Source: Streptomyces sp. 1-11 (GTDB lineage: Bacteria; Actinomycetota; Actinomycetes; Streptomycetales; Streptomycetaceae). Taken from it: 64,000 bases of DNA. Positions 1 to 64,000 of the stretch are shown one piece after another; the stretch's first letter is position 1, and the number at the start of each line of letters is the position of its first letter. The notes beneath the pieces were generated by a model that saw only the letters and a list, made by a program, of their open reading frames with translations, made no database searches and was not told the origin of the DNA. The position numbers and the translations under genes were made by a program. Where the stretch lies: positions 186,001 to 250,000 of the forward strand of contig NZ_BJTV01000003.1 of assembly GCF_007176755.1 (NCBI RefSeq). The letters run 5' to 3'.

Positions 1-150
1 ACGGACCTTGGCGATCGCGTCCAGACCGTGCACCGCCTGGCCGACCACCTCGATGCCGGGCTTGGTGTCGAGCAGCACGGTGAAGCCCTGGCGGACCATC
101 TGCTGGTCGTCGGCTACGAGTACGCGGATGGGGCAGGCGCCGCTGGTCAT
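1..150 (-). CDS. Response regulator, N-terminal part (cut by window edge)
   Basis: Only the first 50 codons are present. The translation starts MTSGACPIRVLVADDQQMVR, which is the first beta strand and acidic pair (ADDQ) of a receiver domain. It is the cognate partner of the histidine kinase directly upstream: its ATG overlaps the kinase stop in an ATGA arrangement, so the two are probably translationally coupled. With a HisKA_3 kinase the missing C-terminus is expected to be a LuxR/NarL-type DNA-binding domain, but this is inference. Confidence 0.9.
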   Translation of the reverse strand, partial: MTSGACPIRVLVADDQQMVRQGFTVLLDTKPGIEVVGQAVHGLDAIAKVR

Positions 151-1538
151 GGCGTCCGGTCTCCTGTCGTGGACGGGCGGGGCGGGCCGGGCTGTTCCGG
201 CCGGGGCGGCGGCAGCGTGCCGTGCGGGAGGAAGGCCGTGACCGAGAAACCGCCGTCCGGAGCCGGGACGGCGGTGACGTGGCCGCCGAGCATCGCCGCC
301 CGCTCCCGCATGCCGAGCAGCCCGTGCCCGGCCCCCGGGGAGGGCGGGACCGGTCGGCGCGGGCGGGAGTTGGTCACCGCGAGCCGCAGCCCGTCCGGGC
401 CGTGCGCGACCTCGACCCGGACGGTCGAACCGGGCGCGTGCCGCAGGGCGTTGCTCAGCGCCTCCTGCACGATCCGGTACGCCGACAGCTCCACCCCGGG
501 GGCGCAGGGCCGCACCACGCCCCTGACCTCGGCGGTCACGTCCAGCCCGGCCGCCCGGGTGTTCTCGATCAGCGCGCCGAGCCGGTCGAGCGTGGGCTGC
601 GGGGCGTCCGGGGCGGCGCCGGTGCCGGGGTCGCCCAGGCCGTAGGGGTCCTCGGGGTTCTCCGAGCGCAGCACCCCGAGCACCCGGCGCAGTTCGGTGA
701 GCGCCTCCAGCGCGTTCTGCCGTATGCCCGCGAGGTTCTCGACCAGCTCCGGTGACGGCCGCTCGACGAGGTGCGGGGCCACCTGCGCCTGGATGGAGAT
801 GACCGACATGTGGTGCGCGACCACGTCGTGCAGTTCCCGGGCGATGCGGCTGCGCTCCTCCAGCAGGGTGCGGCGGGCCCGCTCCTCGGAGGTCAGGGAG
901 GTCTGCTCGACGAGTTCCGCGCGGGCCACGCGGCGGTCGCGCAGGGCGGCGCCGAGCACCACGACGACCGCGGACAGGACGACGGCGAGGACTCCGGTGG
1001 GCTGGTAGTGCGAGCCGCCCCACACGCCCTGCAGGAGCCAGGTGACCAGTGCGGTCAGGGCCAGCGCCTCGGCCGAGACCCGGGTGCGCACGCGCAGCGC
1101 GAGCAGCAGCAGGACGAGCAGGTGGGCGACGATGCCGGCCGCGGTCCAGGGCCAGGTGAACGTCACGCCGGGCACCAGGTCCAGCCTGCCGCGCACCGCC
1201 GCCGCGCCCACCACGGTCCCGGCCGTCGACAGCCACCAGCCCGCTACGGGCCGCCACATCGCGAGCACGATCGCGCCGCCCTGCGCCAGGGCGATCAGGA
1301 AGGCCGCTCCGGGCTGCAGGTGACCGTTGTCCCCGAGCTGCGCGCCGCCGCCGACGGTGACTCCGAACGCGGCCAGGCACAGCAGGCCGTGCGGCAGCCA
1401 GCGCAGCCACTTGGAGGCGGGCAGCGGATCCGGCCGGAAGTCCCAGAGGTCGCCGTGCAGCACCCGCAACCGGCGCCGCCACCGGTCCGCGAGCAGCACC
1501 GGGCTCCGGCGGCCCCCCGTCTCCGTCACACGGTCCAC
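147..1538 (-). CDS. Sensor histidine kinase, NarL/HisKA_3 type
   Basis: 463 aa. The N-terminal half carries several hydrophobic helices (about residues 45-200), so the sensor is membrane-embedded. A HisKA_3 dimerisation helix follows with the phospho-acceptor motif ELHDVVAHH (His237), then an HATPase_c domain with N-box SNALRHAPG near 370 and G-box GHGLLGMRERA near 410. The C-terminus is a Pro/Arg-rich tail. It autophosphorylates and passes phosphate to the response regulator whose start overlaps its stop. The signal is not predictable from sequence. Confidence 0.93.
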   Translation of the reverse strand: MDRVTETGGRRSPVLLADRWRRRLRVLHGDLWDFRPDPLPASKWLRWLPHGLLCLAAFGVTVGGGAQLGDNGHLQPGAAFLIALAQGGAIVLAMWRPVAGWWLSTAGTVVGAAAVRGRLDLVPGVTFTWPWTAAGIVAHLLVLLLLALRVRTRVSAEALALTALVTWLLQGVWGGSHYQPTGVLAVVLSAVVVVLGAALRDRRVARAELVEQTSLTSEERARRTLLEERSRIARELHDVVAHHMSVISIQAQVAPHLVERPSPELVENLAGIRQNALEALTELRRVLGVLRSENPEDPYGLGDPGTGAAPDAPQPTLDRLGALIENTRAAGLDVTAEVRGVVRPCAPGVELSAYRIVQEALSNALRHAPGSTVRVEVAHGPDGLRLAVTNSRPRRPVPPSPGAGHGLLGMRERAAMLGGHVTAVPAPDGGFSVTAFLPHGTLPPPRPEQPGPPRPSTTGDRTP

Positions 1539-1539
1539 C

Positions 1540-2856
1540 CTAGGTCCTGTCGTCAGGGCTGAGGAGCCCGTGAGTCCGGTGGCCGGCGCCCGCCGCGCCC
1601 CGGTCCGCCGCGCGGTGCACGCGGACCACCCGGGACCGGCCGGCGGAACCGCCGCTCGCGCCGCGGCGGCGGGCGCCCTGCTCGCAGGAGCGGAACACCG
1701 CCCAGTACAGGGCGAGTACGGCGGTGAACACCGGCAGCCACAGGAGCCGGGCCACGACCCAGCGCAGGCCGTCCGGCTGGGTGTGCAGGCCGGGGAGCCG
1801 GCCGGCCGCGAGGGCGGTGACCGTGGTGGTCATCAGGGCCGTCTGGTGCCACAGGAAGACGGTCATCGCGGAGAGGTTGACCAGGGCCACGGCCGCCCAG
1901 GCGAGCGGGCGGCGCATCGCCCGGCGCAGCCGGCCGCGCAGCAGGAGGGCCAGCCCGCACTGGGCCAGACCGAAGGTCACGGCCGCCAGGGTCGGCGGGT
2001 TCAGGTTGGAGACGGCCACGCCCGGCACCCCGACCATGGACGCGGGATAGCCCGCGCACGTCACCAGCAGGACCGTGGCCGCCGTACCGCCGAGGAGCAG
2101 CAGCCGGGCCGCGTGGCGGCCGTCCAGCTCACCGCGGGTCCAGGCGGCGCCCAGGGTGTACGGGACCAGCCAGCCGGCCGCCACGTTCACCCAGCCCAGC
2201 CAGGAGGGGCCGGTGTGCAGGCCGAAGCGGAGGATGTCCACGTGCAGGACGACGGCCAGCGGCCAGAGCGGGCTGAGCCGGACGAGCAGCGGGGTGACCG
2301 CCGTGAGGGCCGCGAAGACCAGCAGGAACCACAGCGGCGACAGGGCCAGTTTGAGCAGTGTGTGCAGCGTCGCGAAGGGGACGCCGCTCAGCAGCAGGGC
2401 GGCGGCCGCCGCCGTCCACAGGGCGAGGAGCGCGAGCACCGGCCGGAGCAGCCGGGCCAGGCGGGTGCGCAGCCATGCCCCGTAGGTGATCCCCCGGGTC
2501 CGCGCCGAGGCCAGTGAGCGCGTCGCCACATGCCCGCCGACCAGGAAGAACACCGCGAGGGTCTGGAAGACCCAGGAGACGGGGGCCAGCCACGGCAGAT
2601 GCCGCAGCGGGCTCGCCGTGTGCAGCGCCCCGTCCTGCGGCACCAGGGCGGTGACCAGCCAGTGGCCGAGGACCACACCGAGGATCGCGAGGGCGCGCAG
2701 CGCGTCGACCGCGCGGTCCCGGGAGGCCGGGGTGGCGGCGTCCACCCGGCGGGCGCCCCGGCGTACCGCGTGCGTCGGGCGCGGCGGGCGGGGGGCCTTC
2801 GCGGTCGCGGGGAGGGCGGGAGTCCGGCGACGGGGGCCGGGGACCGGCTCAGGCAC
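1540..2856 (-). CDS. Acyltransferase-3 family integral membrane protein
   Basis: 438 aa. After a basic, Pro-rich cytoplasmic N-terminus (about 60 aa) comes RAVDALRALAILGVVLGHW, the typical first helix of the acyltransferase_3 (COG1835/COG3274) family, followed by VFFLVGGH and about ten further hydrophobic segments. These proteins transfer acyl groups to surface glycans or antibiotics at the membrane. Its start overlaps the end of the upstream hydrolase gene by 8 bp, so the two form an operon. The substrate is unknown. Confidence 0.85.
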   Translation of the reverse strand: MPEPVPGPRRRTPALPATAKAPRPPRPTHAVRRGARRVDAATPASRDRAVDALRALAILGVVLGHWLVTALVPQDGALHTASPLRHLPWLAPVSWVFQTLAVFFLVGGHVATRSLASARTRGITYGAWLRTRLARLLRPVLALLALWTAAAAALLLSGVPFATLHTLLKLALSPLWFLLVFAALTAVTPLLVRLSPLWPLAVVLHVDILRFGLHTGPSWLGWVNVAAGWLVPYTLGAAWTRGELDGRHAARLLLLGGTAATVLLVTCAGYPASMVGVPGVAVSNLNPPTLAAVTFGLAQCGLALLLRGRLRRAMRRPLAWAAVALVNLSAMTVFLWHQTALMTTTVTALAAGRLPGLHTQPDGLRWVVARLLWLPVFTAVLALYWAVFRSCEQGARRRGASGGSAGRSRVVRVHRAADRGAAGAGHRTHGLLSPDDRT

Positions 2857-3859
2857 GGGTCACCTCCGAGGGGTCTCCGAGGGTGATCCGGGCCAGGTTG
2901 GCGAGGGCGGCCGAGCCCGGGGTGAAGTAACCGCTGTGATCGGCGTCCGCGGCGTCGAAGACCCGGGCGCCGAAGGCCCGGGAGACCGGGTCGGCGCCGA
3001 AGCCGACGGTGGCGCCCGGCAGGCCGGCCCGTACGTGCGGGACGTGGGCCACCCAGTCGCGGCTGCCGCGCGCCGCCCAGACCCGGGCACGGGTGTGCAG
3101 CCCGGCGACGGTGCCGGCGCCCGTGCCCGGGCTGCCGACGAGGACGACGTCGCCGACGTCCAGGCCGTGCGCGGCCCGGCCGCAGACGACGGAGCCGTAG
3201 GAGTGGCAGAGCAGGGAGATCCGGGCCCGCGCGGGGGCGATGGCGCGCAACTGCCCGGTGAGGGCGCGGAGACGGGGCGCCGCCTCGTCGGCCCTCGCGG
3301 TCGTGGTCACCGTCGTGCTGACCGTGCCGGGGGTGCGGTAGCCGAGCCAGGCGACCACGGCGACGCGGGTGCCGGCGGGGGCGCGGCGCCTGAGCTCGTC
3401 GTACAGGGCGGCCGCCGCCCGGTGGAAGCGGGCGTAGGTGTCGATCGAGGTGTCCGAGCCGGGCACCAGGACGGCGACGCGGCCGGCCCGGCGCAGCTCG
3501 CCGAGTACCTCGGTGGCCTGGCCGGGGCCGCGGCCGTCGAAGGCGAGCAGCTCGCGGGCGGCCAGCGCCCGGTCGGCTGCGGCCCGGTGCGCGTCGCCGT
3601 GGGCGGCGGCCATGGCGGCGGCCTCGGCGGCGTCGGCCCGGTTCGCCGCGTAGACCGACGCCAGGGTCGCCGCGGTGGGCGGGGCGTGGCGGGCCGGGGG
3701 CGGGGCGGGGATCGTGGGGTGCGCGGCGGCGGTCAGGGCGACGACCGTGGCGGCGGTGAGCAGCGCCTGGCGCCAGAGCCTGTTCCGCCCCGGCCGCCAC
3801 CGGCCCCGGCGGGACGGCGGCGGGTGCGGACCGGCGGTCGGCGGCGGCGCTTGCCCCAT
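2849..3859 (-). CDS. Exported alpha/beta hydrolase, DUF1023 type
   Basis: 336 aa. A basic N-terminus followed by a hydrophobic stretch (about residues 30-45) looks like a signal peptide or anchor. The body has the nucleophile elbow CHSYGS, where Ser is the expected catalytic residue, preceded by VVAWLGY, which fits the actinobacterial DUF1023 alpha/beta hydrolase family. The gene overlaps the following acyltransferase gene by 8 bp. The substrate is unknown. The 137-bp gap to the next gene upstream holds no other gene. Confidence 0.8.
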   Translation of the reverse strand: MGQAPPPTAGPHPPPSRRGRWRPGRNRLWRQALLTAATVVALTAAAHPTIPAPPPARHAPPTAATLASVYAANRADAAEAAAMAAAHGDAHRAAADRALAARELLAFDGRGPGQATEVLGELRRAGRVAVLVPGSDTSIDTYARFHRAAAALYDELRRRAPAGTRVAVVAWLGYRTPGTVSTTVTTTARADEAAPRLRALTGQLRAIAPARARISLLCHSYGSVVCGRAAHGLDVGDVVLVGSPGTGAGTVAGLHTRARVWAARGSRDWVAHVPHVRAGLPGATVGFGADPVSRAFGARVFDAADADHSGYFTPGSAALANLARITLGDPSEVTRA

Positions 3860-3996
3860 GGTGGCTTCCCTTCGCGAAGCCCGGCCATCGGGCTTGTCCA
3901 GAAGGGAAGTTAGGAGCCGGAGGGCGTCGCCGGCGTCCCGCCAGGGAGCTGTCCCGCGGGGTAGCTCTCAGGTACTACGGGTATGACCGGGGCGGC

Positions 3997-4902
3997 TCAC
4001 CAGGCGAGTTGGGCGATCTCCTCGGCCACCACCGCACAGGCGTCGGTCGCCGGGTCGATGAGCGGGAAGTGCCCGACGTCCGCCAGCAGGGTCAGGCCCA
4101 CCATCTCGCCCGCCTTCTCGGCGGCGTTCGCGTACGACTCGGCCACCGCCTGGGGCACCACCAGGTCGGCCTCGCCCTGGACCAGCGTCGTGGCGATGCC
4201 GTTCGGGAGCAGCAGCACGGGGTCCGCGTAGGGGCGGCGCTCGGCGAAGTGGTCGTGTCCGCCGAGGAGTTGCAGGGAGGCGTTGCCGCAGACGTCCAGT
4301 TTCTCCGCCACGTCGAAGTCGGCGACCGGGGCGAGGGCCACCACACCGCGCAGCGGGGCGGGGCCGTCGGTGCGCCAGGGGGCGTCGGCGGGCAGGACGT
4401 GCCGGGCCGCGGCCCACAGGGCGAGGTGGCCGCCCGCCGAGTGCCCGGTGAGCACCGTGCGACGCGCGTCGGCCTGCGGGAGCGCCTCGCGGACCAGGCC
4501 GGGCAGGGCGTCCAGGGCGGCGGCCACGTCGTCGAAGGTGTCGGGCCAGCGGCCGGCCGGCGGGGTCGCCTCGGAGGGGCCGGGCCCGGCGCCCTGTGCC
4601 TGCGCCGGGATCAGGGGCTCGCCGCCGCGCCGGTACTCGACGTTGGCCACGGCGAAGCCGGCGCGGGCCAGATGGTCCGCGAACGGGGTGACGTGGCGGC
4701 GGTCGTAGCGGGCGCGCCAGGCCCCGCCGTGCAGGACGACGACCAGGGGGGCGCCGGGGGCGCCGGTCCGCGGGGCGTAGAAGTCGATCACCTGATCGGG
4801 GTGGTCGCCGTAGGAGGCGGTGGCGTCGGGGTCGACCGCGGGGTGCGAGAAGGCCGACTCCTCTTCGGCGGCGGCGCGGGCTGCTGCGGCGTCGTCCGGC
4901 AT
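3997..4902 (-). CDS. Alpha/beta hydrolase, probable kynurenine formamidase
   Basis: 301 aa from the ATG at 4902, chosen because AGAGG lies about 8 nt upstream; an upstream ATG at 5013 would add 37 residues. The protein has the oxyanion motif LHGGAW near residue 58 and the nucleophile motif GHSAGG, as in the esterase/lipase family that includes kynurenine formamidase (EC 3.5.1.9). It lies downstream of kynureninase and tryptophan 2,3-dioxygenase genes on the same strand, and no other formamidase gene is visible here. It therefore probably hydrolyses N-formylkynurenine between the two neighbouring enzymes. The 162-bp gap to kynU leaves room for a separate promoter. Confidence 0.78.
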   Translation of the reverse strand: MPDDAAAARAAAEEESAFSHPAVDPDATASYGDHPDQVIDFYAPRTGAPGAPLVVVLHGGAWRARYDRRHVTPFADHLARAGFAVANVEYRRGGEPLIPAQAQGAGPGPSEATPPAGRWPDTFDDVAAALDALPGLVREALPQADARRTVLTGHSAGGHLALWAAARHVLPADAPWRTDGPAPLRGVVALAPVADFDVAEKLDVCGNASLQLLGGHDHFAERRPYADPVLLLPNGIATTLVQGEADLVVPQAVAESYANAAEKAGEMVGLTLLADVGHFPLIDPATDACAVVAEEIAQLAW

Positions 4903-5064
4903 GCTCCAACCTCTCAGCGGCGGGATGGGTTCGGCGGACCGGGCGGGTACGGGTCGGTACGCGGTGCCGGCCGTTGGCCGGGACGGTATCAGGCGGGTGA
5001 CGTGCGCGGACACGGGGTCGCCGGGCGGCGGCGGGGGCCCGGGGGCGCCCCGCCGCCGTTCACG

Positions 5065-6261
5065 TCACCGGCTCAGCAGCTCTCCCAGCACCCGGGCCGC
5101 GCGTTCGGTGTCCGCGAAGCCCACGTACAGCGGGGTGAAGCCGAAGCGGAGCACGTCGGGGTGGCGGAAGTCGCCCACCACGCCCCGTTCGATCAGCCGC
5201 TTCATCACCTCGCCGGCGTCGGGGCAGCGCAGCGCGATCTGGCTGCCCCGCTCCGCGTGCGCCGCCGGGGTCACGCACTCGACCCGGCCCGGCTCGGTGT
5301 ACGCGCCGACGCACTCCAGGAAGAAGTCCGTCAGCGCCAGCGACTTGGCGCGCACCGCCTCGACGGACACCCCGTCCCACGCCTCCAGGGCGGCCTCCAG
5401 GGCCAGCATGGAGAGGATGTCCGGGGTGCCGACCCGGCCGCGCACCGCGCCCGGCGCCGCCGCGTAGGCCGGGCTCATGGCGAAGGGCTCGGCGTGCGAG
5501 GTCCAGCCGGGCAGGGGCGAGTCGAATCGGTCCTGCAGGTCCCGGCGCACGTACAGGTACGCCGGTGAACCGGGCCCGCCGTTCAGGTACTTGTAGGTGC
5601 AGCCGACCGCCAGGTCCACCCCGTGCTCGTCCAGGCCGACCGGCAGCGCGCCCGCGCTGTGGCACAGGTCCCAGACCGCGAGGGCGCCGCGGGCGTGGAC
5701 CGCGGCGGTGAGGCCGGGCAGGTCGTGCAGCCGGCCGGAGCGGTAGTCGACGTGGTTGAGCAGCACCGCCGCGGTGCGCTCGCTCAGCGCGGCGGGCACG
5801 TCCGCCGGGGTCACCGGGCGCAGCGTGCGGCCGGTCAGCCGGGCGGCCGACTCGGCGATGTAGCCGTCCGTGGGGAACGTCGTCGCGTCGACGAGGAGCT
5901 CGTCACGGCCGTCGCCCGCCATCCGGACCGCCGCCACCAGCGCCTTGAAGACGTTGACGCTCGTGGAGTCGCCCACCACGATCTGGCCCGGTGCCGCGCC
6001 GACCAGCGGGGCGATCCGGTCGCCGATCCGCTCCGGAGCCGTCCACCAGCCGTTCTCCTCCCAGGAGCGGATGCGCTGCTCGCCCCACTGCCTGCGGATC
6101 ACGTCCGCCACCTGGTCCGGGACGTTCACGGGCAGGGCGCCCAGGGAGTTGCCGTCCAGGTAGACCACGTCGTCGAGGACGAAGCGCCCGCGCAGCGGGG
6201 CCAGTTCGTCGGCCGCGTCCAGTTCCTTGGCGCGCAGGGCGAGTTCGGGACGCTCAGACAT
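5065..6261 (-). CDS. kynU: Kynureninase
   Basis: 398 aa, normal length for the family. PLP enzyme of fold type I: LDGNSLGALP at the N-terminus, WDLCHSAGALP (Asp198 binds the pyridine nitrogen) and CTYKYLNGGPG, where Lys224 is the expected Schiff-base lysine. It cleaves kynurenine to anthranilate and alanine in tryptophan catabolism. The start overlaps the kynA stop by 8 bp, so the genes are coupled. Anthranilate could feed secondary metabolism as well as degradation. Confidence 0.95.
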   Translation of the reverse strand: MSERPELALRAKELDAADELAPLRGRFVLDDVVYLDGNSLGALPVNVPDQVADVIRRQWGEQRIRSWEENGWWTAPERIGDRIAPLVGAAPGQIVVGDSTSVNVFKALVAAVRMAGDGRDELLVDATTFPTDGYIAESAARLTGRTLRPVTPADVPAALSERTAAVLLNHVDYRSGRLHDLPGLTAAVHARGALAVWDLCHSAGALPVGLDEHGVDLAVGCTYKYLNGGPGSPAYLYVRRDLQDRFDSPLPGWTSHAEPFAMSPAYAAAPGAVRGRVGTPDILSMLALEAALEAWDGVSVEAVRAKSLALTDFFLECVGAYTEPGRVECVTPAAHAERGSQIALRCPDAGEVMKRLIERGVVGDFRHPDVLRFGFTPLYVGFADTERAARVLGELLSR

Positions 6262-7102
6262 GGGACCTCGCCGTCCACAGCTCGGGGAAGACGTTCTTGC
6301 GGGCGCGCTTCTCCAGCCAGGCCACGCCCGCCGAGCCGCCCGTGCCGGTCTTCGAGCCCATCGCGCGCCGGGTGGCGACCAGGTGGTCGTTGCGCCAGCG
6401 CCAGACCAGCTCGGCCACGTCGGACAGGGCCTCCCCCAGACGCACCAGCTCGGCGTCCTGGTCGCCGGAGTAGAGAGCGGCCCAGGCCGACTCGACGGCC
6501 TCCGAGGGCTCGTAGCGCTGGGTGACGTCCCGGTTCAGCACCGAGGCGGGGATCGCGTGGCCGCGGCGGGCGAGGAGCCGGAGCACCTCGTCGTACAGGC
6601 TCGGCTCGTGCAGGGCCTTCTCCAGCTCCGCGTGGGCGCGGGGGGCGCCGCGGTGCGGGACCAGCATCGACGCGGACTTCTCGCCGAGCAGGAACTCCAG
6701 CCGGCGGTACATCGCCGACTGGAATCCGGAGCCCTCGCCGAGGGCGCCGCGGTACGAGTTGAACTGCGCCGGGGTGAGCTGGCCGAGCGGCTTCCAGGAG
6801 GCGTTCAGCGCCTCCAGTTCGCGCACGGAACGCTTCAGCGCGGCGATCGCGGTCGGCACGTCGTCCTGGCGGAGGGCCTTCGCGGCCGTCTCCCACTCGT
6901 GCACGACGACGGTGAACCACAGCTCCATCACCTGGGTCGTCACCAGGAAGACCATCTCTCCGGGATCGTCGGAGAGGGTGTGCTGGAGGTGGGTGAGCAC
7001 GTCCGCCCGGACATAGTCCTCGTACGGCGTCGTGCCCGCGAAGTCGAGATGCGGGGTCTCGGGCTCAGCGGCCTCGTGAGGGGGGTGAGCCGGTTGCGAC
7101 AT
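6254..7102 (-). CDS. kynA: Tryptophan 2,3-dioxygenase
   Basis: 282 aa, starting at ATG 7102 preceded by AGGAGAC. It shows the family signatures TTQVMELWFTVVVHEW near the N-terminus, FNSYRGALGEGSGFQS, and WRWRNDHLVATRRAMG, in which His240 is the expected proximal haem ligand. It opens the indole ring of tryptophan to give N-formylkynurenine. It is first in the kynA-kynU cluster, with the formamidase-like gene further downstream. A longer reading of the same frame upstream is low-complexity and not believable. Confidence 0.96.
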   Translation of the reverse strand: MSQPAHPPHEAAEPETPHLDFAGTTPYEDYVRADVLTHLQHTLSDDPGEMVFLVTTQVMELWFTVVVHEWETAAKALRQDDVPTAIAALKRSVRELEALNASWKPLGQLTPAQFNSYRGALGEGSGFQSAMYRRLEFLLGEKSASMLVPHRGAPRAHAELEKALHEPSLYDEVLRLLARRGHAIPASVLNRDVTQRYEPSEAVESAWAALYSGDQDAELVRLGEALSDVAELVWRWRNDHLVATRRAMGSKTGTGGSAGVAWLEKRARKNVFPELWTARSHV

Positions 7103-7260
7103 CGCTGTCTCCTGTTGTTGCTCCGGGTGGCGGTCCGCCCCTGCCGATGCCGGCACGGGGGCCCCGGTCCCCACCCCGAATCCTCCGCAATCACTCCGGT
7201 CACGGCAAGGCCCGCCTGCTGCCAGACGGGCCACACAGGTGACGCCGTGGCCGGCCCGGG

Positions 7261-7674
7261 TCAGCCGAGGGTCTGGGCCGCCGTGGGCGAGGAGTCCTTC
7301 AGGAACTGCGAGCAGCGCTGGTACTCCTCCTGCTCGCCGATCGCCTGGGCGGCGCGGGCGAGGCCGTGCAGGGCGCGCAGGAAGCCGCGGTTCGGCTCGT
7401 GCTCCCAGGGCACCGGGCCGTGGCCCTTCCAGCCGCTGCGGCGCAGGGCGTCCAGGCCCCGGTGGTAGCCCGTCCGGGCGTAGGCGTACGACTCCACGAC
7501 CGCGCCCCGCTCGAACGCCTCGTCGGCGAGCTGGGCCCAGGCGAGGGAGGAGGTGGGGTACTTGGCGGCGACGTCCGCGGGGGCGGTGCCGGTCGCGAGG
7601 AGTTCGCGGGGCTCCGGGTCGTCGGGGAGGTGGGTGGGAGGCGGGCCGCCGAGGAGGTTCTCGTGAATCGTCAT
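7261..7674 (-). CDS. DUF3151 family protein
   Basis: 137 aa, starting MTIHENLLGGPPPT. The centre has TPR-like helical text (SSLAWAQLADEAFERG, YAYARTGYHRGLDALRRSGWKG), typical of the conserved actinobacterial DUF3151 proteins of unknown function. It ends with a helical C-terminus and has no membrane segment. It sits alone between the kynurenine cluster and a repeat-rich gap. Confidence 0.85.
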   Translation of the reverse strand: MTIHENLLGGPPPTHLPDDPEPRELLATGTAPADVAAKYPTSSLAWAQLADEAFERGAVVESYAYARTGYHRGLDALRRSGWKGHGPVPWEHEPNRGFLRALHGLARAAQAIGEQEEYQRCSQFLKDSSPTAAQTLG

Positions 7675-7689
7675 GGTCCCAGTCTGGCG

Positions 7690-7970
7690 CACGCCCGCTT
7701 CCACGGCGGATCAGCACCGGTCTGTGGTGCACGCCGGTGCCCGGGGCTCGCCGGGTGCGTGTGCTCGCCGGTGCGTGGTGCTTGCCGGTGCCCGGGGCTC
7801 GCCGGGTGCTTGACGGTACCCGTGCTGATGGGTGTGTGATGCTCGCTGGGTAACGGGTGCTTGACGATGCCCGTGCTGATGGGTGCCCGGTGTTGGTGGG
7901 TCCGGTGCCCGGCGCTACCGAGGTGCCCGGTGCTGATGCAGGCCGAAGGGCGTTCCGCTTGCCCGCGCTC
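7690..7970. repeat. Degenerate GGTGC-rich tandem repeat tract
   Basis: The tract consists of short imperfect direct repeats built on GCCGGTGCCCGGGGCTCGCC and GTGCTGATGGGTG. It lies upstream of the DUF3151 gene. Frames through it read as repetitive low-complexity peptides on both strands, so I call no gene here. Confidence 0.6.
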
Positions 7971-8088
7971 GCGGGGTGCCTCCCCCACTCTCGGCTTCGC
8001 TCGAGCGGGGGGACCCCCACCGCCCACCCGTGCCGCCCCTAGCGGCACGCATGCCCGCAGCTAGGAGCCGACACCGGGTGCCTGAGCA

Positions 8089-8340
8089 GGGGCGCGGGGA
8101 ACTGCGCGACCAGCCCCCACACACCCGCAGCCAAACCACACCGGACGCCACCCCAGGGGCGCGGGGAACTGCGCGACCAGCCACAACGCACCCGCAGCTA
8201 GGAGCCGACACCGGGTGCCCGAGTAGGGGCGCGAGGAACTGCGCGACCAGCCCCGACACACCCGCAGCCAAACCACACCGGACACCCCCACAGGGGCGCG
8301 GGGAACTGCGCGATCGGCCCCCACGCACCCGCAGCCGACC
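8089..8340. repeat. Four copies of a Streptomyces-type intergenic repeat
   Basis: About 42-bp units that begin GGGGCGCGGGGAACTGCGCG and end CACCCGCAG occur at about 8089-8130, 8156-8200, 8226-8268 and 8293-8335. The copies differ at several positions. Similar sequences are widespread between Streptomyces genes and are non-coding. A C-rich run (8345-8390) follows. Confidence 0.75.
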
Positions 8341-8394
8341 CGTGACCCGGCACCACCCCACCCCCACCCCCCACCCCCCGCCCCCGCCCCGCGG

Positions 8395-9849
8395 CTAACC
8401 GCGTCGTTCCGGCTCCAGCGGCGGAGCCGTCACGCCGCAGTGGGTGTGGCACTCCGGGTGGCGGCAGCCGGGCGGCGGCCGGCGGATCAGGGTGAACGCC
8501 AGCACCGCGCCCAGCAGCAGCACCGCCGCGCAGATGGGCATCGCCCGGGAGAACGCCGCGTCGAAGGCCGCCGGGGACCGGTACGCCTCCGGCCCCATGC
8601 CCGTCAGCAGCGGCAGCGCGGCCACCGCGACCAGGCCCGCCGCCCGGGCCGCCGCGTTGTTGATGCCGCTGGCCAGCCCCGCCCGGGCGGTGTCGACGGA
8701 GGCGAGCACGGTGGCGGTCAGCGGGGCGACCAGGGTGACCATGCCGGCGCCCATGACGAGGAGCGCGGGCAGGACGTCGGTGAGGTAGTCCGCGTGCACG
8801 CCCACCCGCAGCATCAGCAGCATCGCCGCCGCGCACAGCAGGGGCCCCACGGTGAGCGGCAGCCGCGGGCCGGTGCGGTCGGCCAGCGCGCCCGAGCGGG
8901 CCGAGAACAGCAGCATCAGGACCGTCGTCGGCAGCAGCGCCGTGCCGGCCTGGAGGGGCGAGTAGCCGGACACCACCTGGAGCTGGAGCGCGGTCAGGAA
9001 GAAGAAGCCGCCGAAGGCCGCGTACACGCACAGCGTGACCAGGTTGACCGCCGTGAACCGGCGTGAGGCGAAGATGCCGGGCGGGAGCATGGGGTCGGCG
9101 CGGTGCCTCTCGACGTACACGAAGGCCACCGCCGCGGCCAGGCCGAGGAGCGCGCTCACCACCACCCCGGCCCCGTCGCCGCCCGCCTCGATCAGGGCGT
9201 ACGTGAGCAGGGCCAGGGCGAGCGCCCCGAGCCCGGCGCCGAGGACGTCGAAGCGGCCCTTGCCGGGGCCAGCCGCGGACTCCGGCACGTGCCGTACGGC
9301 GATCGGCGCACACAGCAGGGCGAGCGGCACGTTGAGCAGGAACACCCAGCGCCAGCCGGGACCGTCCACCAGCCAGCCGCCCAGGAACGGGCCGACGGCC
9401 GCGCCGACCCCGCCGAAGCCGGACCAGAGCCCGACCGCCCGGCTGCGGTCGTCCGGGTGGAAGGAGGCCTGGATGAGGGCGAGCGAGCCGGGGGTGAGCA
9501 GGGCGCCGCCGACGCCCTGCAGGGCGCGGGCGGCGATCAGCACCACCGGGTTCGGGGCGAGTCCGCAGAGCAGGGAGGCGGCCGCGAACCAGACGACGCC
9601 CAGCACGAAGATCCGCCGGCGGCCGTAGCGGTCGCCCAGCGAGCCGCCCAGCAGGATCAGGCCGGCCAGCGTGACCATGTAGGCGTTGACCGTCCACTGC
9701 AGGGCCGCGAGGCTCGCGTCCAGGTCGCGGCCGATGGTCGGCAGCGCGACGTTGACCACGGTGGAGTCCAGCATGGCCATGCTGGAACCGAGCACCGTGG
9801 TGAGCAGGATCCACTTGCCCTGGGGCGAGCCCAGCCGGACATCGGGCAT
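8395..9849 (-). CDS. MFS multidrug efflux transporter, DHA2 (EmrB/QacA) type
   Basis: 484 aa from ATG 9849. The first helix reads TTVLGSSMAMLDSTVVNVALP, and the motif GDRYGRRRIF (loop 2-3) and about 14 hydrophobic segments follow, as in proton-driven DHA2 drug exporters. The C-terminus is short and charged. A perfect GC-rich hairpin lies only 16 nt upstream of the ATG, so the gene either has a structured leader or is partly read through from fba. The substrate is unknown. Confidence 0.9.
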   Translation of the reverse strand: MPDVRLGSPQGKWILLTTVLGSSMAMLDSTVVNVALPTIGRDLDASLAALQWTVNAYMVTLAGLILLGGSLGDRYGRRRIFVLGVVWFAAASLLCGLAPNPVVLIAARALQGVGGALLTPGSLALIQASFHPDDRSRAVGLWSGFGGVGAAVGPFLGGWLVDGPGWRWVFLLNVPLALLCAPIAVRHVPESAAGPGKGRFDVLGAGLGALALALLTYALIEAGGDGAGVVVSALLGLAAAVAFVYVERHRADPMLPPGIFASRRFTAVNLVTLCVYAAFGGFFFLTALQLQVVSGYSPLQAGTALLPTTVLMLLFSARSGALADRTGPRLPLTVGPLLCAAAMLLMLRVGVHADYLTDVLPALLVMGAGMVTLVAPLTATVLASVDTARAGLASGINNAAARAAGLVAVAALPLLTGMGPEAYRSPAAFDAAFSRAMPICAAVLLLGAVLAFTLIRRPPPGCRHPECHTHCGVTAPPLEPERRG

Positions 9850-9864
9850 GCTCCAGATATACAG

Positions 9865-9892
9865 CGGGCCCGGTGCCGAGGCACCGGGCCCG
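9865..9892 (-). terminator. Perfect 13-bp hairpin after fba
   Basis: The arms start CGGGCCCGGTGCC and are separated by a 2-nt loop. The hairpin lies 36 bp downstream of the fba stop and 16 bp upstream of the MFS start on the same strand. It is probably the fba terminator or an attenuator. Confidence 0.75.
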
Positions 9893-9928
9893 CCGAAGAC
9901 GCGCTGGGCGACAGACGCGACGGGCGAC

Positions 9929-10951
9929 TTACTTGATCTTGTTGCCCGCCGAGCGCAGGTTCTGCGTGGCCTCGACGACACGCGCGGCCATGCTCGCCTC
10001 GGCCAGCTTGCCCCAGGTGCGCGGGTCGTAGGTCTTCTTGTCGCCGACCTCGCCGTCGACCTTCAGGACGCCGTCGTAGTTCTTGAACATGTGGGCGGCG
10101 ACCGGCCGGGTGAAGGCGTACTGGGTGTCCGTGTCGATGTTCATCTTCACCACGCCGTTGTCGAGCGCGGTCAGGATCTCCTGCTCGGTGGAGCCGGAGC
10201 CGCCGTGGAAGACGAAGTCGAACGGGGCGGCCTTGCCGAACTTGGCGGAGACGCCGTCGGCCAGTTCCTTCAGCAGCTCGGGGCGGAGCACGACGTTGCC
10301 CGGCTTGTAGACGCCGTGCACGTTGCCGAAGGAGGCGGCCAGCAGGTAGCGGCCCTTCTCGCCCAGGCCCAGGGCCTCGGCGGTGCGGATCGCGTCCTCG
10401 ACCGTGGTGTAGAGGGAGTCGTTGATCTCGTGCGAGACGCCGTCCTCCTCGCCGCCGGTCGGGGTGATCTCCACCTCGAGGATGATCTTCGCGGCGCGGG
10501 CCTGCTCCAGCAGCTCCTGCGCGATCTCCAGGTTGTCGGCGAGGGTCTCGGCGGAGCCGTCCCACATGTGCGACTGGAACAGCGGGGCGAGGCCGGCCTC
10601 GACGCGCTTGCGGGAGAGCGCCAGCAGCGGACGCACGTACCCGTCGAGCTTGTCCTTCGGGCAGTGGTCGGTGTGCAGCGCGATGTTGACCGGGTACTTC
10701 TCGGCGATGATGTGCGCGTACTCGGCGAGCGCGACGGCGCCGGTCACCATGTCCTTGCTGTACTGGCCGCCCAGGAACTCGGCGCCACCCGTGGAGATCT
10801 GGACGATGCCGTCGCTCTCCGCCTCCGCGAAGCCGCGCAGGGCGGCGTTCAGGGTCTGGCTCGAGGTGACGTTGATGGCCGGGTAGGCGAACTTGCCTGC
10901 CTTCGCCCGGTCGAGCATCTCGTTGTAGACCTCGGGGGTTGCGATGGGCAT
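9929..10951 (-). CDS. fba: Class II fructose-bisphosphate aldolase
   Basis: 340 aa, starting MPIATPEVYNEML with AAGGAG 8 nt upstream. The zinc site ALHTDHCPKDK, the second metal segment VHGVYKPGN and the glycine-rich FVFHGGSGST mark the class II zinc-dependent enzyme of glycolysis and gluconeogenesis. It cleaves fructose-1,6-bisphosphate to DHAP and glyceraldehyde-3-phosphate. The length is normal, and the gene appears monocistronic with a downstream hairpin. Confidence 0.97.
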   Translation of the reverse strand: MPIATPEVYNEMLDRAKAGKFAYPAINVTSSQTLNAALRGFAEAESDGIVQISTGGAEFLGGQYSKDMVTGAVALAEYAHIIAEKYPVNIALHTDHCPKDKLDGYVRPLLALSRKRVEAGLAPLFQSHMWDGSAETLADNLEIAQELLEQARAAKIILEVEITPTGGEEDGVSHEINDSLYTTVEDAIRTAEALGLGEKGRYLLAASFGNVHGVYKPGNVVLRPELLKELADGVSAKFGKAAPFDFVFHGGSGSTEQEILTALDNGVVKMNIDTDTQYAFTRPVAAHMFKNYDGVLKVDGEVGDKKTYDPRTWGKLAEASMAARVVEATQNLRSAGNKIK

Positions 10952-11107
10952 GGTCCGCTCCTTGGAGTGTGCGGGTTGGGGTTCTGCGTACTACGGCCCT
11001 GACCTAGACCTTGGGTGTGACGTCATCGTCGTCCCCATCTTTCCAGACATGACCCGGTGCGAGGCGCTCCGGTCAAGCCACGGGCAAGTCCAGGTCAATT
11101 CCGGGCG

Positions 11108-11656
11108 TCAGTCCAGACCCAGTTCATCCTTCGAGAAGGCGAACCGGTACGGAACGCCCGCGCCGGCCTCGATCTTCTCCGCCGCGCCGGTGGCCCGGTC
11201 GACGATGGTCGCGACGGCGACGACCTCGGCGCCCGCCTCGCGCACGGCCTCGACGGCGGTGAGCGGCGAGCCGCCGGTGGTGGAGGTGTCCTCCACGACG
11301 AGCACCCGCCGGCCCGCGATCTCCGGTCCCTCCACGCGCCGTTGCAGGCCGTGCGCCTTGGCGGCCTTGCGGACGACGAACGCGTCCAGCCGCCTGCCGC
11401 GCGCGGCGGCCGCGTGCAGCATGGCGGCCGCCACCGGGTCGGCGCCCATGGTGAGGCCGCCCACCGCGTCGAACTCCAGGTCGGCGGTCAGGTCCAGCAG
11501 CACCTGGCCGACCAGCGGGGCGGCCTCGCCGTCGAGGGTGACGCGGCGCAGGTCGACGTAGTAGTCGGCCTCGAGACCCGAAGACAGGGTCACCTTGCCG
11601 TGCACCACGGCCTTGTCCTTGATCTGCTGCAGCAGCGCGCCGCGTGTGTCCGTCAT
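11108..11656 (-). CDS. pyrE: Orotate phosphoribosyltransferase
   Basis: 182 aa. The PRPP-binding motif VLVVEDTSTTGGS near residues 122-134 and the upstream GGLTMGADPVAAA identify orotate phosphoribosyltransferase of pyrimidine synthesis (orotate + PRPP to OMP). It lies 10 bp downstream of the aldose-epimerase-like gene, so the two are probably co-transcribed. Confidence 0.95.
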   Translation of the reverse strand: MTDTRGALLQQIKDKAVVHGKVTLSSGLEADYYVDLRRVTLDGEAAPLVGQVLLDLTADLEFDAVGGLTMGADPVAAAMLHAAAARGRRLDAFVVRKAAKAHGLQRRVEGPEIAGRRVLVVEDTSTTGGSPLTAVEAVREAGAEVVAVATIVDRATGAAEKIEAGAGVPYRFAFSKDELGLD

Positions 11657-11666
11657 GCCGCCCAGC

Positions 11667-12455
11667 TTAGAGGCGTCGCCAGGTCCAGGTGGTCGTCGCC
11701 TCCAGCGGCTCCAGCGGGGTGACCAGGCGCGGGAGGGTGTTGAGGCCGTTGGGCGGGCCGGTCTGCGGCTCGACGCACACCGCCTCGGCCTGCTCGTCGT
11801 AGACGACCACCCACTCCTCGCGGCTGGTCACCTTCAGCTCCAGCTGCCCGGGCCAGGTGAGGGTGACGTCGACGCCGCCGGGCATGCCGAAGCAGTCGTC
11901 CCAGGGGCCGGGCCCGGGGTCGACGCGGTTGCCGGTGGGCAGGTGGTCGGCGCCGCGCTCCTCCTGCCAGGCGGGCTTGAAGTCGAGCAGCACGTCGGCG
12001 CCGCCGAGGCTGCGGTGGAACCAGGGGTGCCAGCCGATCTGCGCCGGGAAGGAGTCGTCGTACGCCTCCACGGACATGGTCAGGGTCAGACTGTCCCCGG
12101 TCAGCGAGACCACCTGGGTCACGCGGCCGCGGTGCGGCCAGGGGTCGGTCAGGTCGTAGGTGATGACAGCCTCGTCCGCCGACGCCCGGGCGGTGCGCCA
12201 GGCGCCGTCGCGCGCGGTGCCGTGGATGGCGTGCGGCGGGGAGTTGAGGGGCATCTGGCGGACGGTGGCGCCGTCCAGGAAGCGGCCCTCGCGGACCCGG
12301 CCGCACCAGGGCACCATCGGGAAGCAGCCGTAGCGCTCGCCCTGGCGCAGCAGCTCCACGCCGCCGATCCGCAGCCCACCGATACGGCCGCCGTTGCCGG
12401 GCCGCACGCTCACCTCCGCGTCACCCGCGGTCAGCGTGATGTCTTCGTTACTCAC
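11667..12455 (-). CDS. Aldose 1-epimerase family protein
   Basis: 262 aa. The motifs NGGRIGGLRIGG, MVPWCGRVREGRF, HGTARD and QIGWHPWFHRS follow the galactose-mutarotase-like family, with His in HGTARD and HPWFH as likely catalytic residues. The sugar or sugar-phosphate substrate is not clear. It is the first gene of a probable two-gene operon with pyrE. Confidence 0.88.
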   Translation of the reverse strand: MSNEDITLTAGDAEVSVRPGNGGRIGGLRIGGVELLRQGERYGCFPMVPWCGRVREGRFLDGATVRQMPLNSPPHAIHGTARDGAWRTARASADEAVITYDLTDPWPHRGRVTQVVSLTGDSLTLTMSVEAYDDSFPAQIGWHPWFHRSLGGADVLLDFKPAWQEERGADHLPTGNRVDPGPGPWDDCFGMPGGVDVTLTWPGQLELKVTSREEWVVVYDEQAEAVCVEPQTGPPNGLNTLPRLVTPLEPLEATTTWTWRRL

Positions 12456-12554
12456 GGGACGACCCTACTGGGGCGATCAAGAGGGCGTCCGCCGCACGCA
12501 CGGGTCCGCCCGGTCCGGCCCGTGCCCAGGCCCTGCTGGGCCGTCGGGCAGGCC

Positions 12555-13313
12555 CTACCGGCGGCGGCGCAGGGCGCGGTTCACCACGATCGCGGAGGCC
12601 AGGGCCAGGGCGGCCGCGGGGGCCGCCCAGCGCAGGATCTGGTTGCCGGCGACGGTCTGGGGGGCCGGGACGGGGGCGTAACGGCCGCGCGGCGGCGCGT
12701 GGTCGACCTCCTCCGCGCTGCGGCCGATCATCGTCCGGCGCGCGTGCGCGGCCTCGGCGGGCGGTTCGCCCGTGGCGGCGAAGTCGTCCGCCGTGGCGTC
12801 GGCGGCGTCCGCGGCCGGGTCGAGGGAGGGCGGCGGGACCTCGGTCTCGAAGAGGGAGGCGGCCTCGGGACCGGGCGCCCGGTCCGGATTGTCCGGGCTC
12901 GCCGCCAGGCTCTCCACGAAGCGGTTCAGCAGCCGGGTGACCGCCGAGCTGACCGCCTCCGCCGGCAGCTCCGCGATGCGCCCGTCGGCGTCCGCGGTGC
13001 CCTCGACCGTGACGGTGGTGCCGTCCTGGCTGCCCGCGAGGCGCAGGGTGAGCGCGACCTTGGCGGTGCCGCTGCCGCGGGCCTCGCCGGCCTCGCCGTC
13101 GACGGCGTAACTGCCGTCCTCGCGGGGCGTGATGCGCAACGCCCCGCGGTAGGTGACGGAGTGTCCGCCGACCCGCAGCTTGAGCCGTCCCGCGACGGGT
13201 TCGGCACCGGCGTCCTGCTGGAGTCCGGGGACCGCCCGGGCGACCCGGGCGGGCTCGGCGAGCGCCTCCCTGAGCCGGTCGGCCGGAACCGGGACGAAGA
13301 CCTGGTGCTCCAT
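12555..13313 (-). CDS. SRPBCC (CoxG-like) protein with C-terminal membrane anchor
   Basis: 252 aa from ATG 13313 (MEHQVFVPVPADRL). Residues 1-150 have the SRPBCC/CoxG pattern (VPVPADRLREALAEPARVARAVPGL, then alternating strands and a final long helix). A Pro/Ala/Asp-rich linker and one C-terminal hydrophobic segment with a basic tail (NRALRRRR) follow, giving a tail-anchored topology. CoxG-type proteins help molybdenum hydroxylases, but no such enzyme is nearby, so the role is open. Confidence 0.78.
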   Translation of the reverse strand: MEHQVFVPVPADRLREALAEPARVARAVPGLQQDAGAEPVAGRLKLRVGGHSVTYRGALRITPREDGSYAVDGEAGEARGSGTAKVALTLRLAGSQDGTTVTVEGTADADGRIAELPAEAVSSAVTRLLNRFVESLAASPDNPDRAPGPEAASLFETEVPPPSLDPAADAADATADDFAATGEPPAEAAHARRTMIGRSAEEVDHAPPRGRYAPVPAPQTVAGNQILRWAAPAAALALASAIVVNRALRRRR

Positions 13314-13489
13314 GTCGGCTGAGCCTACCCAGTCCCGGCCGGAACGCACCCTCCCGCGCGCGGAAGCCGTGAACCCGCTGCCGCGGGCCGCCCGCGAGCC
13401 CGGGAGTGCCCCGTACGGCGGCAGCTTGCCGGGATCGGGCCGGGCCGGTGCGCGACGCGGGCATGCATGGGGGCGGAGGTGGTGCCTTG

Positions 13490-15787
13490 ATGCCCAGCGA
13501 CGACCGGCTCATGCGTCTCGACGAGGCCGGCCGGGTGCTCGAGTGGCACCGTGCGGCCCAGGAGGCGTTCGGCCGGTCCGCCGAGGAGGCCGTCGGACGG
13601 ACCGCGGTGTCACTGCTGCGCGAGATCACCGCGGGCGGCCCGGCCGGCCGCGCCCGCCCGGAGGCGATGCGGCCCCTGCTGGTCAGGCCCGTGCTCACGG
13701 ACGGGACGCTGGAGTGGGAGGTGAGCGCCACGGCGGAGGCCGCGTCCGGGGAGGACCTCGCCATCCTGCGGGCGATGTTCGCCCACTCGCCGGTGGGCCT
13801 GCACGTCCTGGACGACCGGCTGCGCATCGTCCGCGTCAACACCGCCACCCGCACGCTGCGCGGCACGGCGGTCGACCGGCTGCCGGGCCGGGTCTTCTCC
13901 CGGGCGTACGGCCTGGCCGACCCCGCGCAGGAGGAGGCGGCGGCGCGCCGGGTGCTGGAGACCGGCCGGGCGGAGCTGAACCGGATCGTGCGGGTGACGC
14001 CGGGTGCGGCCGGCGGTGAGCACAGGATCTACTCCGTCTCCTACGTGCGCCTGGAGAACGCGGGCGGCGACGTCCTCGGCCTGGTCGCCTCGGCCGTCGA
14101 CGTGACCGAGCGCGAACACGCCCTGTGGCGGCTCTCCGTGGTGGACGAGGTGCGGCGCCGGGTCGGCGGGCGGCTGGACGTGCTGTCCACCTGCCAGGAG
14201 TTCGTGGACGCCGTCGTGCCGCGGTTCTCCGGCATCGCCGTGGTCGAGGTGGTCGAGGAGGTGGTGCGCGGGGAGGCTCCGCCGGTGGTCCCGGTCGGCC
14301 GCGAGGTGCCGCTGCGCCGGGCCGCTTTCCGGGGCGTGGTGTCGGCGTACCCGCTGGGCGAGGTGCGGCGGCTGCCCTACGGCACGCCGTTCTCCCGGGT
14401 GCTCACCGACCTGCGGCCGCGGCTCGTCCGGGTCGCGGAGGACAGCCTGTGGCTCGCGGCCGATCCGCCCCGGGCGGACGCCATCCGGGCCTCCGGCGCC
14501 CACTCCCTGATCGTCGCCCCGCTGGCGCTGCGCGGCGCCGCGCTCGGCGTGGCCAGCTTCTACCGGCACCGCGACGAGGAACCCTTCCAGGACGCGGACG
14601 TCGCCCTCGCCGCCGACGTCTGCGCGCACGCCGCGCTCTGCATCGACAACGCCCGGCGCTACGCGAGGGAGCGGACCATCGCGGCGACCGTGCAGCGCAG
14701 ACTGCTCCCCCAGCGGCCGCCGGCGCAGGCCACCGTCGAACCGGCCCACCTGCACCTGCCCGCCCCCGAGGGCGGCGGCGCCTGGTTCGACGTCATCGGC
14801 ATGGCGGGCGCCCGGACCGCGCTGGTCGTCGGCGAGGTGGCCGGCCACGGCATGGCCGCCGCGACCACGATGGGGCAGCTCCGTACGGTGATCCAGTCGC
14901 TGGCGGCCCTGGACCTGGCGCCGGACGAGCTGATGGCCCGGCTGAGCGACACCGCGGCCCGGCTCGCCGCGGAGCGCGCCGCCCTGCCCGCGGGCGACCC
15001 GCTGCACCGGGAGCCGCTGACCGCGAGCTGCCTGATCGCCGTCTACGACCCGATCGACCTGACCTGCACCTTCGTGCGGGCGGGTCTCTCGGAGCCGGTC
15101 GTGGTCCCGCCCGACGGCGCACCGAAGGTGGTCCCGGTGCCCGCGGGACCGCTGCTCGCCGGCCCCGGCAACGCCCCGTTCCCGGCCACCACGGTCGACC
15201 TGCCGGCCGGGAGCACGGTGGCGATCGGCACCCGCGTCGTGGCGCAGGACGTCCTCGCGCCCTCCGCGCGGCTGCGCGCCCTGTTCGACGAGCACGCCCA
15301 CCGGCCGCTGCCGGATCTGTGCGACGCCATCGCCTACGCCGTCAGCGACGGGCGGCGCACGGAGGACGCGCTGCTGCTGCTCGGGCGCACCTCCGCGCTG
15401 CCCGCCGACCGGGTCTTCGGCTGTGCGCTGCCGCCAGGCCCCGAGGCCGGGCCGTTCGCGCGCGCGGAGGCCCGGCGCCGGCTGCGGGAGTGGGGGGTGG
15501 ACCAGGAGGTCGCGTTCACCTCGGAGCTGATCGTCAGCGAACTGGTGGGCAACGCGGTGCGCTACGGGGAGCCGCCGATGCGCCTGCGCCTGATCTGCAA
15601 CGGCATGCTGACGTGCGAGGTCAGCGACAGCGCGATGTCCGCGCCGCACGTCCAGCACGCCCGCACCAGCGACGAGACCGGGCGCGGGCTGTTCATCGTC
15701 GCCGCCCTGGCCGACGACTGGGGCATCCGGTACCAGGCCGAGGGCAAGACCGTGTGGGCCCAGCAGTCCGTCGACGGCTGCCCGTGA
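13490..15787 (+). CDS. PAS-GAF-SpoIIE phosphatase-like regulator with ATPase domain
   Basis: 765 aa from ATG 13490; GGAGG lies about 13 nt upstream, and an ATG at 13463 is an alternative. Domain order: PAS-like N-terminus (1-85), second PAS (90-215), GAF (235-395), SpoIIE-type PP2C (415-630) and an HATPase_c_2 anti-sigma-like domain (640-765; ELIVSELVGNAVRYG, GRGLFIVAALADDWG). Such proteins run partner-switching networks on anti-sigma-factor antagonists. Two expected metal-ligand aspartates of the PP2C domain look replaced (GGGAWFDVI and VGEVAGHG instead of GGDWFD and GDVxGHG), so phosphatase activity is doubtful. No sigma factor or STAS gene is adjacent. Confidence 0.88.
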   Translation: MPSDDRLMRLDEAGRVLEWHRAAQEAFGRSAEEAVGRTAVSLLREITAGGPAGRARPEAMRPLLVRPVLTDGTLEWEVSATAEAASGEDLAILRAMFAHSPVGLHVLDDRLRIVRVNTATRTLRGTAVDRLPGRVFSRAYGLADPAQEEAAARRVLETGRAELNRIVRVTPGAAGGEHRIYSVSYVRLENAGGDVLGLVASAVDVTEREHALWRLSVVDEVRRRVGGRLDVLSTCQEFVDAVVPRFSGIAVVEVVEEVVRGEAPPVVPVGREVPLRRAAFRGVVSAYPLGEVRRLPYGTPFSRVLTDLRPRLVRVAEDSLWLAADPPRADAIRASGAHSLIVAPLALRGAALGVASFYRHRDEEPFQDADVALAADVCAHAALCIDNARRYARERTIAATVQRRLLPQRPPAQATVEPAHLHLPAPEGGGAWFDVIGMAGARTALVVGEVAGHGMAAATTMGQLRTVIQSLAALDLAPDELMARLSDTAARLAAERAALPAGDPLHREPLTASCLIAVYDPIDLTCTFVRAGLSEPVVVPPDGAPKVVPVPAGPLLAGPGNAPFPATTVDLPAGSTVAIGTRVVAQDVLAPSARLRALFDEHAHRPLPDLCDAIAYAVSDGRRTEDALLLLGRTSALPADRVFGCALPPGPEAGPFARAEARRRLREWGVDQEVAFTSELIVSELVGNAVRYGEPPMRLRLICNGMLTCEVSDSAMSAPHVQHARTSDETGRGLFIVAALADDWGIRYQAEGKTVWAQQSVDGCP

Positions 15788-15797
15788 GCCACGGGCA

Positions 15798-15998
15798 GCC
15801 GGGGTCGATGCCGCCCGGGTCAGTAGCGCGGGCGCGGGGGTCGGTGCCGCCCGGTCGGTGCCGCGCCAGCCGGGGCCGGTGCAGCGCACGCCGGGGTCGG
15901 TGCCGCGGGCGCCGGGGCCAGTGGCCCGGGTGCCCGGATCAGCGGCGCGGGCGCCGGGACCAGTACCCCGGACGCCCGGGTCAGTAGCGCGGGTGCAC
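15798..15998. repeat. 21-bp minisatellite between convergent genes
   Basis: About nine imperfect 21-bp units fill the gap between the phosphatase-like gene and the spermidine-synthase-like gene and cover the latter's last codons and stop. Typical units begin GCCGGGG or GCCCGGG and end CGCGGGC or CGCGGGT. The segment CGGGTCAGTAGCGCGGG occurs both at the gene end (about 15978) and at the far edge (about 15817), which indicates expansion from the gene's 3' end. Confidence 0.75.
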
Positions 15999-17618
15999 CA
16001 GCGTCGAGGCCGGCAGCCCCGCGATCCGGGTGGCGGCCGCCGCGCGCGCGTCGGATGCCAGGTCGTCCTCGGTGAGGGTGCGCGGCCGGGGTCCCCGCGG
16101 GTCGAGCCGCAGCCGCGGCGCCGTAGCGCCGGGAGCCGCCAGCAGGAACCCCCAGTCGTCCGGGGCCCGGGCGGCGTCGGCCGGGCGGCCGGGGGCGGCC
16201 GGGAACCCGGGGTCCCGGCCGGGGACCCGGTAGGGGGTGGTGGCGAAGCCGGCCGCCCGCAGGGTCGCGGCCACCGTCCAGAAGGCGCGGGGGCGGGCGG
16301 TGACCGGGCCGGCGTGCACCACGAGCCGCCCGTCGGCCGCGAGGGCGCGGCGGGCCAGGCCGTAGAACTCCTGGGAGTACAGCTTGGCGCCGGCGGTGAC
16401 GCCCGGGTCGGGCAGGTCCGCGATCAGGACGTCGTACGCCCCCGCCGGCGCCCCGCGCAGCCAGGTGAACGCGTCCTGCGTCGTCAGGCGCAGGCGGGGG
16501 TCCGCGTAGGCGTGGCCGTTGAGGCGGGACAGGCCGGGGTCGCGGCGGGCCAGGCGGGTGAGGCCGGCGTCGGGCTCGACCAGGTCGACGCGGCGCACGT
16601 CGCGGTGGCGCAGGACCTCGCGGGCGGCCAGGCCGTCGCCGCCGCCGAGGATCAGCACGCGCGCGTGCTGGCCGCTCAGCGCGGGCTGGACGAGGGCCTC
16701 GGGACGGCGCAGCGCGTCGCGGCCGCCGGCCCGGAGCCGGCCGTCCAGGTAGAGGTACAGGGGCCGGCCCCCCGTGCCGCCGGCGAGGACCACCTCCTGC
16801 CCGCCGGTCCGCACGGCGACCCGCACGTCCCCGCCGTACACCGCGTGCCGGGCGGCGCGTTCGAAGTCGCCGGCGAGGGCGGCCGCGCAGCCGAGGACGC
16901 CGAGCACGGCGAGGCCGGCCGGCAGCAGGGTCCAGCGGGCGCGGCGGCTCAGGTCGCGGCGGAACAGGCCGAGCACCAGGGCGCCCCCGGCGAGCACGTT
17001 GACCGCGCCGGTGAGCAGCGCCCCGGTCAACTGGCCGAGGAACGGCAGCAGCAGGAACGGGAAGGCGAGACCGCCGACCAGCGCGCCCACGTAGTCGGCG
17101 GCGAACAGGTCGGCGACCGCGCCGCCCGCGTCCTGGCGGCGGATGCGCTGGATCAGCTCCATCAGCAGCGGCACCTCTGCGCCCACGAGCAGGCCGATGG
17201 CGAGCGAGAAGGCGACCAGCAGACAGCGCGGGCCGTCCGCCCAGATCCCGCCCCAGCCGCCGGTCCAGGCGAAGACCGCGTACAGCGCCATCGCGCTGCA
17301 GCCGCCGACCAGGGCGAGCGCGATCTCGATCGCGCCGAACCCGGCGGCCGCGTGCCAGCGCAGCCGTTTGGCCGCGAGGGAGCCGACGCCCATCGCGAAC
17401 ACCATCACGGACAGCACCACGGACGCCTGGGTGACCGAGTCGCCGATCAGGTACGAGGCGAAGGCCACGAGTTCGAGTTCGTACACCAGCCCGCAGGCGG
17501 CGCAGACGAAGACGCACGCGAGGACCAGGAACCGCCCGGTGCGGGGCCGCACCGGCAGCCGTACGGGGGCCGTCCAGGGCGAGGCCCCCGGGCGAGCGGG
17601 AGCGTGCGGTTCGATCAC
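15981..17618 (-). CDS. Membrane-embedded spermidine synthase-like protein
   Basis: 545 aa. The N-terminal half has about seven hydrophobic helices (residues 28-260). The C-terminal half is a SpeE-like methyltransferase fold with [33 protein letters not shown] and [11 protein letters not shown]. This matches the actinobacterial 'polyamine aminopropyltransferase' proteins fused to a transporter-like domain. Aminopropyl transfer is assumed from the family only. It is convergent with the phosphatase-like gene across a minisatellite. An in-frame reading past the normal stop would run through the repeats and is not preferred. Confidence 0.85.
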
Positions 17619-17766
17619 GCTGCGACGTTACGTCACGCACTCGGTACGCTTCGTCACCCGCACGGGTGGAACTCCGGGCAGTTGTCGCATTGCCGGTTTG
17701 GAACACACGGGAAGCGTGCGGCCCGGCGGGTCCCCGGCGGACCCGCGCCACGCCCCCCGGCGGGCG

Positions 17767-18291
17767 TCAGCCCGCCCGGCCGGCCGGGATGCGCGCACCG
17801 ACCCGGGTCCGGGTCGCGACCAGTTGTCCGTCCTGCGGGTAGGCGTGCCAGGTGCGCCAGTGGACCTGGCCCTGGTGCCACTGGGCCAGCAGCGCGGTGA
17901 AGGCGTGCGGACTGCCGGGGAAGACACCGGCGAGGCCGTGCGGGTGGTCGGAGACGAGGGCCAGCAGCTCCTGGGCGCGACCCGCGAAGGAGCCCGGCGT
18001 GAGCACCTCGACGCGCGCCGCGAACTCGTACTCCCAGTCGTCGACCCGCTTGGCCACGCCCAGCGGCAGCGGGGTGCTGGATCCGGGGATGCACGCGACC
18101 GTCTCCGAACATCGCCCCCGCTCCTCCTCCAGCAGCACCTGATGGGACGCGCCGAGGAGCCGCAACTGCAGGCTGAGTCCGCCCAGTTCGAGGTCGAGGG
18201 TGGCCAGGGCGGGCAGCGGCTCGCGGCCCAGGGCCCAGGCGAGGTCGGCGGCACGGGTGTCGGTGTAGGCGGTGTTCAGGGTCGTGAGCAT
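17767..18291 (-). CDS. DUF2617 family protein
   Basis: 174 aa, starting MLTTLNTAYTDTRAADLAWALG. It is a soluble protein with alternating strands and the conserved WEYEFAARVEVL and VHWRTWHAYPQ segments of the DUF2617 family, which is often encoded beside the membrane spermidine-synthase-like gene as here (149-bp gap). Function is unknown. The roughly 350 bp between this start and the next gene hold its promoter region and a terminator but no further gene. Confidence 0.85.
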   Translation of the reverse strand: MLTTLNTAYTDTRAADLAWALGREPLPALATLDLELGGLSLQLRLLGASHQVLLEEERGRCSETVACIPGSSTPLPLGVAKRVDDWEYEFAARVEVLTPGSFAGRAQELLALVSDHPHGLAGVFPGSPHAFTALLAQWHQGQVHWRTWHAYPQDGQLVATRTRVGARIPAGRAG

Positions 18292-18549
18292 GGGTCGGCT
18301 CCGCTAACGAACAAGGAGAGGGGAGTTCGGCCTTGTCAGCCCAGTCGGCCCGGCCGGTGGGGGCGACTGCGGGAGTCCGAGGGCTGTGTCGGTGAGCAGG
18401 GCGGCCGTATCGGTGAATAAGAGGGAATCATGAACAGTGGTGCCACCACAGCGTTTTTACCCAAGTTCGTGCGGTTTCCATCCCTCAGAGGGCTCCACAG
18501 CTCAACTGTTCAACTACGGCGTGCGCGGGGCGCGCGGCCGGGAAACAGC

Positions 18550-18588
18550 CGGGCGCCCGCCGGACCGGTGCCTTCCGGCGGGCGCCCG
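18550..18588 (-). terminator. Hairpin downstream of Gly/Cys-rich gene
   Basis: Perfect arms GGGCGCCCGCCGGA (18551-18564) and its complement (18574-18587) with a 9-nt loop, about 55 bp past the stop of the minus-strand gene. Confidence 0.75.
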
Positions 18589-18642
18589 GGGCCCGGGTGA
18601 GGCGGCCGCCCCGTGCCGGCCGCCTCCCCCGTCCCCGTCGCG

Positions 18643-19008
18643 TCAGTTACCCCCGCCGCAGCCGCCGCCACCGCCACCGCACGAGGAGCCCCCGCCGCAG
18701 GACGAGCCGCCACCGCAGGAGGAGCCACCGCCGCACGAGGAGGAGTGCCCTCCCCCGCAGGAGTGATGGCCGCCGTGATGGCCGCCGGACGACGATCCGC
18801 TGTCCGCCGCGCCCGCGGCCCACCAGCTGTTGCCGCTGTTGTACGACGACGAGGACCTGGTGCGGGACGAGCGGGCCCGGCCGGCCGGGCGGGACCTGCC
18901 CTTGGCGAGGCCCGGGCCCTTCCCGCCGGCCCGCTTCCTGCGCGCGCGGCCCGCCGTCCCCGCGATGATCAGCAGCGCGAGCAGAGCCAGACCGATACCG
19001 ATCTCCAT
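18643..19008 (-). CDS. Small membrane protein with Gly/Cys/Ser-repeat tail
   Basis: 121 aa from ATG 19008, with a strong GGAAGGAGG upstream. The N-terminus MEIGIGLALLALLIIAGTAG is a single membrane helix. A basic Arg/Ser-rich linker and the motif NSGNSWWAAGAAD follow, then a tail of repeated GGGSSC units ending in a poly-Gly/Cys stretch with HHGGHH. Similar Cys/Gly tails end TIGR04222-type membrane proteins, but here the tail stands on an otherwise minimal protein. Function is unknown; metal binding or disulfide networking is possible. Confidence 0.8.
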   Translation of the reverse strand: MEIGIGLALLALLIIAGTAGRARRKRAGGKGPGLAKGRSRPAGRARSSRTRSSSSYNSGNSWWAAGAADSGSSSGGHHGGHHSCGGGHSSSCGGGSSCGGGSSCGGGSSCGGGGGGCGGGN

Positions 19009-19119
19009 GGCGCCGCCCTCCTTCCTTTCCCCCGAAGCGGCCCCCCGTGGGCGCCTCGCTGTCACCGCCTTGCGTGCGGTGACCGGGGGATGCCCGGCCG
19101 CCGGACACGTCAAAGCGGA

Positions 19120-19136
19120 GTTGAGGAAGTTCAGAG
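19120..19136. other. Candidate attL
   Basis: GTTGAGGAAGTTCAGAG here matches 30444-30460 with one mismatch, in direct orientation. It lies 75 bp beyond the integrase stop, where an att core is expected. No tRNA gene is present at either end, so the site would be intergenic, just upstream of the aminotransferase gene. Confidence 0.45.
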
Positions 19137-19156
19137 GGTTCTTCCACGCCAACGGC

Positions 19157-19188
19157 CCCTGACCTGCGGAAAAGGGCAGATCAGGGAC
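19157..19188 (-). terminator. Hairpin after int
   Basis: Interrupted inverted repeat: CCCTGA and CTGC on one side pair with GCAG and TCAGGG on the other around GGAAAAG. It may end the element's rep-xis-int transcript or be part of the attachment region. Confidence 0.45.
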
Positions 19189-19210
19189 CGCCGCTGTCTT
19201 CCAGGGCCGT

Positions 19211-20461
19211 CTAGGGGCCGTGATCTTCTCGCGAGGCACCCCACAGCACGGAGTCGATGGCACGCCGGGCACGCTCGCGGCTGTCGGGCATCAGGTGGGC
19301 GTACACCCGCAGCGTCAGAGCCGGGTCGGCATGCCCCATGTACTCGCTGACGGCCTTGATGTTCTCGCCGGCGTCCAGCAGCGCGGAGGCGTAGAAGTGC
19401 CGGAGGGCATGCATCCCGTGCTCGCGCGCCGACTCGTACTTGCCGTCACCGTCAGCTTCCGGGATGAGGCCCGCGGCTGCGAGAGCGGGCTTCCACTCCT
19501 TGCCGTTGAAGTTGCTCCGCCACACCATGCCCCCTTGCTCAGCCGTGAAGATCAGCCGGGCGGAGACCTTCGGCCCTTCCGGCACGTCCCACGGCAACGT
19601 GATCTCTACGGGCTTGTAGGCGTCCATGTGCGCCCGGAGGGTATGCCCCACGGAGTCGGGCAACGGCACATCCCGCCTCTTGCCGCCCTTGGGGAGCGCG
19701 AAGACCGGGTGCCCTTCCACATGCTTGATCTGCCGCACGACACGGAGTGTGCAACCGTCAGCGGCAATGGCGTCTTCAGCCAGTCCGAACACCTCACCCT
19801 GACGCAGGCCGCATCCGGCACCAACGTCGACCATTGCTCGGTACCGCTCCAGAAGGGCCGCTCGAACAGCGAACACCTGAGCGGGTGCCCACGGAACCAC
19901 AGGATGCGCCTCGGGCCTGGGTCGCCGGACACTCCGTGCGCTGCACGGATTACGCGACAACAACGAGTCATCGACAGCCGCCGACATGACCGACTGCACG
20001 TCCGCGAAGATGTTTCGGGCGTAGGAAGGGCCGATCCCGGGCTTCGCCTCCAGGGCGGCGAGGAATGCCCTGATGTGCTCAGGCCGGAAGGTCCCGACCG
20101 GTCGGGAGCCGAGCACCGGGTAGGCATGCAGCCGCAGACGCCGGCCGAGTTCCTTCCTGGCGGTCGCACTGGGCGTCTTGCTGTCCAACCACTTCTCCGC
20201 GTACTGGCGGAACGTGATCTGCATGGACTTGGGATCGGTGTACTGCCCGCGTGTCATGTCCGTCTCGATGGCGCTGAGCCACTTTTCGGCGAGACGCTTC
20301 TTGCCGTCGGGGAAGCTCTTGGACTTCTCAGCACCGTCAGGGCCGACGTACCGGGCCCGGTAGCGCATGCCCTTGCCATGACGGTCGGTCTTGACCTTGA
20401 CGGGCTTGCCATTGGGCCCGGTCTCGGACCTGTACCAACGGTCTTGGATGTGACCGGCCAT
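19211..20461 (-). CDS. int: Tyrosine recombinase, AICE integrase
   Basis: 416 aa from ATG 20461, which overlaps the xis stop (ATGA). The N-terminal part has an AP2-like/SAM-like arm-binding region. The catalytic domain has Arg in GCGLRQGEVFG, HALRHF and the tyrosine in LRVYAHL. It integrates and excises the element by site-specific recombination. The stop (TAG) falls where a related tail sequence at 30.3 kb continues GPETAQ: here HGP is followed by TAG and then in-frame TAL, so the tail seems to have lost about ten residues, probably without effect on catalysis. Confidence 0.93.
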   Translation of the reverse strand: MAGHIQDRWYRSETGPNGKPVKVKTDRHGKGMRYRARYVGPDGAEKSKSFPDGKKRLAEKWLSAIETDMTRGQYTDPKSMQITFRQYAEKWLDSKTPSATARKELGRRLRLHAYPVLGSRPVGTFRPEHIRAFLAALEAKPGIGPSYARNIFADVQSVMSAAVDDSLLSRNPCSARSVRRPRPEAHPVVPWAPAQVFAVRAALLERYRAMVDVGAGCGLRQGEVFGLAEDAIAADGCTLRVVRQIKHVEGHPVFALPKGGKRRDVPLPDSVGHTLRAHMDAYKPVEITLPWDVPEGPKVSARLIFTAEQGGMVWRSNFNGKEWKPALAAAGLIPEADGDGKYESAREHGMHALRHFYASALLDAGENIKAVSEYMGHADPALTLRVYAHLMPDSRERARRAIDSVLWGASREDHGP

Positions 20462-20658
20462 CAGGCAGCCTCCCCGATTCGAGAGTCCACCCAGGCGCGC
20501 ACATCGCTGGGGTCGAAGCGCAGGTGCCGGCCGACACGGAAGCCGCGGGGACCGGTGTGCTTGCGGCGCCACTGGTACACCGTCTCGACGCTGGGCAGTT
20601 CGAACATCTCGACCAGGTCCTCAGGGGTCAGGAACCGGTTCGGCAGGTCTGATGCCAT
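20461..20658 (-). CDS. xis: Excisionase, HTH_17 type
   Basis: 65 aa. A small winged-helix protein: FLTPEDLVEMFELPSVETVY, WRRKHTGPRGFRVGRHLRF and DVRAWVDSR follow the AICE excisionase/AlpA pattern. It bends att DNA and steers Int toward excision. It lies between rep (2-bp gap) and int (overlap). Confidence 0.9.
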   Translation of the reverse strand: MASDLPNRFLTPEDLVEMFELPSVETVYQWRRKHTGPRGFRVGRHLRFDPSDVRAWVDSRIGEAA

Positions 20659-20660
20659 GG

Positions 20661-22049
20661 TCAACAGTTCCTTTCGTCGGCGAGCAGTGTGGGGAGTTCT
20701 TCGCGGGCGGTCTCGCGGTTGTGCTGGATGTCGCGGCGGATGTTGGCGGCGAGCCAGGATTCGCCGGGGGTGTGGCCGTGGCCGGCATAGGCCCAATGGG
20801 CGAGGGTCAGGGTGGTTGCTTCTTCGTCGTCTGGGTCGGGCAGGCCGAGGGCGGCGCGTTGCTGGGTGGCGCGGTAGTCGGCGCGGACCTGGCGGAGCGC
20901 GCCGAGGGTGGTGGAGTAGCGGCGGGACTTGGTGGAGAAGTGGCCGCGGAAGCCGAGCATGTGAGCCCAGTCCCGTAACTTCCGGTCCGGGTAGAGCGGG
21001 TGGAGGTCGAGACATGCGGCGATGAGCCGGGCCGGGTGCTCGGGCACCTCGAGGAGGGCCAGGGCCTCTTTGTTGCCGATGCGGCCGTCTACGGTGCCGG
21101 TGGTCTCGGCAGCCTTGGTGGCGTACTTGGCGACGTAGGAGGCGACGGCCTGTTCGGTGATCTCGGCACCGTCCCCGAAGGCCCGGATCGGGCGTACGTC
21201 GATCTGCTCGCCCCAGCGGAGCAGGCGGGCCGGTTGGTCCCCGGCCGGGGGCACGTCAACCGCGACGCGGGCAGCAGCAGCGCGGATCGCGTCGTCGAGG
21301 AGTTCGCCCGTGGCCCAGGCCGGCGGGGGATCATCCGGGCCGTCGGGGCCGTCGAAGCGGATCACTGCGTGAAAGTGCACGGCACCGCGCTTCTGGTACT
21401 CCGCGACCTTGCCGAAGGAGACGCGGGACTGTTCGCGGGCTTCCTTCTGTGTGAGACCGGCCCGCTTGGCGATCTCGCGGCGGAGGTAGATCGTGAAGTA
21501 GCGCCACAGGTCGGAGGCGTGGTTGTTCCACAGCACCGCGCCCGCGTAGTCGTAGGACTCCGGGTCGAGCGGGGTGCCCAGCTCGGGCGCGTCCTCCTGA
21601 TGGTGGGTGCCGCAGCGGCAGGGCCGGGTGCCGGGCCGGTTGTGGACCGGGCCGAACGAGGGCGCGGTGAGGGTGGCGAACACCCGCGGGTGGTCGCGGA
21701 TCGTGTCGGGGGTGCCCTTGGCGGGGTCTCCGACGAGGCCGGCGCGGATGAGGTGGTAGGTGTCCCCGGCGTAGGTCCAGGCGCAGGCCGGGCACCGTGA
21801 GGCCCGCCGGTTGCCACAAGCCACGCGGAGGACGCCGCCGGGTTCGCTGTCTGTCGAGTAGGAGTGCAGGACATGGCCGGTGGCCGCGTCGCGGGTGACA
21901 GTCGCGCCCGACAGGCGAATCGGGTCGGTGCAGCCACCGGTGCGGCGGATCTGGTCTTGGATGCGGTCGAAGCCGGTAGACCCGGCCAGCCTCAGCACGT
22001 CGGCGAGGGTGGCCGGGTCCAGGCCCGCCATGGTGGCGGTGTCGGTCAT
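20661..22049 (-). CDS. repSA: RepSA-type replication initiator of AICE
   Basis: 462 aa from ATG 22049. Recognisable parts are a Cys cluster (RVACGNRR...CPACAWTY) near residue 75, the motif VFATLTAPSFGPVH, the HUH-like GAVHFHAVIRFDG, and VASYVAKYATK, which carries the candidate nicking tyrosine. These are the rolling-circle motifs of pSAM2 RepSA-like initiators. It starts replication of the excised circle. The gene directly precedes xis-int, the canonical AICE order. Confidence 0.88.
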   Translation of the reverse strand: MTDTATMAGLDPATLADVLRLAGSTGFDRIQDQIRRTGGCTDPIRLSGATVTRDAATGHVLHSYSTDSEPGGVLRVACGNRRASRCPACAWTYAGDTYHLIRAGLVGDPAKGTPDTIRDHPRVFATLTAPSFGPVHNRPGTRPCRCGTHHQEDAPELGTPLDPESYDYAGAVLWNNHASDLWRYFTIYLRREIAKRAGLTQKEAREQSRVSFGKVAEYQKRGAVHFHAVIRFDGPDGPDDPPPAWATGELLDDAIRAAAARVAVDVPPAGDQPARLLRWGEQIDVRPIRAFGDGAEITEQAVASYVAKYATKAAETTGTVDGRIGNKEALALLEVPEHPARLIAACLDLHPLYPDRKLRDWAHMLGFRGHFSTKSRRYSTTLGALRQVRADYRATQQRAALGLPDPDDEEATTLTLAHWAYAGHGHTPGESWLAANIRRDIQHNRETAREELPTLLADERNC

Positions 22050-22053
22050 GTGG

Positions 22054-22260
22054 TCACCGGCCCCAACGCCGCTTCTTCGGCGTGCTGGCATCGCTGCTGG
22101 TCGGCCCGGACAGGTCCGTGCGGCCAGGCCGGGACGACTTCGTGTCCCGCTGGCCGTCGTGCAGCTCGTGCGCCTTGGCGGTCTTCTTCAAGCGGTCGTA
22201 GTCGCCGTCGATGCCTTCGTAGTGGATGCGGTCGACTCCACGGCTCCAGTTGCGAGGCAT
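22054..22260 (-). CDS. Small basic AICE protein, unknown
   Basis: 68 aa, starting MPRNWSRGVDRIHYEGIDGD, with a highly charged, Lys/Arg-rich C-terminus. Its ATG overlaps the stop of the upstream zinc-ribbon-like gene and it ends 4 bp before repSA, so it belongs to the element's operon. No family is recognised. Confidence 0.65.
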   Translation of the reverse strand: MPRNWSRGVDRIHYEGIDGDYDRLKKTAKAHELHDGQRDTKSSRPGRTDLSGPTSSDASTPKKRRWGR

Positions 22261-22442
22261 CAGGCGGTCACCTCCTGCGGGTGCCCGTGGCGAGCGGTGC
22301 CGGTGCCCTTGCAGGCCGGGCAGGTCACTCGGAGGGTCACGCGGGTGCCATCGCGGTGCCGAGTGCCGGTGGTGATGTGGGCGGCGGCGTGGCCGTCGCA
22401 GTCGCGGCAGACACGCATACCGCGGGTGTGCTGGGGCATCAT
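22260..22442 (-). CDS. Small zinc-ribbon-like AICE protein
   Basis: 60 aa. Two CxxC pairs, CRDCDGHA and CPACKGTG, resemble half of a DnaJ-type zinc ribbon. The gene is coupled to the following 68-aa gene by an ATGA overlap. Function is unknown; nucleic-acid or protein binding is plausible. Confidence 0.65.
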   Translation of the reverse strand: MMPQHTRGMRVCRDCDGHAAAHITTGTRHRDGTRVTLRVTCPACKGTGTARHGHPQEVTA

Positions 22443-22533
22443 GAGGACTTCCCTTTCGGGTCCGTTGGATCTGGAAGTGGTGCAGGCGCCCGGAGCGGCG
22501 GAAGTTTGGCGACCGAGGCCGCTCCGGGGGCCG

Positions 22534-23082
22534 TCATGGGCGGGTGTTGCGCCTGCCGTGCCCCTTGGCCGCGTACATCGCGGAGTCGGCGGCAGCCAGG
22601 GCGTCAGTGAGGGCCGGCACTGAGAGCTGCGAGCAGAAGCAGCGGCCGACCGAGGCCGAGACCGGCAAGGTCCTTCCGTCGTGGTCGAGCGGTACGTTCA
22701 GGGCGAGTTGCAGGGCCTCAAGGCCGGGGGTGCGGCCGGGGTCGGTGACGATGGCGGCGAACTCGTCACCGCCGAGGCGGGCGGCGATGCCGTAGCGTCC
22801 GCACCAGGTGTTCAGACGGCGGGCGGTGGCGGTGAGGACGGCGTCTCCGGCGGCGTGGCCGTGGGTGTCGTTGGTGGCCTTGAAGTCGTCCAGGTCGACG
22901 AGGAGGACCAGGGCGCCGGGGTGCTTGGCCAGCAGGTGTTCGGCGCGAGTGGTCCATCCGGCGCGGGTGTGCAGGCCGGTCAGCGGGTCTCGGCGGGCGG
23001 TGGCCAGGCGGCGCACGAGGAGGCCGCCGTGGACGGCCCAGCCGAGCGTCGGTAACGCGGCGGCGATCACGTGGGTGTCCAT
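22534..23082 (-). CDS. GGDEF-domain protein (predicted diguanylate cyclase) on AICE
   Basis: 182 aa. One N-terminal hydrophobic segment (about residues 5-25) is followed by a complete GGDEF domain: DPLTGLHTR (32-40), VDLDDFKATNDTHGHAAGD (62-80) and an intact GGDEF at 104-108. No RxxD inhibitory site is present upstream of GGDEF. The minimal architecture lacks any sensor domain. The gene starts 3 bp from the end of the SpdD-like gene and so lies inside the transfer operon. It probably makes c-di-GMP, a developmental second messenger in Streptomyces. Confidence 0.88.
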   Translation of the reverse strand: MDTHVIAAALPTLGWAVHGGLLVRRLATARRDPLTGLHTRAGWTTRAEHLLAKHPGALVLLVDLDDFKATNDTHGHAAGDAVLTATARRLNTWCGRYGIAARLGGDEFAAIVTDPGRTPGLEALQLALNVPLDHDGRTLPVSASVGRCFCSQLSVPALTDALAAADSAMYAAKGHGRRNTRP

Positions 23083-23085
23083 TGT

Positions 23086-23379
23086 TCAGTGCCCCTTGCG
23101 CAGGTCGGTGATGAGGAAGCGGAGCACGACGGCGGTGACGGCGACGGAGACGGCGGTGATGGCGACCGCGAGGAGCATCGAGACCAGGACCGCGCCGACG
23201 ACCAGGACCACAGCCCCACCACCGGCAGTCAGGGCGAGCGCGCTGCCGGGGGTGAGCTGTATGGCCGGCCGCTGGGAGACCGACGCGGGGACGACCGGGA
23301 CCGGGGCGTGGACCGCAGGGACCTGAGCCGGTGCTGGCGCGGCAGCGGTGTCCTGGGGCGGGTACTTCGGTGCGAACAC
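23086..23379 (-). CDS. SpdD-like small membrane transfer protein
   Basis: 97 aa from GTG 23379 (AAGGGAAG upstream); an ATG at 23427 would add 16 residues. The N-terminus FAPKYPPQ is followed by a Pro/Ala-rich stretch and two adjacent hydrophobic helices (about residues 48-88) and a basic end. This matches small AICE/plasmid spread proteins that work with TraSA in moving DNA along the mycelium. Confidence 0.7.
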   Translation of the reverse strand: MFAPKYPPQDTAAAPAPAQVPAVHAPVPVVPASVSQRPAIQLTPGSALALTAGGGAVVLVVGAVLVSMLLAVAITAVSVAVTAVVLRFLITDLRKGH

Positions 23380-23395
23380 GGGAGCTTCCCTTCTG

Positions 23396-23581
23396 TCAGG
23401 CGTTGCAGCGGTGGGTGCGGGCGGCAAGTTCGGCGGCGGAGCGGTCGCGGTGTTCGGTGGAGAAGCCGCAGCCGGGGGCGGTGCAGGCGGCGGTGTGCTT
23501 GGTCTGGCCCCGGCCGTTGTTGTAGGTGCCGACCTCGACCGGGCCGACGCGGATCACGTCGTAGAAGCGGTTCGGACGCAC
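23396..23581 (-). CDS. Mobile element transfer protein (small, Cys/His)
   Basis: 61 aa, GTG start at 23581 with AAGGAGGT upstream. FYDVIRVGPVEVGTYNNGRG is followed by a Cys/His pattern (CTAPGC ... HRC) that could bind zinc. Proteins of this type are regularly encoded between spd genes of Streptomyces AICEs; their exact role in intramycelial spread is not known. Confidence 0.8.
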   Translation of the reverse strand: MRPNRFYDVIRVGPVEVGTYNNGRGQTKHTAACTAPGCGFSTEHRDRSAAELAARTHRCNA

Positions 23582-23601
23582 AGACTGACCTCCTTCCGGT
23601 G

Positions 23602-24249
23602 TCAGGTGAGATGGAGTTCGGCGGCGATGGCTTGGCAGGTCAGTGCGGGCAGGCCGAGCCGGACGGTGAGCGCGTCGGCGGTGATCTGCTCGCCGGTGCT
23701 GTTGCGGTGGGCGTCCGCGATCGAGCGGGCGTGGTCGAGCAGTGCCGGTGGAACGGCCGGGGACTTCACGGGCGCCTGGGTCAGTTCCGCCGCTGGGACC
23801 GGGGCCGGGGGCACCGGTTCGGGTGTGTCGGTGCGGTGCATCTCGACTTCCGCCGCCGGTTCCTCATCGGCCACCGGGGCCTGGGTGTCCGGGGTGGGGG
23901 CGTGGACGAGAAGGGTTCCGCCGAGGAAGGCGAGGGCGGGCCATCCGGCGACGAGGATGCGCAGCCAGGCGGGCACCTGGTGCAGGTCGAGCAGTCCGGC
24001 GGTGGCGACGTTGGCGCCGAGCGAGGCCGCCAGGGCGATGGCGAACCAGGTCCAGGAGGAGCGGTCTCGGCCGGCGCGCAGCCGACGCCAGGCGGCGACC
24101 AGGAGCAGGTCGACCGAGACCGGGTAGGCCCATGCCTTCCATCCGGACTGTCCGGCCGCCGCCGCCAGGTCGTGCAGGTGCGCGAAGGACAGGGCGCCGG
24201 CGATCACGGCTTGGATGAGGACGGCATCAGGGCGCAGCGAGCGGTTCAC
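23602..24249 (-). CDS. SpdB-like membrane protein, DUF2637
   Basis: 215 aa. Residues 1-115 contain about four hydrophobic segments (LIQAVIAGALSFAHLHDLAA, YPVSVDLLLVAAW and others) of the DUF2637 family. A Pro-rich linker and a helical cytoplasmic C-terminus (ITADALTVRLGLPALTCQAI) with a winged-helix look follow. SpdB proteins assist spread of AICE DNA between hyphal compartments. It lies 9 bp after traSA. Confidence 0.82.
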   Translation of the reverse strand: MNRSLRPDAVLIQAVIAGALSFAHLHDLAAAAGQSGWKAWAYPVSVDLLLVAAWRRLRAGRDRSSWTWFAIALAASLGANVATAGLLDLHQVPAWLRILVAGWPALAFLGGTLLVHAPTPDTQAPVADEEPAAEVEMHRTDTPEPVPPAPVPAAELTQAPVKSPAVPPALLDHARSIADAHRNSTGEQITADALTVRLGLPALTCQAIAAELHLT

Positions 24250-24258
24250 GGCGGCCCC

Positions 24259-25599
24259 TTACTCCGTGGCCGGTCGTGGCTTGACCAGCGACGGACCCGT
24301 CTCCGGGGCGTCGGCGGGCACGTGCGGCCGGAACCGCTCCAGGGCGGGAAGGTCCGGGACCAGGTGGGCGAAGTCCCGGCACGCTGCCTTCGCCTCATCC
24401 CGGGACGTGTGCGGGGTGCGGATCTTTGCCCAGCCACCGGAGGAGTCGGCCGCCACAGCGGTGCCGGGGCGTTCCGCGGGGATGAGGGAGGCGGCTGCGA
24501 CGGCATCCGGGGCGACGTCGGCGAGGCCCATTTCGGCGGTCTGTTTGTCGTTGACCCGGTGCACCACGCGGCCCGTGAGCTGGGCGCGCAGCATGGTCGC
24601 GCCCTTGCCCAGTTCGGAGCCGAAGCGCTGCCCGCACACCTCCAGGTAGATCCCGACCGCGCGGGCCATCTGCGCCAGCCGGATCAACGCGGTCACGATC
24701 CGCTCCCGCCGCTCCTCATCCTTCTTCGAGGAGATCAAGAACAGCTCCGCCACCTCGTCCACCAGGACGACGACGGGCACCGGCCGTAACCGCTCGGGCA
24801 GGTCCCACATGTCCGAGACGCCGTGCGCGCTCAGCAGGTCGAAGCGGGACTCCATCTCTCCCACCAGCACATCCAGCAGTGAGGCGGAGTCGTCCGGGGT
24901 GGTTACCAGGGCCGACAGCCGGGGCGCGTAGGCGGAGTGCTCGACACCGCGCTTGCAGTCGATCCCGACCAGCGCCACCGGCAGCCGCGCCAAGCCCTTG
25001 ATCAGATTCCGCTGATAGACCGACTTGCCCGAGCTGTTCGCGCCGAGCGTCAGCGCCATAGGCACCTGCCGGTAGTCACGGACGAACGCCGTCCCGTCCT
25101 CCCGCAGCGCCACCGGCACCACCAGACCCTCAGGGCGAGCCCCGCGCGGCATCCGGACCTGACGCAGCACGTCATAGCCCGTCATGCGCAACTCGACATA
25201 CCCCGGCTTGGTCTCCGCGATCGTCACCGCGTGCACGCCCCAGGCATGCCGCAGTCGCTCCGAGGCCGCCATCAGGTCGGCCGGTTCCAGGCCGGCGGGA
25301 AGCCGCAGCGTCACCCGCAACCCCGTCGACGTTCCCCGGACCCGGCGCACCTTCGGCGGGACCGGCAGCACCTCACGCCGGGCCACGTTCCGCGCGATGA
25401 AGGCCCGCATGCGCGACGGCTGCACCGTCAGCCCGCACACGTCCATCGTGGAGCGGTAGGAGAGGGTGAACCGGCCCCAGGTGACCGGCAGCCCGACCAG
25501 CGACCAGTACACGCGCGGAGCGCGGACCTTCGCGTAGCCGAGACCGCCGACCCCCGCGAGGACTCCGGTCGTCTCCACGACCACGGACAGGTCGGCCAT
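24259..25599 (-). CDS. traSA: TraSA, FtsK/SpoIIIE-like DNA translocase
   Basis: 446 aa. Walker A GANSSGKS at 186-193 and Walker B VVVLVDEVAEL (Asp281-Glu282) place it in the FtsK/TraB group. The N-terminal hydrophobic segments are weak and short. In Streptomyces a single hexameric protein of this kind moves double-stranded plasmid DNA from donor to recipient. The gene follows the SCO3933-like gene by 2 bp and precedes spdB. Confidence 0.92.
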   Translation of the reverse strand: MADLSVVVETTGVLAGVGGLGYAKVRAPRVYWSLVGLPVTWGRFTLSYRSTMDVCGLTVQPSRMRAFIARNVARREVLPVPPKVRRVRGTSTGLRVTLRLPAGLEPADLMAASERLRHAWGVHAVTIAETKPGYVELRMTGYDVLRQVRMPRGARPEGLVVPVALREDGTAFVRDYRQVPMALTLGANSSGKSVYQRNLIKGLARLPVALVGIDCKRGVEHSAYAPRLSALVTTPDDSASLLDVLVGEMESRFDLLSAHGVSDMWDLPERLRPVPVVVLVDEVAELFLISSKKDEERRERIVTALIRLAQMARAVGIYLEVCGQRFGSELGKGATMLRAQLTGRVVHRVNDKQTAEMGLADVAPDAVAAASLIPAERPGTAVAADSSGGWAKIRTPHTSRDEAKAACRDFAHLVPDLPALERFRPHVPADAPETGPSLVKPRPATE

Positions 25600-25601
25600 G
25601 G

Positions 25602-25931
25602 TCAGGCCACCGAGGTGATCGCGACCGCGCGGAACGAGATGCCGTGCCGCTTCTGGCCGTTGAACTCGTTCTCCCAGTCCCGTGCCTTCAGCCCGACCAC
25701 CTTCACCGGCATGCCCGGCGCCAGGCCCTCCGGGTAACCGGTCTCGGGGACGGTGACCTGGTAGAGGTTCCCCTCCCCCTCGTCCGAGACCAGCAGGCCC
25801 ACCGTCGACAGCGGCGCCCCGGTCTCCCGGTCCATCGCACGCTCACCGGTCTTGGCATTGGCCAGCTTCGGCGTCGGCGCGGTCGCCACGAACACCACAG
25901 CGGTCGACGTGTCGATCTTGAAAGACGGCAT
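25602..25931 (-). CDS. SCO3933-like AICE regulatory protein
   Basis: 109 aa, first gene of the minus-strand transfer operon, starting MPSFKIDTSTAVVFVATAPTP (GAGGGAT upstream). It is a soluble all-beta protein with no known catalytic motif, resembling the small proteins encoded just before traSA in many AICEs. Its promoter region carries the repeated operator described below. Confidence 0.75.
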   Translation of the reverse strand: MPSFKIDTSTAVVFVATAPTPKLANAKTGERAMDRETGAPLSTVGLLVSDEGEGNLYQVTVPETGYPEGLAPGMPVKVVGLKARDWENEFNGQKRHGISFRAVAITSVA

Positions 25932-25969
25932 GAGCACATCCCTCGTTCAGGAGGCCGCCCGGTGCGACC

Positions 25970-26102
25970 TCTCTAGACATCTTCACTTTGACTGCGGATC
26001 TCTAGAGATGTCAAGCAGGATGTCTAGAGAGGTTGCGAGTGGAAGATCGCGGCAACACGGCAGAGAGCGAGCGCCATACCCATGGCCTAGGCTGTCTAGA
26101 GA
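25970..26102. promoter_or_regulatory. Four operator sites for the GntR repressor
   Basis: A 10-bp motif TCTCTAGACA/TGTCTAGAGA occurs at 25970-25979, 25999-26008 (perfect palindrome TCTCTAGAGA), 26021-26030 and 26093-26102. All lie in the 189-bp divergent gap between the transfer operon and the GntR gene. The last site sits 18 bp before the GntR start, so autoregulation is likely. Confidence 0.75.
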
Positions 26103-26120
26103 AGAGAGGAGGGCTCCGGA

Positions 26121-26879
26121 ATGGCCAACACCGACGACGACCGTCGGCCGAAGTACCAGCGGATCGCGGACTCCCTGCGCGAGGCGATCCAGTCGGGCGA
26201 GTACGGCCCCGGTGATCGCCTCCCCGGAGAGAACGAGCTGATGGCCGCGCACGGCGTGGCCCGCATGACGGCCCGGCAGGCGTTGAGCGTGCTCCGAGAC
26301 GAAGGCGTCGCCGAGGCCCGCAAGGGTGCCGGCGTGTTCGTCCGAGAGTTCCGCCCCCTTCGGCGCCGAGGCATCCAGCGGCTATCCCAGCAGCAGTGGG
26401 GCAGCGGTCGTTCCATCTGGTCCGCGGACATCGAGAACCGCGCGCTCGAGGTGGACCAGGTCACCGTGTCCGAGGAGGCCGCGCCCGACCGCATCAGCGC
26501 GGTTCTGGAACTGGCCGACGACGAGACGGTGTGCGTGAGGCGCCGGCGCTTCGTCTTGGAGGGGAAGCCCGTCCTGCTCGCGACGAGCTATCTGCCTACG
26601 TCAGTGGTTGCCGGGTCCGCCATCACGCAGGAGGACACGGGGCCCGGAGGGACGTACGCCAGGCTTGCCGAACTCGGCTACAAGCCTGTGCACTTCCGTG
26701 AGGAGATCCGCTCACGCATGCCGTCGAAGGATGAGGCGGCACGGTTGAGCATGTCCTCGGGCACGCCGGTCATCCTCATCTGCCGTACCGCGTTCGCGGA
26801 CGAGGGCCGCCCCGTCGAGATCAACGAGATGACGCTCGACGCCGCCTCGTACATCCTGGAGTACGACTTCGACGCGTGA
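26121..26879 (+). CDS. GntR/HutC-family repressor (KorSA-like)
   Basis: 252 aa, preceded by GGAGG. The N-terminal winged helix (YQRIADSLREAIQSGEYGPGDRLPGENELM, broken here only for description) and ARMTARQALSVLRDEG define GntR. Residues 90-250 form a UTRA effector domain. It is divergent from the transfer operon, as korSA is from the regulated genes of pSAM2, and probably represses transfer and replication through the four TCTCTAGACA sites. The natural ligand is unknown. Confidence 0.9.
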   Translation: MANTDDDRRPKYQRIADSLREAIQSGEYGPGDRLPGENELMAAHGVARMTARQALSVLRDEGVAEARKGAGVFVREFRPLRRRGIQRLSQQQWGSGRSIWSADIENRALEVDQVTVSEEAAPDRISAVLELADDETVCVRRRRFVLEGKPVLLATSYLPTSVVAGSAITQEDTGPGGTYARLAELGYKPVHFREEIRSRMPSKDEAARLSMSSGTPVILICRTAFADEGRPVEINEMTLDAASYILEYDFDA

Positions 26880-27031
26880 CCTGGGTTGTTACAGGTTTCT
26901 CTACCTCATCAAGCCCCGGCTGCGCTCCGCTCCGCCGGGCGCGCTCACGGCTCCGCTCGGGGCGCCGCTCCTGCCTCCGGCCCGCTCCGCCCCGGCTGCG
27001 CCTCTGCGCGCCCACAGATGGATAGGGCCGG

Positions 27032-27160
27032 CGGCCATGAGCCGATCACCGCATAGCGCGGCCACGGTCAGAACAGTGCCTCCGGCAGGGGATCGGCCGG
27101 CACCGGGATGGAGGGGGCACCGTCGCCGCCCGCAGGTCCATCGTGGCGGATGCGGGGGCT
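27032..27160. repeat. Repeat copy A, shared with 54.25 kb
   Basis: About 130 bp, roughly 80-85 percent identical to 54250-54380, starting CGGCCATGAG and including GCATAGCGCGGCC and GATCGGCCGGCACCGGG. The similarity resumes at 27306 (CTGGGGAGAGT) after the palindromic insertion. Changes between copies do not favour synonymous sites clearly, so it is probably non-coding. Confidence 0.75.
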
Positions 27161-27305
27161 CCCATCCCGCACACCATCGACCCAGGCAGAGCCGAGCAGA
27201 CGCGGCCCCTGGCGTCCAGGTCGTTCGTACAGTGGCGCGCTCCACCTGGACGCCAGGAACCACGCCCGCTCCACGGTGTGTGGGTCGACGGCGTACGGGA
27301 TGGGA
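27160..27305. repeat. 146-bp nested inverted repeat, MITE-like insertion
   Basis: Outer arms 27161-27184 and 27281-27304 (24 bp, three mismatches; ends CCCATCCCG/CGGGATGGG) enclose inner perfect 14-bp arms CCTGGCGTCCAGGT at 27208-27221 and its complement at 27244-27257. The 54-kb copy of the surrounding repeat lacks exactly this segment. GCT flanks both sides (27158-27160 and 27306-27308), a possible target duplication. Confidence 0.7.
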
Positions 27306-27430
27306 GCTGGGGAGAGTAGCGAGCTGAGGCTTGAGCAAAGCCGAGCGTCATTGGGTAATCGACCCGTTCACCTGCGCGGCAGTCGGGCTTTCTGCCATGA
27401 TCAGTCTGGTTTTGGGAGCATGGAGGAAAC

Positions 27431-28045
27431 GTGAGAGCACAGGAGTCCCGCATATCCGTGGCACTGGTAAGCGACCTATGCCACTACCCGCATGAAGTCT
27501 GGGATCTCGGACTCGATCAACTTGACATGTTCACCGAGGAAGTTCTTGAGGAACTGCATACGATTGCGTGGGCCGAGGGGAACGAGTACCCCAACCACAG
27601 CACGATGTCTGCAAAGACGGGCCAGCATAACTGGGGAGCCTCAGGGTCCTTCTCCGAGATCATCATGGAGGTCAGCTCGAATGCCGGCGGAGGCGTCGGC
27701 GCCGTAGCCCTCACGGCAGCGATCAAGAGTGTCTACGAGAAGCTGAGGAGTCGAGCGTACGGCGACGTATGGCGATCGCTTCCGTCTGCCGACCAAGCGG
27801 TTGAGATAGCGAAGTCAGCCCTTCGTCGACATTACGACGTGGCCGACGCCAGACTCACCGTGATCCGGTCGGAAATGGATGCGGAGGCTCAGCGGCACTA
27901 CATTGAGTTCAGCCACGAAGACGGCCGAAAGTTCGGCGCGACTGTAGGCGCCATTAAGGGGATGCCTTCCTGTACGCGCGTATGGGCTGAGGGCGCCGAC
28001 TTGGTACCACGCCCCATTCCCGATCCGTCGACCCACGCGAACTAA
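27431..28045 (+). CDS. Hypothetical protein, AICE cargo
   Basis: 204 aa, starting MRAQESRISVALVSDLCHYP. There is no signal peptide. A Gly-rich hydrophobic helix (AGGGVGAVALTAAIKSVYEKL) in the middle could be a short membrane segment. The GC content is visibly lower than in the core genes. It is convergent with the XRE-ImmA gene. No family is recognised. Confidence 0.7.
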   Translation: MRAQESRISVALVSDLCHYPHEVWDLGLDQLDMFTEEVLEELHTIAWAEGNEYPNHSTMSAKTGQHNWGASGSFSEIIMEVSSNAGGGVGAVALTAAIKSVYEKLRSRAYGDVWRSLPSADQAVEIAKSALRRHYDVADARLTVIRSEMDAEAQRHYIEFSHEDGRKFGATVGAIKGMPSCTRVWAEGADLVPRPIPDPSTHAN

Positions 28046-28108
28046 AGACGGACGCCGACCGGGACAGCCCCCCACCCGGCGGAGAACCTCGGCCGCTCGT
28101 CGGGGTCT

Positions 28109-29236
28109 CTACTTGACGACAGACAAATGACCATGACTTGCTGGGCCACCTTGGCCACCGCCTGGAAGGGCTGCAATCGACAACCCGAAAACCAACGCAT
28201 CCAAATCTCGACTATTATCATTGAGTTCTTCGGCGATTCGACGCGAATTCCAGCCGTCTTCCCTAGCGAGTCGGAACACTTCGGTAAAGAGTTGAGATGT
28301 TTCCGGAATAATTCCGTCAGGCTCTGATGTCCTGTATCCACGTTGGGACAAATCGATCATCCATTGACGACGATTCCATTCGGAGATCAGCTCCAATTGA
28401 TAGAGCCGCTCCACCATGGCTACTGCGGATACCTTCCAGTAGCTCTTTAGCTTGAACACGTCTTCCAGTCGCAGCCGACCCACGACTTGCGCGAATAGCC
28501 CATCAGCCGGGATCAAAAAGCTCGACGCAAAGTCATGCGCCTCCTGCTCTGTCGCGCGAGATCGGTTCCTTTTGGATCCCTGGTGCAGAACAAGGTGACC
28601 CAGCTCATGCGCTAGGTCGAAGCGCATGCGTTCAGCGGTCTTTGCTGTGTTCAGGAAGGCGAAAGGTCGCCCTTCGTACAAGAATGAGAACGCGTCGATT
28701 TCCCGATCGCTTATGGGCAGCGAGAAGACGCGGATGCCCTTCCGCTCGGCCAGGGAAAGCATATTCTTCACCGGCTTCTGGTGCAGGCCCCATGCTGATC
28801 GCAGTTGCTCTGCAGCGGCGACGGGAGTTAGGCCGGCAGTTTCCGAGAAGTCGGGAAGCTCAGGAATCGGAGTGCCGTAATGTTTATCCACCCAGGCGCT
28901 CAGAAGGACTGCCAATGAGCTGATGGAAAGAACCCGGTGCACTTGCCTAGCCGTCATGGACGAGAGGGCACGGAAACTGACCCACTCTTCTTCGACGCAG
29001 GGAGCGTCGTCAGCCTGGAAATAACTTTCGGGCAAGTCGAGTACACGCGAAAGCAAGTCGAGAGGTGGATTGTCCACCTCCCCGGCTTCCCAGGCTGATA
29101 CGGCTCGACGCGACACACCGCAAAGCTCAGCGAGACCTTGTTTGGTCAGTCCCCTGCGCTCGCGCGCCATCGTGAGGCGTGTGTGGTTGAACGAAGGATA
29201 GTCAAGCCGTCCTTGTGACCATCGGTTCTCCGTCAT
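28109..29236 (-). CDS. XRE-ImmA/IrrE fusion: HTH regulator with metallopeptidase domain
   Basis: 375 aa from ATG 29236 (GAGGAC upstream); a start at 29170 is possible. An XRE helix-turn-helix (about 18-72: TMARERRGLTKQGLAELCG, VSRRAVSAWEAGE) precedes a linker and an ImmA/IrrE zinc-peptidase domain with HELGH at 210-214. In ICEBs1 ImmA cleaves the ImmR repressor; fused versions are common in mobile elements and predicted toxin-antitoxin or defence loci. The start overlaps the stop region of the preceding gene by 35 bp. Confidence 0.9.
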   Translation of the reverse strand: MTENRWSQGRLDYPSFNHTRLTMARERRGLTKQGLAELCGVSRRAVSAWEAGEVDNPPLDLLSRVLDLPESYFQADDAPCVEEEWVSFRALSSMTARQVHRVLSISSLAVLLSAWVDKHYGTPIPELPDFSETAGLTPVAAAEQLRSAWGLHQKPVKNMLSLAERKGIRVFSLPISDREIDAFSFLYEGRPFAFLNTAKTAERMRFDLAHELGHLVLHQGSKRNRSRATEQEAHDFASSFLIPADGLFAQVVGRLRLEDVFKLKSYWKVSAVAMVERLYQLELISEWNRRQWMIDLSQRGYRTSEPDGIIPETSQLFTEVFRLAREDGWNSRRIAEELNDNSRDLDALVFGLSIAALPGGGQGGPASHGHLSVVK

Positions 29237-29891
29237 CGTCGTCGTCCTCGCCCGGCTCAATTGGTGCGACCGCCCCAGAGGTGGGGATGGGGTCGATCAG
29301 GATCCTTTCGACCCACTCCCCAACGAACCCATCTTTAACATCAACCGGAAGCGAAACTTCCATACGGATGTGGTCATCGTCCGCATAGACGACGAGGAAC
29401 CACGTCGAGCAGGCTTCGTCGGGCGGCAGCTCATTGGCTAGCACTGGTAGGTCGATTTCAAACGCAAGCTGCTGGTATTCAGCGTTCCTGTCGACTCGCT
29501 CCTTCGTCTTAGGTCCACGCTTCCGGGTCAGGCGAGGAGGCCGGGCACCGTCGAGGCCTGTGAACCGATCTCCTGCGACTACCGCGAAGGCGAGGCGTCG
29601 CTCTGCCGAGTAGACCGTCTCATAGTTCCCAGTCTGGCCGATTCGCCACCCCTGCCGAACTTTGAGGAGTTCTCTGCGAAGTGCGGCCAGCGTCTCCGCC
29701 CACATCGTGACCCCAGGGAAGTTCCGAGGGTAGTAGCGGAGAGACACACGACTTCGGGCGTCGTCGCCAGTGGTGACACTGTTGCGGATCTTAGCAACCG
29801 AGAGGCCCATTTCAGCCAGGCGGGCGTCTGCATCCTCTGGTCGAACGATCTTGCTGGGGCGAGCAGGGGTCTGCTCGTGGAACTGGCTCAC
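29202..29891 (-). CDS. Hypothetical protein, operon partner of XRE-ImmA
   Basis: 229 aa. The body is soluble alpha/beta with a basic patch (RLTRKRGPKTKERVDRNAE) and the tail is strikingly acidic (GEDDDDDGE). It is the first gene of the pair, with palindromic operators directly upstream, and overlaps the XRE-ImmA start. The pairing suggests the XRE-ImmA protein controls this operon and perhaps this protein. No family is recognised. Confidence 0.72.
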   Translation of the reverse strand: MSQFHEQTPARPSKIVRPEDADARLAEMGLSVAKIRNSVTTGDDARSRVSLRYYPRNFPGVTMWAETLAALRRELLKVRQGWRIGQTGNYETVYSAERRLAFAVVAGDRFTGLDGARPPRLTRKRGPKTKERVDRNAEYQQLAFEIDLPVLANELPPDEACSTWFLVVYADDDHIRMEVSLPVDVKDGFVGEWVERILIDPIPTSGAVAPIEPGEDDDDDGEPMVTRTA

Positions 29892-29894
29892 AGC

Positions 29895-29952
29895 ACCTCC
29901 GAGGTCCCAACTTCCTCAAATGCTACCTCATCTGAGGTGAATTTTGAGGAAG
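29895..29952. promoter_or_regulatory. Nested palindromic operators upstream of the XRE-ImmA operon
   Basis: Three inverted repeats with a CCTC/GAGG core lie in 58 bp: ACCTCCGAGGT (29895-29905), ACCTCATCTGAGGT (29925-29938), and outer perfect arms CTTCCTCAAA (29911-29920) and TTTGAGGAAG (29943-29952). They sit just before the start at 29891, fitting a self-acting XRE repressor. Confidence 0.65.
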
Positions 29953-30204
29953 ATCGATCAGCGGCCGGCCAACGGGCTGGTCTGACACATGCAACACCAT
30001 GGGTCTGACAACGCTCAGGCACCCGGGGCGCCGGACAGTCGTGCAGCGGTCGCGTTCAACAGCACAGTGGTGTTGCTAGCGGTTCGGGGTGGCCATAGGG
30101 AGCCGTAGCACGACTGATGCCGTCACCGATCGATCCGCAGAGACAGTGAGAGCCCCCGGTTCACGAGGGCCCTCACAAGCGGACGCTGAGCCAATCAGCC
30201 CAGG
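29953..30204. other. Gene-free stretch near right end of AICE
   Basis: No gene is seen. Distant 9-bp arms GCAACACCA (29991-29999) and TGGTGTTGC (30068-30076) and an imperfect hairpin GTGAG...CTCAC at 30146-30175 are present; the latter may be a terminator. Confidence 0.5.
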
Positions 30205-30292
30205 TCAAAGCGCTTCCTTGTTCTCCCTGGGCGCCTCGCCCGACTTATGCACTGGAGGCGAAACACTCCAAGGTGAGGTGATCCACTTGTGG
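30205..30292 (-). pseudogene. Displaced 3' end of a phosphoribosyltransferase gene
   Basis: On the minus strand this reads WITSPWSVSPPVHKSGEAP and on to KEAL-stop. It matches the C-terminus of the intact phosphoribosyltransferase at 56169-56678 (WINFPWSVLPPVHRSGEAP...REAL-stop). DNA identity is about 80-85 percent over 85 bp, including a 15-bp identical run GGCGCCTCGCCCGAC. No 5' part of the gene is present. It looks like an attachment-site copy of a gene end. Confidence 0.8.
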
Positions 30293-30298
30293 ACCGCC

Positions 30299-30390
30299 CT
30301 AGAGCACGGGGTTCGTCGGCTGGGCCGTCTCTGGGCCGTCCGACAGCAGCCACCGACAACCAGCGTCGACAGTTGACAGCAGATCTCTCA
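30299..30390 (-). pseudogene. Integrase tail remnant
   Basis: The minus strand reads WLLSDGPETAQPTNPVL and a stop. The core ACGGCCCAGAGACGGCCC matches the sequence spanning the stop of the intact integrase (about 19204-19221) at 16 of 18 positions, in the same reading phase (HGP-stop-TA there, DGPETA here). It ends 6 bp before the phosphoribosyltransferase fragment, the arrangement expected of an int-attP end. An upstream in-frame stop limits it to about 30 codons. Confidence 0.55.
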
Positions 30391-30443
30391 CAGCTCAGAG
30401 GGGGTCCGCGAGGCATCGCCGCAGCTCCCAACCCTCGAACGTA

Positions 30444-30460
30444 GGTTGAGGAAGTCCAGA
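30444..30460. other. Candidate attR
   Basis: GTTGAGGAAGTCCAGAG is a direct repeat of 19120-19136 with one mismatch. It lies 22 bp before the aminotransferase start, so integration would have separated this gene from its original upstream DNA. Confidence 0.45.
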
Positions 30461-30482
30461 GCTTGGGCGCAGGATGGCCGGC

Positions 30483-31673
30483 ATGACCTCCAGCGCACGC
30501 CCGTACCTCAACCGCCGCCTGGCGGAGTTCGGCACGACGATCTTCGCCGAGATGTCCGCCCTCGCCGCGTCGACCGGGGCGATCAACCTGGGGCAGGGTT
30601 TCCCCGACACCGACGGCCCCGAGGAGATCCGGGAGGCCGCGGTGCGCGCGCTGCGCGACGGGCGCGGCAACCAGTACCCGCCGGGGCCGGGCGTCCCCGA
30701 GCTGCGCTCGGCGATCGCCGCGCACCAGCTGCGGCGCTACGGGCTGTCGTGGGACCCCGACACCGAGGTGCTGGTGACGGCCGGCGCCACGGAGGCGATC
30801 GCGGCGTCCCTGCTGGCACTGCTGGAGCCGGGCGACGAGGTGGTGGCCCTCGAGCCGTACTACGACTCCTACGCGGCGAGCATCGCGATGGCGGGCGGCC
30901 GCCGGGTGCCGGTGACGCTCCGCCCGCACGAGGGCGCCTTCCGCCTGGACCTCGACGAGCTGCGCGCGGCCGTCACGGACCGCACCCGTCTGCTGCTGAT
31001 CAACACCCCGCACAACCCGACCGGCACGGTCCTCACCCGGGCCGAGCTGGCGGCGGTCGCCGAGCTGGCGGTGGAGCGCGACCTGCTGGTGGTGACGGAC
31101 GAGGTCTACGAGCACCTGGTCTTCGACGACGCCGAGCACACACCGCTGGCCACGTTCCCCGGGATGCGCGAGCGCACGGTGACGATCGGCTCGGCCGGCA
31201 AGACCTACTCGTTCACCGGCTGGAAGGTCGGCTGGGTGACGGGCACGCCGGAACTGGTCACCGCGGTGCGCTCGGCGAAGCAGTTCCTGACGTACGTCGC
31301 CTCGGGCCCCTTCCAGTACGCGGTCGCGGAGGCCCTCGCGCTCCCCGACGCGTACTTCGAGGCGTTCCGCCAGGACATGCAGACCAAGCGGGACATCCTC
31401 GCGGCGGGGCTGGCGGAGGCGGGCTTCAAGGTCTACGACACCGCCGGCACGTACTTCATCACCACCGACATCCGGCCGCTGGGCGAGACCGACGGCTTCG
31501 CCTTCTGCCGCTCCCTGCCGGAACGGGCGGGGGTCGTCGCCATCCCGAACGCGGTCTTCTACGACCACCGCGAGGCGGGCGCACCGTTCGTGCGGTTCGC
31601 GTTCTGCAAGCGGGCGAGCGTGCTGGAGGAAGCGGCCTCCCGGCTCAGGACGGCGGCCGCGGCGCGTGGATGA
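30483..31673 (+). CDS. Class I/II PLP-dependent aminotransferase
   Basis: 396 aa from ATG 30483; ATG 30474 in the same frame is possible but has no room for an SD. It shows GAINLGQGFPDTDGP, YPPGPGVPELR, NTPHNPTG (binds the cofactor region), DEVYEHLVFD and SAGKTYSFTGWKVGW with the Schiff-base lysine. It resembles kynurenine/methionine-type and DapC-like aminotransferases; the substrate is uncertain. The C-terminal 15 codons differ from a second copy of the gene end at 36021-36119. Confidence 0.9.
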   Translation: MTSSARPYLNRRLAEFGTTIFAEMSALAASTGAINLGQGFPDTDGPEEIREAAVRALRDGRGNQYPPGPGVPELRSAIAAHQLRRYGLSWDPDTEVLVTAGATEAIAASLLALLEPGDEVVALEPYYDSYAASIAMAGGRRVPVTLRPHEGAFRLDLDELRAAVTDRTRLLLINTPHNPTGTVLTRAELAAVAELAVERDLLVVTDEVYEHLVFDDAEHTPLATFPGMRERTVTIGSAGKTYSFTGWKVGWVTGTPELVTAVRSAKQFLTYVASGPFQYAVAEALALPDAYFEAFRQDMQTKRDILAAGLAEAGFKVYDTAGTYFITTDIRPLGETDGFAFCRSLPERAGVVAIPNAVFYDHREAGAPFVRFAFCKRASVLEEAASRLRTAAAARG

Positions 31674-31817
31674 CGAAGGGCCACGGGGTGGCGCGGTGGA
31701 GCGACTGCCGGTCCGCCGTCCTCGCCGGTCTCCGCCGCGAGCGCGACCTGCTCGAAACGGCCTGCGGGCAGCCGGGTCCGAGGTCGGCCGGCCCCGCGGC
31801 ACGTCTTTCGTCGCCGC
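31674..31817. other. Short gap between convergent genes
   Basis: No gene is seen. It marks the left edge of the stretch enclosed by the two copies of the aminotransferase 3' end. Confidence 0.5.
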
Positions 31818-34800
31818 TCAGAAGATCCCCTTGAACCCCCGCCACCCGGTGGCGATCTTCGTGCGGGCGCCGAACGCCCCCTTGCCGTTGCCGTTGTTGC
31901 GCCACAGGTTGCCGGAGGTGTCGCGGGACAGGAGGTCGGCCTTGCCGTCGCCGGTGAGGTCGCCGACGCCGATGACGGTGTCGTACGAGCCGCCCCAGGC
32001 GGAGTACAGCTTCACGCGGGCGGAGAAGGTGCCGTTGCCCTTGCCGTAGTAGCGGTAGAGGTTGTTGGACTTGTCCTGGGCGACCAGGTCGCCGATGCCG
32101 TCGCCGTTGAGGTCGCCGACGCCCACGATCTTCTTGTACGTCTTCCAGTCGGCGTAGAGCTTCACGCGCGCGGAGAGCTTTCCGGTACTCGTCCCCTTGT
32201 AGAGGTAGACCGCGCCGGTGGCGGAGTTGCGGGCGATGAGATCGGGACGGCCGTCGCCGCTGATGTCGCCGGGCGAGGTGAGGACGTCGTACTGGTTCCA
32301 GCCCTTGCCCAGCGAGGTGTGCGGGGTGTCGGTGATGAACGCCTGACCGAGCATGGTCCGGTACACCCGCAGTTCGCCGCTGCTGAACCGGACGAGGATG
32401 TCGTTGCGCCGGTCACCGTCGAGGTCGCCGAGCGGGACGAGCTTCACGGAGGTGGGCCAGCCAGAGGCGGGCATGGCCTTGCCCAGGGTGCCCGTACCGG
32501 TGCCCGGCCGGTAGCTGACGGTGCCGGAGGAGTTGAGGGTCAGGATGTCGCCGGTTCCGTCGGGCGCCCAGGAACCTCCATTGGTGAAGTCGTGGCGTAC
32601 GGCGGCCCCGTCGGACACCTTCACCGTCTGCGACACGGTCAGCGCGCGTCCCGAGCCGTCGGCGGGCGGGATCGTCACCGTGAAGGCGTAGGTGCCGTTG
32701 GGGACGAACGAGCCCCTGGCGTCGCGGATGTCCCACCGGACGGTCAGGTCGCCCTGCACTGTCCCGCCGGAGAGGGTGCGCACGACGGCACCGGTGGCCT
32801 TGCTGGTGAGAGTGGCCGTCCAGGAGGCGGCGGGCTTGGAGAGAAGTCCGCGCCACTGCCACCACGGGGCGCCGGCCGCGCTGCTCTCTCCGGCGTTGCC
32901 GCTCGTCTCGGACTCGACGACGGAGAGCGGCTGGGTGGCGACCCCGCTGGGCACCAGGTGGATCCGGTTGTCCGCGTCGACGTAGGCGACGGGCCCGCCG
33001 AACTTGTCCACGGTCCAGGTCGTCCCGCGCCCGCCGGACGTGGCCGCCGGGAGGTCGGCTATCGCACGGGTGGCCGCGGTGCCGTCGGCGAAGTCGGTGA
33101 GGAGGAGCGTCCCGGTCGTCGTGTCCTGCCGGACGAGGTATCCGTCGCCGAGTTGGACCTGGCCGGAGGGGACGGGGATGTTCTTCTTCGCCGTACGGTC
33201 CCAGACGCCGGCCGTCCCGCCCGTCCCGCAGGACCAGTAGATCCAGCGGCTCACCACTTGGAGCTCCTTGGGGACGCACGGCGCGCCGGTGCTGACGGTG
33301 GTGGCGATCGCGCCGGTCTTGAGGTTCCTGGCGCTGACGACACCGTTGCCGGAACCCGGCGTCCACAGGCTGGTCCCCCAGACGGAGGCGGCTGTGACGG
33401 AGCGGGTGAGGACGGGCTGCAGGTCGGTGTAGACACCGAGGTCGCCGACGTACTGTTTGCTGGGGGAGGAACCGTTGACGACCGCGTAGCGGCCGGTGAT
33501 GTCGAGGACGGTGCCGGAGGCCGAGGGCAGGTAGAAGAAGCCGGCCTGGTCGTCGCTGTCGACGGACTGCACGTACGAGCCGACCGGGTCGGAGCCGGCG
33601 GTGAACGTCACGGCGCGGCCGTCCCCGGTGGCGTACGGCCCCGAACCGAGGAGGTCCCACTTCCGCCAGGTCCGGGTGCCGGGTGTGCCGTCCGCGGCGA
33701 CCGGCCGGGTGTAGTACGCACCCATGAAGCTGCTGTCGGCCTCGTCGGTGGCCAGGGTGCCGTTCTCCAGCGACAACCGCGTGATCTTCGCCGCCATCGG
33801 GGGTACGGCGGTCAGTTCGGTCGGTACCGGGGTGCCCGCGCCTGTGCCGGTGACCCGGCGTACCGCCCAGTGCCCGGCGTCGGTGCCGCCGACGACCAGC
33901 AGGCTGCCGTCGGGAGCGGGTACGACGGAGCTTTTCGCGTGCCGGAGCAGCGTGACCGGGGTGCCGCCCGTGACGGGGACGGCCATGAGCCGCTCGCCGG
34001 ACTCGTCGGCCAGATCGGAGGGATCCGACGGCACGGTACGGGCCACCACCAGCCAGCCCCCGGTGATGCCGACCGACGGGGTGCCCTCGGTGCCGGGAAG
34101 AGTCACCGTCGTCCCGGGGGAGGTGAGGTCACCGCGGTCCAGGACGTGTGCCTTCGGCGTGGTACCGGACGGGTACCAGACCAACCGGTCCGTGCTCAGC
34201 GCGACGGCTGCCGGAGCCGCGGACAGGGTCACGTCGCCGGTGACCTTCGCTGCGGCCAGGTCCACCAGCGCCAGGTGCTGCACGCCTCCCAGCGCGTAGC
34301 CGACGACGGCGGTGCCGCTGTCGCCGCCGAGCACCCGGAAGTTCGATGTGATCCCGGCCGGCCACCCGTCGACGAGGGTGCCTTCGGCGGGGGCGCCGCC
34401 GCCGTAGAGCCACAGCGTGCGGTTGCCGTCCGTGTCCTGGGCCTGGGTCAGCACATGGGTGCCGTAGGTGGCCATGTATGTGCCGTGGGTGAGGGTGACA
34501 TCGGTACTGGTGGCGGCGGAGAGGTCACGGAGGACGACCTTCTGGGTGGGCGAGACGACGTCGGTCACGATGTCGGACGACGAGCCCAGGTAGCCGGCGA
34601 GTTCGAGTCGGGACAGCTCGCCCAGTTCGGTCGTCGCCCCGGTGGCGTACGACGTCCACAGATAGCCGGAGCGCCCCTCCTGGGCATGCAGGTAGCCGTC
34701 GGCACCGGCGCTGTAGAGCCGGTCGGCGCGGGGCTGGTAACGGTCGGACTGGAAGACCTTCTCGGTCGCGAGTGCGGTGCTCCCGGTGCCGTCGCCCGCA

Positions 34801-34892
34801 TCGGCCGTGCCGACGAGCGGACCGGGAGCGGCGACAACGGCCAGGACTGCCAGCGCGGCGACGACGCCACGGGCGGTGGTACGACGAGCCAT
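31818..34892 (-). CDS. Secreted FG-GAP/VCBS repeat protein
   Basis: 1024 aa from ATG 34892 with AGGAGG upstream. The N-terminal signal peptide (RGVVAALAVLAVVAAPG) points to secretion. Residues 50-730 look like WD/beta-propeller-type repeats. A FlgD-like Ig domain follows (GTYAFTVTIPPADGSG near 800), then about four FG-GAP repeats at the C-terminus with calcium-type motifs GDLDGDRRNDIL, GDISGDGRPDLI, GDLNGDGIGDLV and GDLTGDGKADLL. Such proteins are common cell-surface or secreted adhesins of unknown ligand in Streptomyces. Confidence 0.9.
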   Translation of the reverse strand: MARRTTARGVVAALAVLAVVAAPGPLVGTADAGDGTGSTALATEKVFQSDRYQPRADRLYSAGADGYLHAQEGRSGYLWTSYATGATTELGELSRLELAGYLGSSSDIVTDVVSPTQKVVLRDLSAATSTDVTLTHGTYMATYGTHVLTQAQDTDGNRTLWLYGGGAPAEGTLVDGWPAGITSNFRVLGGDSGTAVVGYALGGVQHLALVDLAAAKVTGDVTLSAAPAAVALSTDRLVWYPSGTTPKAHVLDRGDLTSPGTTVTLPGTEGTPSVGITGGWLVVARTVPSDPSDLADESGERLMAVPVTGGTPVTLLRHAKSSVVPAPDGSLLVVGGTDAGHWAVRRVTGTGAGTPVPTELTAVPPMAAKITRLSLENGTLATDEADSSFMGAYYTRPVAADGTPGTRTWRKWDLLGSGPYATGDGRAVTFTAGSDPVGSYVQSVDSDDQAGFFYLPSASGTVLDITGRYAVVNGSSPSKQYVGDLGVYTDLQPVLTRSVTAASVWGTSLWTPGSGNGVVSARNLKTGAIATTVSTGAPCVPKELQVVSRWIYWSCGTGGTAGVWDRTAKKNIPVPSGQVQLGDGYLVRQDTTTGTLLLTDFADGTAATRAIADLPAATSGGRGTTWTVDKFGGPVAYVDADNRIHLVPSGVATQPLSVVESETSGNAGESSAAGAPWWQWRGLLSKPAASWTATLTSKATGAVVRTLSGGTVQGDLTVRWDIRDARGSFVPNGTYAFTVTIPPADGSGRALTVSQTVKVSDGAAVRHDFTNGGSWAPDGTGDILTLNSSGTVSYRPGTGTGTLGKAMPASGWPTSVKLVPLGDLDGDRRNDILVRFSSGELRVYRTMLGQAFITDTPHTSLGKGWNQYDVLTSPGDISGDGRPDLIARNSATGAVYLYKGTSTGKLSARVKLYADWKTYKKIVGVGDLNGDGIGDLVAQDKSNNLYRYYGKGNGTFSARVKLYSAWGGSYDTVIGVGDLTGDGKADLLSRDTSGNLWRNNGNGKGAFGARTKIATGWRGFKGIF

Positions 34893-35363
34893 CGTCGCCT
34901 CCTGAGGGGCTTCCGGCGGAAAGAGGTGTGACGGAGATCGACGGTCGGTAAGACGTGTGTTGATGCTGCCGCGAACTATCCGCTCCCCGAACTTCCCCTC
35001 ACACGGGGCGAGTTGAGGATAACAATGGCCACAGGTCTCCCTGAGGCACCGGTAGGACGAGATCCTGATCGTCTTCGCGACGGCCACCGGGCCGGCACCC
35101 CCGGACCCCTTCTCGGCGCACCTGCAGTGCCGCTACCACTACGAGAGGCGCACCTGCAGTGCCGCTACCACTACGAGAGCTGACCGGTGAACCGCGGCGT
35201 TCCACCGGTCCCGTCCCATCCGCACGGTGCGTTCAGTCGCACGGCGAAGAGCGGCGGACTTCTCAGCCCGCGCCTCGGCCGGCGACGGCCGCCCCTGGTG
35301 GGCCCGGTGCCTGAGGGGCAGCCGGTTCTGCCCGGTCAGCGGCGCCGCTTGCGGCCGCTCTCG
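34893..35363. other. 470-bp gap with a tandem duplication
   Basis: It contains the promoter side of the FG-GAP gene and a 32-bp tandem duplication (listed separately). Some frames read short Cys/Tyr-rich peptides (LQCRYHYE), possibly the end of a lost gene. No intact gene is supported. Confidence 0.55.
35115..35178. repeat. Perfect 32-bp tandem duplication
   Basis: 35115-35146 and 35147-35178 are identical, beginning GGCGCACCTGCAGTGCC. A 32-bp unit shifts the frame, so the tract cannot be coding through both units in one frame. Confidence 0.85.
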
Positions 35364-35918
35364 TCAGTGGGTGTCCCTCTCGGGCTCCGGACGTGAGAGT
35401 TCGTCGAGGTCGAGGGTGAAGGTGCGGCCGTCGGCCAGGGGGATGGGGAGCTTACCCGTGCCGTACGCGTGGGTGTGTGCCGCGATGTAACCGGTGGCGG
35501 TCGGCTGGGTGTGAAGGACGACTTCCTGGGCGTAGGGGTCCACGACCAGGTAGACCGGGATTCCGTAGCGGCCGTACTTCGCGGTGCAGTCGTCGTAGTC
35601 CTTGCGCGCGGAAGAGGTCGAGACGACGTCGGAGATCAGCAGGACGTCCTCGAAGCTGTAGCGCTTGCCTTCCTTGCGTGCGTCCTCGCGCAGGATCGCG
35701 AGGTCGGGGGCGGAGTTCTCGTCGGCGGGGAAGTCGATGTAGACATCGGAGGTGACCTTCGCGTGACGGCCGAGGGCAAGAGCGGAGTCGATCTGCATCG
35801 ACCTGATGGTGCTGGAGTGCTCTTCGCTCTGCGGGGTCATGATCACCTTTCCGTCGGCCCCGAACAGGACCGTGTACCCCTTGGGGAACTCGGTGTGCAC
35901 GATCGCGTCGACGCTCAT
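35364..35918 (-). CDS. Uma2-family (DUF820) predicted endonuclease
   Basis: 184 aa. PD-(D/E)XK-like restriction-fold protein: NSAPDLAILRED, then DVLLISDVVS followed by YGIPVYLVVDP. This group is very common and multi-copy in Streptomyces, with no proven role. It lies inside the stretch enclosed by the duplicated aminotransferase ends. Confidence 0.88.
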   Translation of the reverse strand: MSVDAIVHTEFPKGYTVLFGADGKVIMTPQSEEHSSTIRSMQIDSALALGRHAKVTSDVYIDFPADENSAPDLAILREDARKEGKRYSFEDVLLISDVVSTSSARKDYDDCTAKYGRYGIPVYLVVDPYAQEVVLHTQPTATGYIAAHTHAYGTGKLPIPLADGRTFTLDLDELSRPEPERDTH

Positions 35919-36020
35919 GGACGGCTCCTTCCCGCGTGTGGTCAGGATACGACGGACAGTGCCGCGTCACCGAGCCCGTCGGTACGGCCGGCAGACCGGT
36001 CCGGACAGGTTGTGCGGCCC

Positions 36021-36119
36021 GCTGACGACCGCGAGGCGGGCGCGCCGTTCGTGCGGTTCGCGTTCTGCAGGCGCGAGGACGTGCTGCGGGAGGCCGCGGA
36101 GCGGCTGCGGCGCATGTGA
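36021..36119 (+). pseudogene. Second copy of the aminotransferase 3' end
   Basis: In frame it reads DREAGAPFVRFAFCRREDV and ends ERLRRM-stop. It matches the C-terminus of the aminotransferase at 30483-31673 (DHREAGAPFVRFAFCKRASV), with about 45 bp nearly identical (31564-31609 against 36025-36070) and then divergence. No 5' part is present. This is a displaced gene end, expected when DNA inserts within the 3' end of a gene and restores it. Confidence 0.85.
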
Positions 36120-36164
36120 GGGCGGGGTCCGGGGGCCGTGCCCCCGGACCGGCCGGGGACGGGG

Positions 36165-36692
36165 TTACTCCCCGTCCTCCTCGGGCTTCTCCGCTTCGTT
36201 CACTTCCTCTTCCAGACCGAGCTGCTCCACCAGCCACTTGTCGAACTCGATCGCGGCCCGCACCCAGCTGACCGTGGAGGAGACGAAGTGGTTGAGGTCG
36301 ACGCCGGTGCCGACCAGCATCTGCGCCTCGCCGATGAGGCGGACGGTGCCGTCGTCGTGGGTGTGGGTGTACACCTTGGGCCACAGCGTGCGGCGGTTCC
36401 AGTCGTCGACGGACTCCAGCAGCTGCGGCTTCTCGTCGATCTTGTGGGGGCGGTCGTAGAAGGTCCGGACCGAGAAGACCGCCTGCTCATCCTCCCCGCG
36501 GAACATGAAGTACGTGCGGAACTGCTCCCAGGGCGCCGCGAGGTCTCCCTCCTCGTCGACGACGTACTTCAGCTCCATCTGGTCGAGGAGCTGCTTCACG
36601 AGGTCCTGATCCGGGACGACGGGGCCCACCGGTCCCTGGGGCTGCGGTTCTGGCTGGCCCCCGAAGTTCGGAATCGAGGACGGGTCGATGCT
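36165..36692 (-). CDS. YbjN-domain protein
   Basis: 175 aa from the GTG at 36692 (GAAGGG at a good distance); an ATG at 36725 is an alternative. The protein has a Pro/Gln-rich N-terminus, then a YbjN-type (type III secretion chaperone-like) fold with EQFRTYFMFRGEDEQAVFSV and DDWNRRTLWPKVYTH. The C-terminus is acidic. Function is unknown; it is typically found near clpB in streptomycetes. Confidence 0.82.
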   Translation of the reverse strand, partial: SIDPSSIPNFGGQPEPQPQGPVGPVVPDQDLVKQLLDQMELKYVVDEEGDLAAPWEQFRTYFMFRGEDEQAVFSVRTFYDRPHKIDEKPQLLESVDDWNRRTLWPKVYTHTHDDGTVRLIGEAQMLVGTGVDLNHFVSSTVSWVRAAIEFDKWLVEQLGLEEEVNEAEKPEEDGE

Positions 36693-36810
36693 CACCGTGT
36701 TTTTCCCTTCATTGGATCCCGCCATCCTCCCCCATGCGGGGAGGGGGGTGGCAAGCCCCGACGCGGCCTGTCAGCCCAGGGCTGACATGATCCGGCCGGA
36801 CGGGCGGCAC

Positions 36811-36842
36811 GGCGCCCGCCGGGCGGCCGGGGGCGGGCGCCG
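36811..36842 (-). terminator. Hairpin after clpB
   Basis: GGCGCCCGCC (36811-36820) pairs with GGGCGGGCGCC (about 36832-36842), 24 bp downstream of the clpB stop on the minus strand. Confidence 0.55.
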
Positions 36843-36865
36843 CCCCGGCCGTCCGGCCGTCCGGC

Positions 36866-39463
36866 TCAGAGCGTCTTGCCCGTCGCCGGGCCCACGATCA
36901 GGCCCTCCTCGAAGCGGTCCACACGGACCGTGTCGCCGTCCTTGACCTCGCCGGAGAGGATCTCCTTGGCAAGGCGGTCGCCGATCGTGGTCTGCACCAG
37001 CCGGCGCAGCGGACGGGCGCCGTAGGCCGGGTCCAGGCCCTCCTCGGCGAGCCAGGCCAGCGCCTCGGGCGTGATGTCCAGGCTCAGCCGGCGCTCGGCC
37101 AGCCGCCTGGCCAGCCGGTCGATCTGGAGCTGGGCGATCCGCTCCAGCTCGGACCTGGTCAGCGCGGTGAAGACCACCAGGTCGTCGAGCCGGTTGAGGA
37201 ACTCCGGCTTGAAGGAGGCGCGTACGACCTCCAGCACCTGCTCCCGCTTCTCCGCCTCGCTGGTCACCGGGTCGACCAGGTACTGGCTGCCCAGGTTGGA
37301 GGTGAGCACCAGGATGGTGTTGCGGAAGTCCACCGTGCGGCCCTGGCCGTCCGTCAGCCGGCCGTCGTCCAGCACCTGCAGCAGGACGTCGAAGACCTCG
37401 GGGTGGGCCTTCTCCACCTCGTCCAGCAGCACCACGCTGTACGGGCGCCGCCGGACCGCCTCGGTGAGCTGGCCGCCCTCCTCGTAGCCGACGTAACCGG
37501 GAGGCGCGCCGACCAGCCGGGCCACGCTGTGCTTCTCGCCGTACTCCGACATGTCGATGCGGACCATGGCCCGCTCGTCGTCGAACAGGAAGTCGGCGAG
37601 CGCCTTGGCCAGTTCGGTCTTGCCGACACCGGTCGGGCCCAGGAAGAGGAAGGAGCCGGTGGGGCGGTCGGGGTCGGCGATGCCGGCCCGCGAGCGCCGC
37701 ACGGCGTCGCTCACCGCGCGCACGGCCTCGGTCTGGCCGATGAGGCGCCGGCCCAGCTCGTCCTCCATGCGCAGCAGCTTCTGCGTCTCGCCCTCCAGCA
37801 GCCGCCCGGCGGGGATGCCGGTCCAGGCGCCGACGACATCGGCGATGTCGTCCGCGCCGACCTCCTCCTTGACCATGGTGTCCCGGGCGACCTCCTCCTC
37901 GGCCTCGGAGGCGGCCTCCAGCTCCTTCTCCAGCTCCGGGATCCGGCCGTAGAGCAGCTTGGCCGCGGTGTCGAAGTCACCGTCGCGCTGGGCGCGTTCG
38001 GCCTGGCCGCGCAGGTCGTCCAGGCGCTCCTTCAGCTCACCGACCCGGTTGAGGGACTGCTTCTCCTTCTCCCAGCGGGCGGTCAGTCCGCGCAGCTCCT
38101 CCTCCTTGTCGGCGAGGTCGCGGCGCAGCTTCTCCAGACGCTCCCGGGAGGCCGGGTCGGTCTCCTTGGCGATCGCCAGCTCCTCCATCTTCAGCCGGTC
38201 GACGGAGCGCTGGAGCTCGTCGATCTCCACCGGGGAGGAGTCGATCTCCATGCGCAGCCGGGAGGCCGCCTCGTCGACCAGGTCGATGGCCTTGTCGGGC
38301 AGGAAGCGGGAGGTGATGTACCGGTCGGAGAGGGTGGCGGCGGCCACCAGGGCGCTGTCCGCGATCTGCACCTTGTGGTGGGCCTCGTAGCGGCCCTTGA
38401 GCCCGCGCAGGATGGCGATGGTGTCCTCGACGGTCGGCTCGGCGACCAGCACCTGCTGGAAGCGGCGCTCCAGGGCGGGATCCTTCTCGATCCGCTCCCG
38501 GTACTCGTCCAGGGTCGTGGCGCCGACCATGCGCAGCTCACCGCGGGCCAGCATCGGCTTGAGCATGTTGCCCGCGTCCATGGCGGAGTCGCCGCCCGCG
38601 CCGGCGCCCACCACGGTGTGCAGCTCGTCGATGAAGGTGATGACCTGGCCGTCGGACTCCTTGATCTCGGCGAGCACGGACTTCAGCCGCTCCTCGAACT
38701 CGCCGCGGTACTTGGCGCCGGCCACCATCGCGCCGAGGTCCAGCGCGACCAGCCGCTTGTCCTTCAGCGACTCGGGCACGTCGCCCTTCACGATCCGCTG
38801 GGCGAGCCCCTCCACGACGGCGGTCTTGCCGACGCCGGGCTCGCCGATGAGCACGGGGTTGTTCTTGGTACGGCGGCTCAGCACCTGCACCACCCGCCGG
38901 ATCTCCTGGTCCCGCCCGATGACCGGGTCGAGCCGGCCCTCGCGGGCGGCGGCGGTGAAGTCGGTGCCGAACTTCTCCAGGGCCTTGTACTGGCCCTCGG
39001 GATCGGCGGTGGTCACGCGGCGTCCTCCCCTGGCCTTGGTGAAGGCCTCTTCGAGCTTCTTGGCGTCGGCGCCCTGCTTGCGGAGCACCTCGCCGGCCGC
39101 GCCGCCCTTCGCGGCGACGCCGATGAGCAGGTGCTCGGTGGACAGGTACTCGTCGCCGAGCGCCTTGGCCCGCTCCGAGGCGTCGGCGATGACCGCGAGC
39201 AGCTCGCGGTTGGGCTGCGGGGGCGCGACGGTGGAGCCGGTCACGCTGGGCAGTCCGGCAAGCACCCGCTCCGCGCCGGAGCGCACGGCGGCCTGGTCGG
39301 CCTCGACGGCGGCGAGCAGGTCGGTGATGTTCTCGTTGTCCTGGCCCTGGAGCAGAGCCAGCAGCAGATGAGCGGGGGTGAGGTCCGGGTGCCCCTCGGT
39401 CACCGCGCGGTTGCCGGCGGCGTTGATCGCGTCCCGGCTCCTGTTGGTCAGCTCGGCGTCCAC
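36866..39463 (-). CDS. clpB: ClpB disaggregase
   Basis: 865 aa, full length. N-domain, AAA-1 with [10 protein letters not shown], the coiled-coil M-domain (about 400-520, Glu/Arg-rich) and AAA-2 with [14 protein letters not shown] plus the C-terminal D2 small domain. A hexameric ATPase, it works with DnaK/DnaJ/GrpE to solubilise aggregates after heat stress. A HAIR-like inverted repeat upstream fits repression by HspR, encoded at 44645. Confidence 0.97.
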
Positions 39464-39537
39464 GTGTCCGTTCTCCTCCTCGGCGTCGGCTCGACGGCCA
39501 GGTCCTTCCCAGTGCTGACTAGACCAGCGTACACAAA

Positions 39538-39558
39538 GTTGAGTCTATTCCGCTCAAG
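39538..39558. promoter_or_regulatory. HAIR element upstream of clpB
   Basis: TTGAGT, 7 nt, then GCTCAAG matches the HspR-binding HAIR consensus CTTGAGT-N7-ACTCAAG with few mismatches. It lies about 75 bp upstream of the clpB start. Confidence 0.8.
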
Positions 39559-39604
39559 GCGGGGCAGCGCGCGGGATGGGGAAATCAGCGGCTAGGTTTC
39601 GGCC

Positions 39605-40018
39605 ATGGCCAAGCACTCCGTAGACCCGGCTGCCCCGGACGAGCCCTATCTCGCCTTCTGGCGGGAACGGCATCTGTGCACCCTGACGACCCTGCGCCCG
39701 GACGGGAGCCCGCACGTGGTCCCGGTCGGGGTGACGTACGACCCCGCGGCCCGGCTGGCCCGGGTGATCACCAACGGGGGCAGCGCGAAGGCGGCCCACG
39801 TCCGCGCGGCCGGCGAGGAGGGCGCCCGGGTCGCGGTGTGCCAGGTGGACGGCCGGCGCTGGGCCACGCTGGAGGGCCGGGCCCGGGTGCGCGAGGACCG
39901 GGAGCGGGTCGCGGAGGCGGAGCGGCGGTACGCCGAGCGCTACCACCGGGTGCCTGCGGAGAACCCGCGGCGAGTGGTGATCGAGATCGAGGTCGAGCGA
40001 GCGCTCGGACACGGCTGA
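39605..40018 (+). CDS. PPOX-class (F420-type) oxidoreductase
   Basis: 137 aa. The split-barrel flavin/F420 fold is seen in [22 protein letters not shown] and [20 protein letters not shown]. It resembles small Rv1155-like pyridoxamine-5'-phosphate-oxidase-type proteins, which in actinobacteria mostly bind F420 and reduce unknown substrates. It is divergent from clpB. Confidence 0.85.
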
Positions 40019-40182
40019 CCCGGGCCGCCACGGACGCCGGCCATCGATTTCCGGCCAGTGTGGGAATGCGCCCATGCCCCGAAATGTCACCGCAAACTGC
40101 AGCGGCGTCACCGTGTTCAGGTCACGGTGACGCCGCTGCGGGGGGAAGCACCTGAGCGATCTTTTACGACGGGGGAATCGCG

Positions 40183-40518
40183 TCAGGCACTGCGGGGGGT
40201 GGCTGAGATGGTGGTGAGCTCCGGGTCGTCCGGCTCCGCCAGCCGATGGTCCCGTTGGTCCAGGTTCACAAAGATCATGCCGTAGCGGATGGCGCACCGC
40301 ACCGGCTGCGGCGCCCCGCGCGGCTTGCGCAGGCACCGGTAGGCCCGTACGTCCTCGTCCTCGTCCCGGGTGACGACGACCGGCTCTCCGAAGACGGTCA
40401 CCATCAACGAGTCACCACTGTGGGGGATGGCGGTGACCAGGTCGATGAAGTGCCAGCCGGAGCGGTAGGCGGTGGCCATCTCCCGCCTGAAGGACCGGTC
40501 GTCGGGTGGGGTGGTCAT
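40183..40518 (-). CDS. Short Rieske-like protein without iron ligands, coupled to repeat peptide
   Basis: 111 aa from ATG 40518, overlapping the stop of the repeat-peptide gene (ATGA). The text FGEPVVVTRDEDEDVRAYRCL and IRYGMIFVNLD resembles the N-terminus and the region just after the Rieske domain of ring-hydroxylating oxygenases. The CxH...CxxH iron-sulfur ligands are absent (only CLRKPRGAP). It may be a degenerate binding domain. The family is not recognised with confidence. Confidence 0.7.
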   Translation of the reverse strand: MTTPPDDRSFRREMATAYRSGWHFIDLVTAIPHSGDSLMVTVFGEPVVVTRDEDEDVRAYRCLRKPRGAPQPVRCAIRYGMIFVNLDQRDHRLAEPDDPELTTISATPRSA

Positions 40519-40787
40519 GCCCTCGCACCCGCCTGGACGGTGTCCCAGCCCAGATCCTGCCCGGACGCCATCGGACTGGTGCGCGGCGTGATGTCCCAGC
40601 CCAGATCCAGCCCGGACGCCATCGGACTGGTGCGCGGCGTGACGTCCCAGCCGAGGTCCAGCGCGGAGACGGCGTGACCGGCCGGCCGTACGATGTCCCA
40701 GCCGAGGTCCAGCGTGCTCACCGTGCCGAAGACCAGTCCTGTGGAGAAGGCCACGGCAAGTACTGAGCGAAGCATTCTCTTGCACAT
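40515..40787 (-). CDS. Secreted peptide precursor with four DLGWD repeats
   Basis: 90 aa from ATG 40787 (GAGG about 13 nt upstream); an in-frame ATG at 40775 is possible. The first 24 residues (KRMLRSVLAVAFSTGLVF) form a signal peptide. The rest is four repeats, each carrying DLGWD at residues 27, 44, 61 and 78, an exact 17-residue period. Two repeats have TPRTSPMASG spacers. The gene overlaps the next gene and is divergent from a LuxR-type gene. This looks like a multi-core precursor or signalling peptide; no known family is recognised. Confidence 0.8.
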   Translation of the reverse strand: MCKRMLRSVLAVAFSTGLVFGTVSTLDLGWDIVRPAGHAVSALDLGWDVTPRTSPMASGLDLGWDITPRTSPMASGQDLGWDTVQAGARA

Positions 40788-40916
40788 GATGGGCTTCGTC
40801 CTCACTTCCCCTGTGTCTCTCCCCCGCCTTGAAGACGATGGCTCATCAAGCCACGTCAAAGCCACAGAAGCGGTGCATCATGTTCCTGCATGTACAGGAC
40901 CCTGGGGGGTGGAGAT

Positions 40917-41942
40917 TTGCCTAATACTCACACGAACGAGACACATCATCCTCACGGGATGACGGATCTCTGTGAAGACGGCAAGCGCCTGTACGCCGAC
41001 GCGCTGCGGCTGGGACGCGTCGCCCGCCCGGAGGCGGAAGCCGCCCCCTGCCTGCTGGAACTCGCGCTGCTGCACCCCGATCCGGACGATCCGAAGTGGC
41101 TGCGGCCGGTACCGCCCGCCGCCGCGCTCGCCCAGCGTCTGCACCCGATCGAACGGGAGATCCAGGAGCGCAGACACGCCGCGATCGAACTCACCGATTC
41201 CTTCGAGCCATTCATGGCCATCAGCGCCCAGAGTACGGGGGACACCAACGCGGTCACCGTGCACGAGGGCATCGAGCGGATCAACGCGGCCATCGAACGG
41301 GCCACCGCCGACTGCCGGCACGAGGTGCTCACCGTGCAGCCCGGCGGCGGACGCAGCGAGAACGTCCTCGGCATCGCGCTGAAACGGGGTCAGGCCGTCA
41401 TCGAGCGCGGGATCTCCATGCGGACGCTGTACCAGCACACCGTGCGGCACAGCCAGGGGACGCTCGCGTACGCCGAGATCATGGCCAAGGGGAAGGTCGA
41501 GATACGCACGCTCGAGGAGCTGATCGAGCGTCTGATGATCTTCGACCGCACGGTCGCGTTCATCCCGGCCCGCGACGACCGCCAGGTGGCGCTGGAACTG
41601 CGGCACCCGGCCCTGGTGGCGTACCTGGTGAAGGTCTTCGAACAGCTCTGGCGGCGCGCGGTCCCGCTCCTGGAGGAGCCGGCCTACGCGCCCCCGGTCG
41701 ACGGTGTCACGGGGGTGCAGCGCTCCATCGCCAAGCTGCTGGTCGAGGGACACGTGGACGAGGCGATCGCCCGCCGCCTCGGCATGAACGTACGGACCTG
41801 CCGGGCCCACATCGCCAAGCTGGCCGCCGCCCTCGGCAGCGGCAGCCGCGCCCAGCTCGGCTACCTCATCGCCCGCTCCGGGCTGCTGGACCAGGAGCCG
41901 TACCCCGAGCCCGGCCTGCCGGCCCCGGCACCGCACGGCTGA
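40917..41942 (+). CDS. LuxR-type regulator A with TTG start
   Basis: 341 aa starting at TTG 40917 (GGAG just upstream). This start is preferred over ATG 40959 because it restores the stretch THTNETHHPHG, which matches the paralogue's N-terminus (GHGTEEHPHG). The N-terminal 280 residues are a large helical sensor-like region (TrmB-like/LuxR-associated type). The C-terminus has a LuxR-type HTH, VDEAIARRLGMNVRTCRAHIAKL. It is divergent from the repeat-peptide gene and convergent with its paralogue. Confidence 0.85.
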   Translation: MPNTHTNETHHPHGMTDLCEDGKRLYADALRLGRVARPEAEAAPCLLELALLHPDPDDPKWLRPVPPAAALAQRLHPIEREIQERRHAAIELTDSFEPFMAISAQSTGDTNAVTVHEGIERINAAIERATADCRHEVLTVQPGGGRSENVLGIALKRGQAVIERGISMRTLYQHTVRHSQGTLAYAEIMAKGKVEIRTLEELIERLMIFDRTVAFIPARDDRQVALELRHPALVAYLVKVFEQLWRRAVPLLEEPAYAPPVDGVTGVQRSIAKLLVEGHVDEAIARRLGMNVRTCRAHIAKLAAALGSGSRAQLGYLIARSGLLDQEPYPEPGLPAPAPHG

Positions 41943-41991
41943 CCGCCCGCCCCGGTGACGCCGCGCGGGAGCCGTGCCCGGCGCGCACGGC

Positions 41992-43044
41992 TCAGCGCAC
42001 GCTCGGGGACTCCTGGCCGGGCGCTCCCAGCGCGGCTCGGGGGGCCGGCGGGCCGCTGTGCGCGGGCCCGTCCAGGCCCACCTGGGCGATCCGCACGCCC
42101 AGTTGCGTACGGCTGGCCGCGCCGAGCGTGTCCGAGAGCCGGGCGATGTGCGCCCGGCAGGTGCGCACGCTGATGCCGAGCCGTTCGGCGATCACCGCGT
42201 CCTGGTGCCCCTCGGCGAGCAGCGCGGCGATGGACCGCTCGCGGTGCGAGATGCCCTCGATGCCGGTGTCGGGCAGCGGGGCCGTCAGCGGCAGCGCCAG
42301 CCGCCAGAGCCGCTCGAAGACGGTCACCAGGTACTCCACCAGGGCCGGGTGCCGCAGCTCCAGGGCCATCGTGCGCTCGGCGTTGGCGGGGATGAACGCG
42401 ACCGTGCGGTCGAAGAGGATCAGCCGGTCGATGACCTCGTCGAGGGTGCGGGCCTCGACCGTGCCGCCCATCAGCTCCAGGTAGTTGAGCAGCCCCTGCC
42501 CGTGCCGGGCCACGTGCGTGTACAGGTCGCGCATGCGCACGCCCCGGCCGCGCAGCGCGAGCGCCCGGTGCAGCCCCTCGGTCAGCTCGTCCTCGCGCCG
42601 GATGCCGCCGGGCTGCACGGTGAGCACCTGCGCGGTGCACGCGGCGGTCGCCTCGTCCATCGCGGCCTGGATGCGGGAGAGGCCGTCCAGCACCCGGATG
42701 GCCGTGCCCTCACCGGACGCCGTCAGCGCCTGCAGCCGGCTGCCCAGGCCCGCGTACCACTCGAAGGCGGCCACCGCCGAGCCCACCCGGCGCTGGCTCT
42801 CCCTGACCTCGTCGTGGACCCCGCGCAGCAGCCTGGTCATGACCTCCTGCGGTGAGGTCGGCACCAGCCAGTCCATGTCGTCGGGGTCGGGGTGCAGCAG
42901 GGCCAGTTCCAGCAGGCAGGGCACCGGCCCGGCGTCCGCGCGCGGCACCCGCCCCCGGCGTACGGCCCGGGAGTACACCCGGTCCCCGGCCGCGCACAGC
43001 CGGTCGGCACCGTGAGGATGCTCCTCCGTCCCGTGCCCGGCCAT
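41992..43044 (-). CDS. LuxR-type regulator B, paralogue of A
   Basis: 350 aa from ATG 43044 (GGTGGA upstream). It shares the whole layout with regulator A: HPHG N-terminus, LCxxGDRVY, PCLLELALLHPDPDD, EVxTVQPGG and the C-terminal HTH, DAVIAERLGISVRTCRAHIARL. The two genes are convergent, separated by 49 bp. The pair probably arose by inverted duplication, and one may sense the product of the DLGWD locus, though this is only inference. Confidence 0.85.
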   Translation of the reverse strand: MAGHGTEEHPHGADRLCAAGDRVYSRAVRRGRVPRADAGPVPCLLELALLHPDPDDMDWLVPTSPQEVMTRLLRGVHDEVRESQRRVGSAVAAFEWYAGLGSRLQALTASGEGTAIRVLDGLSRIQAAMDEATAACTAQVLTVQPGGIRREDELTEGLHRALALRGRGVRMRDLYTHVARHGQGLLNYLELMGGTVEARTLDEVIDRLILFDRTVAFIPANAERTMALELRHPALVEYLVTVFERLWRLALPLTAPLPDTGIEGISHRERSIAALLAEGHQDAVIAERLGISVRTCRAHIARLSDTLGAASRTQLGVRIAQVGLDGPAHSGPPAPRAALGAPGQESPSVR

Positions 43045-43216
43045 CGCCCATTCCACCCCCGGTTGCTGCCACTTCCGCAGCGCAACTATGCGCGGCCGGG
43101 ACCGGGTCCGCAACACGGCTCCGGCCGCCCCGGGCGGGGAAACCGGCCGGTATGCGCCGTTGCGTACGGTCTTCCGCCCGCCGCGGCAGCAACAAGCTGC
43201 AAGGGTGGGACGCGGG

Positions 43217-44323
43217 CTACTTCAGGCCGATCGACGCGCAGGCCGCCTTGTACTTGGCCGTGCAGATGTCGCCGACCGAGTAGATGCCGTCGGCGATGAC
43301 GGTGTCCTTGATCTTGGCCCGGGTCAGGGCGCTCACCTGGACGAGCCGGGACGGGATGTCCTTGTCGGTGGGGCTGTCGACGCGGTCCTGGGTCAGGGCG
43401 TCGAACTGGATGTCCTTGCCCTGCACCTTGGTGACGGCCATCTGGGCCGCGGCCTCGGCCTCGTCCGGGTAGGACTTGTAGACGCTCATGTACTGCTCGC
43501 CGGCCACGATGCGCTGCACCGCGTCCAGTTCGGCGTCCTGGCCGGTGATCGGGGGCAGCTTGGTGACACCGGCCGCCGTCAGGGCCTTGATGACACCGCC
43601 CGCCATGCCGTCGTTGGCGGAGTAGACCGCGGCGATGTTGTCCTTGCCGATACTGGCGATCGCCTTGGCCATGTTGGCCTCGGCGTTCTCCGGCTTCCAG
43701 TCCGTGGTGTCGAAGGACTGCGCGATGTCCACCTTGCCGTTCAGCTCCGACAGCGCGCCCTGCTTGAACTGCTTGGCGTTGGGGTCGGTGGGCGAGCCGT
43801 TCATCATGACGACCTTGTCGGAGGTGTCCACGCCCGAGCCCAGGGCCTCCAGCAGCGAGCGGCCCTGCACCTCGCCTACCAGCTCGTTGTCGAAGGAGAT
43901 GTAGGCGTCGATCGGGCCCTCGGCGAGCCGGTCGTAGGCGATGACGGGGATGCCCGCCTCCTTGGCCTTCTTCACCTCGCCGACGATGCCGTGCGAGTCG
44001 ACCGCGTCGAGCAGGATGACGTCGACCTTGTCGTCGATCATCGTCTGCATCTGGCCGGCCTGCCGGGAGGCGTCCGCGTCCGCGTTGGCGTACTGGACCG
44101 TGCCCTTCTTGTGGGTCAGTTCGGCCACCTTGGCCTTGATGATCGGGTAGTCGAACTTGTCGTAGCGCGTGTTCGCCTTCTCCGGCAGCAGCAGCCCGAC
44201 GGTGACGTCGTCGCCCTTCGTCGGGCTCGCGCTCGCACCGTCCCCCGTCGCGTCCAGCACGCCGCACCCGGCGAGCGAAAGGATCATCGTGGACGCGGCC
44301 ACGGATATGGCGATACGACGCAT
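43217..44323 (-). CDS. Sugar-binding lipoprotein, Peripla_BP_4 type
   Basis: 368 aa from ATG 44323; a GTG at 44335 adds four residues. The signal peptide ends in the lipobox LSLAGC. The body follows ribose/xylose-type ABC binding proteins (VDVILLDAVDSHG, VIAYDRLAEGP, YISFDNELVGEVQG, AVYSANDGMAGGVI). No permease or ATPase gene is adjacent, so it is an orphan receptor component. It precedes no obvious operon. Confidence 0.88.
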   Translation of the reverse strand: MRRIAISVAASTMILSLAGCGVLDATGDGASASPTKGDDVTVGLLLPEKANTRYDKFDYPIIKAKVAELTHKKGTVQYANADADASRQAGQMQTMIDDKVDVILLDAVDSHGIVGEVKKAKEAGIPVIAYDRLAEGPIDAYISFDNELVGEVQGRSLLEALGSGVDTSDKVVMMNGSPTDPNAKQFKQGALSELNGKVDIAQSFDTTDWKPENAEANMAKAIASIGKDNIAAVYSANDGMAGGVIKALTAAGVTKLPPITGQDAELDAVQRIVAGEQYMSVYKSYPDEAEAAAQMAVTKVQGKDIQFDALTQDRVDSPTDKDIPSRLVQVSALTRAKIKDTVIADGIYSVGDICTAKYKAACASIGLK

Positions 44324-44644
44324 TCGAGGGCTCACTTCAGGTGCGATCCGGACGTGGGCGCTGCTTTACGACCCAGGTGTCTGAAAAGACAACGCGGCGC
44401 GCCCACCCGGCGTCAAGCGGAACTACTTAACGAGTGCGCAACAGCACGCTCCGCTGCATCTGTGAAGGAGGAGCGGAATCCCCTCCAAACACTCTTTACG
44501 GACCCTCCACGCAGAGGAAGTTCACGGAAGGGCAAAGATCCGCCCGGCCGACGGCGGCCGCGGCGCACACGAAAGGGGCCGGGGACGGTCACCCGTCCCC
44601 GGCCCCTGCCGGTGCTCGCCGCGGCCCGCGCGGGCCGCCCGCGC
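44324..44644. other. Gap between lipoprotein start and hspR, with hspR-side terminator
   Basis: No gene is seen. It contains the promoter of the lipoprotein gene and the terminator listed separately. Confidence 0.6.
44575..44606 (-). terminator. Terminator of the dnaK-hspR operon
   Basis: Perfect 14-bp arms GGGGCCGGGGACGG and its complement with a TCAC loop, 38 bp past the hspR stop. Confidence 0.85.
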
Positions 44645-45103
44645 TCAGTCGGCCTGCTGCTGCCGCTTCGGCCGCCACACCACCAGCGCGCTGGTCTGCT
44701 GGACCTCCTGATACGGCACCAGGTCGCGCCGGTAGGAGGCGTGCACGGCCGCCTCGCGCTGCCGCATCGCGGTCGCCGCGCCCTCCAGGGCGTCCTGCAG
44801 CTCCGCGACGCGGGACTGCAACGCGGCGACCTGGTTCTCCAGTTCGATGATGCGCTTGATACCGGCCAGGTTGATGCCCTCGTCCTGCGACAACGCCTGC
44901 ACCTGGCGGAGCAGTTCGATGTCACGGGCCGAATAGCGGCGGCCCCGCCCCGCCGTGCGGTCCGGGGAGACCAGACCCAGACGGTCGTACTGGCGCAACG
45001 TCTGCGGATGGAGACCGGAGAGCTGGGCCGCCACCGAGATGACGTAGACCGGGGTCTCCTCGGTCAGTTCGTACGGATTACGCCGACGGCCGGGTGTGTC
45101 CAT
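44645..45103 (-). CDS. hspR: HspR heat-shock repressor (MerR family)
   Basis: 152 aa. The MerR winged helix is VISVAAQLSGLHPQTLRQYDRLGL and the long dimerisation helix follows with IKRIIELENQVAALQSRVAEL. The protein ends with a Lys/Gln tail. It binds HAIR sites upstream of dnaK and clpB together with DnaK as co-repressor, closing a feedback loop. It is the last gene of the operon, 7 bp after dnaJ. Confidence 0.96.
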   Translation of the reverse strand: MDTPGRRRNPYELTEETPVYVISVAAQLSGLHPQTLRQYDRLGLVSPDRTAGRGRRYSARDIELLRQVQALSQDEGINLAGIKRIIELENQVAALQSRVAELQDALEGAATAMRQREAAVHASYRRDLVPYQEVQQTSALVVWRPKRQQQAD

Positions 45104-45110
45104 GGGGCGC

Positions 45111-46280
45111 TCAATCTCCCTTCGCGGCCTCGAACAGCTCCGCCCGCGGGTCCTCGCCCGCGGTCGCCTCGCGATACGCCTCCAGCGCGTCACGAGCCTT
45201 CCCCGACAGGTCCTTCGGCACACTCACCTCGACGGTGACCAGCAGGTCGCCGCGGGTGCCGTCCTTGCGGACCGCGCCCTTGCCCCGGGCGCGCATGGTG
45301 CGCCCGTTCGGGGTGCCGGGCGGCAGCTTCAGGGTGACCGCCGGGCCGCCGAGGGTCGGGACCCTGACCTCGCCGCCGAGGGCCGCCTCGGCGAACGTGA
45401 CCGGCACTGTGACGGTGAGGTTGTCGTCCCTGCGCCCGAACACCGGGTGCTCGCCGACGTGCACGACCACGTAGAGGTCGCCCGCCGGCCCGCCCCGCTC
45501 GCCGGGCGCGCCCTTGCCGCGCAGCCGGATCCGCTGCCCGTCCGTCACGCCGGCCGGGATGCGGACCTGCATGGTGCGCGAGGACTTGGCACGGCCGCTG
45601 CCCTTGCACTCCATGCAGGGGTGCTCGGCGATCAGGCCGCGGCCCTTGCAGTCGGGGCAGGGGTCGGTGAGCGAGAACCCGCCGCCCGAGCCCCGGGCCA
45701 CCTGCCCGGTGCCGACGCAGGTCGGGCACACGCGCGGTGTGCCGTTCTTGTCGCCGGTGCCCGAACAGGCCTTGCAGGGCGCCTGGGAGGACATCCGCAG
45801 CGGCACCGTGGCGCCCTCGATGGCCTCCGTGAAGCTCAGCGTGACCTCGGTGTCGATGTCCTGGCCGCGCCGCGGCTGGGTGCGGGTGGTGCCCGTGCCG
45901 CCGCGGTTGAACAGGCCCCCGAAGACGTCGCCGATGCCGCCGCCGAAGCCGCCCGAGCCCTGTGCGTTGCCCCCGAAGAGGTCGCCCAGGTCGAAGTTGA
46001 AGTTGCCGCCGCCGGCGCCCGGCCCGGGGCGGAAGCCGCCGTTGCCGAACAGGGCGCGCGCCTCGTCGTACTCCTTGCGCTTCTTCGGGTCGCCGAGGAC
46101 GTCGTTCGCCTCGGAGATCTCCTTGAAGCGCTCCTCGGCCCTGGCGTTGCCCTTGTTGGCGTCCGGGTGGAACTCGCGGGCGAGCTTCCGGTACGCCTTC
46201 TTGATCTCGGCCTCGGTGGCGTCCTTGGGGACGCCGAGGACCTTGTAGTAGTCCTTCTCGATGAAGTCCTTGGTGCTCAT
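45111..46280 (-). CDS. dnaJ: DnaJ chaperone
   Basis: 389 aa. The J domain carries HPD in FHPDANKG, then a Gly/Phe-rich stretch, four zinc-finger repeats (CKACSGTG, CPTCVGTG, CPDCKGRG, CMECKGSG) and the C-terminal substrate domain. It delivers substrates to DnaK and stimulates its ATPase. It is third in dnaK-grpE-dnaJ-hspR. Confidence 0.96.
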   Translation of the reverse strand: MSTKDFIEKDYYKVLGVPKDATEAEIKKAYRKLAREFHPDANKGNARAEERFKEISEANDVLGDPKKRKEYDEARALFGNGGFRPGPGAGGGNFNFDLGDLFGGNAQGSGGFGGGIGDVFGGLFNRGGTGTTRTQPRRGQDIDTEVTLSFTEAIEGATVPLRMSSQAPCKACSGTGDKNGTPRVCPTCVGTGQVARGSGGGFSLTDPCPDCKGRGLIAEHPCMECKGSGRAKSSRTMQVRIPAGVTDGQRIRLRGKGAPGERGGPAGDLYVVVHVGEHPVFGRRDDNLTVTVPVTFAEAALGGEVRVPTLGGPAVTLKLPPGTPNGRTMRARGKGAVRKDGTRGDLLVTVEVSVPKDLSGKARDALEAYREATAGEDPRAELFEAAKGD

Positions 46281-46313
46281 CCCCGACGTCCCTCCTTCCT
46301 CGCGGTGATTACG

Positions 46314-48903
<2,590 letters not shown>

Positions 48904-48905
48904 TC

Positions 48906-49925
48906 TTATCCGTTCCTTACACGCAACTGCCCTCTGACCTGCGTCGACACACTCCGGCGGGGCGGTTGGACAGGGATGCGAAGGAGTACGAGGACGGCCA
49001 GCACCACCCCGCCGGCCACCCACAGCACCGCCTTCTCCCCCGTCCACCCCGTGTGCACGAGCACCCCCACGAGCACCGAGGAGAAGGACCCGGCGCCCAG
49101 CAGCACCACCGCGCCCGGCGGGGTCGGCCCGAGCCGCCGCAGCCGGTGCGCCAGGTGGTCCGGGCCCCGCCTGAGCAGCGGCCGGCGGGAGGTCAGCCGG
49201 GCCAGGACGACGAGCAGGAGGTCGGCGGCGGCCACGGCGCTCAGGCTGAACACCACACCCGCCGTCCGCTCCAGCTCGTACCCCGCGCGCGTGAAGACGA
49301 CGGCCGAGGAGAGCAGGAACCCGGTGAAGAGCGATCCGCAGGCCCCCAGCCCCACGCGCGCGGGATGCCAGTTGTGCATGAGGAAGCCGGTCAGCGCGGC
49401 GGCGAACACGCTGAGCAGCACGGCGAGCCCGTCCATCAGCTCCGCCGCGGCGCAGACCCCCGCCCCGAAGGCGGTGACCACCCCGACGGTCCCGGCCAGC
49501 CCGTCGGCGTGGTCGAGCCCCTTGAAGGCCAGCGTGGCGAGGACGATCCAGCCCACGGCCAGCAGCCCGCCCCAGACGCCCGTCTCGTCGAACGGCACGA
49601 CGCCGGCCGCCGCGACGGCCGCGCCGGTGACCAGTACCCGCGCCCGCAGCCGCCACACGTCGGCGACCAGCCCCAGCAGGGCGATCCCGGCTGCGACGGC
49701 GAGCAGCCGGCCGACCCCGTCCCCGAACGGCGCGACCCCGGACCACTGCCCCGCCCAGGCGACCAGACAGGTGACGGCCACGACGGCCACTCCGCCGAGC
49801 ACCGGGAGGGGCCGCTGCCGCCGCCGGTCCACGATTCCCGCGCGGAGCGCGGGCAGCCGGAGCAGCGCCGCGAGCACGGCGGTGAGGAGGAGGGCGGCGC
49901 AGGCCGCGGCGATCCCGTAGAGCAC
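48906..49925 (-). CDS. MraY/WecA-like membrane glycosyltransferase with altered active site
   Basis: 339 aa with about ten hydrophobic helices. The family landmarks LPVLGGVAV, FKGLDHADGLAGTVG and HNWHPARVGLGACGSLFTGF are recognisable. The acidic residues expected for catalysis are changed: GLVADVW instead of a GLxDD-type motif, HADGLAGT instead of DGLDGL, and GACGS where GDSGS is usual. It may be a non-catalytic homologue. It lies upstream of dnaK on the same strand. Confidence 0.75.
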   Translation of the reverse strand: MLYGIAAACAALLLTAVLAALLRLPALRAGIVDRRRQRPLPVLGGVAVVAVTCLVAWAGQWSGVAPFGDGVGRLLAVAAGIALLGLVADVWRLRARVLVTGAAVAAAGVVPFDETGVWGGLLAVGWIVLATLAFKGLDHADGLAGTVGVVTAFGAGVCAAAELMDGLAVLLSVFAAALTGFLMHNWHPARVGLGACGSLFTGFLLSSAVVFTRAGYELERTAGVVFSLSAVAAADLLLVVLARLTSRRPLLRRGPDHLAHRLRRLGPTPPGAVVLLGAGSFSSVLVGVLVHTGWTGEKAVLWVAGGVVLAVLVLLRIPVQPPRRSVSTQVRGQLRVRNG

Positions 49926-50118
49926 GGCTCTAAGTTAGGCGCGAAAGTAGCAATTCGGTACGAATAACACGATCTGATTGCCGGTCGGCCCAGGCACCCC
50001 TCAGCGACCCAGATCACCTCGCGCCTGGCTACAGTGCGAGTAAAGATGCGGGTAGTCTCGAACGGACTGCATAAGTTACCGCTTAGTAATTTCCCTCGCA
50101 GGCCCGAGGAGCCCCGAA

Positions 50119-52401
50119 ATGCAACTCGCCGCGATCATCGTGTCGCTGGTTCTGATCGTGGTCGGCGTGGCCCTGTTCGCCCGCGCCCTCCTGCAGATCT
50201 ACAACTTCATGCGGCTCGGCCAGAACGTGCCCGCGGGCACACGGACCGACGAGCCCGGCCGGCGCACCGTCACCGTGGTCAGGGAGTTCCTGGGCCACAC
50301 CCGGATGAACCGCTGGGGTGTCGTCGGTGTCGCGCACTGGTTCGTGGCGGTCGGTTTCTTCTCGCTGCTGCTGACGATCGTCAACGCCATCGGCCAGCTC
50401 TTCCAGGCCGACTGGCTCCTGCCGGTCATCGGCGAGTGGGCGCCGTACAACGTCTTCGTCGAGTTCATCGGCACGATGACGGTGCTCGGCATCCTCGCCC
50501 TGATCGTCGTCCGTCAGCTCACGCACCCGCGCAAGCCGGGCCGCAAGTCCCGTTTCGCCGGCTCCAACTTCGGCCAGGCGTACTTCGTCGAGGCCGTCAT
50601 CCTGATCGTCGGCGTCTGCATCTTCATGCTGCACGCGCTGGAGGGCGCCCAGCACCACGTGGACGGCTACGAGGCCTCGTTCTTCATCTCGTACCCGGTC
50701 GTCCACTGGCTCGAGGGCATGGACGTCTCCACACTCCAGAACCTCACCTACTTCTTCGCGGGCCTGAAGATCGCGACCTCCTTCATCTGGATGATCACGG
50801 TCGCCCTGAAGACCGACATGGGTGTGGCCTGGCACCGCTTCCTGGCCTTCCCGAACATCTGGTTCAAGCGCAACGCCGGCGGCGAGACCTCCCTCGGCGC
50901 CCTGCTCCCGATGACGTCCGGCGGCGAGCCGATCGACTTCGAGGACCCGGGCGACGACGACGTCTTCGGCGTCTCCCAGGTCGAGCAGTTCTCCTGGAAG
51001 GGCCTGCTGGACTTCTCCACCTGCACCGAGTGCGGCCGCTGCCAGTCGCAGTGCCCCGCCTGGAACACCGGCAAGCCGCTCTCCCCGAAGCTGCTGATCA
51101 TGTCCCTGCGGGACCACGCCCACGCCAAGGCGCCGTACCTGCTGGCCGGCGGCGGCAAGACCATGGAGGGCGCGGAGAAGGCCTCCGAGGAGCAGCTCAA
51201 GGACGTGCCCGCCGCCGCCCTCGCGGAGGCCGAGCGCCCGCTGATCGGCACCGCCGAGGAGAACGGCGTCATCGACCCGGACGTCCTGTGGTCCTGCACC
51301 ACCTGCGGCGCCTGCGTCGAGCAGTGCCCCGTCGACATCGAGCACGTCGACCACATCGTCGACATGCGCCGCTACCAGGTCATGATCGAGTCCGCGTTCC
51401 CGTCCGAGGCGGGCACGATGCTCAAGAACCTGGAGAAGAAGGGCAACCCCTGGGGCCTGGCGAAGAAGCAGCGCCTGGAGTGGACCAAGGAGGTCGACTT
51501 CGAGGTCCCGGTCGTCGGCAAGGACATCGAGGACCTCAGCGAGGTCGAGTACCTCTACTGGGTCGGCTGCGCCGGCGCCCTGGAGGACCGCGCCAAGAAG
51601 ACCACCAAGGCCTTCGCCGAGCTGCTGCACATCGCGGGCGTGAAGTTCGCGATCATGGGCGGCGACGAGAAGTGCACCGGTGACTCCGCCCGTCGCCTGG
51701 GCAACGAGCCCCTGTTCCAGGAGCTCGGCATGGAGAACGTCATGGCCCTGAACACGGCGTTCGGCGAGGAGCTGGACGACGACGGCAAGGTCACGGCGGA
51801 GTCGAGGAAGCCGAAGTCGGCGAAGAAGATCGTCGCCACCTGCCCGCACTGCCTCAACACCCTCGGCAACGAGTACCCGCAGCTCGGCGGCGACTACGAG
51901 GTCATCCACCACACCCAGCTCCTGCAGCACCTGGTGGACGAGGGCAAGCTGATCCCGGTCACCCCGGTCGAGGGCATCATCACCTACCACGACCCGTGCT
52001 ACCTGGGCCGCCACAACAAGATCTACACGCCCCCGCGCGAGATCATCGGCAAGGTCCCCGGCCTGCGCAACGAGGAGATGCACCGCCACAAGGAGCGCGG
52101 CTTCTGCTGCGGCGCCGGCGGCGCCCGGATGTGGATGGAGGAGCGGATCGGCAAGCGCATCAACAACGAGCGCGTCGACGAGGCCCTCTCCCTGAACCCG
52201 GACATCGTCTCCACCGCCTGCCCGTTCTGCCTCGTCATGCTGACCGACTCGGTCAACGGCAAGAAGAACGACGGCAAGGCCAAGGAGTCCATCCAGGTCG
52301 TGGACGTCGCCCAGCTGCTCCTCGACTCCGTCAGGACGCCGGTCGACCCGGCGGGCGAGGCGGAGACGGAGAGCGAGCCGGAGCCCGAGCCGGTGAAGTG
52401 A
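50119..52401 (+). CDS. Membrane Fe-S oxidoreductase, heterodisulfide-reductase D/GlpC-like
   Basis: 760 aa. The N-terminal membrane domain has five to six helices (residues 1-265), resembling the NarI-like cytochrome b-type domain. Two 4Fe-4S motifs follow, CTECGRCQSQCP and CTTCGACVEQCP, then two CCG domains with CPHCLNTLGNEYPQLG, HDPCYLGR, RGFCCGAGGARMW and CPFCLVML. It probably transfers electrons between the quinone pool and a cytoplasmic redox partner. The substrate is unknown. It is monocistronic with a strong downstream hairpin. Confidence 0.88.
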   Translation: MQLAAIIVSLVLIVVGVALFARALLQIYNFMRLGQNVPAGTRTDEPGRRTVTVVREFLGHTRMNRWGVVGVAHWFVAVGFFSLLLTIVNAIGQLFQADWLLPVIGEWAPYNVFVEFIGTMTVLGILALIVVRQLTHPRKPGRKSRFAGSNFGQAYFVEAVILIVGVCIFMLHALEGAQHHVDGYEASFFISYPVVHWLEGMDVSTLQNLTYFFAGLKIATSFIWMITVALKTDMGVAWHRFLAFPNIWFKRNAGGETSLGALLPMTSGGEPIDFEDPGDDDVFGVSQVEQFSWKGLLDFSTCTECGRCQSQCPAWNTGKPLSPKLLIMSLRDHAHAKAPYLLAGGGKTMEGAEKASEEQLKDVPAAALAEAERPLIGTAEENGVIDPDVLWSCTTCGACVEQCPVDIEHVDHIVDMRRYQVMIESAFPSEAGTMLKNLEKKGNPWGLAKKQRLEWTKEVDFEVPVVGKDIEDLSEVEYLYWVGCAGALEDRAKKTTKAFAELLHIAGVKFAIMGGDEKCTGDSARRLGNEPLFQELGMENVMALNTAFGEELDDDGKVTAESRKPKSAKKIVATCPHCLNTLGNEYPQLGGDYEVIHHTQLLQHLVDEGKLIPVTPVEGIITYHDPCYLGRHNKIYTPPREIIGKVPGLRNEEMHRHKERGFCCGAGGARMWMEERIGKRINNERVDEALSLNPDIVSTACPFCLVMLTDSVNGKKNDGKAKESIQVVDVAQLLLDSVRTPVDPAGEAETESEPEPEPVK

Positions 52402-52433
52402 CCACCCGCCGGACAGCCCACGGCTGAACGGCC

Positions 52434-52478
52434 CCACGGCGCCCCCTGAACCGCATCGCGGAGCAGGGGGCGCCGTGG
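52434..52478 (+). terminator. Terminator after the Fe-S oxidoreductase
   Basis: Perfect 15-bp arms CCACGGCGCCCCCTG and its complement with a 15-nt loop, 32 bp past the stop. Confidence 0.85.
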
Positions 52479-52681
52479 CGTGAGCGGCCGGGCCGGGGCC
52501 GGCCGACGGCCATCGCGACCTCTCTGACCCCGGCGGACCCGGGTGAACCCCGGCGGACCCCGGGATGACCCGGGACCTGCCGCTGACGGTCCCTTAGGGG
52601 ATGTCACAGGTCGGCCGCAAAGCCGGGCCCGGACGCCCCGGTCCGGCACGGGAGTCCCCGGGACCAGGTACGTTCGAGGGC

Positions 52682-53635
52682 GTGGCTGGATTCAGGAACG
52701 GACGCGGGGGCCGGGACAACCGCACCCCCCAAGGACAGCAGGCGCCGCAGGGACCGTCGTACGGACAGGGGCGGCCCGGCGGGCCGTCGCACGGACGGCA
52801 GCAGCCGCCGTACGGCCGGCCCCCGGGCCCCTCGTACGGCTACCCTTCGGCGCAGCAGCCGCCGTACCCGCAGCAGGGACAGCCGTACGGGTACCCGGGA
52901 CCGGCCGACGACGGCCCGGAGTACTTCGGCGACGGCGGCCACCCGGGCGCCGGGCACGGCGGTCACGGCGGGCACGACCCGTACGCGGCCAACAACCCGG
53001 GCCACACCCAGGCGTTCTCGGTCGACGAGGCGGCCGGCTACACCCAGGGCTCGACCTACCACGCCGGCGCGGCCGCGCCGTCCGGCCCGATCGGCCCGCC
53101 CCTGCACTGGAAGGAACTGCTGAAGGGCGTCGTCCTCGCCCCGAACCAGACGTTCCTGCGGATGCGGGACTACACGATGTGGGCCCCGGCGCTCATCGTC
53201 ACCTTCCTCTACGGCCTGCTCGCCGTCTTCGGCTTCGACGGGGCCCGCGCGGACGTGATCGACGCGACGCTCTCCAACGCGATCCCGATCGTCCTGGTCA
53301 CCGCCGTGGCGATGGTGCTGAGCGCCTTCGTCCTGGGCGTGGTCACCCACACCCTGGCCCGCCAGCTCGGCGGCGACGGCGCCTGGCAGCCCACGGTCGG
53401 CCTGTCCATGCTGATCACCTCACTCACGGACGCCCCCCGCCTGGTCTTCGCCATGTTCTTCGGCGGCGACGCCGGCTTCGTCCAGCTCCTCGGCTGGGCC
53501 ACCTGGATCGGCGCGGGCGTCCTGCTGACCCTGATGGTGTCCCGCTCGCACGACCTGCCCTGGCCGAAGGCGCTGGCCGCGTCGGCCATCCAGCTCATCG
53601 CGCTGCTGTCGATCGTGAAGCTGGGCACCTTCTAG
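52682..53635 (+). CDS. Yip1-domain membrane protein with Pro/Gly/Tyr-rich N-terminus
   Basis: 317 aa from GTG 52682 (GAGGGC upstream); an ATG at 52601 adds 27 residues without an SD. About 130 residues of low-complexity PYG/QQPPY text precede a Yip1-type region with five hydrophobic helices (WKELLKGVVLAPNQTFLRM, then ALIVTFLYGLLAVFGF and further). The role of bacterial Yip1 proteins is unknown. Confidence 0.82.
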   Translation: MAGFRNGRGGRDNRTPQGQQAPQGPSYGQGRPGGPSHGRQQPPYGRPPGPSYGYPSAQQPPYPQQGQPYGYPGPADDGPEYFGDGGHPGAGHGGHGGHDPYAANNPGHTQAFSVDEAAGYTQGSTYHAGAAAPSGPIGPPLHWKELLKGVVLAPNQTFLRMRDYTMWAPALIVTFLYGLLAVFGFDGARADVIDATLSNAIPIVLVTAVAMVLSAFVLGVVTHTLARQLGGDGAWQPTVGLSMLITSLTDAPRLVFAMFFGGDAGFVQLLGWATWIGAGVLLTLMVSRSHDLPWPKALAASAIQLIALLSIVKLGTF

Positions 53636-53668
53636 CCCGCCCCGCACCCGACCCGCCCCACACACCGA

Positions 53669-53697
53669 GGCCCCCGCGCGGTCGACCGCCGGGGGCC
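53669..53697 (+). terminator. Hairpin after Yip1-domain gene
   Basis: GGCCCCC (53669-53675) and GGGGGCC (53691-53697) form a GC stem within the 5' end of the gap. Confidence 0.7.
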
Positions 53698-53727
53698 TTC
53701 GCCACGCCCCGCGCATCGCGCCGATGA

Positions 53728-53913
53728 GGCTGTCCGGGGGAAAAGAAGGGCGTCGCAGCGTGCCCACTGATCATTCGCCGTCCGCCGTCGCCATTGTGTC
53801 AGCAGCAGCAGGGGGACCCGGCGGCCAAGAAGACCACCAAGGTCCTCAGGACCGTCAAGGACGCCGACGGCAACACCGTCATCAACTGCAACCAGCAGCA
53901 GGGCGGGAAGTGA
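53728..53913 (+). pseudogene. Short remnant or frameshifted small gene
   Basis: One frame ends QQQQGDPAAKKTTKVLRTV and continues DADGNTVINCNQQQGGK-stop, which looks like real protein text but has no ATG or GTG start. A GTG at 53760 with AGAAGGG upstream begins MPTDHSPSAVAIV in another frame. The two would join with one frame change at a CAG repeat. It is either a broken small gene or a sequence error. Confidence 0.35.
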
Positions 53914-54033
53914 CGGCGGTCGCCTGATCCGACGGCCCGGCGGCCGGATGACTCACGAGCCCGGCCGCCGGGCCGTTCTAGAGAGCTGTCCCGCAGGCAT
54001 CATTTGCGCAGGTCAGCGCCGGGTAGACGCACG

Positions 54034-54070
54034 AGAACGCGAGGCCGGCGGATGCTCGGCCTCGCGTTCT
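54034..54070 (-). terminator. Hairpin after recombinase remnant
   Basis: Perfect 13-bp arms AGAACGCGAGGCC and its complement with an 11-nt loop, 18 bp past the remnant's stop on the minus strand. Confidence 0.7.
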
Positions 54071-54087
54071 GGGTGGTGTTGGGCTAC

Positions 54088-54290
54088 TCAGCCTGCGCTG
54101 TGACGCCCCCGTTCAGACTTCAGCTCGTCACGCCGTCGCTCCAGGTCCGGCAAGAGCTGGAGCAGGGTTGAGACGGTGATCTCCTTAGCCTTAGCGGCCT
54201 GCGTCAAGGCAGCGATATCCGCCTCAACATCAGCAAGTGCGGAAGCGTTCGGCCATGAGGCGACCACTGCATAGCGCGGCCCCGGTCAGA
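54088..54290 (-). pseudogene. Serine-recombinase 3' remnant
   Basis: The minus strand reads DVEADIAALTQAAKAKEITV, then LLPDLERRRDELKSERGR and a stop. The pattern fits the helical C-terminus of large serine recombinases. The frame is closed by a stop at its start within the repeat shared with the AICE, so the catalytic part is gone. Confidence 0.45.
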
Positions 54291-54380
54291 ACAATGCCTG
54301 CGGCGGGGGATCGGCCGGCACCGGGGTGGAGGGGGCGCCGTCGCCGACTGCCAGTCCGATGTGGCGGGCGCGGGAGCTGG
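54250..54380. repeat. Repeat copy B, shared with 27.03 kb
   Basis: This copy is uninterrupted and runs from CGGCCATGAGGCGACC to GGGAGCTGGGGAGAG. The copy in the AICE carries the same sequence with a 146-bp palindromic insertion. It lies 1.8 kb downstream of the phosphoribosyltransferase gene end, which also has a displaced copy beside the AICE. Confidence 0.75.
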
Positions 54381-54420
54381 GGAGAGTGGTGGCGGAGGTG
54401 GTCGGGAAGCGGCGGACTGG

Positions 54421-54936
54421 CTAGATGATCTGCGAACCGGGTTGACCTTCCAGCAGGGTCTCCACCGTCAGGGTGCCCGCCGATGTAGCGACCAGCCATT
54501 CCCCGAGGGTGATGCCCGTGGGCCAGAGCTCTCCTTCGTGGTTGCACCACATGGCACCCGCAGGATCACGGAAGTCGACCAGCGACCAGATGGTGCAGCC
54601 CCAGTCGTAGATCAGCACCAAACCGGCAGGGACCCGGCCGGACGGATCCGGGCCGTCCTGGTACAGCTCGGCGATGTCACAGAAGTTGCCCTGGGGGCGC
54701 CCGCCGCTCACGCCCAGGACCCCCTCACCGGGGCCGAATCCTCCGTTGGCGACTTCGGTGTACAGACGCCGCAGGAGCGGAGGCACCGGGAAACCGATGA
54801 CTCGTTCCGCCTCGGCAACAGCCTTGGGTGATGCAGGCGTGGGCAAGGGACGCGCCTGAGCCACGGTACACAGCGCCTCCAGAATCTCATCATCAGTCAC
54901 CGGCTCAGCCTCCCAATTCGGAGCCTTGGAGGCCAT
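54421..54936 (-). CDS. SMI1/KNR4 (SUKH) family protein
   Basis: 171 aa from ATG 54936. The SUKH landmarks are AVAEAERVIGFPVPPLLRRLYTE, NGGFGPGEGVLGV, LVLIYDWGCTIWSLVDF and the LGEWLV end. Many SUKH proteins are immunity proteins for polymorphic toxins, but no toxin gene is adjacent. A longer reading upstream is not convincing. Confidence 0.85.
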   Translation of the reverse strand: MASKAPNWEAEPVTDDEILEALCTVAQARPLPTPASPKAVAEAERVIGFPVPPLLRRLYTEVANGGFGPGEGVLGVSGGRPQGNFCDIAELYQDGPDPSGRVPAGLVLIYDWGCTIWSLVDFRDPAGAMWCNHEGELWPTGITLGEWLVATSAGTLTVETLLEGQPGSQII

Positions 54937-55245
54937 GCCCTCCAAGACCGGAGTCGAATCACTGGGAGAGGGTCCGACCGTGCCCCCTGCGTGCCCCGAT
55001 CGGGCCGACGAGCTTGACCGGGGCGTCAAGACTCCACTGCCCGCGCGGTACAGTGCCGCCCCCCATAGACGGAGAGGGCGAGCATGGAGAACCCGTTCAG
55101 GGATGGCGGACCGGCGGAAAAGGCGATGCCCTGTCTGAGCCTCGTCGTCTCCGCGATCCTTTTGGCAGCGGGCGTGAAGATGCACCGTGAGGGAGCATCT
55201 CTGTTGAGGCTTACGATCAGGCCACCAGTGCGAAGAGGGCAGGCG
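54937..55245. other. Gap between SUKH and lipoprotein genes
   Basis: No gene is supported. Some frames hold a hydrophobic stretch (LSLVVSAILLAAGVKM), possibly a degraded segment of a related small membrane protein. Confidence 0.5.
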
Positions 55246-55659
55246 ATGAACAGCCGAGCATTGAAGTGGGCGTTGATTTCGGCCCCGCTGGTTCTGTCGG
55301 TCTCCGCGTGCATGGGATGGGGCGGCTATCCGGTTGCGAAGAACGTCCATGAGTCCCAGCTCATAGGCACCTGGCGCGCCGAAGACTGCGACACCACGTT
55401 GACCTTGAATCGGGATGGATCGGCGTCCGTCACCGGCATGCCTACCGAGATGAACCTCGACGGCAAGGTCACGCAGAGGGTCAGCGGGGATGGCACCTGG
55501 GAAATCGACAAGGCCGGCGCTGAACAGGAACTCGATTTGAACATAAAGGACGAATGGACCTCCTTCGACCTTTACCGGGACAAGGGACGCTTGCTGGTGG
55601 GTCTGACCGTAGGGGATCCCGACAATATGAACTGGTGCGCCCTGACCGGGGATTCGTAA
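55246..55659 (+). CDS. Lipoprotein, small secreted accessory protein
   Basis: 137 aa from ATG 55246 (AGAGGGCAGG upstream). The signal peptide ends in the lipobox VSAC. The mature part has a beta-rich domain (LIGTWRAEDCDTTLTLNRDG, WEIDKAGAEQELDL), similar to lipocalin-like DUF4352-type folds. Its role is unknown. Confidence 0.78.
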   Translation: MNSRALKWALISAPLVLSVSACMGWGGYPVAKNVHESQLIGTWRAEDCDTTLTLNRDGSASVTGMPTEMNLDGKVTQRVSGDGTWEIDKAGAEQELDLNIKDEWTSFDLYRDKGRLLVGLTVGDPDNMNWCALTGDS

Positions 55660-55792
55660 ACGGCAGCCGATGCCCGAGCGCTGGGCCACGATCAGGTACA
55701 GCAACCAGCGCGACCTTGGTGACCGTCGCTATGAACGCAAGGCGGAGCACTTCGTGGCCTTCGCCGACATCGCTGCCTGCCGGTGCCAGCGT

Positions 55793-56074
55793 CTATATGA
55801 GGCTGCCGAGCAGGTAGACGAGCAAGCCCAAGAAGACCACCGCCATCGCCCCCGCCACGAACCTGAAGCGATCCGGAGTCATCATCGGCATGGCAGTAAC
55901 AGGATTCCTTCGATCCAAGTAGTCGTAGACCCACAGACCAAAATTGCGATAGTCGACAGCAACGAGGAAACAGAGGCCTCCGAGCAGGGCGACCCAGCTC
56001 AACATGAAGAGATCCTCTATCCAATTGACGGGCGTAACCACCGGCCGGCCCGCAAGGACGAGAGGCCCGCACAT
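55793..56074 (-). CDS. Small integral membrane protein, accessory
   Basis: 93 aa from ATG 56074 (MCGPLVLAGRPVV). Two hydrophobic helices are visible: LFMLSWVALLGGLCFLV and VAGAMAVVFLGLLVYLL. There is no known family. It lies against the phosphoribosyltransferase gene end (95 bp away, same strand). Confidence 0.6.
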   Translation of the reverse strand: MCGPLVLAGRPVVTPVNWIEDLFMLSWVALLGGLCFLVAVDYRNFGLWVYDYLDRRNPVTAMPMMTPDRFRFVAGAMAVVFLGLLVYLLGSLI

Positions 56075-56168
56075 GGTGCTTTCCACTCCCCACTGCTCCT
56101 TCGGTTCCCAGCGATGCACAGCATAGACATCGAGGGAACGGGAAGGTGCGGGGTGTGGAACGCGCAAC

Positions 56169-56678
56169 TCAGAGCGCTTCCCTGTTCCCCTTAGGCGCCT
56201 CGCCCGACCTATGTACTGGAGGCAAAACGCTCCACGGGAAGTTGATCCAGTCTTCGGTGCGCTTCCAGACGTACTCGCACTTCACCAGGGAGTGGGACTT
56301 CTCATAGATCACCGCGGAGCGGACCTCGGCGACCGTGTCGAGGCAGAAGTCGCGGACCAGCTTGAGCGTCTTGCCGGTGTCCGCGACGTCGTCGGTGATC
56401 AGCACCTTCTTGTCGGAGAAGTCGATCACGTTCGGCACGGGCGCGAGCATGACGGGCATCTCGAGGGTGGTGCCCACGCCGGTGTAGAACTCGACGTTCA
56501 CCAGGTGGATGTTCTTGCAGTCCAGGGCGTAGGCCAGCCCGCCCGCCACGAACACCCCGCCCCGCGCGATGCTCAGCACTATGTCGGGCTCGTAGCCGTC
56601 GTCGGCGATGGTCTGCGCCAGCTCGCGGACGGCGGTGCCGAACCGCTCGTAGGTCAGGTTCTCGCGTACTTCGCTCAT
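56169..56678 (-). CDS. Phosphoribosyltransferase
   Basis: 169 aa. The PRPP motif VLITDDVADTGKTL and SIARGGVFVAGGLAYAL mark a type I purine-type phosphoribosyltransferase (xanthine or hypoxanthine phosphoribosyltransferase-like). The substrate is not certain. Its C-terminus exists in a displaced second copy at 30205-30292. It lies 13 bp downstream of dcd on the same strand. Confidence 0.88.
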   Translation of the reverse strand: MSEVRENLTYERFGTAVRELAQTIADDGYEPDIVLSIARGGVFVAGGLAYALDCKNIHLVNVEFYTGVGTTLEMPVMLAPVPNVIDFSDKKVLITDDVADTGKTLKLVRDFCLDTVAEVRSAVIYEKSHSLVKCEYVWKRTEDWINFPWSVLPPVHRSGEAPKGNREAL

Positions 56679-56691
56679 GTCGTCGACGTCC

Positions 56692-57267
56692 TCACACCTG
56701 GGTCCGATGGAAGTTCAGATAGGACCGCGAGGCGGTCGGCCCGCGCTGCCCCTGGTACCGGGAGCCGTAGCGCTCGCTGCCGTACGGGTGCTCCGCGGGC
56801 GAGGTCAGCCGGAACATGCAGAGCTGGCCGATCTTCATGCCGGGCCACAGCTTGATCGGCAGGGTGGCGAGGTTGGACAGCTCCAGGGTCACGTGACCGC
56901 TGAACCCCGGGTCGATGAACCCGGCGGTGGAGTGCGTGACGAGCCCGAGCCGGCCGAGGGAGCTCTTGCCCTCAAGGCGCGAGGCGAGATCGTCGGGAAG
57001 CGTGATCACCTCGTACGTCGACGCCAGCACGAACTCGCCGGGGTGCAGGATGAACGGCTCGTCGCCCTCCGGCTCGACCAGCCGGGTCAGATCGGCCTGC
57101 TCGATCGAGGGGTCGATGTGCGGGTACCGGTGGTTCTCGAACACCCGGAAGTAACGGTCCAGCCGCACGTCGATGCTCGACGGCTGCACCATGGTTTCGT
57201 CATAGGGATCGATCCGTACCCGCCCGGCGTCGATCTCGGCCCGGATGTCCTTGTCTGAGAGAAGCAC
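56692..57267 (-). CDS. dcd: dCTP deaminase
   Basis: 191 aa. [32 protein letters not shown] and the C-terminal [10 protein letters not shown] identify the trimeric dCTP deaminase, which makes dUTP for thymidylate synthesis. It is upstream of the phosphoribosyltransferase gene, with which it may be co-transcribed. Confidence 0.96.
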
Positions 57268-57348
57268 GCCCCGAGGATACGCAAGGCGCGCGGAGCCCCG
57301 ACAATCGTGACGACTCCGCGCGCCTCGGTCCGTGTGCGCCGCCTACGG

Positions 57349-57507
57349 CTACCGCTTCTCCAGGGCGACCGGCACCACACTGCGGAGCCGGGCACACCGT
57401 GGACACCTCATGAGTCGGCCGGGGCCCAGCCGCTCGGCCTTCTGCATCGGGAACGTAGTGGCGCTGAAGACGTGCCCGTCCGCGCAACGAACGACGGTGC
57501 GTTCCAT
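57349..57507 (-). CDS. Small zinc-ribbon protein
   Basis: 52 aa from ATG 57507. RCADGHVFSATTFPMQKAERLG and the CPRC pair near the end resemble a small Cys-based zinc ribbon. It is conserved in streptomycetes but of unknown function. Confidence 0.7.
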   Translation of the reverse strand: MERTVVRCADGHVFSATTFPMQKAERLGPGRLMRCPRCARLRSVVPVALEKR

Positions 57508-57784
57508 CAAATCCCTCAAGTCCCTTCCCCAAGAGCCGCGTCGGCCTGCTGCACTGCCGACGAAAGCCACATTACGGGATCAAAGAGACGACTCTCCAGG
57601 CGGCACTCCGGCCCCGCCCGGCCCCTCTCGCCACCCCGCCACGCTACGCCCCAACTCCGTTCCCCCGCAGGCGGATCCCATGCCTCGAACACACGTGGAC
57701 CCCCGGTCCGGGCACCGGGGGTCCACGATGGGGTACAGTGAGCGAGCGTTCGGGCATCGACTCCGCGGAGCCGCCCGAGGTTAC

Positions 57785-57858
57785 GCGGGTGTAGTTTAAT
57801 GGTAGAACATCAGCTTCCCAAGCTGAGAGCGCGAGTTCGATTCTCGTCACCCGCTCCA
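57785..57858 (+). tRNA. tRNA-Gly (CCC anticodon)
   Basis: 71-nt cloverleaf (57785-57855) with encoded CCA (57856-57858). The acceptor arms GCGGGTG and CACCCGC pair, the anticodon loop TTCCCAA lies between TCAGC and GCTGA, and the T loop is GAGTTCGATTCTC. It reads GGG codons. The downstream terminator is close. No mobile element abuts it. Confidence 0.96.
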
Positions 57859-57861
57859 CAC

Positions 57862-57893
57862 AACCCCCAGGTCGGAGACCCGGGGGTTTTTTG
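57862..57893 (+). terminator. Terminator after tRNA-Gly
   Basis: AACCCCC (57862-57868) pairs with GGGGGTT (57882-57888) followed by a T run, a classical intrinsic terminator. Confidence 0.85.
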
Positions 57894-58059
57894 TTGCCCG
57901 GGCGCCCGCACCGCGGGCCGGCCGTAGGCGCGCGGCAGGAAGCCCGCGTCCACGGAGCGAAAAATCTACGTCCGTGAAATGAGAAATAGGTGCGGGGTAT
58001 GGCGAGTATTCCTCGACCGCCCGGCGGAGCGGAATTGCCGACCGCACAAAACCGATCGC

Positions 58060-58186
58060 ACCGTGCTACCGTCGACATCAGTTGCAGGTGTGGTTGCCAG
58101 AAGGTTTTTTCCGACGGCTGATCATCACGGCGACACGGAATGCGCACAGGGTGCATTCCTGGCACCGCCTCCGAAGGAGAAAAAAC
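58060..58186 (+). promoter_or_regulatory. Structured 5' leader of cold-shock gene 1
   Basis: About 125 nt precede the start. Elements shared with the leader of the second cold-shock gene include GTTGCAG, TGGTTGCC, a T run and TGATCATC-CGGCGAC. This points to a conserved cold-responsive leader. Confidence 0.65.
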
Positions 58187-58390
58187 ATGGCTACTGGCAC
58201 CGTGAAGTGGTTCAACGCGGAAAAGGGCTTCGGCTTCATCGAGCAGGACGGCGGCGGCGCCGACGTCTTCGCCCACTACTCGAACATCGCCGCCCAGGGC
58301 TTCCGCGAGCTGCTGGAGGGCCAGAAGGTGTCGTTCGACATCGCGCAGGGCCAGAAGGGCCCGACGGCCGAGAACATCGTTCCCGCCTGA
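58187..58390 (+). CDS. Cold-shock protein (CspA family) 1
   Basis: 67 aa, starting [21 protein letters not shown]1 is KGFGFI and RNP2 is VFAHYS. It is an RNA chaperone that binds single-stranded nucleic acids. The preceding leader and purine-rich SD (AAGGAGAAAA) resemble the second copy at 63293. Confidence 0.95.
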
Positions 58391-58418
58391 CACGCCGGCA
58401 CTGCCGCACACGTCGCAG

Positions 58419-58450
58419 CTGGGGCCCGCACCTTGGGGTGCGGGCCCCAG
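58419..58450 (+). terminator. Terminator after cold-shock gene 1
   Basis: Perfect 14-bp arms CTGGGGCCCGCACC and its complement, 28 bp past the stop. Confidence 0.85.
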
Positions 58451-58571
58451 CTCGCTTCATTCCCAGGGTGATTCGCCCCTGTCATTTTTCGGCCCGGTCT
58501 CGCGATTCTCTGCGCCGCTCATTCTGCTGCGGAAATTCCTTGATACGTGCCCGCATCGAGGAAGGTTCCGC

Positions 58572-60062
58572 ATGAACCGCACACGTACCACTCGCGCACG
58601 CGGCAATCGCGCCTACGACCGCTCCGGAGGAAGCGCCGCCGCAGGTCGCTCCGGTGTTTCGCGCCGCTTCGCCGGTTACGGCAACCGGCAGTCCGCGGGG
58701 GGCGAGTTCGCGCCGCCGAAGACGGTCACACCCGCGTTGCCCGCCGTCGAGGCGTTCGCCGGTCTCGCCATGCCGGCGCCGTTGCTGACCACGCTCGGCC
58801 ACGAAGGCGTGACCGGGCCGTTCCCGATCCAGGCGGCCACCCTGCCGAACTCGCTGGCCGGCCGCGACGTGCTCGGCCGCGGCCGCACCGGGTCGGGCAA
58901 GACCCTCGCCTTCGGCCTCGCGGCACTGGCCCGTACCGCGGGCCGGCGCGCCGAGCCGCGCCGCCCGCTGGCGCTGATCCTCGTCCCCACCCGTGAGCTG
59001 GCCCAGCAGGTCACCGACGCGCTCGCTCCCTACGCCCGCTCGGTGAGCCTGCGGCTCGCCACCGTCGTCGGCGGCATGTCCATCGGCAGGCAGGCCGGTG
59101 CGCTGCGCGCCGGTGCGGAGGTGGTCGTAGCGACGCCCGGCCGGCTCAAGGACCTCATCGACCGGGGCGACTGCCGGCTCGACGACGTCGGCATCACGGT
59201 GCTCGACGAGGCCGACCAGATGACCGACATGGGCTTCATGCCCCAGGTCACCGCCCTGCTCGACCAGGTGCGACCCGGGGGCCAGCGGATGCTGTTCTCG
59301 GCCACCCTGGACCGCAACGTCGACCTGCTGGTCCGCCGCTACCTGACCGACCCGGTGGTGCACTCCGTCGACCCGTCGGCCGGTGCCGTCACCACGATGG
59401 AGCACCACGTACTCCACGTGCATGAGGCGGACAAGCACCGCACGACCACCGAGATCGCGGCCCGGGACGGCCGGGTCATCATGTTCCTGGACACCAAGCA
59501 CGCCGTGGACCGGCTGACCGAGCACCTGCTGCACAGCGGTGTCCGCGCCGCGGCCCTGCACGGCGGCCGGTCCCAGCAGCAGCGCACCCGGACCCTGGCG
59601 CATTTCAAGAACGGTCACGTCACCGTCCTGGTGGCCACCAACGTCGCGGCCCGCGGCATCCACGTCGACAACCTCGACCTGGTCGTGAACGTGGATCCGC
59701 CCAGCGACCACAAGGACTACCTGCACCGTGGCGGCCGTACGGCCCGCGCCGGGGAGTCCGGCAGCGTCGTCACCCTGGTGACCCCCGGTCAGCGCCGCGG
59801 CATGACCCGTCTGATGGCGTCGGCCGGCATCACCGCGCGCGTCACCCCCGTCCGCTCGGGCGAGGCGGAACTGAGCCGGATCACCGGCGCCCGGGAGCCC
59901 TCCGGGGTCCCCGTGGTCATCACCGCGCCCGTCGTGGAACGCACCCGCCGCGCCTCCGCGGCGTCCCGGGCTCGCCGGGGCCGCACCGCCCAGGGCGGAC
60001 CCGACGGCGCCGGGGCGCGCCGCCGGGGACAGCGGCTGCCCGGGCGGAACCCGGCCGCTTAG
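58572..60062 (+). CDS. DEAD-box RNA helicase
   Basis: 496 aa. Q-motif region FPIQAATLP, motif I RTGSGKT (105-111), Ia PTRELAQQV, Ib TPGRL, motif II VLDEADQM, motif III SATLD, motif V ATNVAARGIHVDN and motif VI HRGGRTARAG are all present. The basic C-terminus probably binds RNA. It sits directly after a cold-shock gene, fitting a role in RNA unwinding at low temperature. Confidence 0.95.
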   Translation: MNRTRTTRARGNRAYDRSGGSAAAGRSGVSRRFAGYGNRQSAGGEFAPPKTVTPALPAVEAFAGLAMPAPLLTTLGHEGVTGPFPIQAATLPNSLAGRDVLGRGRTGSGKTLAFGLAALARTAGRRAEPRRPLALILVPTRELAQQVTDALAPYARSVSLRLATVVGGMSIGRQAGALRAGAEVVVATPGRLKDLIDRGDCRLDDVGITVLDEADQMTDMGFMPQVTALLDQVRPGGQRMLFSATLDRNVDLLVRRYLTDPVVHSVDPSAGAVTTMEHHVLHVHEADKHRTTTEIAARDGRVIMFLDTKHAVDRLTEHLLHSGVRAAALHGGRSQQQRTRTLAHFKNGHVTVLVATNVAARGIHVDNLDLVVNVDPPSDHKDYLHRGGRTARAGESGSVVTLVTPGQRRGMTRLMASAGITARVTPVRSGEAELSRITGAREPSGVPVVITAPVVERTRRASAASRARRGRTAQGGPDGAGARRRGQRLPGRNPAA

Positions 60063-60166
60063 GCCGGCCCGGTCCCCGGCGCGCCCCGGCCTTGCCGAGG
60101 GCCGCCGTGATCTCCCGGGGCCGCAAGGGCCGCCACGCAGACCATCCCCTACCGAAGGAGACACCC

Positions 60167-60499
60167 TTGAGGCCATCGCGGACGCAGCACCGTGTGCCGG
60201 ACCCCGCTCCCGTGACCGCGGTCGAGGACATCGAAGGCCACGGCCCCCGGGTATGCGACGACATGACGGTCGAGGTGGCTCTGGCCGTCATGGCGGGTGC
60301 CCGGGTCGAGTACCTGACCGTGTGCGACGGGGACGACGAGAGCACCGGCTTGGTCACCCGGGTCGGACTCGCCGTCGTCCGCGACAGCTCCGCGTACACC
60401 GACCGGATCCGTCTGCGGGACGTCCGCGACGAAGCACTGCCCTCGCCCGCCGGCGGCGAGTACGGCCGGGTACCTGGCGCACCCGCCCTCGCGTACTGA
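60167..60499 (+). CDS. CBS-domain protein
   Basis: 110 aa, starting at TTG 60167 with AAGGAG at 60155. The text DDMTVEVALAVMAGARVEYLTV and DRIRLRDVRDEAL shows one CBS-type half. It lies 104 bp after the helicase gene and could be co-transcribed. Function is unknown; it may bind adenylates. Confidence 0.72.
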   Translation: MRPSRTQHRVPDPAPVTAVEDIEGHGPRVCDDMTVEVALAVMAGARVEYLTVCDGDDESTGLVTRVGLAVVRDSSAYTDRIRLRDVRDEALPSPAGGEYGRVPGAPALAY

Positions 60500-60562
60500 A
60501 CCGGTCTCGCCCCGGGCGGCCTGTTCTCCTTCTTCCCGCGACTTCTCCCCCTGTGAGGCATC

Positions 60563-60883
60563 ATGCGCTGTGTCATCGCCCGGTACCCGTTCGACCTGAC
60601 CAGGACAGGGGTGCTGGCCTCCATGAAGGGCATCAGGCCCGGGCTGGTCACGGGTGCGTCCGTGACCATCGGCCGCCGCCGCTACCCGGTCAAGCAGGTG
60701 GGCCAGGTCGTCACACGACAGGACCCCCGCGACTTCACCGCCGTTGAAGTCGTGCGGGCCATGACGCGTCTCGGCTTCACCTGCCACGACCGCCCCGACG
60801 GCGCGCCCGTGGGCCCGGGGGGACCCACCGTCCTGCGAACCGCGTCCGCACTGCTCGGCGGCACCGGCCCCGTGACCGTGTGA
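60563..60883 (+). CDS. SCO5918-like conserved protein
   Basis: 106 aa, starting MRCVIARYPFDLTRTGVLAS. A compact basic protein with IRPGLVTGASVTIGRRRYPVKQVG and VVTRQDPRDF is widely found in streptomycetes beside DEAD-box/cold-shock genes. No motif reveals a reaction. RNA binding is plausible. Confidence 0.7.
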   Translation: MRCVIARYPFDLTRTGVLASMKGIRPGLVTGASVTIGRRRYPVKQVGQVVTRQDPRDFTAVEVVRAMTRLGFTCHDRPDGAPVGPGGPTVLRTASALLGGTGPVTV

Positions 60884-60913
60884 GGACGGGCGGGAGACCG
60901 CCCTCAGGATCCC

Positions 60914-60953
60914 GGTGGGGGCCCTGCCGACGCGCGTCGGCAGGGCCCCCACC
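60914..60953 (+). terminator. 40-bp perfect palindrome, terminator
   Basis: Two 20-bp arms without a loop, centred at 60933/60934, starting GGTGGGGGCCC. It ends the 60563 gene's transcript. Confidence 0.8.
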
Positions 60954-61009
60954 GTCGTGTCACCGTCCGCTCGGCACCCGCTTGCCGGCCAACGGGCCGG
61001 ACCCGCGTC

Positions 61010-61384
61010 TCACCGGTCGAAGTGGACGAGGTCTCCCACGCTCCACGCGCTGACGTCCTTGATCGCGACGCGGTACATACCGCCCGTCTCCGGGATCCCG
61101 AGGCTGCCCTGCAGGATCCGGGCGAGATGGAAGTGCAGATGCGTGGGCGCCTCGCCGCGGCCGGGGCGGTTCCCTCGCGGAGCGCGGGCGAAGACGTCCG
61201 AGAACGGGCCGAGGCGGTCCGAGTCCTTCAGCACCTCCGCCACCCGCTCCCTCCATACGGCCTCAGGAGCCAGCCGGCCGGTGATGACGGCGCCACCGAC
61301 GACCACGGTCAGCGACATCTGATTGCTTCGCTCGGACTCCACCGCGGCGGAGATGGCGACGAGCAGCTCATCAGGGTTCGACAT
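61010..61384 (-). CDS. Conserved hypothetical protein (GvpU-like pattern)
   Basis: 124 aa from ATG 61384. MSLTVVVGGAVITGRLAP, THLHFHLARILQGSLGIP and YRVAIKDVSAWSVGDL resemble small GvpU-like or YbjN-like proteins. No gas-vesicle gene is nearby, so the name is tentative. Function is unknown. Confidence 0.6.
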   Translation of the reverse strand: MSNPDELLVAISAAVESERSNQMSLTVVVGGAVITGRLAPEAVWRERVAEVLKDSDRLGPFSDVFARAPRGNRPGRGEAPTHLHFHLARILQGSLGIPETGGMYRVAIKDVSAWSVGDLVHFDR

Positions 61385-61928
61385 GACAGCAGAGCTTACG
61401 CGGTCCGGCTGTGCCCGAACTGCCCGCGGACCTGGAGAGGTTGCGGGCGGCAGGAGGTGGTCCCGCCAACCGGTGCGAGCCGGTCGCGGCAGGATGCCTC
61501 TTCCTGCGGCGAAGTGAAACCTCCTATGACTGAAGTAGATTTCCGCAGCCGACACGGGTACGCTTCTTCTCGTAGACACGGTCGAACGAGACCCGTCAGA
61601 CACGAACTGTCGGGTGCCTGAACAGGAAGTTCGCAGGTCAGCACGGCTCTCGATCGAGAGACGCGCTGGGCGGCTCGCACGTCGAGGAGCAGCCGAGGAG
61701 CAGTACGGATGTGCTCAGCGGTCGGATCGAGAGGAACGGAGGAGCAGACGCCATCAGGATCGCCCGGTCCGAGCAGCACTCGGCCCGGGTACCGCAAGAC
61801 CCCGGAATGGATGGTGGTCCCCGGTCAAGCAGCTGCGATCCCCCCGCACCCCCCTCTGCCGGGCCGGGTAGCGGAAAACAGAAGGTCGGCACAGCAGTAG
61901 GGCCGACAGATGGTGTTCAATTTCCTTC
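61385..61928. other. Gene-poor stretch
   Basis: About 540 bp with only short low-complexity frames on either strand. No intact gene, RNA or repeat is supported. Confidence 0.55.
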
Positions 61929-61960
61929 GGGGCCCTGGTGCCGTACGGCACCAGGGCCCC
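61929..61960. terminator. Perfect 32-bp palindrome
   Basis: GGGGCCCTGGTGCCGT pairs with its complement without a loop, 26 bp upstream of the MerR-like gene 1 start. It may be an upstream gene's terminator or a regulatory hairpin. Confidence 0.65.
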
Positions 61961-61985
61961 TCGACGCGTTGCACAGCGAGGTGAC

Positions 61986-62330
61986 ATGACATCGGACAAC
62001 CCCCTGAATGATCGTCTGGACGACGACGACTACCCCGCGTACACCATGGGCCGGGCGGCCGAGATGCTCGGCGCCACCCCGGCCTTCCTGCGGGCCATCG
62101 GTGAGGCCCGTCTGATCACTCCGCTCCGCTCGGAGGGAGGACATCGCCGGTACTCCCGCTACCAACTGCGGATCGCCGCGCGCGCCCGCGAGCTCGTCGA
62201 CAAGGGGACTCCGATCGAAGCGGCGTGCCGCATCGTCATCCTCGAGGACCAGCTCGAGGAAGCGCAGCGCATCAACGCCGAGTACCGCCGTGCCGCCGGC
62301 GACTCGGCGGCCAGTGCCGGCTCCGGCTGA
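61986..62330 (+). CDS. MerR-like regulator 1
   Basis: 114 aa from ATG 61986 (GAGGTGAC upstream). The N-terminal LDDDDYPAYTMGRAAEMLG and LITPLRSEGGHRRYS form a MerR winged helix, followed by a helical tail (ACRIVILEDQLEEAQRIN). It is closely similar to the second gene at 62725. The ligand is unknown. Confidence 0.82.
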   Translation: MTSDNPLNDRLDDDDYPAYTMGRAAEMLGATPAFLRAIGEARLITPLRSEGGHRRYSRYQLRIAARARELVDKGTPIEAACRIVILEDQLEEAQRINAEYRRAAGDSAASAGSG

Positions 62331-62724
62331 ACACGTGGGCTCGGGCCGCGATCTGAACACCGCCTCGCGGCCGAAGGAGAGCACGCCCCGGAAAGCGGCC
62401 GGTCCGCTGCGGCCGTTCTGCCGTCGAGATCATTCCCTGGACCCCCGACAGCGCGGCCGAGCGCGATGCCGTTCGTGCGCGTGGTCCGTCCGGCCGTCGT
62501 CGTGACCCGCGCCACCCCAGGCCGCCGACCCGGAGATCGCCGGCCGTCCGGTCCGTTCCGGCGCCACGGCCGGTGCGACCGCGGGCGGGAATCTGTCACG
62601 GCGGAACCACATTCGCGTACCCGTCGGCGTTAGTGTGTCGCACGAGGCAGACGAGCGCCGGCCCTGCGCGGCGCGGGTGCGAGGCCCGCCCTGATTCCCG
62701 CCGTGCCCCCGGAACGAAGGTGCC
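62331..62724. other. Gene-poor gap between the two MerR-like genes
   Basis: About 390 bp, no gene or RNA seen. It holds the promoter of the second MerR-like gene. Confidence 0.5.
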
Positions 62725-63063
62725 ATGCCCGTCGACAGCTCGCCCGCCGCCGGAAACCTCGACGACGACGACTATCCCGCCTACACGATGGGCCGGGCCG
62801 CCGACGTGCTCGGGACCACCGCCGCCTTCCTGCGGGCCGTCGGCGAGGCCGGGCTCATCACGCCCCTGCGTTCGGGAGGCGGCCACCGCCGGTACTCCCG
62901 CCGCCAGTTGCGCGTGGCCGCGCGGGCCCGTGAGCTGGTCGACCAGGGCACTCCGATGGAGGCCGCGTGCCGCATCGTCTCCCTGGAGAACCAGCTCGAC
63001 CACGCCCTGCGGCTGAACCGGGAAATGAGCCGGAAGCTGGACGGGCACGGCGCGGATATCTAG
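62725..63063 (+). CDS. MerR-like regulator 2, paralogue of 1
   Basis: 112 aa, ATG start with GAAGG upstream. It is nearly colinear with the protein at 61986 (LDDDDYPAYTMGRAADVLG, TPLRSGGGHRRYS, ACRIVSLENQL). The second cold-shock gene follows 229 bp downstream, so one of them may act on that leader. Confidence 0.82.
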   Translation: MPVDSSPAAGNLDDDDYPAYTMGRAADVLGTTAAFLRAVGEAGLITPLRSGGGHRRYSRRQLRVAARARELVDQGTPMEAACRIVSLENQLDHALRLNREMSRKLDGHGADI

Positions 63064-63159
63064 TTCCGCCAGTACAGGATTACGGGCCGCGGGGGGCGAG
63101 AACTGCCGGACGCTCCGGAAATTGCGCCGTTGCCGTGACCGGTACCTGTGTTAGCGTGA

Positions 63160-63292
63160 TAGCGGTTGCAGTTTTGGTTGCCGGAGATTTTTCTTTGCAC
63201 TGCTTTCCGGATCCTTCCGGAGGGGTGATCATCGCGGCGACTCGGTTCCGTAAAGTGCGGGCCCGAACACTGCCCCTCTAGGGAGACTTAAT
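63160..63292 (+). promoter_or_regulatory. Structured 5' leader of cold-shock gene 2
   Basis: It carries GTTGCAG, TGGTTGCC, a T run and TGATCATC-CGGCGAC in the same order as the leader at 58060, with an SD GGGAGAC before the start. Both leaders exceed 120 nt and lack any gene. Confidence 0.65.
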
Positions 63293-63496
63293 ATGGCATC
63301 TGGCACCGTGAAGTGGTTCAACGCGGAAAAGGGCTTCGGCTTCATCGAGCAGGACGGCGGCGGCGCCGACGTGTTCGCCCACTACTCGAACATCGCCACC
63401 ACCGGCTTCCGCGAGCTTCAGGAAGGCCAGAAGGTGACCTTCGACGTCACGCAGGGCCAGAAGGGCCCGCAGGCCGAGAACATCGTTCCCGCCTGA
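63293..63496 (+). CDS. Cold-shock protein (CspA family) 2
   Basis: 67 aa, [18 protein letters not shown]. It differs from copy 1 at only a few positions ([10 protein letters not shown] against [16 protein letters not shown] against SFDIAQ). RNP1 and RNP2 are intact. A conserved hairpin follows. It is an RNA chaperone with a possible cold-induced role. Confidence 0.95.
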
Positions 63497-63540
63497 CGCG
63501 TACGCGCATCGCCGCGAGCCGATGGCTCGCGCGGCATGTG

Positions 63541-63575
63541 GCCGAGGCCCGCACCCTTGAGGTGCGGGCCTCGGC
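63541..63575 (+). terminator. Terminator after cold-shock gene 2
   Basis: Perfect 15-bp arms GCCGAGGCCCGCACC and its complement around CTTGA. Its sequence resembles the terminator of copy 1. Confidence 0.85.
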
Positions 63576-63598
63576 TCGTTCGCGTGTCCTTTTCCGTG

Positions 63599-64000
63599 TC
63601 ACCGGTCCAGGGCGTCGGCCATGGTCGACTGCCAGTACGTCACCTGGACCGAGTCGTCCACGTACACGCCCTTCGCCGGGAGCGACGGATGGGCGGCGGC
63701 GGTGGCACCCGTGTCGAAGTAGACCTCGAGGGACTTGGCCGTGTAGCCGTGCGAGCCGCTGCCGTCCCCGGCCGACAGGAGGACGCCGGCGTAGCCCGAC
63801 TCGCCGGGGGCCAGCGTGACCACCGCCTGCGGCTTGGAGTCCTCGAAGACCGGCGGGACGGACTGGGCCTCACCGAACCGGACCGCCGGGTAGTAGAGGA
63901 GGTCGCAGTTCTTCGAGCCGGTGTTGGTGACGGTGAGCAGAAGGTGGTTCAGCGGGCGGGAGACCTGGGTGGCCGTCGTCCGGGTGGAGGTGACGGAGCA
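63599..64000 (-). CDS. DUF4232 secreted protein (cut by window edge)
   Basis: The last 133 codons are present: LLLTVTNTGSKNCDLLYYPAV, VTLAPGESGYAGVLLS and the C-terminus VTYWQSTMADALDR. These follow the DUF4232 beta-sandwich domain of exported Streptomyces proteins. The N-terminal signal peptide lies outside the window. Confidence 0.85.
   Translation of the reverse strand, partial: CSVTSTRTTATQVSRPLNHLLLTVTNTGSKNCDLLYYPAVRFGEAQSVPPVFEDSKPQAVVTLAPGESGYAGVLLSAGDGSGSHGYTAKSLEVYFDTGATAAAHPSLPAKGVYVDDSVQVTYWQSTMADALDR

Follow-up and report, generated by a model that had tools for sequence, protein, structure and literature searches.

A small repeat-peptide gene (pep), a gene for a degenerate Rieske protein (riesk) and a divergently oriented regulator gene (lux1) recur side by side across Streptomyces and probably constitute a genus-wide peptide-pheromone system, in which a prepro-peptide supplies a short signal to lux1 as its cytoplasmic receptor. 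Four properties can be read directly from the sequences: the linkage of these genes, the constraint on the repeated peptide word within each genome, its diversification between genomes, and its residue-level covariation with lux1.

Organization of the module

The window analysed here is a stretch of 64,000 nucleotides from Streptomyces sp. 1-11, in which the following features were recognized.

40515..40787, reverse strand: pep, 90-aa prepro-peptide with a basic/hydrophobic N-terminus followed by four DLGWD; a homologous precursor occupies the same place in 109/109 loci
40713..40787, reverse strand: predicted Sec-type signal-peptide-like N-terminus of pep (residues 1-25), with MxKRMLRSVL.. kept genus-wide
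40695..40709, reverse strand: DLGWD copy 1 (residues 27-31)
40644..40658, reverse strand: DLGWD copy 2 (residues 44-48)
40593..40607, reverse strand: DLGWD copy 3 (residues 61-65)
40542..40556, reverse strand: DLGWD copy 4 (residues 78-82)
40183..40518, reverse strand: riesk, 111-aa degenerate N-terminal fragment of a Rieske/ring-hydroxylating oxygenase (RHO) alpha protein, without 2Fe-2S ligands, C-terminus ATPRSA
40099..40139, reverse strand: hairpin downstream of riesk, 17-bp stem, no U-tract (MFE z-score -4.2)
40876..40899, reverse strand: conserved inverted repeat TCCTG-N6-CAGGAACATGATG, a candidate operator for lux1
40905..40914, forward strand: Shine-Dalgarno-like GGGGGTGGAG of lux1, from the sequence
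40917..41942, forward strand: lux1, putative pheromone receptor, divergent from pep (350-aa ORF from ATG 40890)
41992..43116, reverse strand: lux2, adjacent lux1 paralogue, about 50% identical, which does not covary with the motif and served as internal negative control

Several elements of the initial annotation were recovered unchanged, namely the 90-aa ORF with its signal-peptide-like leader, DLGWD at residues 27, 44, 61 and 78 in a 17-residue period, a TPRTSPMASG spacer that occurs twice, and the overlap of the pep stop with the start of the 111-aa ORF, which amounts to 4 bases. Judging from this layout, riesk is translationally coupled to pep, and because a hairpin follows riesk, the two genes seem to form a single transcription unit with its probable transcript end there. 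A scan for consensus sigma-70-like promoters or U-tract terminators gave no match, as is usual for Streptomyces. The true start of lux1 is probably the TTG at 40917, which is conserved together with the Shine-Dalgarno-like GGGTGGAG; of about 107 lux1 homologues, 97 have a TTG or ATG at the corresponding position. Counted from this TTG, the gap to pep is 130 bp, the distance that had been given for the divergent LuxR-type gene.

On one flank of the module, the window carries clpB (36866-39463) and a PPOX-family gene, and on the other a sugar-binding-protein gene, an HspR/MerR-like ORF and a DnaJ ORF (45111-46280). The module adjoins clpB in the window and in related loci, with hspR/dnaJ-type ORFs lying beyond it on the opposite side in the window (36866-46280).

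Distribution in Streptomyces

The riesk gene was detected in 250 of 289 good Streptomyces genomes (~86%). In a family-wide sample, it was found in 51 Streptomyces genomes, and the other genera gave short matches inside long oxygenase-type frames; judged by these genomes, the pep/riesk/lux1 module is a Streptomyces trait not shared by the rest of the family. Each of the 109 oriented loci has a small [DEN]xxW precursor gene between its riesk and lux1, and the distance from this gene to the start of the lux1 ORF is usually about 105 bp. This three-gene arrangement is far beyond chance, and the question raised in the initial annotation, whether the 111-aa gene and the divergent lux1 stay linked to the repeat peptide, is answered alike at every one of these loci. 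Moreover, in 20 Streptomyces genomes that have no riesk, a lux1 orthologue is missing as well (best identity 27-43%), so that the genes of the module come and go together. No plasmid record contained riesk, and the distant LuxR paralogues of the source genome (L033-L036) had no adjoining [DEN]xxW peptide. A divergent Streptomyces clade (L228-L231) has riesk and lux1 products that are 39-46% and 57-60% identical, respectively, and a precursor in which the word, DPTWG or DPAWD, occurs once, at the C-terminus.

The precursor and its repeated word

A positively charged n-region and a hydrophobic 15-mer (mean Kyte-Doolittle >=1.7) occur in 109/109 precursors, and in many genomes an AxA/VxA-type site is found directly ahead of the first copy (VRA immediately followed by D..W). 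Across these precursors, 304 of 305 Trp residues lie inside [DEN]xxW, and the number of copies ranges from 1 to 10, with a single copy in 24/109. The tetrapeptide is identical in 447/456 copy pairs within a precursor versus 3.4% of pairs between genomes, the 109 genomes using 33 different tetrapeptide words. Codon comparisons between copies revealed 378 synonymous and 9 nonsynonymous differences in the motif versus 244 synonymous and 1163 nonsynonymous differences in the four codons that follow it; although copies from one precursor do not give independent pairs, the two ratios are about 200-fold apart. This difference between the motif and its adjoining codons indicates that selection at the protein level holds the copies to one sequence.

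On these comparisons, the repeat unit is a tetra- or pentapeptide, [DEN]xxW(x), and not the 17-residue period. The exact repetition emphasized in the initial annotation thus stands for [DEN]xxW within genomes, whereas the 17-residue period and the word DLGWD are peculiar to the window genome. Copy number and spacers vary, while the motif is fixed within each genome.

The pentamer forms the exact end of the precursor in 30/109 cases, as it does in four divergent single-copy precursors (..QQDPTWG or ..QQDPAWD, followed by the stop); in the remaining precursors, the copies are internal rather than terminal. Among multi-copy precursors, 66/85 have a fixed residue 5, whereas this residue varies freely in the DSTW/DSSW clade and in L118, so that the ligand may comprise either four or five residues. 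Members of the DSTW/DSSW clade are L051, L054, L057-L061, L063, L199, L200, L202 and L211.

The lux1 regulator and its covariation with the word

Profile comparisons matched lux1 residues ~61-256 to the TrmBL2 structures 5BOX/5BPD/5BQT (E ~1.5e-4) and placed a LuxR-type HTH at the C-terminus (residues ~268-335). The GerE domain was matched by 43/44 lux1 homologues at E<=0.01 (best 3.6e-4); the window lux1 itself scores under the curated GerE cut-off (17.6 vs 23.5 bits). Pfam searches of lux1 matched neither TPR repeats nor an AHL-type autoinducer-binding domain. An AlphaFold model built from an alignment of lux1 and lux2 was unusable (pLDDT 44) and was discarded.

With site numbers counted from ATG 40890, the distance between lux1 sensor domains follows the distance between motifs (r=0.60), and the relationship persists when HTH and riesk distances are taken into account (partial 0.61, permutation p=0.001); the corresponding partial value for HTH distance is -0.10. 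At the residue level, site 146 is Met with Ser at motif residue 2, Val with Thr and Leu with Pro. Site 167 is Asp exclusively with Ser/Thr at motif residue 2, and otherwise Gly/Ala with Leu/Ile, Ser with Val, and Val/Met/Ile with Pro. This residue-2 rule for sites 146 and 167 holds in 126/126 genomes: it was set on 108 genomes and then tried on 18 held-out genomes, all of which obeyed it, including one that has the Pro word DPVWD without belonging to the clade in which Pro was first seen. Four more divergent genomes with the words DPTWG/DPAWD, whose lux1 is 57-60% identical, carry L146/V167, as the rule predicts.

Tree parsimony placed 14 S/T changes in the motif and 14 changes at site 146, with 14/14 coinciding in the same direction, and 7/7 of those on well-supported branches. 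Among path-disjoint pairs, drawn on lux1's own tree as independent pairs, site 146 differs in 16/17 with a changed word versus 2/58 with an unchanged word (p=2.9e-13), and it is the sole such site of 350 (Bonferroni 1e-10). Motif residue 3 tracks site 153 (Bonferroni 0.016) and site 155 (0.066), followed by 163, 193 and 161. Close relatives offer the same picture: a DSRWD and a DTRWD genome with lux1 93% identical differ by M146V, and between DSTW and DSSW relatives, sites 162/163/165 switch together, from Q-G-N (DSTW) to K-A-E (DSSW). In lux2, the equivalent positions hold V/A (one G) in seven genomes of differing words. The proposal that the LuxR proteins act as sensors is therefore borne out for lux1, which covaries with the motif, but not for lux2, whose residues are the same whatever the motif.

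The covariation argues strongly for direct recognition of the motif by lux1. It can prove recognition only, not its place, and would also be expected from cytoplasmic binding before export.

Most genomes carry 1-3 extra TrmB-LuxR paralogues beside lux1, such as lux2 in the window or the LuxR genes that follow lux1 in tandem in L179-L197. The L228-L231 loci contain three or more TrmB-LuxR genes in tandem, of which the first two have L/V at sites 146/167. Tandem paralogues on the same strand may be secondary receptors, since they often have Asp at the equivalent of site 167 in genomes with Ser/Thr words (G276, G151, G013, G049).

The riesk product

Similarity of riesk to Rieske proteins is faint in Pfam (15.9 bits, under the 20.3 cut-off) and clearer in profile matches to the N-terminal part of ring-hydroxylating oxygenase alpha proteins (2.7e-5 to 9jp5/5xbp); Foldseek also ranked RHO structures at the top, albeit weakly (E = 0.016). 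The CxH...CxxH cluster ligands are absent from 16 diverse riesk sequences and from a 109-sequence consensus. In the segment '..RAYRCLR.PRGAPQPVRCA.RYGMIFVNLD..', the strand before the first ligand loop is joined to the strand after the second, and the catalytic oxygenase domain is missing altogether. As the 2Fe-2S ligands have been lost, the term "Rieske-like" used in the initial annotation is correct by descent only. The protein is nevertheless far better conserved than lux1 (95% vs 65% in L048, for example), and by its sequence conservation riesk must have a fixed partner. We would guess that it is a conserved cluster-less accessory protein that acts in precursor maturation or modulates the receptor or the peptide. 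After a linker whose length varies, riesk ends in the invariant hexapeptide ATPRSA (window 40183-40200); the exception is L228-L231, with SESITPHCA.

The intergenic element

An exact-type palindrome TCCTG-N6-CAGGA occurs between lux1 and pep in 96/109 loci, and the element as such is recognisable in 109/109. A genome search with the 24-mer at up to 3 mismatches found no second copy, and matches to the 16-mer palindrome genome-wide showed no excess over a reversed control (281 vs 406 matches), so that no regulon was found. The lux1-pep intergenic region contains about 40 bp (CACCCCCCAGGGTCCTGAACATGCAGGAACATGATGCATCG, window 40860-40930) that are near-invariant genus-wide, a stretch longer than one palindrome requires.

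Proposed mechanism and alternative explanations

To the properties listed at the outset, the pheromone reading adds secretion, processing, re-import, direct binding and autoregulation. The pep product would be exported by means of its Sec-type signal peptide, and the precursor would be cut into short linear [D/E/N]-x-x-W-x peptides (here DLGWD), genome-specific and present in 1-10 copies. An oligopeptide permease would return the mature peptide to the cytoplasm, where the TrmB-like sensor domain of lux1 would bind it, peptide residue 2 packing on sites 146/167 and residue 3 on sites 153/155/161-163. The bound peptide may then alter the action of the LuxR-type HTH at the intergenic palindrome and at further targets, and signal and receptor would form an autoregulatory loop.

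The place at which the motif is met offers the main room for another explanation, in which lux1 binds the precursor before export, or fragments of it degraded in the cytoplasm, and the module serves to monitor secretion or proteostasis. By its sequence, lux1 is cytoplasmic, the covariation is silent on location, and the module sits in a heat-shock neighbourhood, between clpB and the hspR/dnaJ genes. A stress sensor, however, needs no species-diverse ligand with identical copies in each genome, and multiple copies with C-terminal placement suit processed pheromones; intracellular sensing is therefore considered unlikely. Still less probable is that the [DEN]xxWx words are the modified cores of a multi-core RiPP, with riesk as all or part of the maturase, although such a product might itself signal. 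Exact core repetition, the invariant Trp and a companion protein that descends from oxygenases, is strictly conserved and is translationally coupled to pep would fit this idea, but the CxH and CxxH ligands are gone in all aligned riesk homologues along with the catalytic domain, no other conserved RiPP-class enzyme lies beside pep, whose constant neighbours are riesk and lux1 only, the flanking clpB and PPOX genes do not encode RiPP enzymes, and the leader is a signal peptide. The RiPP-core branch of the initial annotation thus found no support, whereas its signalling-peptide branch is strongly favoured by the genus-wide linkage, by motif conservation within but not between genomes, and by the covariation with lux1.

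The signal peptide and repeats would also suit a secreted structural or binding protein of the tandem-repeat type, with lux1 as an ordinary local regulator. Yet 24/109 precursors are single-copy, spacers are free, and the motif is tracked by the lux1 ligand domain rather than by its HTH, which makes a structural role very hard to sustain. Equally improbable is a phylogenetic artefact, in which motif and lux1 sites were co-inherited without recognition. The species are related and the classes at site 167 change just about six times on the tree, but the site-146 switches coincide with those of the motif in all 14 cases (7/7 on well-supported branches), changed and unchanged pairs are sharply separated at this site (16/17 against 2/58), the DSRWD/DTRWD relatives differ there by M146V, and lux2 does not follow.

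Relation to known systems and significance

The pheromone system proposed here resembles the RRNPP systems of Bacillota (Rap-Phr, PlcR-PapR, Rgg-SHP, ComR-XIP, NprR-NprX, AimR-AimP) in its divergent or adjacent small prepro-peptide with a basic and then hydrophobic N-terminus, its predicted short linear peptide, placed at the C-terminus in some precursors, its cytoplasmic DNA-binding receptor, and a species-specific code that covaries with the receptor. It differs from them in that the Streptomyces receptor combines a TrmB-like sensor with a LuxR-type HTH, whereas the RRNPP receptor is a TPR protein, and in having up to 10 units per precursor, riesk as a third conserved gene, and an actinomycetotal host range confined to Streptomyces. 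Multi-unit precursors are known from yeast, in which the secreted alpha-factor precursor MFalpha contains several near-identical pheromone units separated by free spacers; the likeness ends there, as sequences, maturation and receptor (a yeast GPCR) are unrelated. The profile match of residues 61-256 links lux1 to archaeal TrmB/TrmBL2, from which it differs by a C-terminal HTH of the LuxR/GerE type and by a predicted ligand that is a peptide rather than a sugar.

Within Streptomyces, gamma-butyrolactone systems (AfsA/ArpA, ScbA/ScbR) provide genus-level quorum sensing tied to antibiotic production (PMC4748050). Their signals are enzyme-made small molecules read by TetR-type receptors, in contrast to the gene-encoded peptide considered here. 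Another possible parallel is the 655-Da extracellular peptide imported by BldK of S. coelicolor (cited in PMC9640686): both would be short extracellular peptides taken up by an oligopeptide permease, and [DEN]xxWx pentamers weigh 520-691 Da by calculation, a likeness that serves as a lead only. No common pentamer fits 655 Da, and one near match is DTHWP (654.28). A literature search, with subscription papers and preprints outside its scope, found no published description of [DEN]xxW words or of a Streptomyces peptide pheromone of this kind.

In S. coelicolor, clpB is SCO3661 (PMC2687793), SCO3665 (327 aa) and SCO3666 (394 aa) are LuxR genes (PMC3282765), and insertions in SCO3664, annotated as 'regulator', are among those that raise actinorhodin more than 50-fold (PMC6585502). 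Gene order alone suggests that SCO3664 is the lux1 orthologue. If so, the regulator would repress actinorhodin and would be the gene behind the >50-fold phenotype.

Together, the species-specific word and the lux1 sensor that changes in step with it suggest that the main genus of antibiotic producers has a peptide language not described before. With somewhat less confidence than for the pheromone reading itself, but still in its favour, we propose that these genes represent a new class of peptide signalling in bacteria, whose hallmarks are a TrmB-LuxR receptor, a prepro-peptide with multiple [DEN]xxWx copies and a Rieske mini-protein that lacks the cluster. This class would be present in ~86% of Streptomyces, would have a recognition code readable residue by residue and control over antibiotic production, and may include the oligopeptide signals imported by BldK-type permeases. 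Streptomyces communication has so far been described almost wholly in terms of small molecules such as gamma-butyrolactones. If the proposal is true, a peptide code would give the genus responsible for most antibiotics a second language, and receptor specificity could be read from genomes. Synthetic pentapeptides might then serve as inducers or silencers of antibiotic clusters, cross-talk groups between species would become predictable, and the module would offer orthogonal signalling parts for engineering as well as candidates for the oligopeptide signal imported by BldK.
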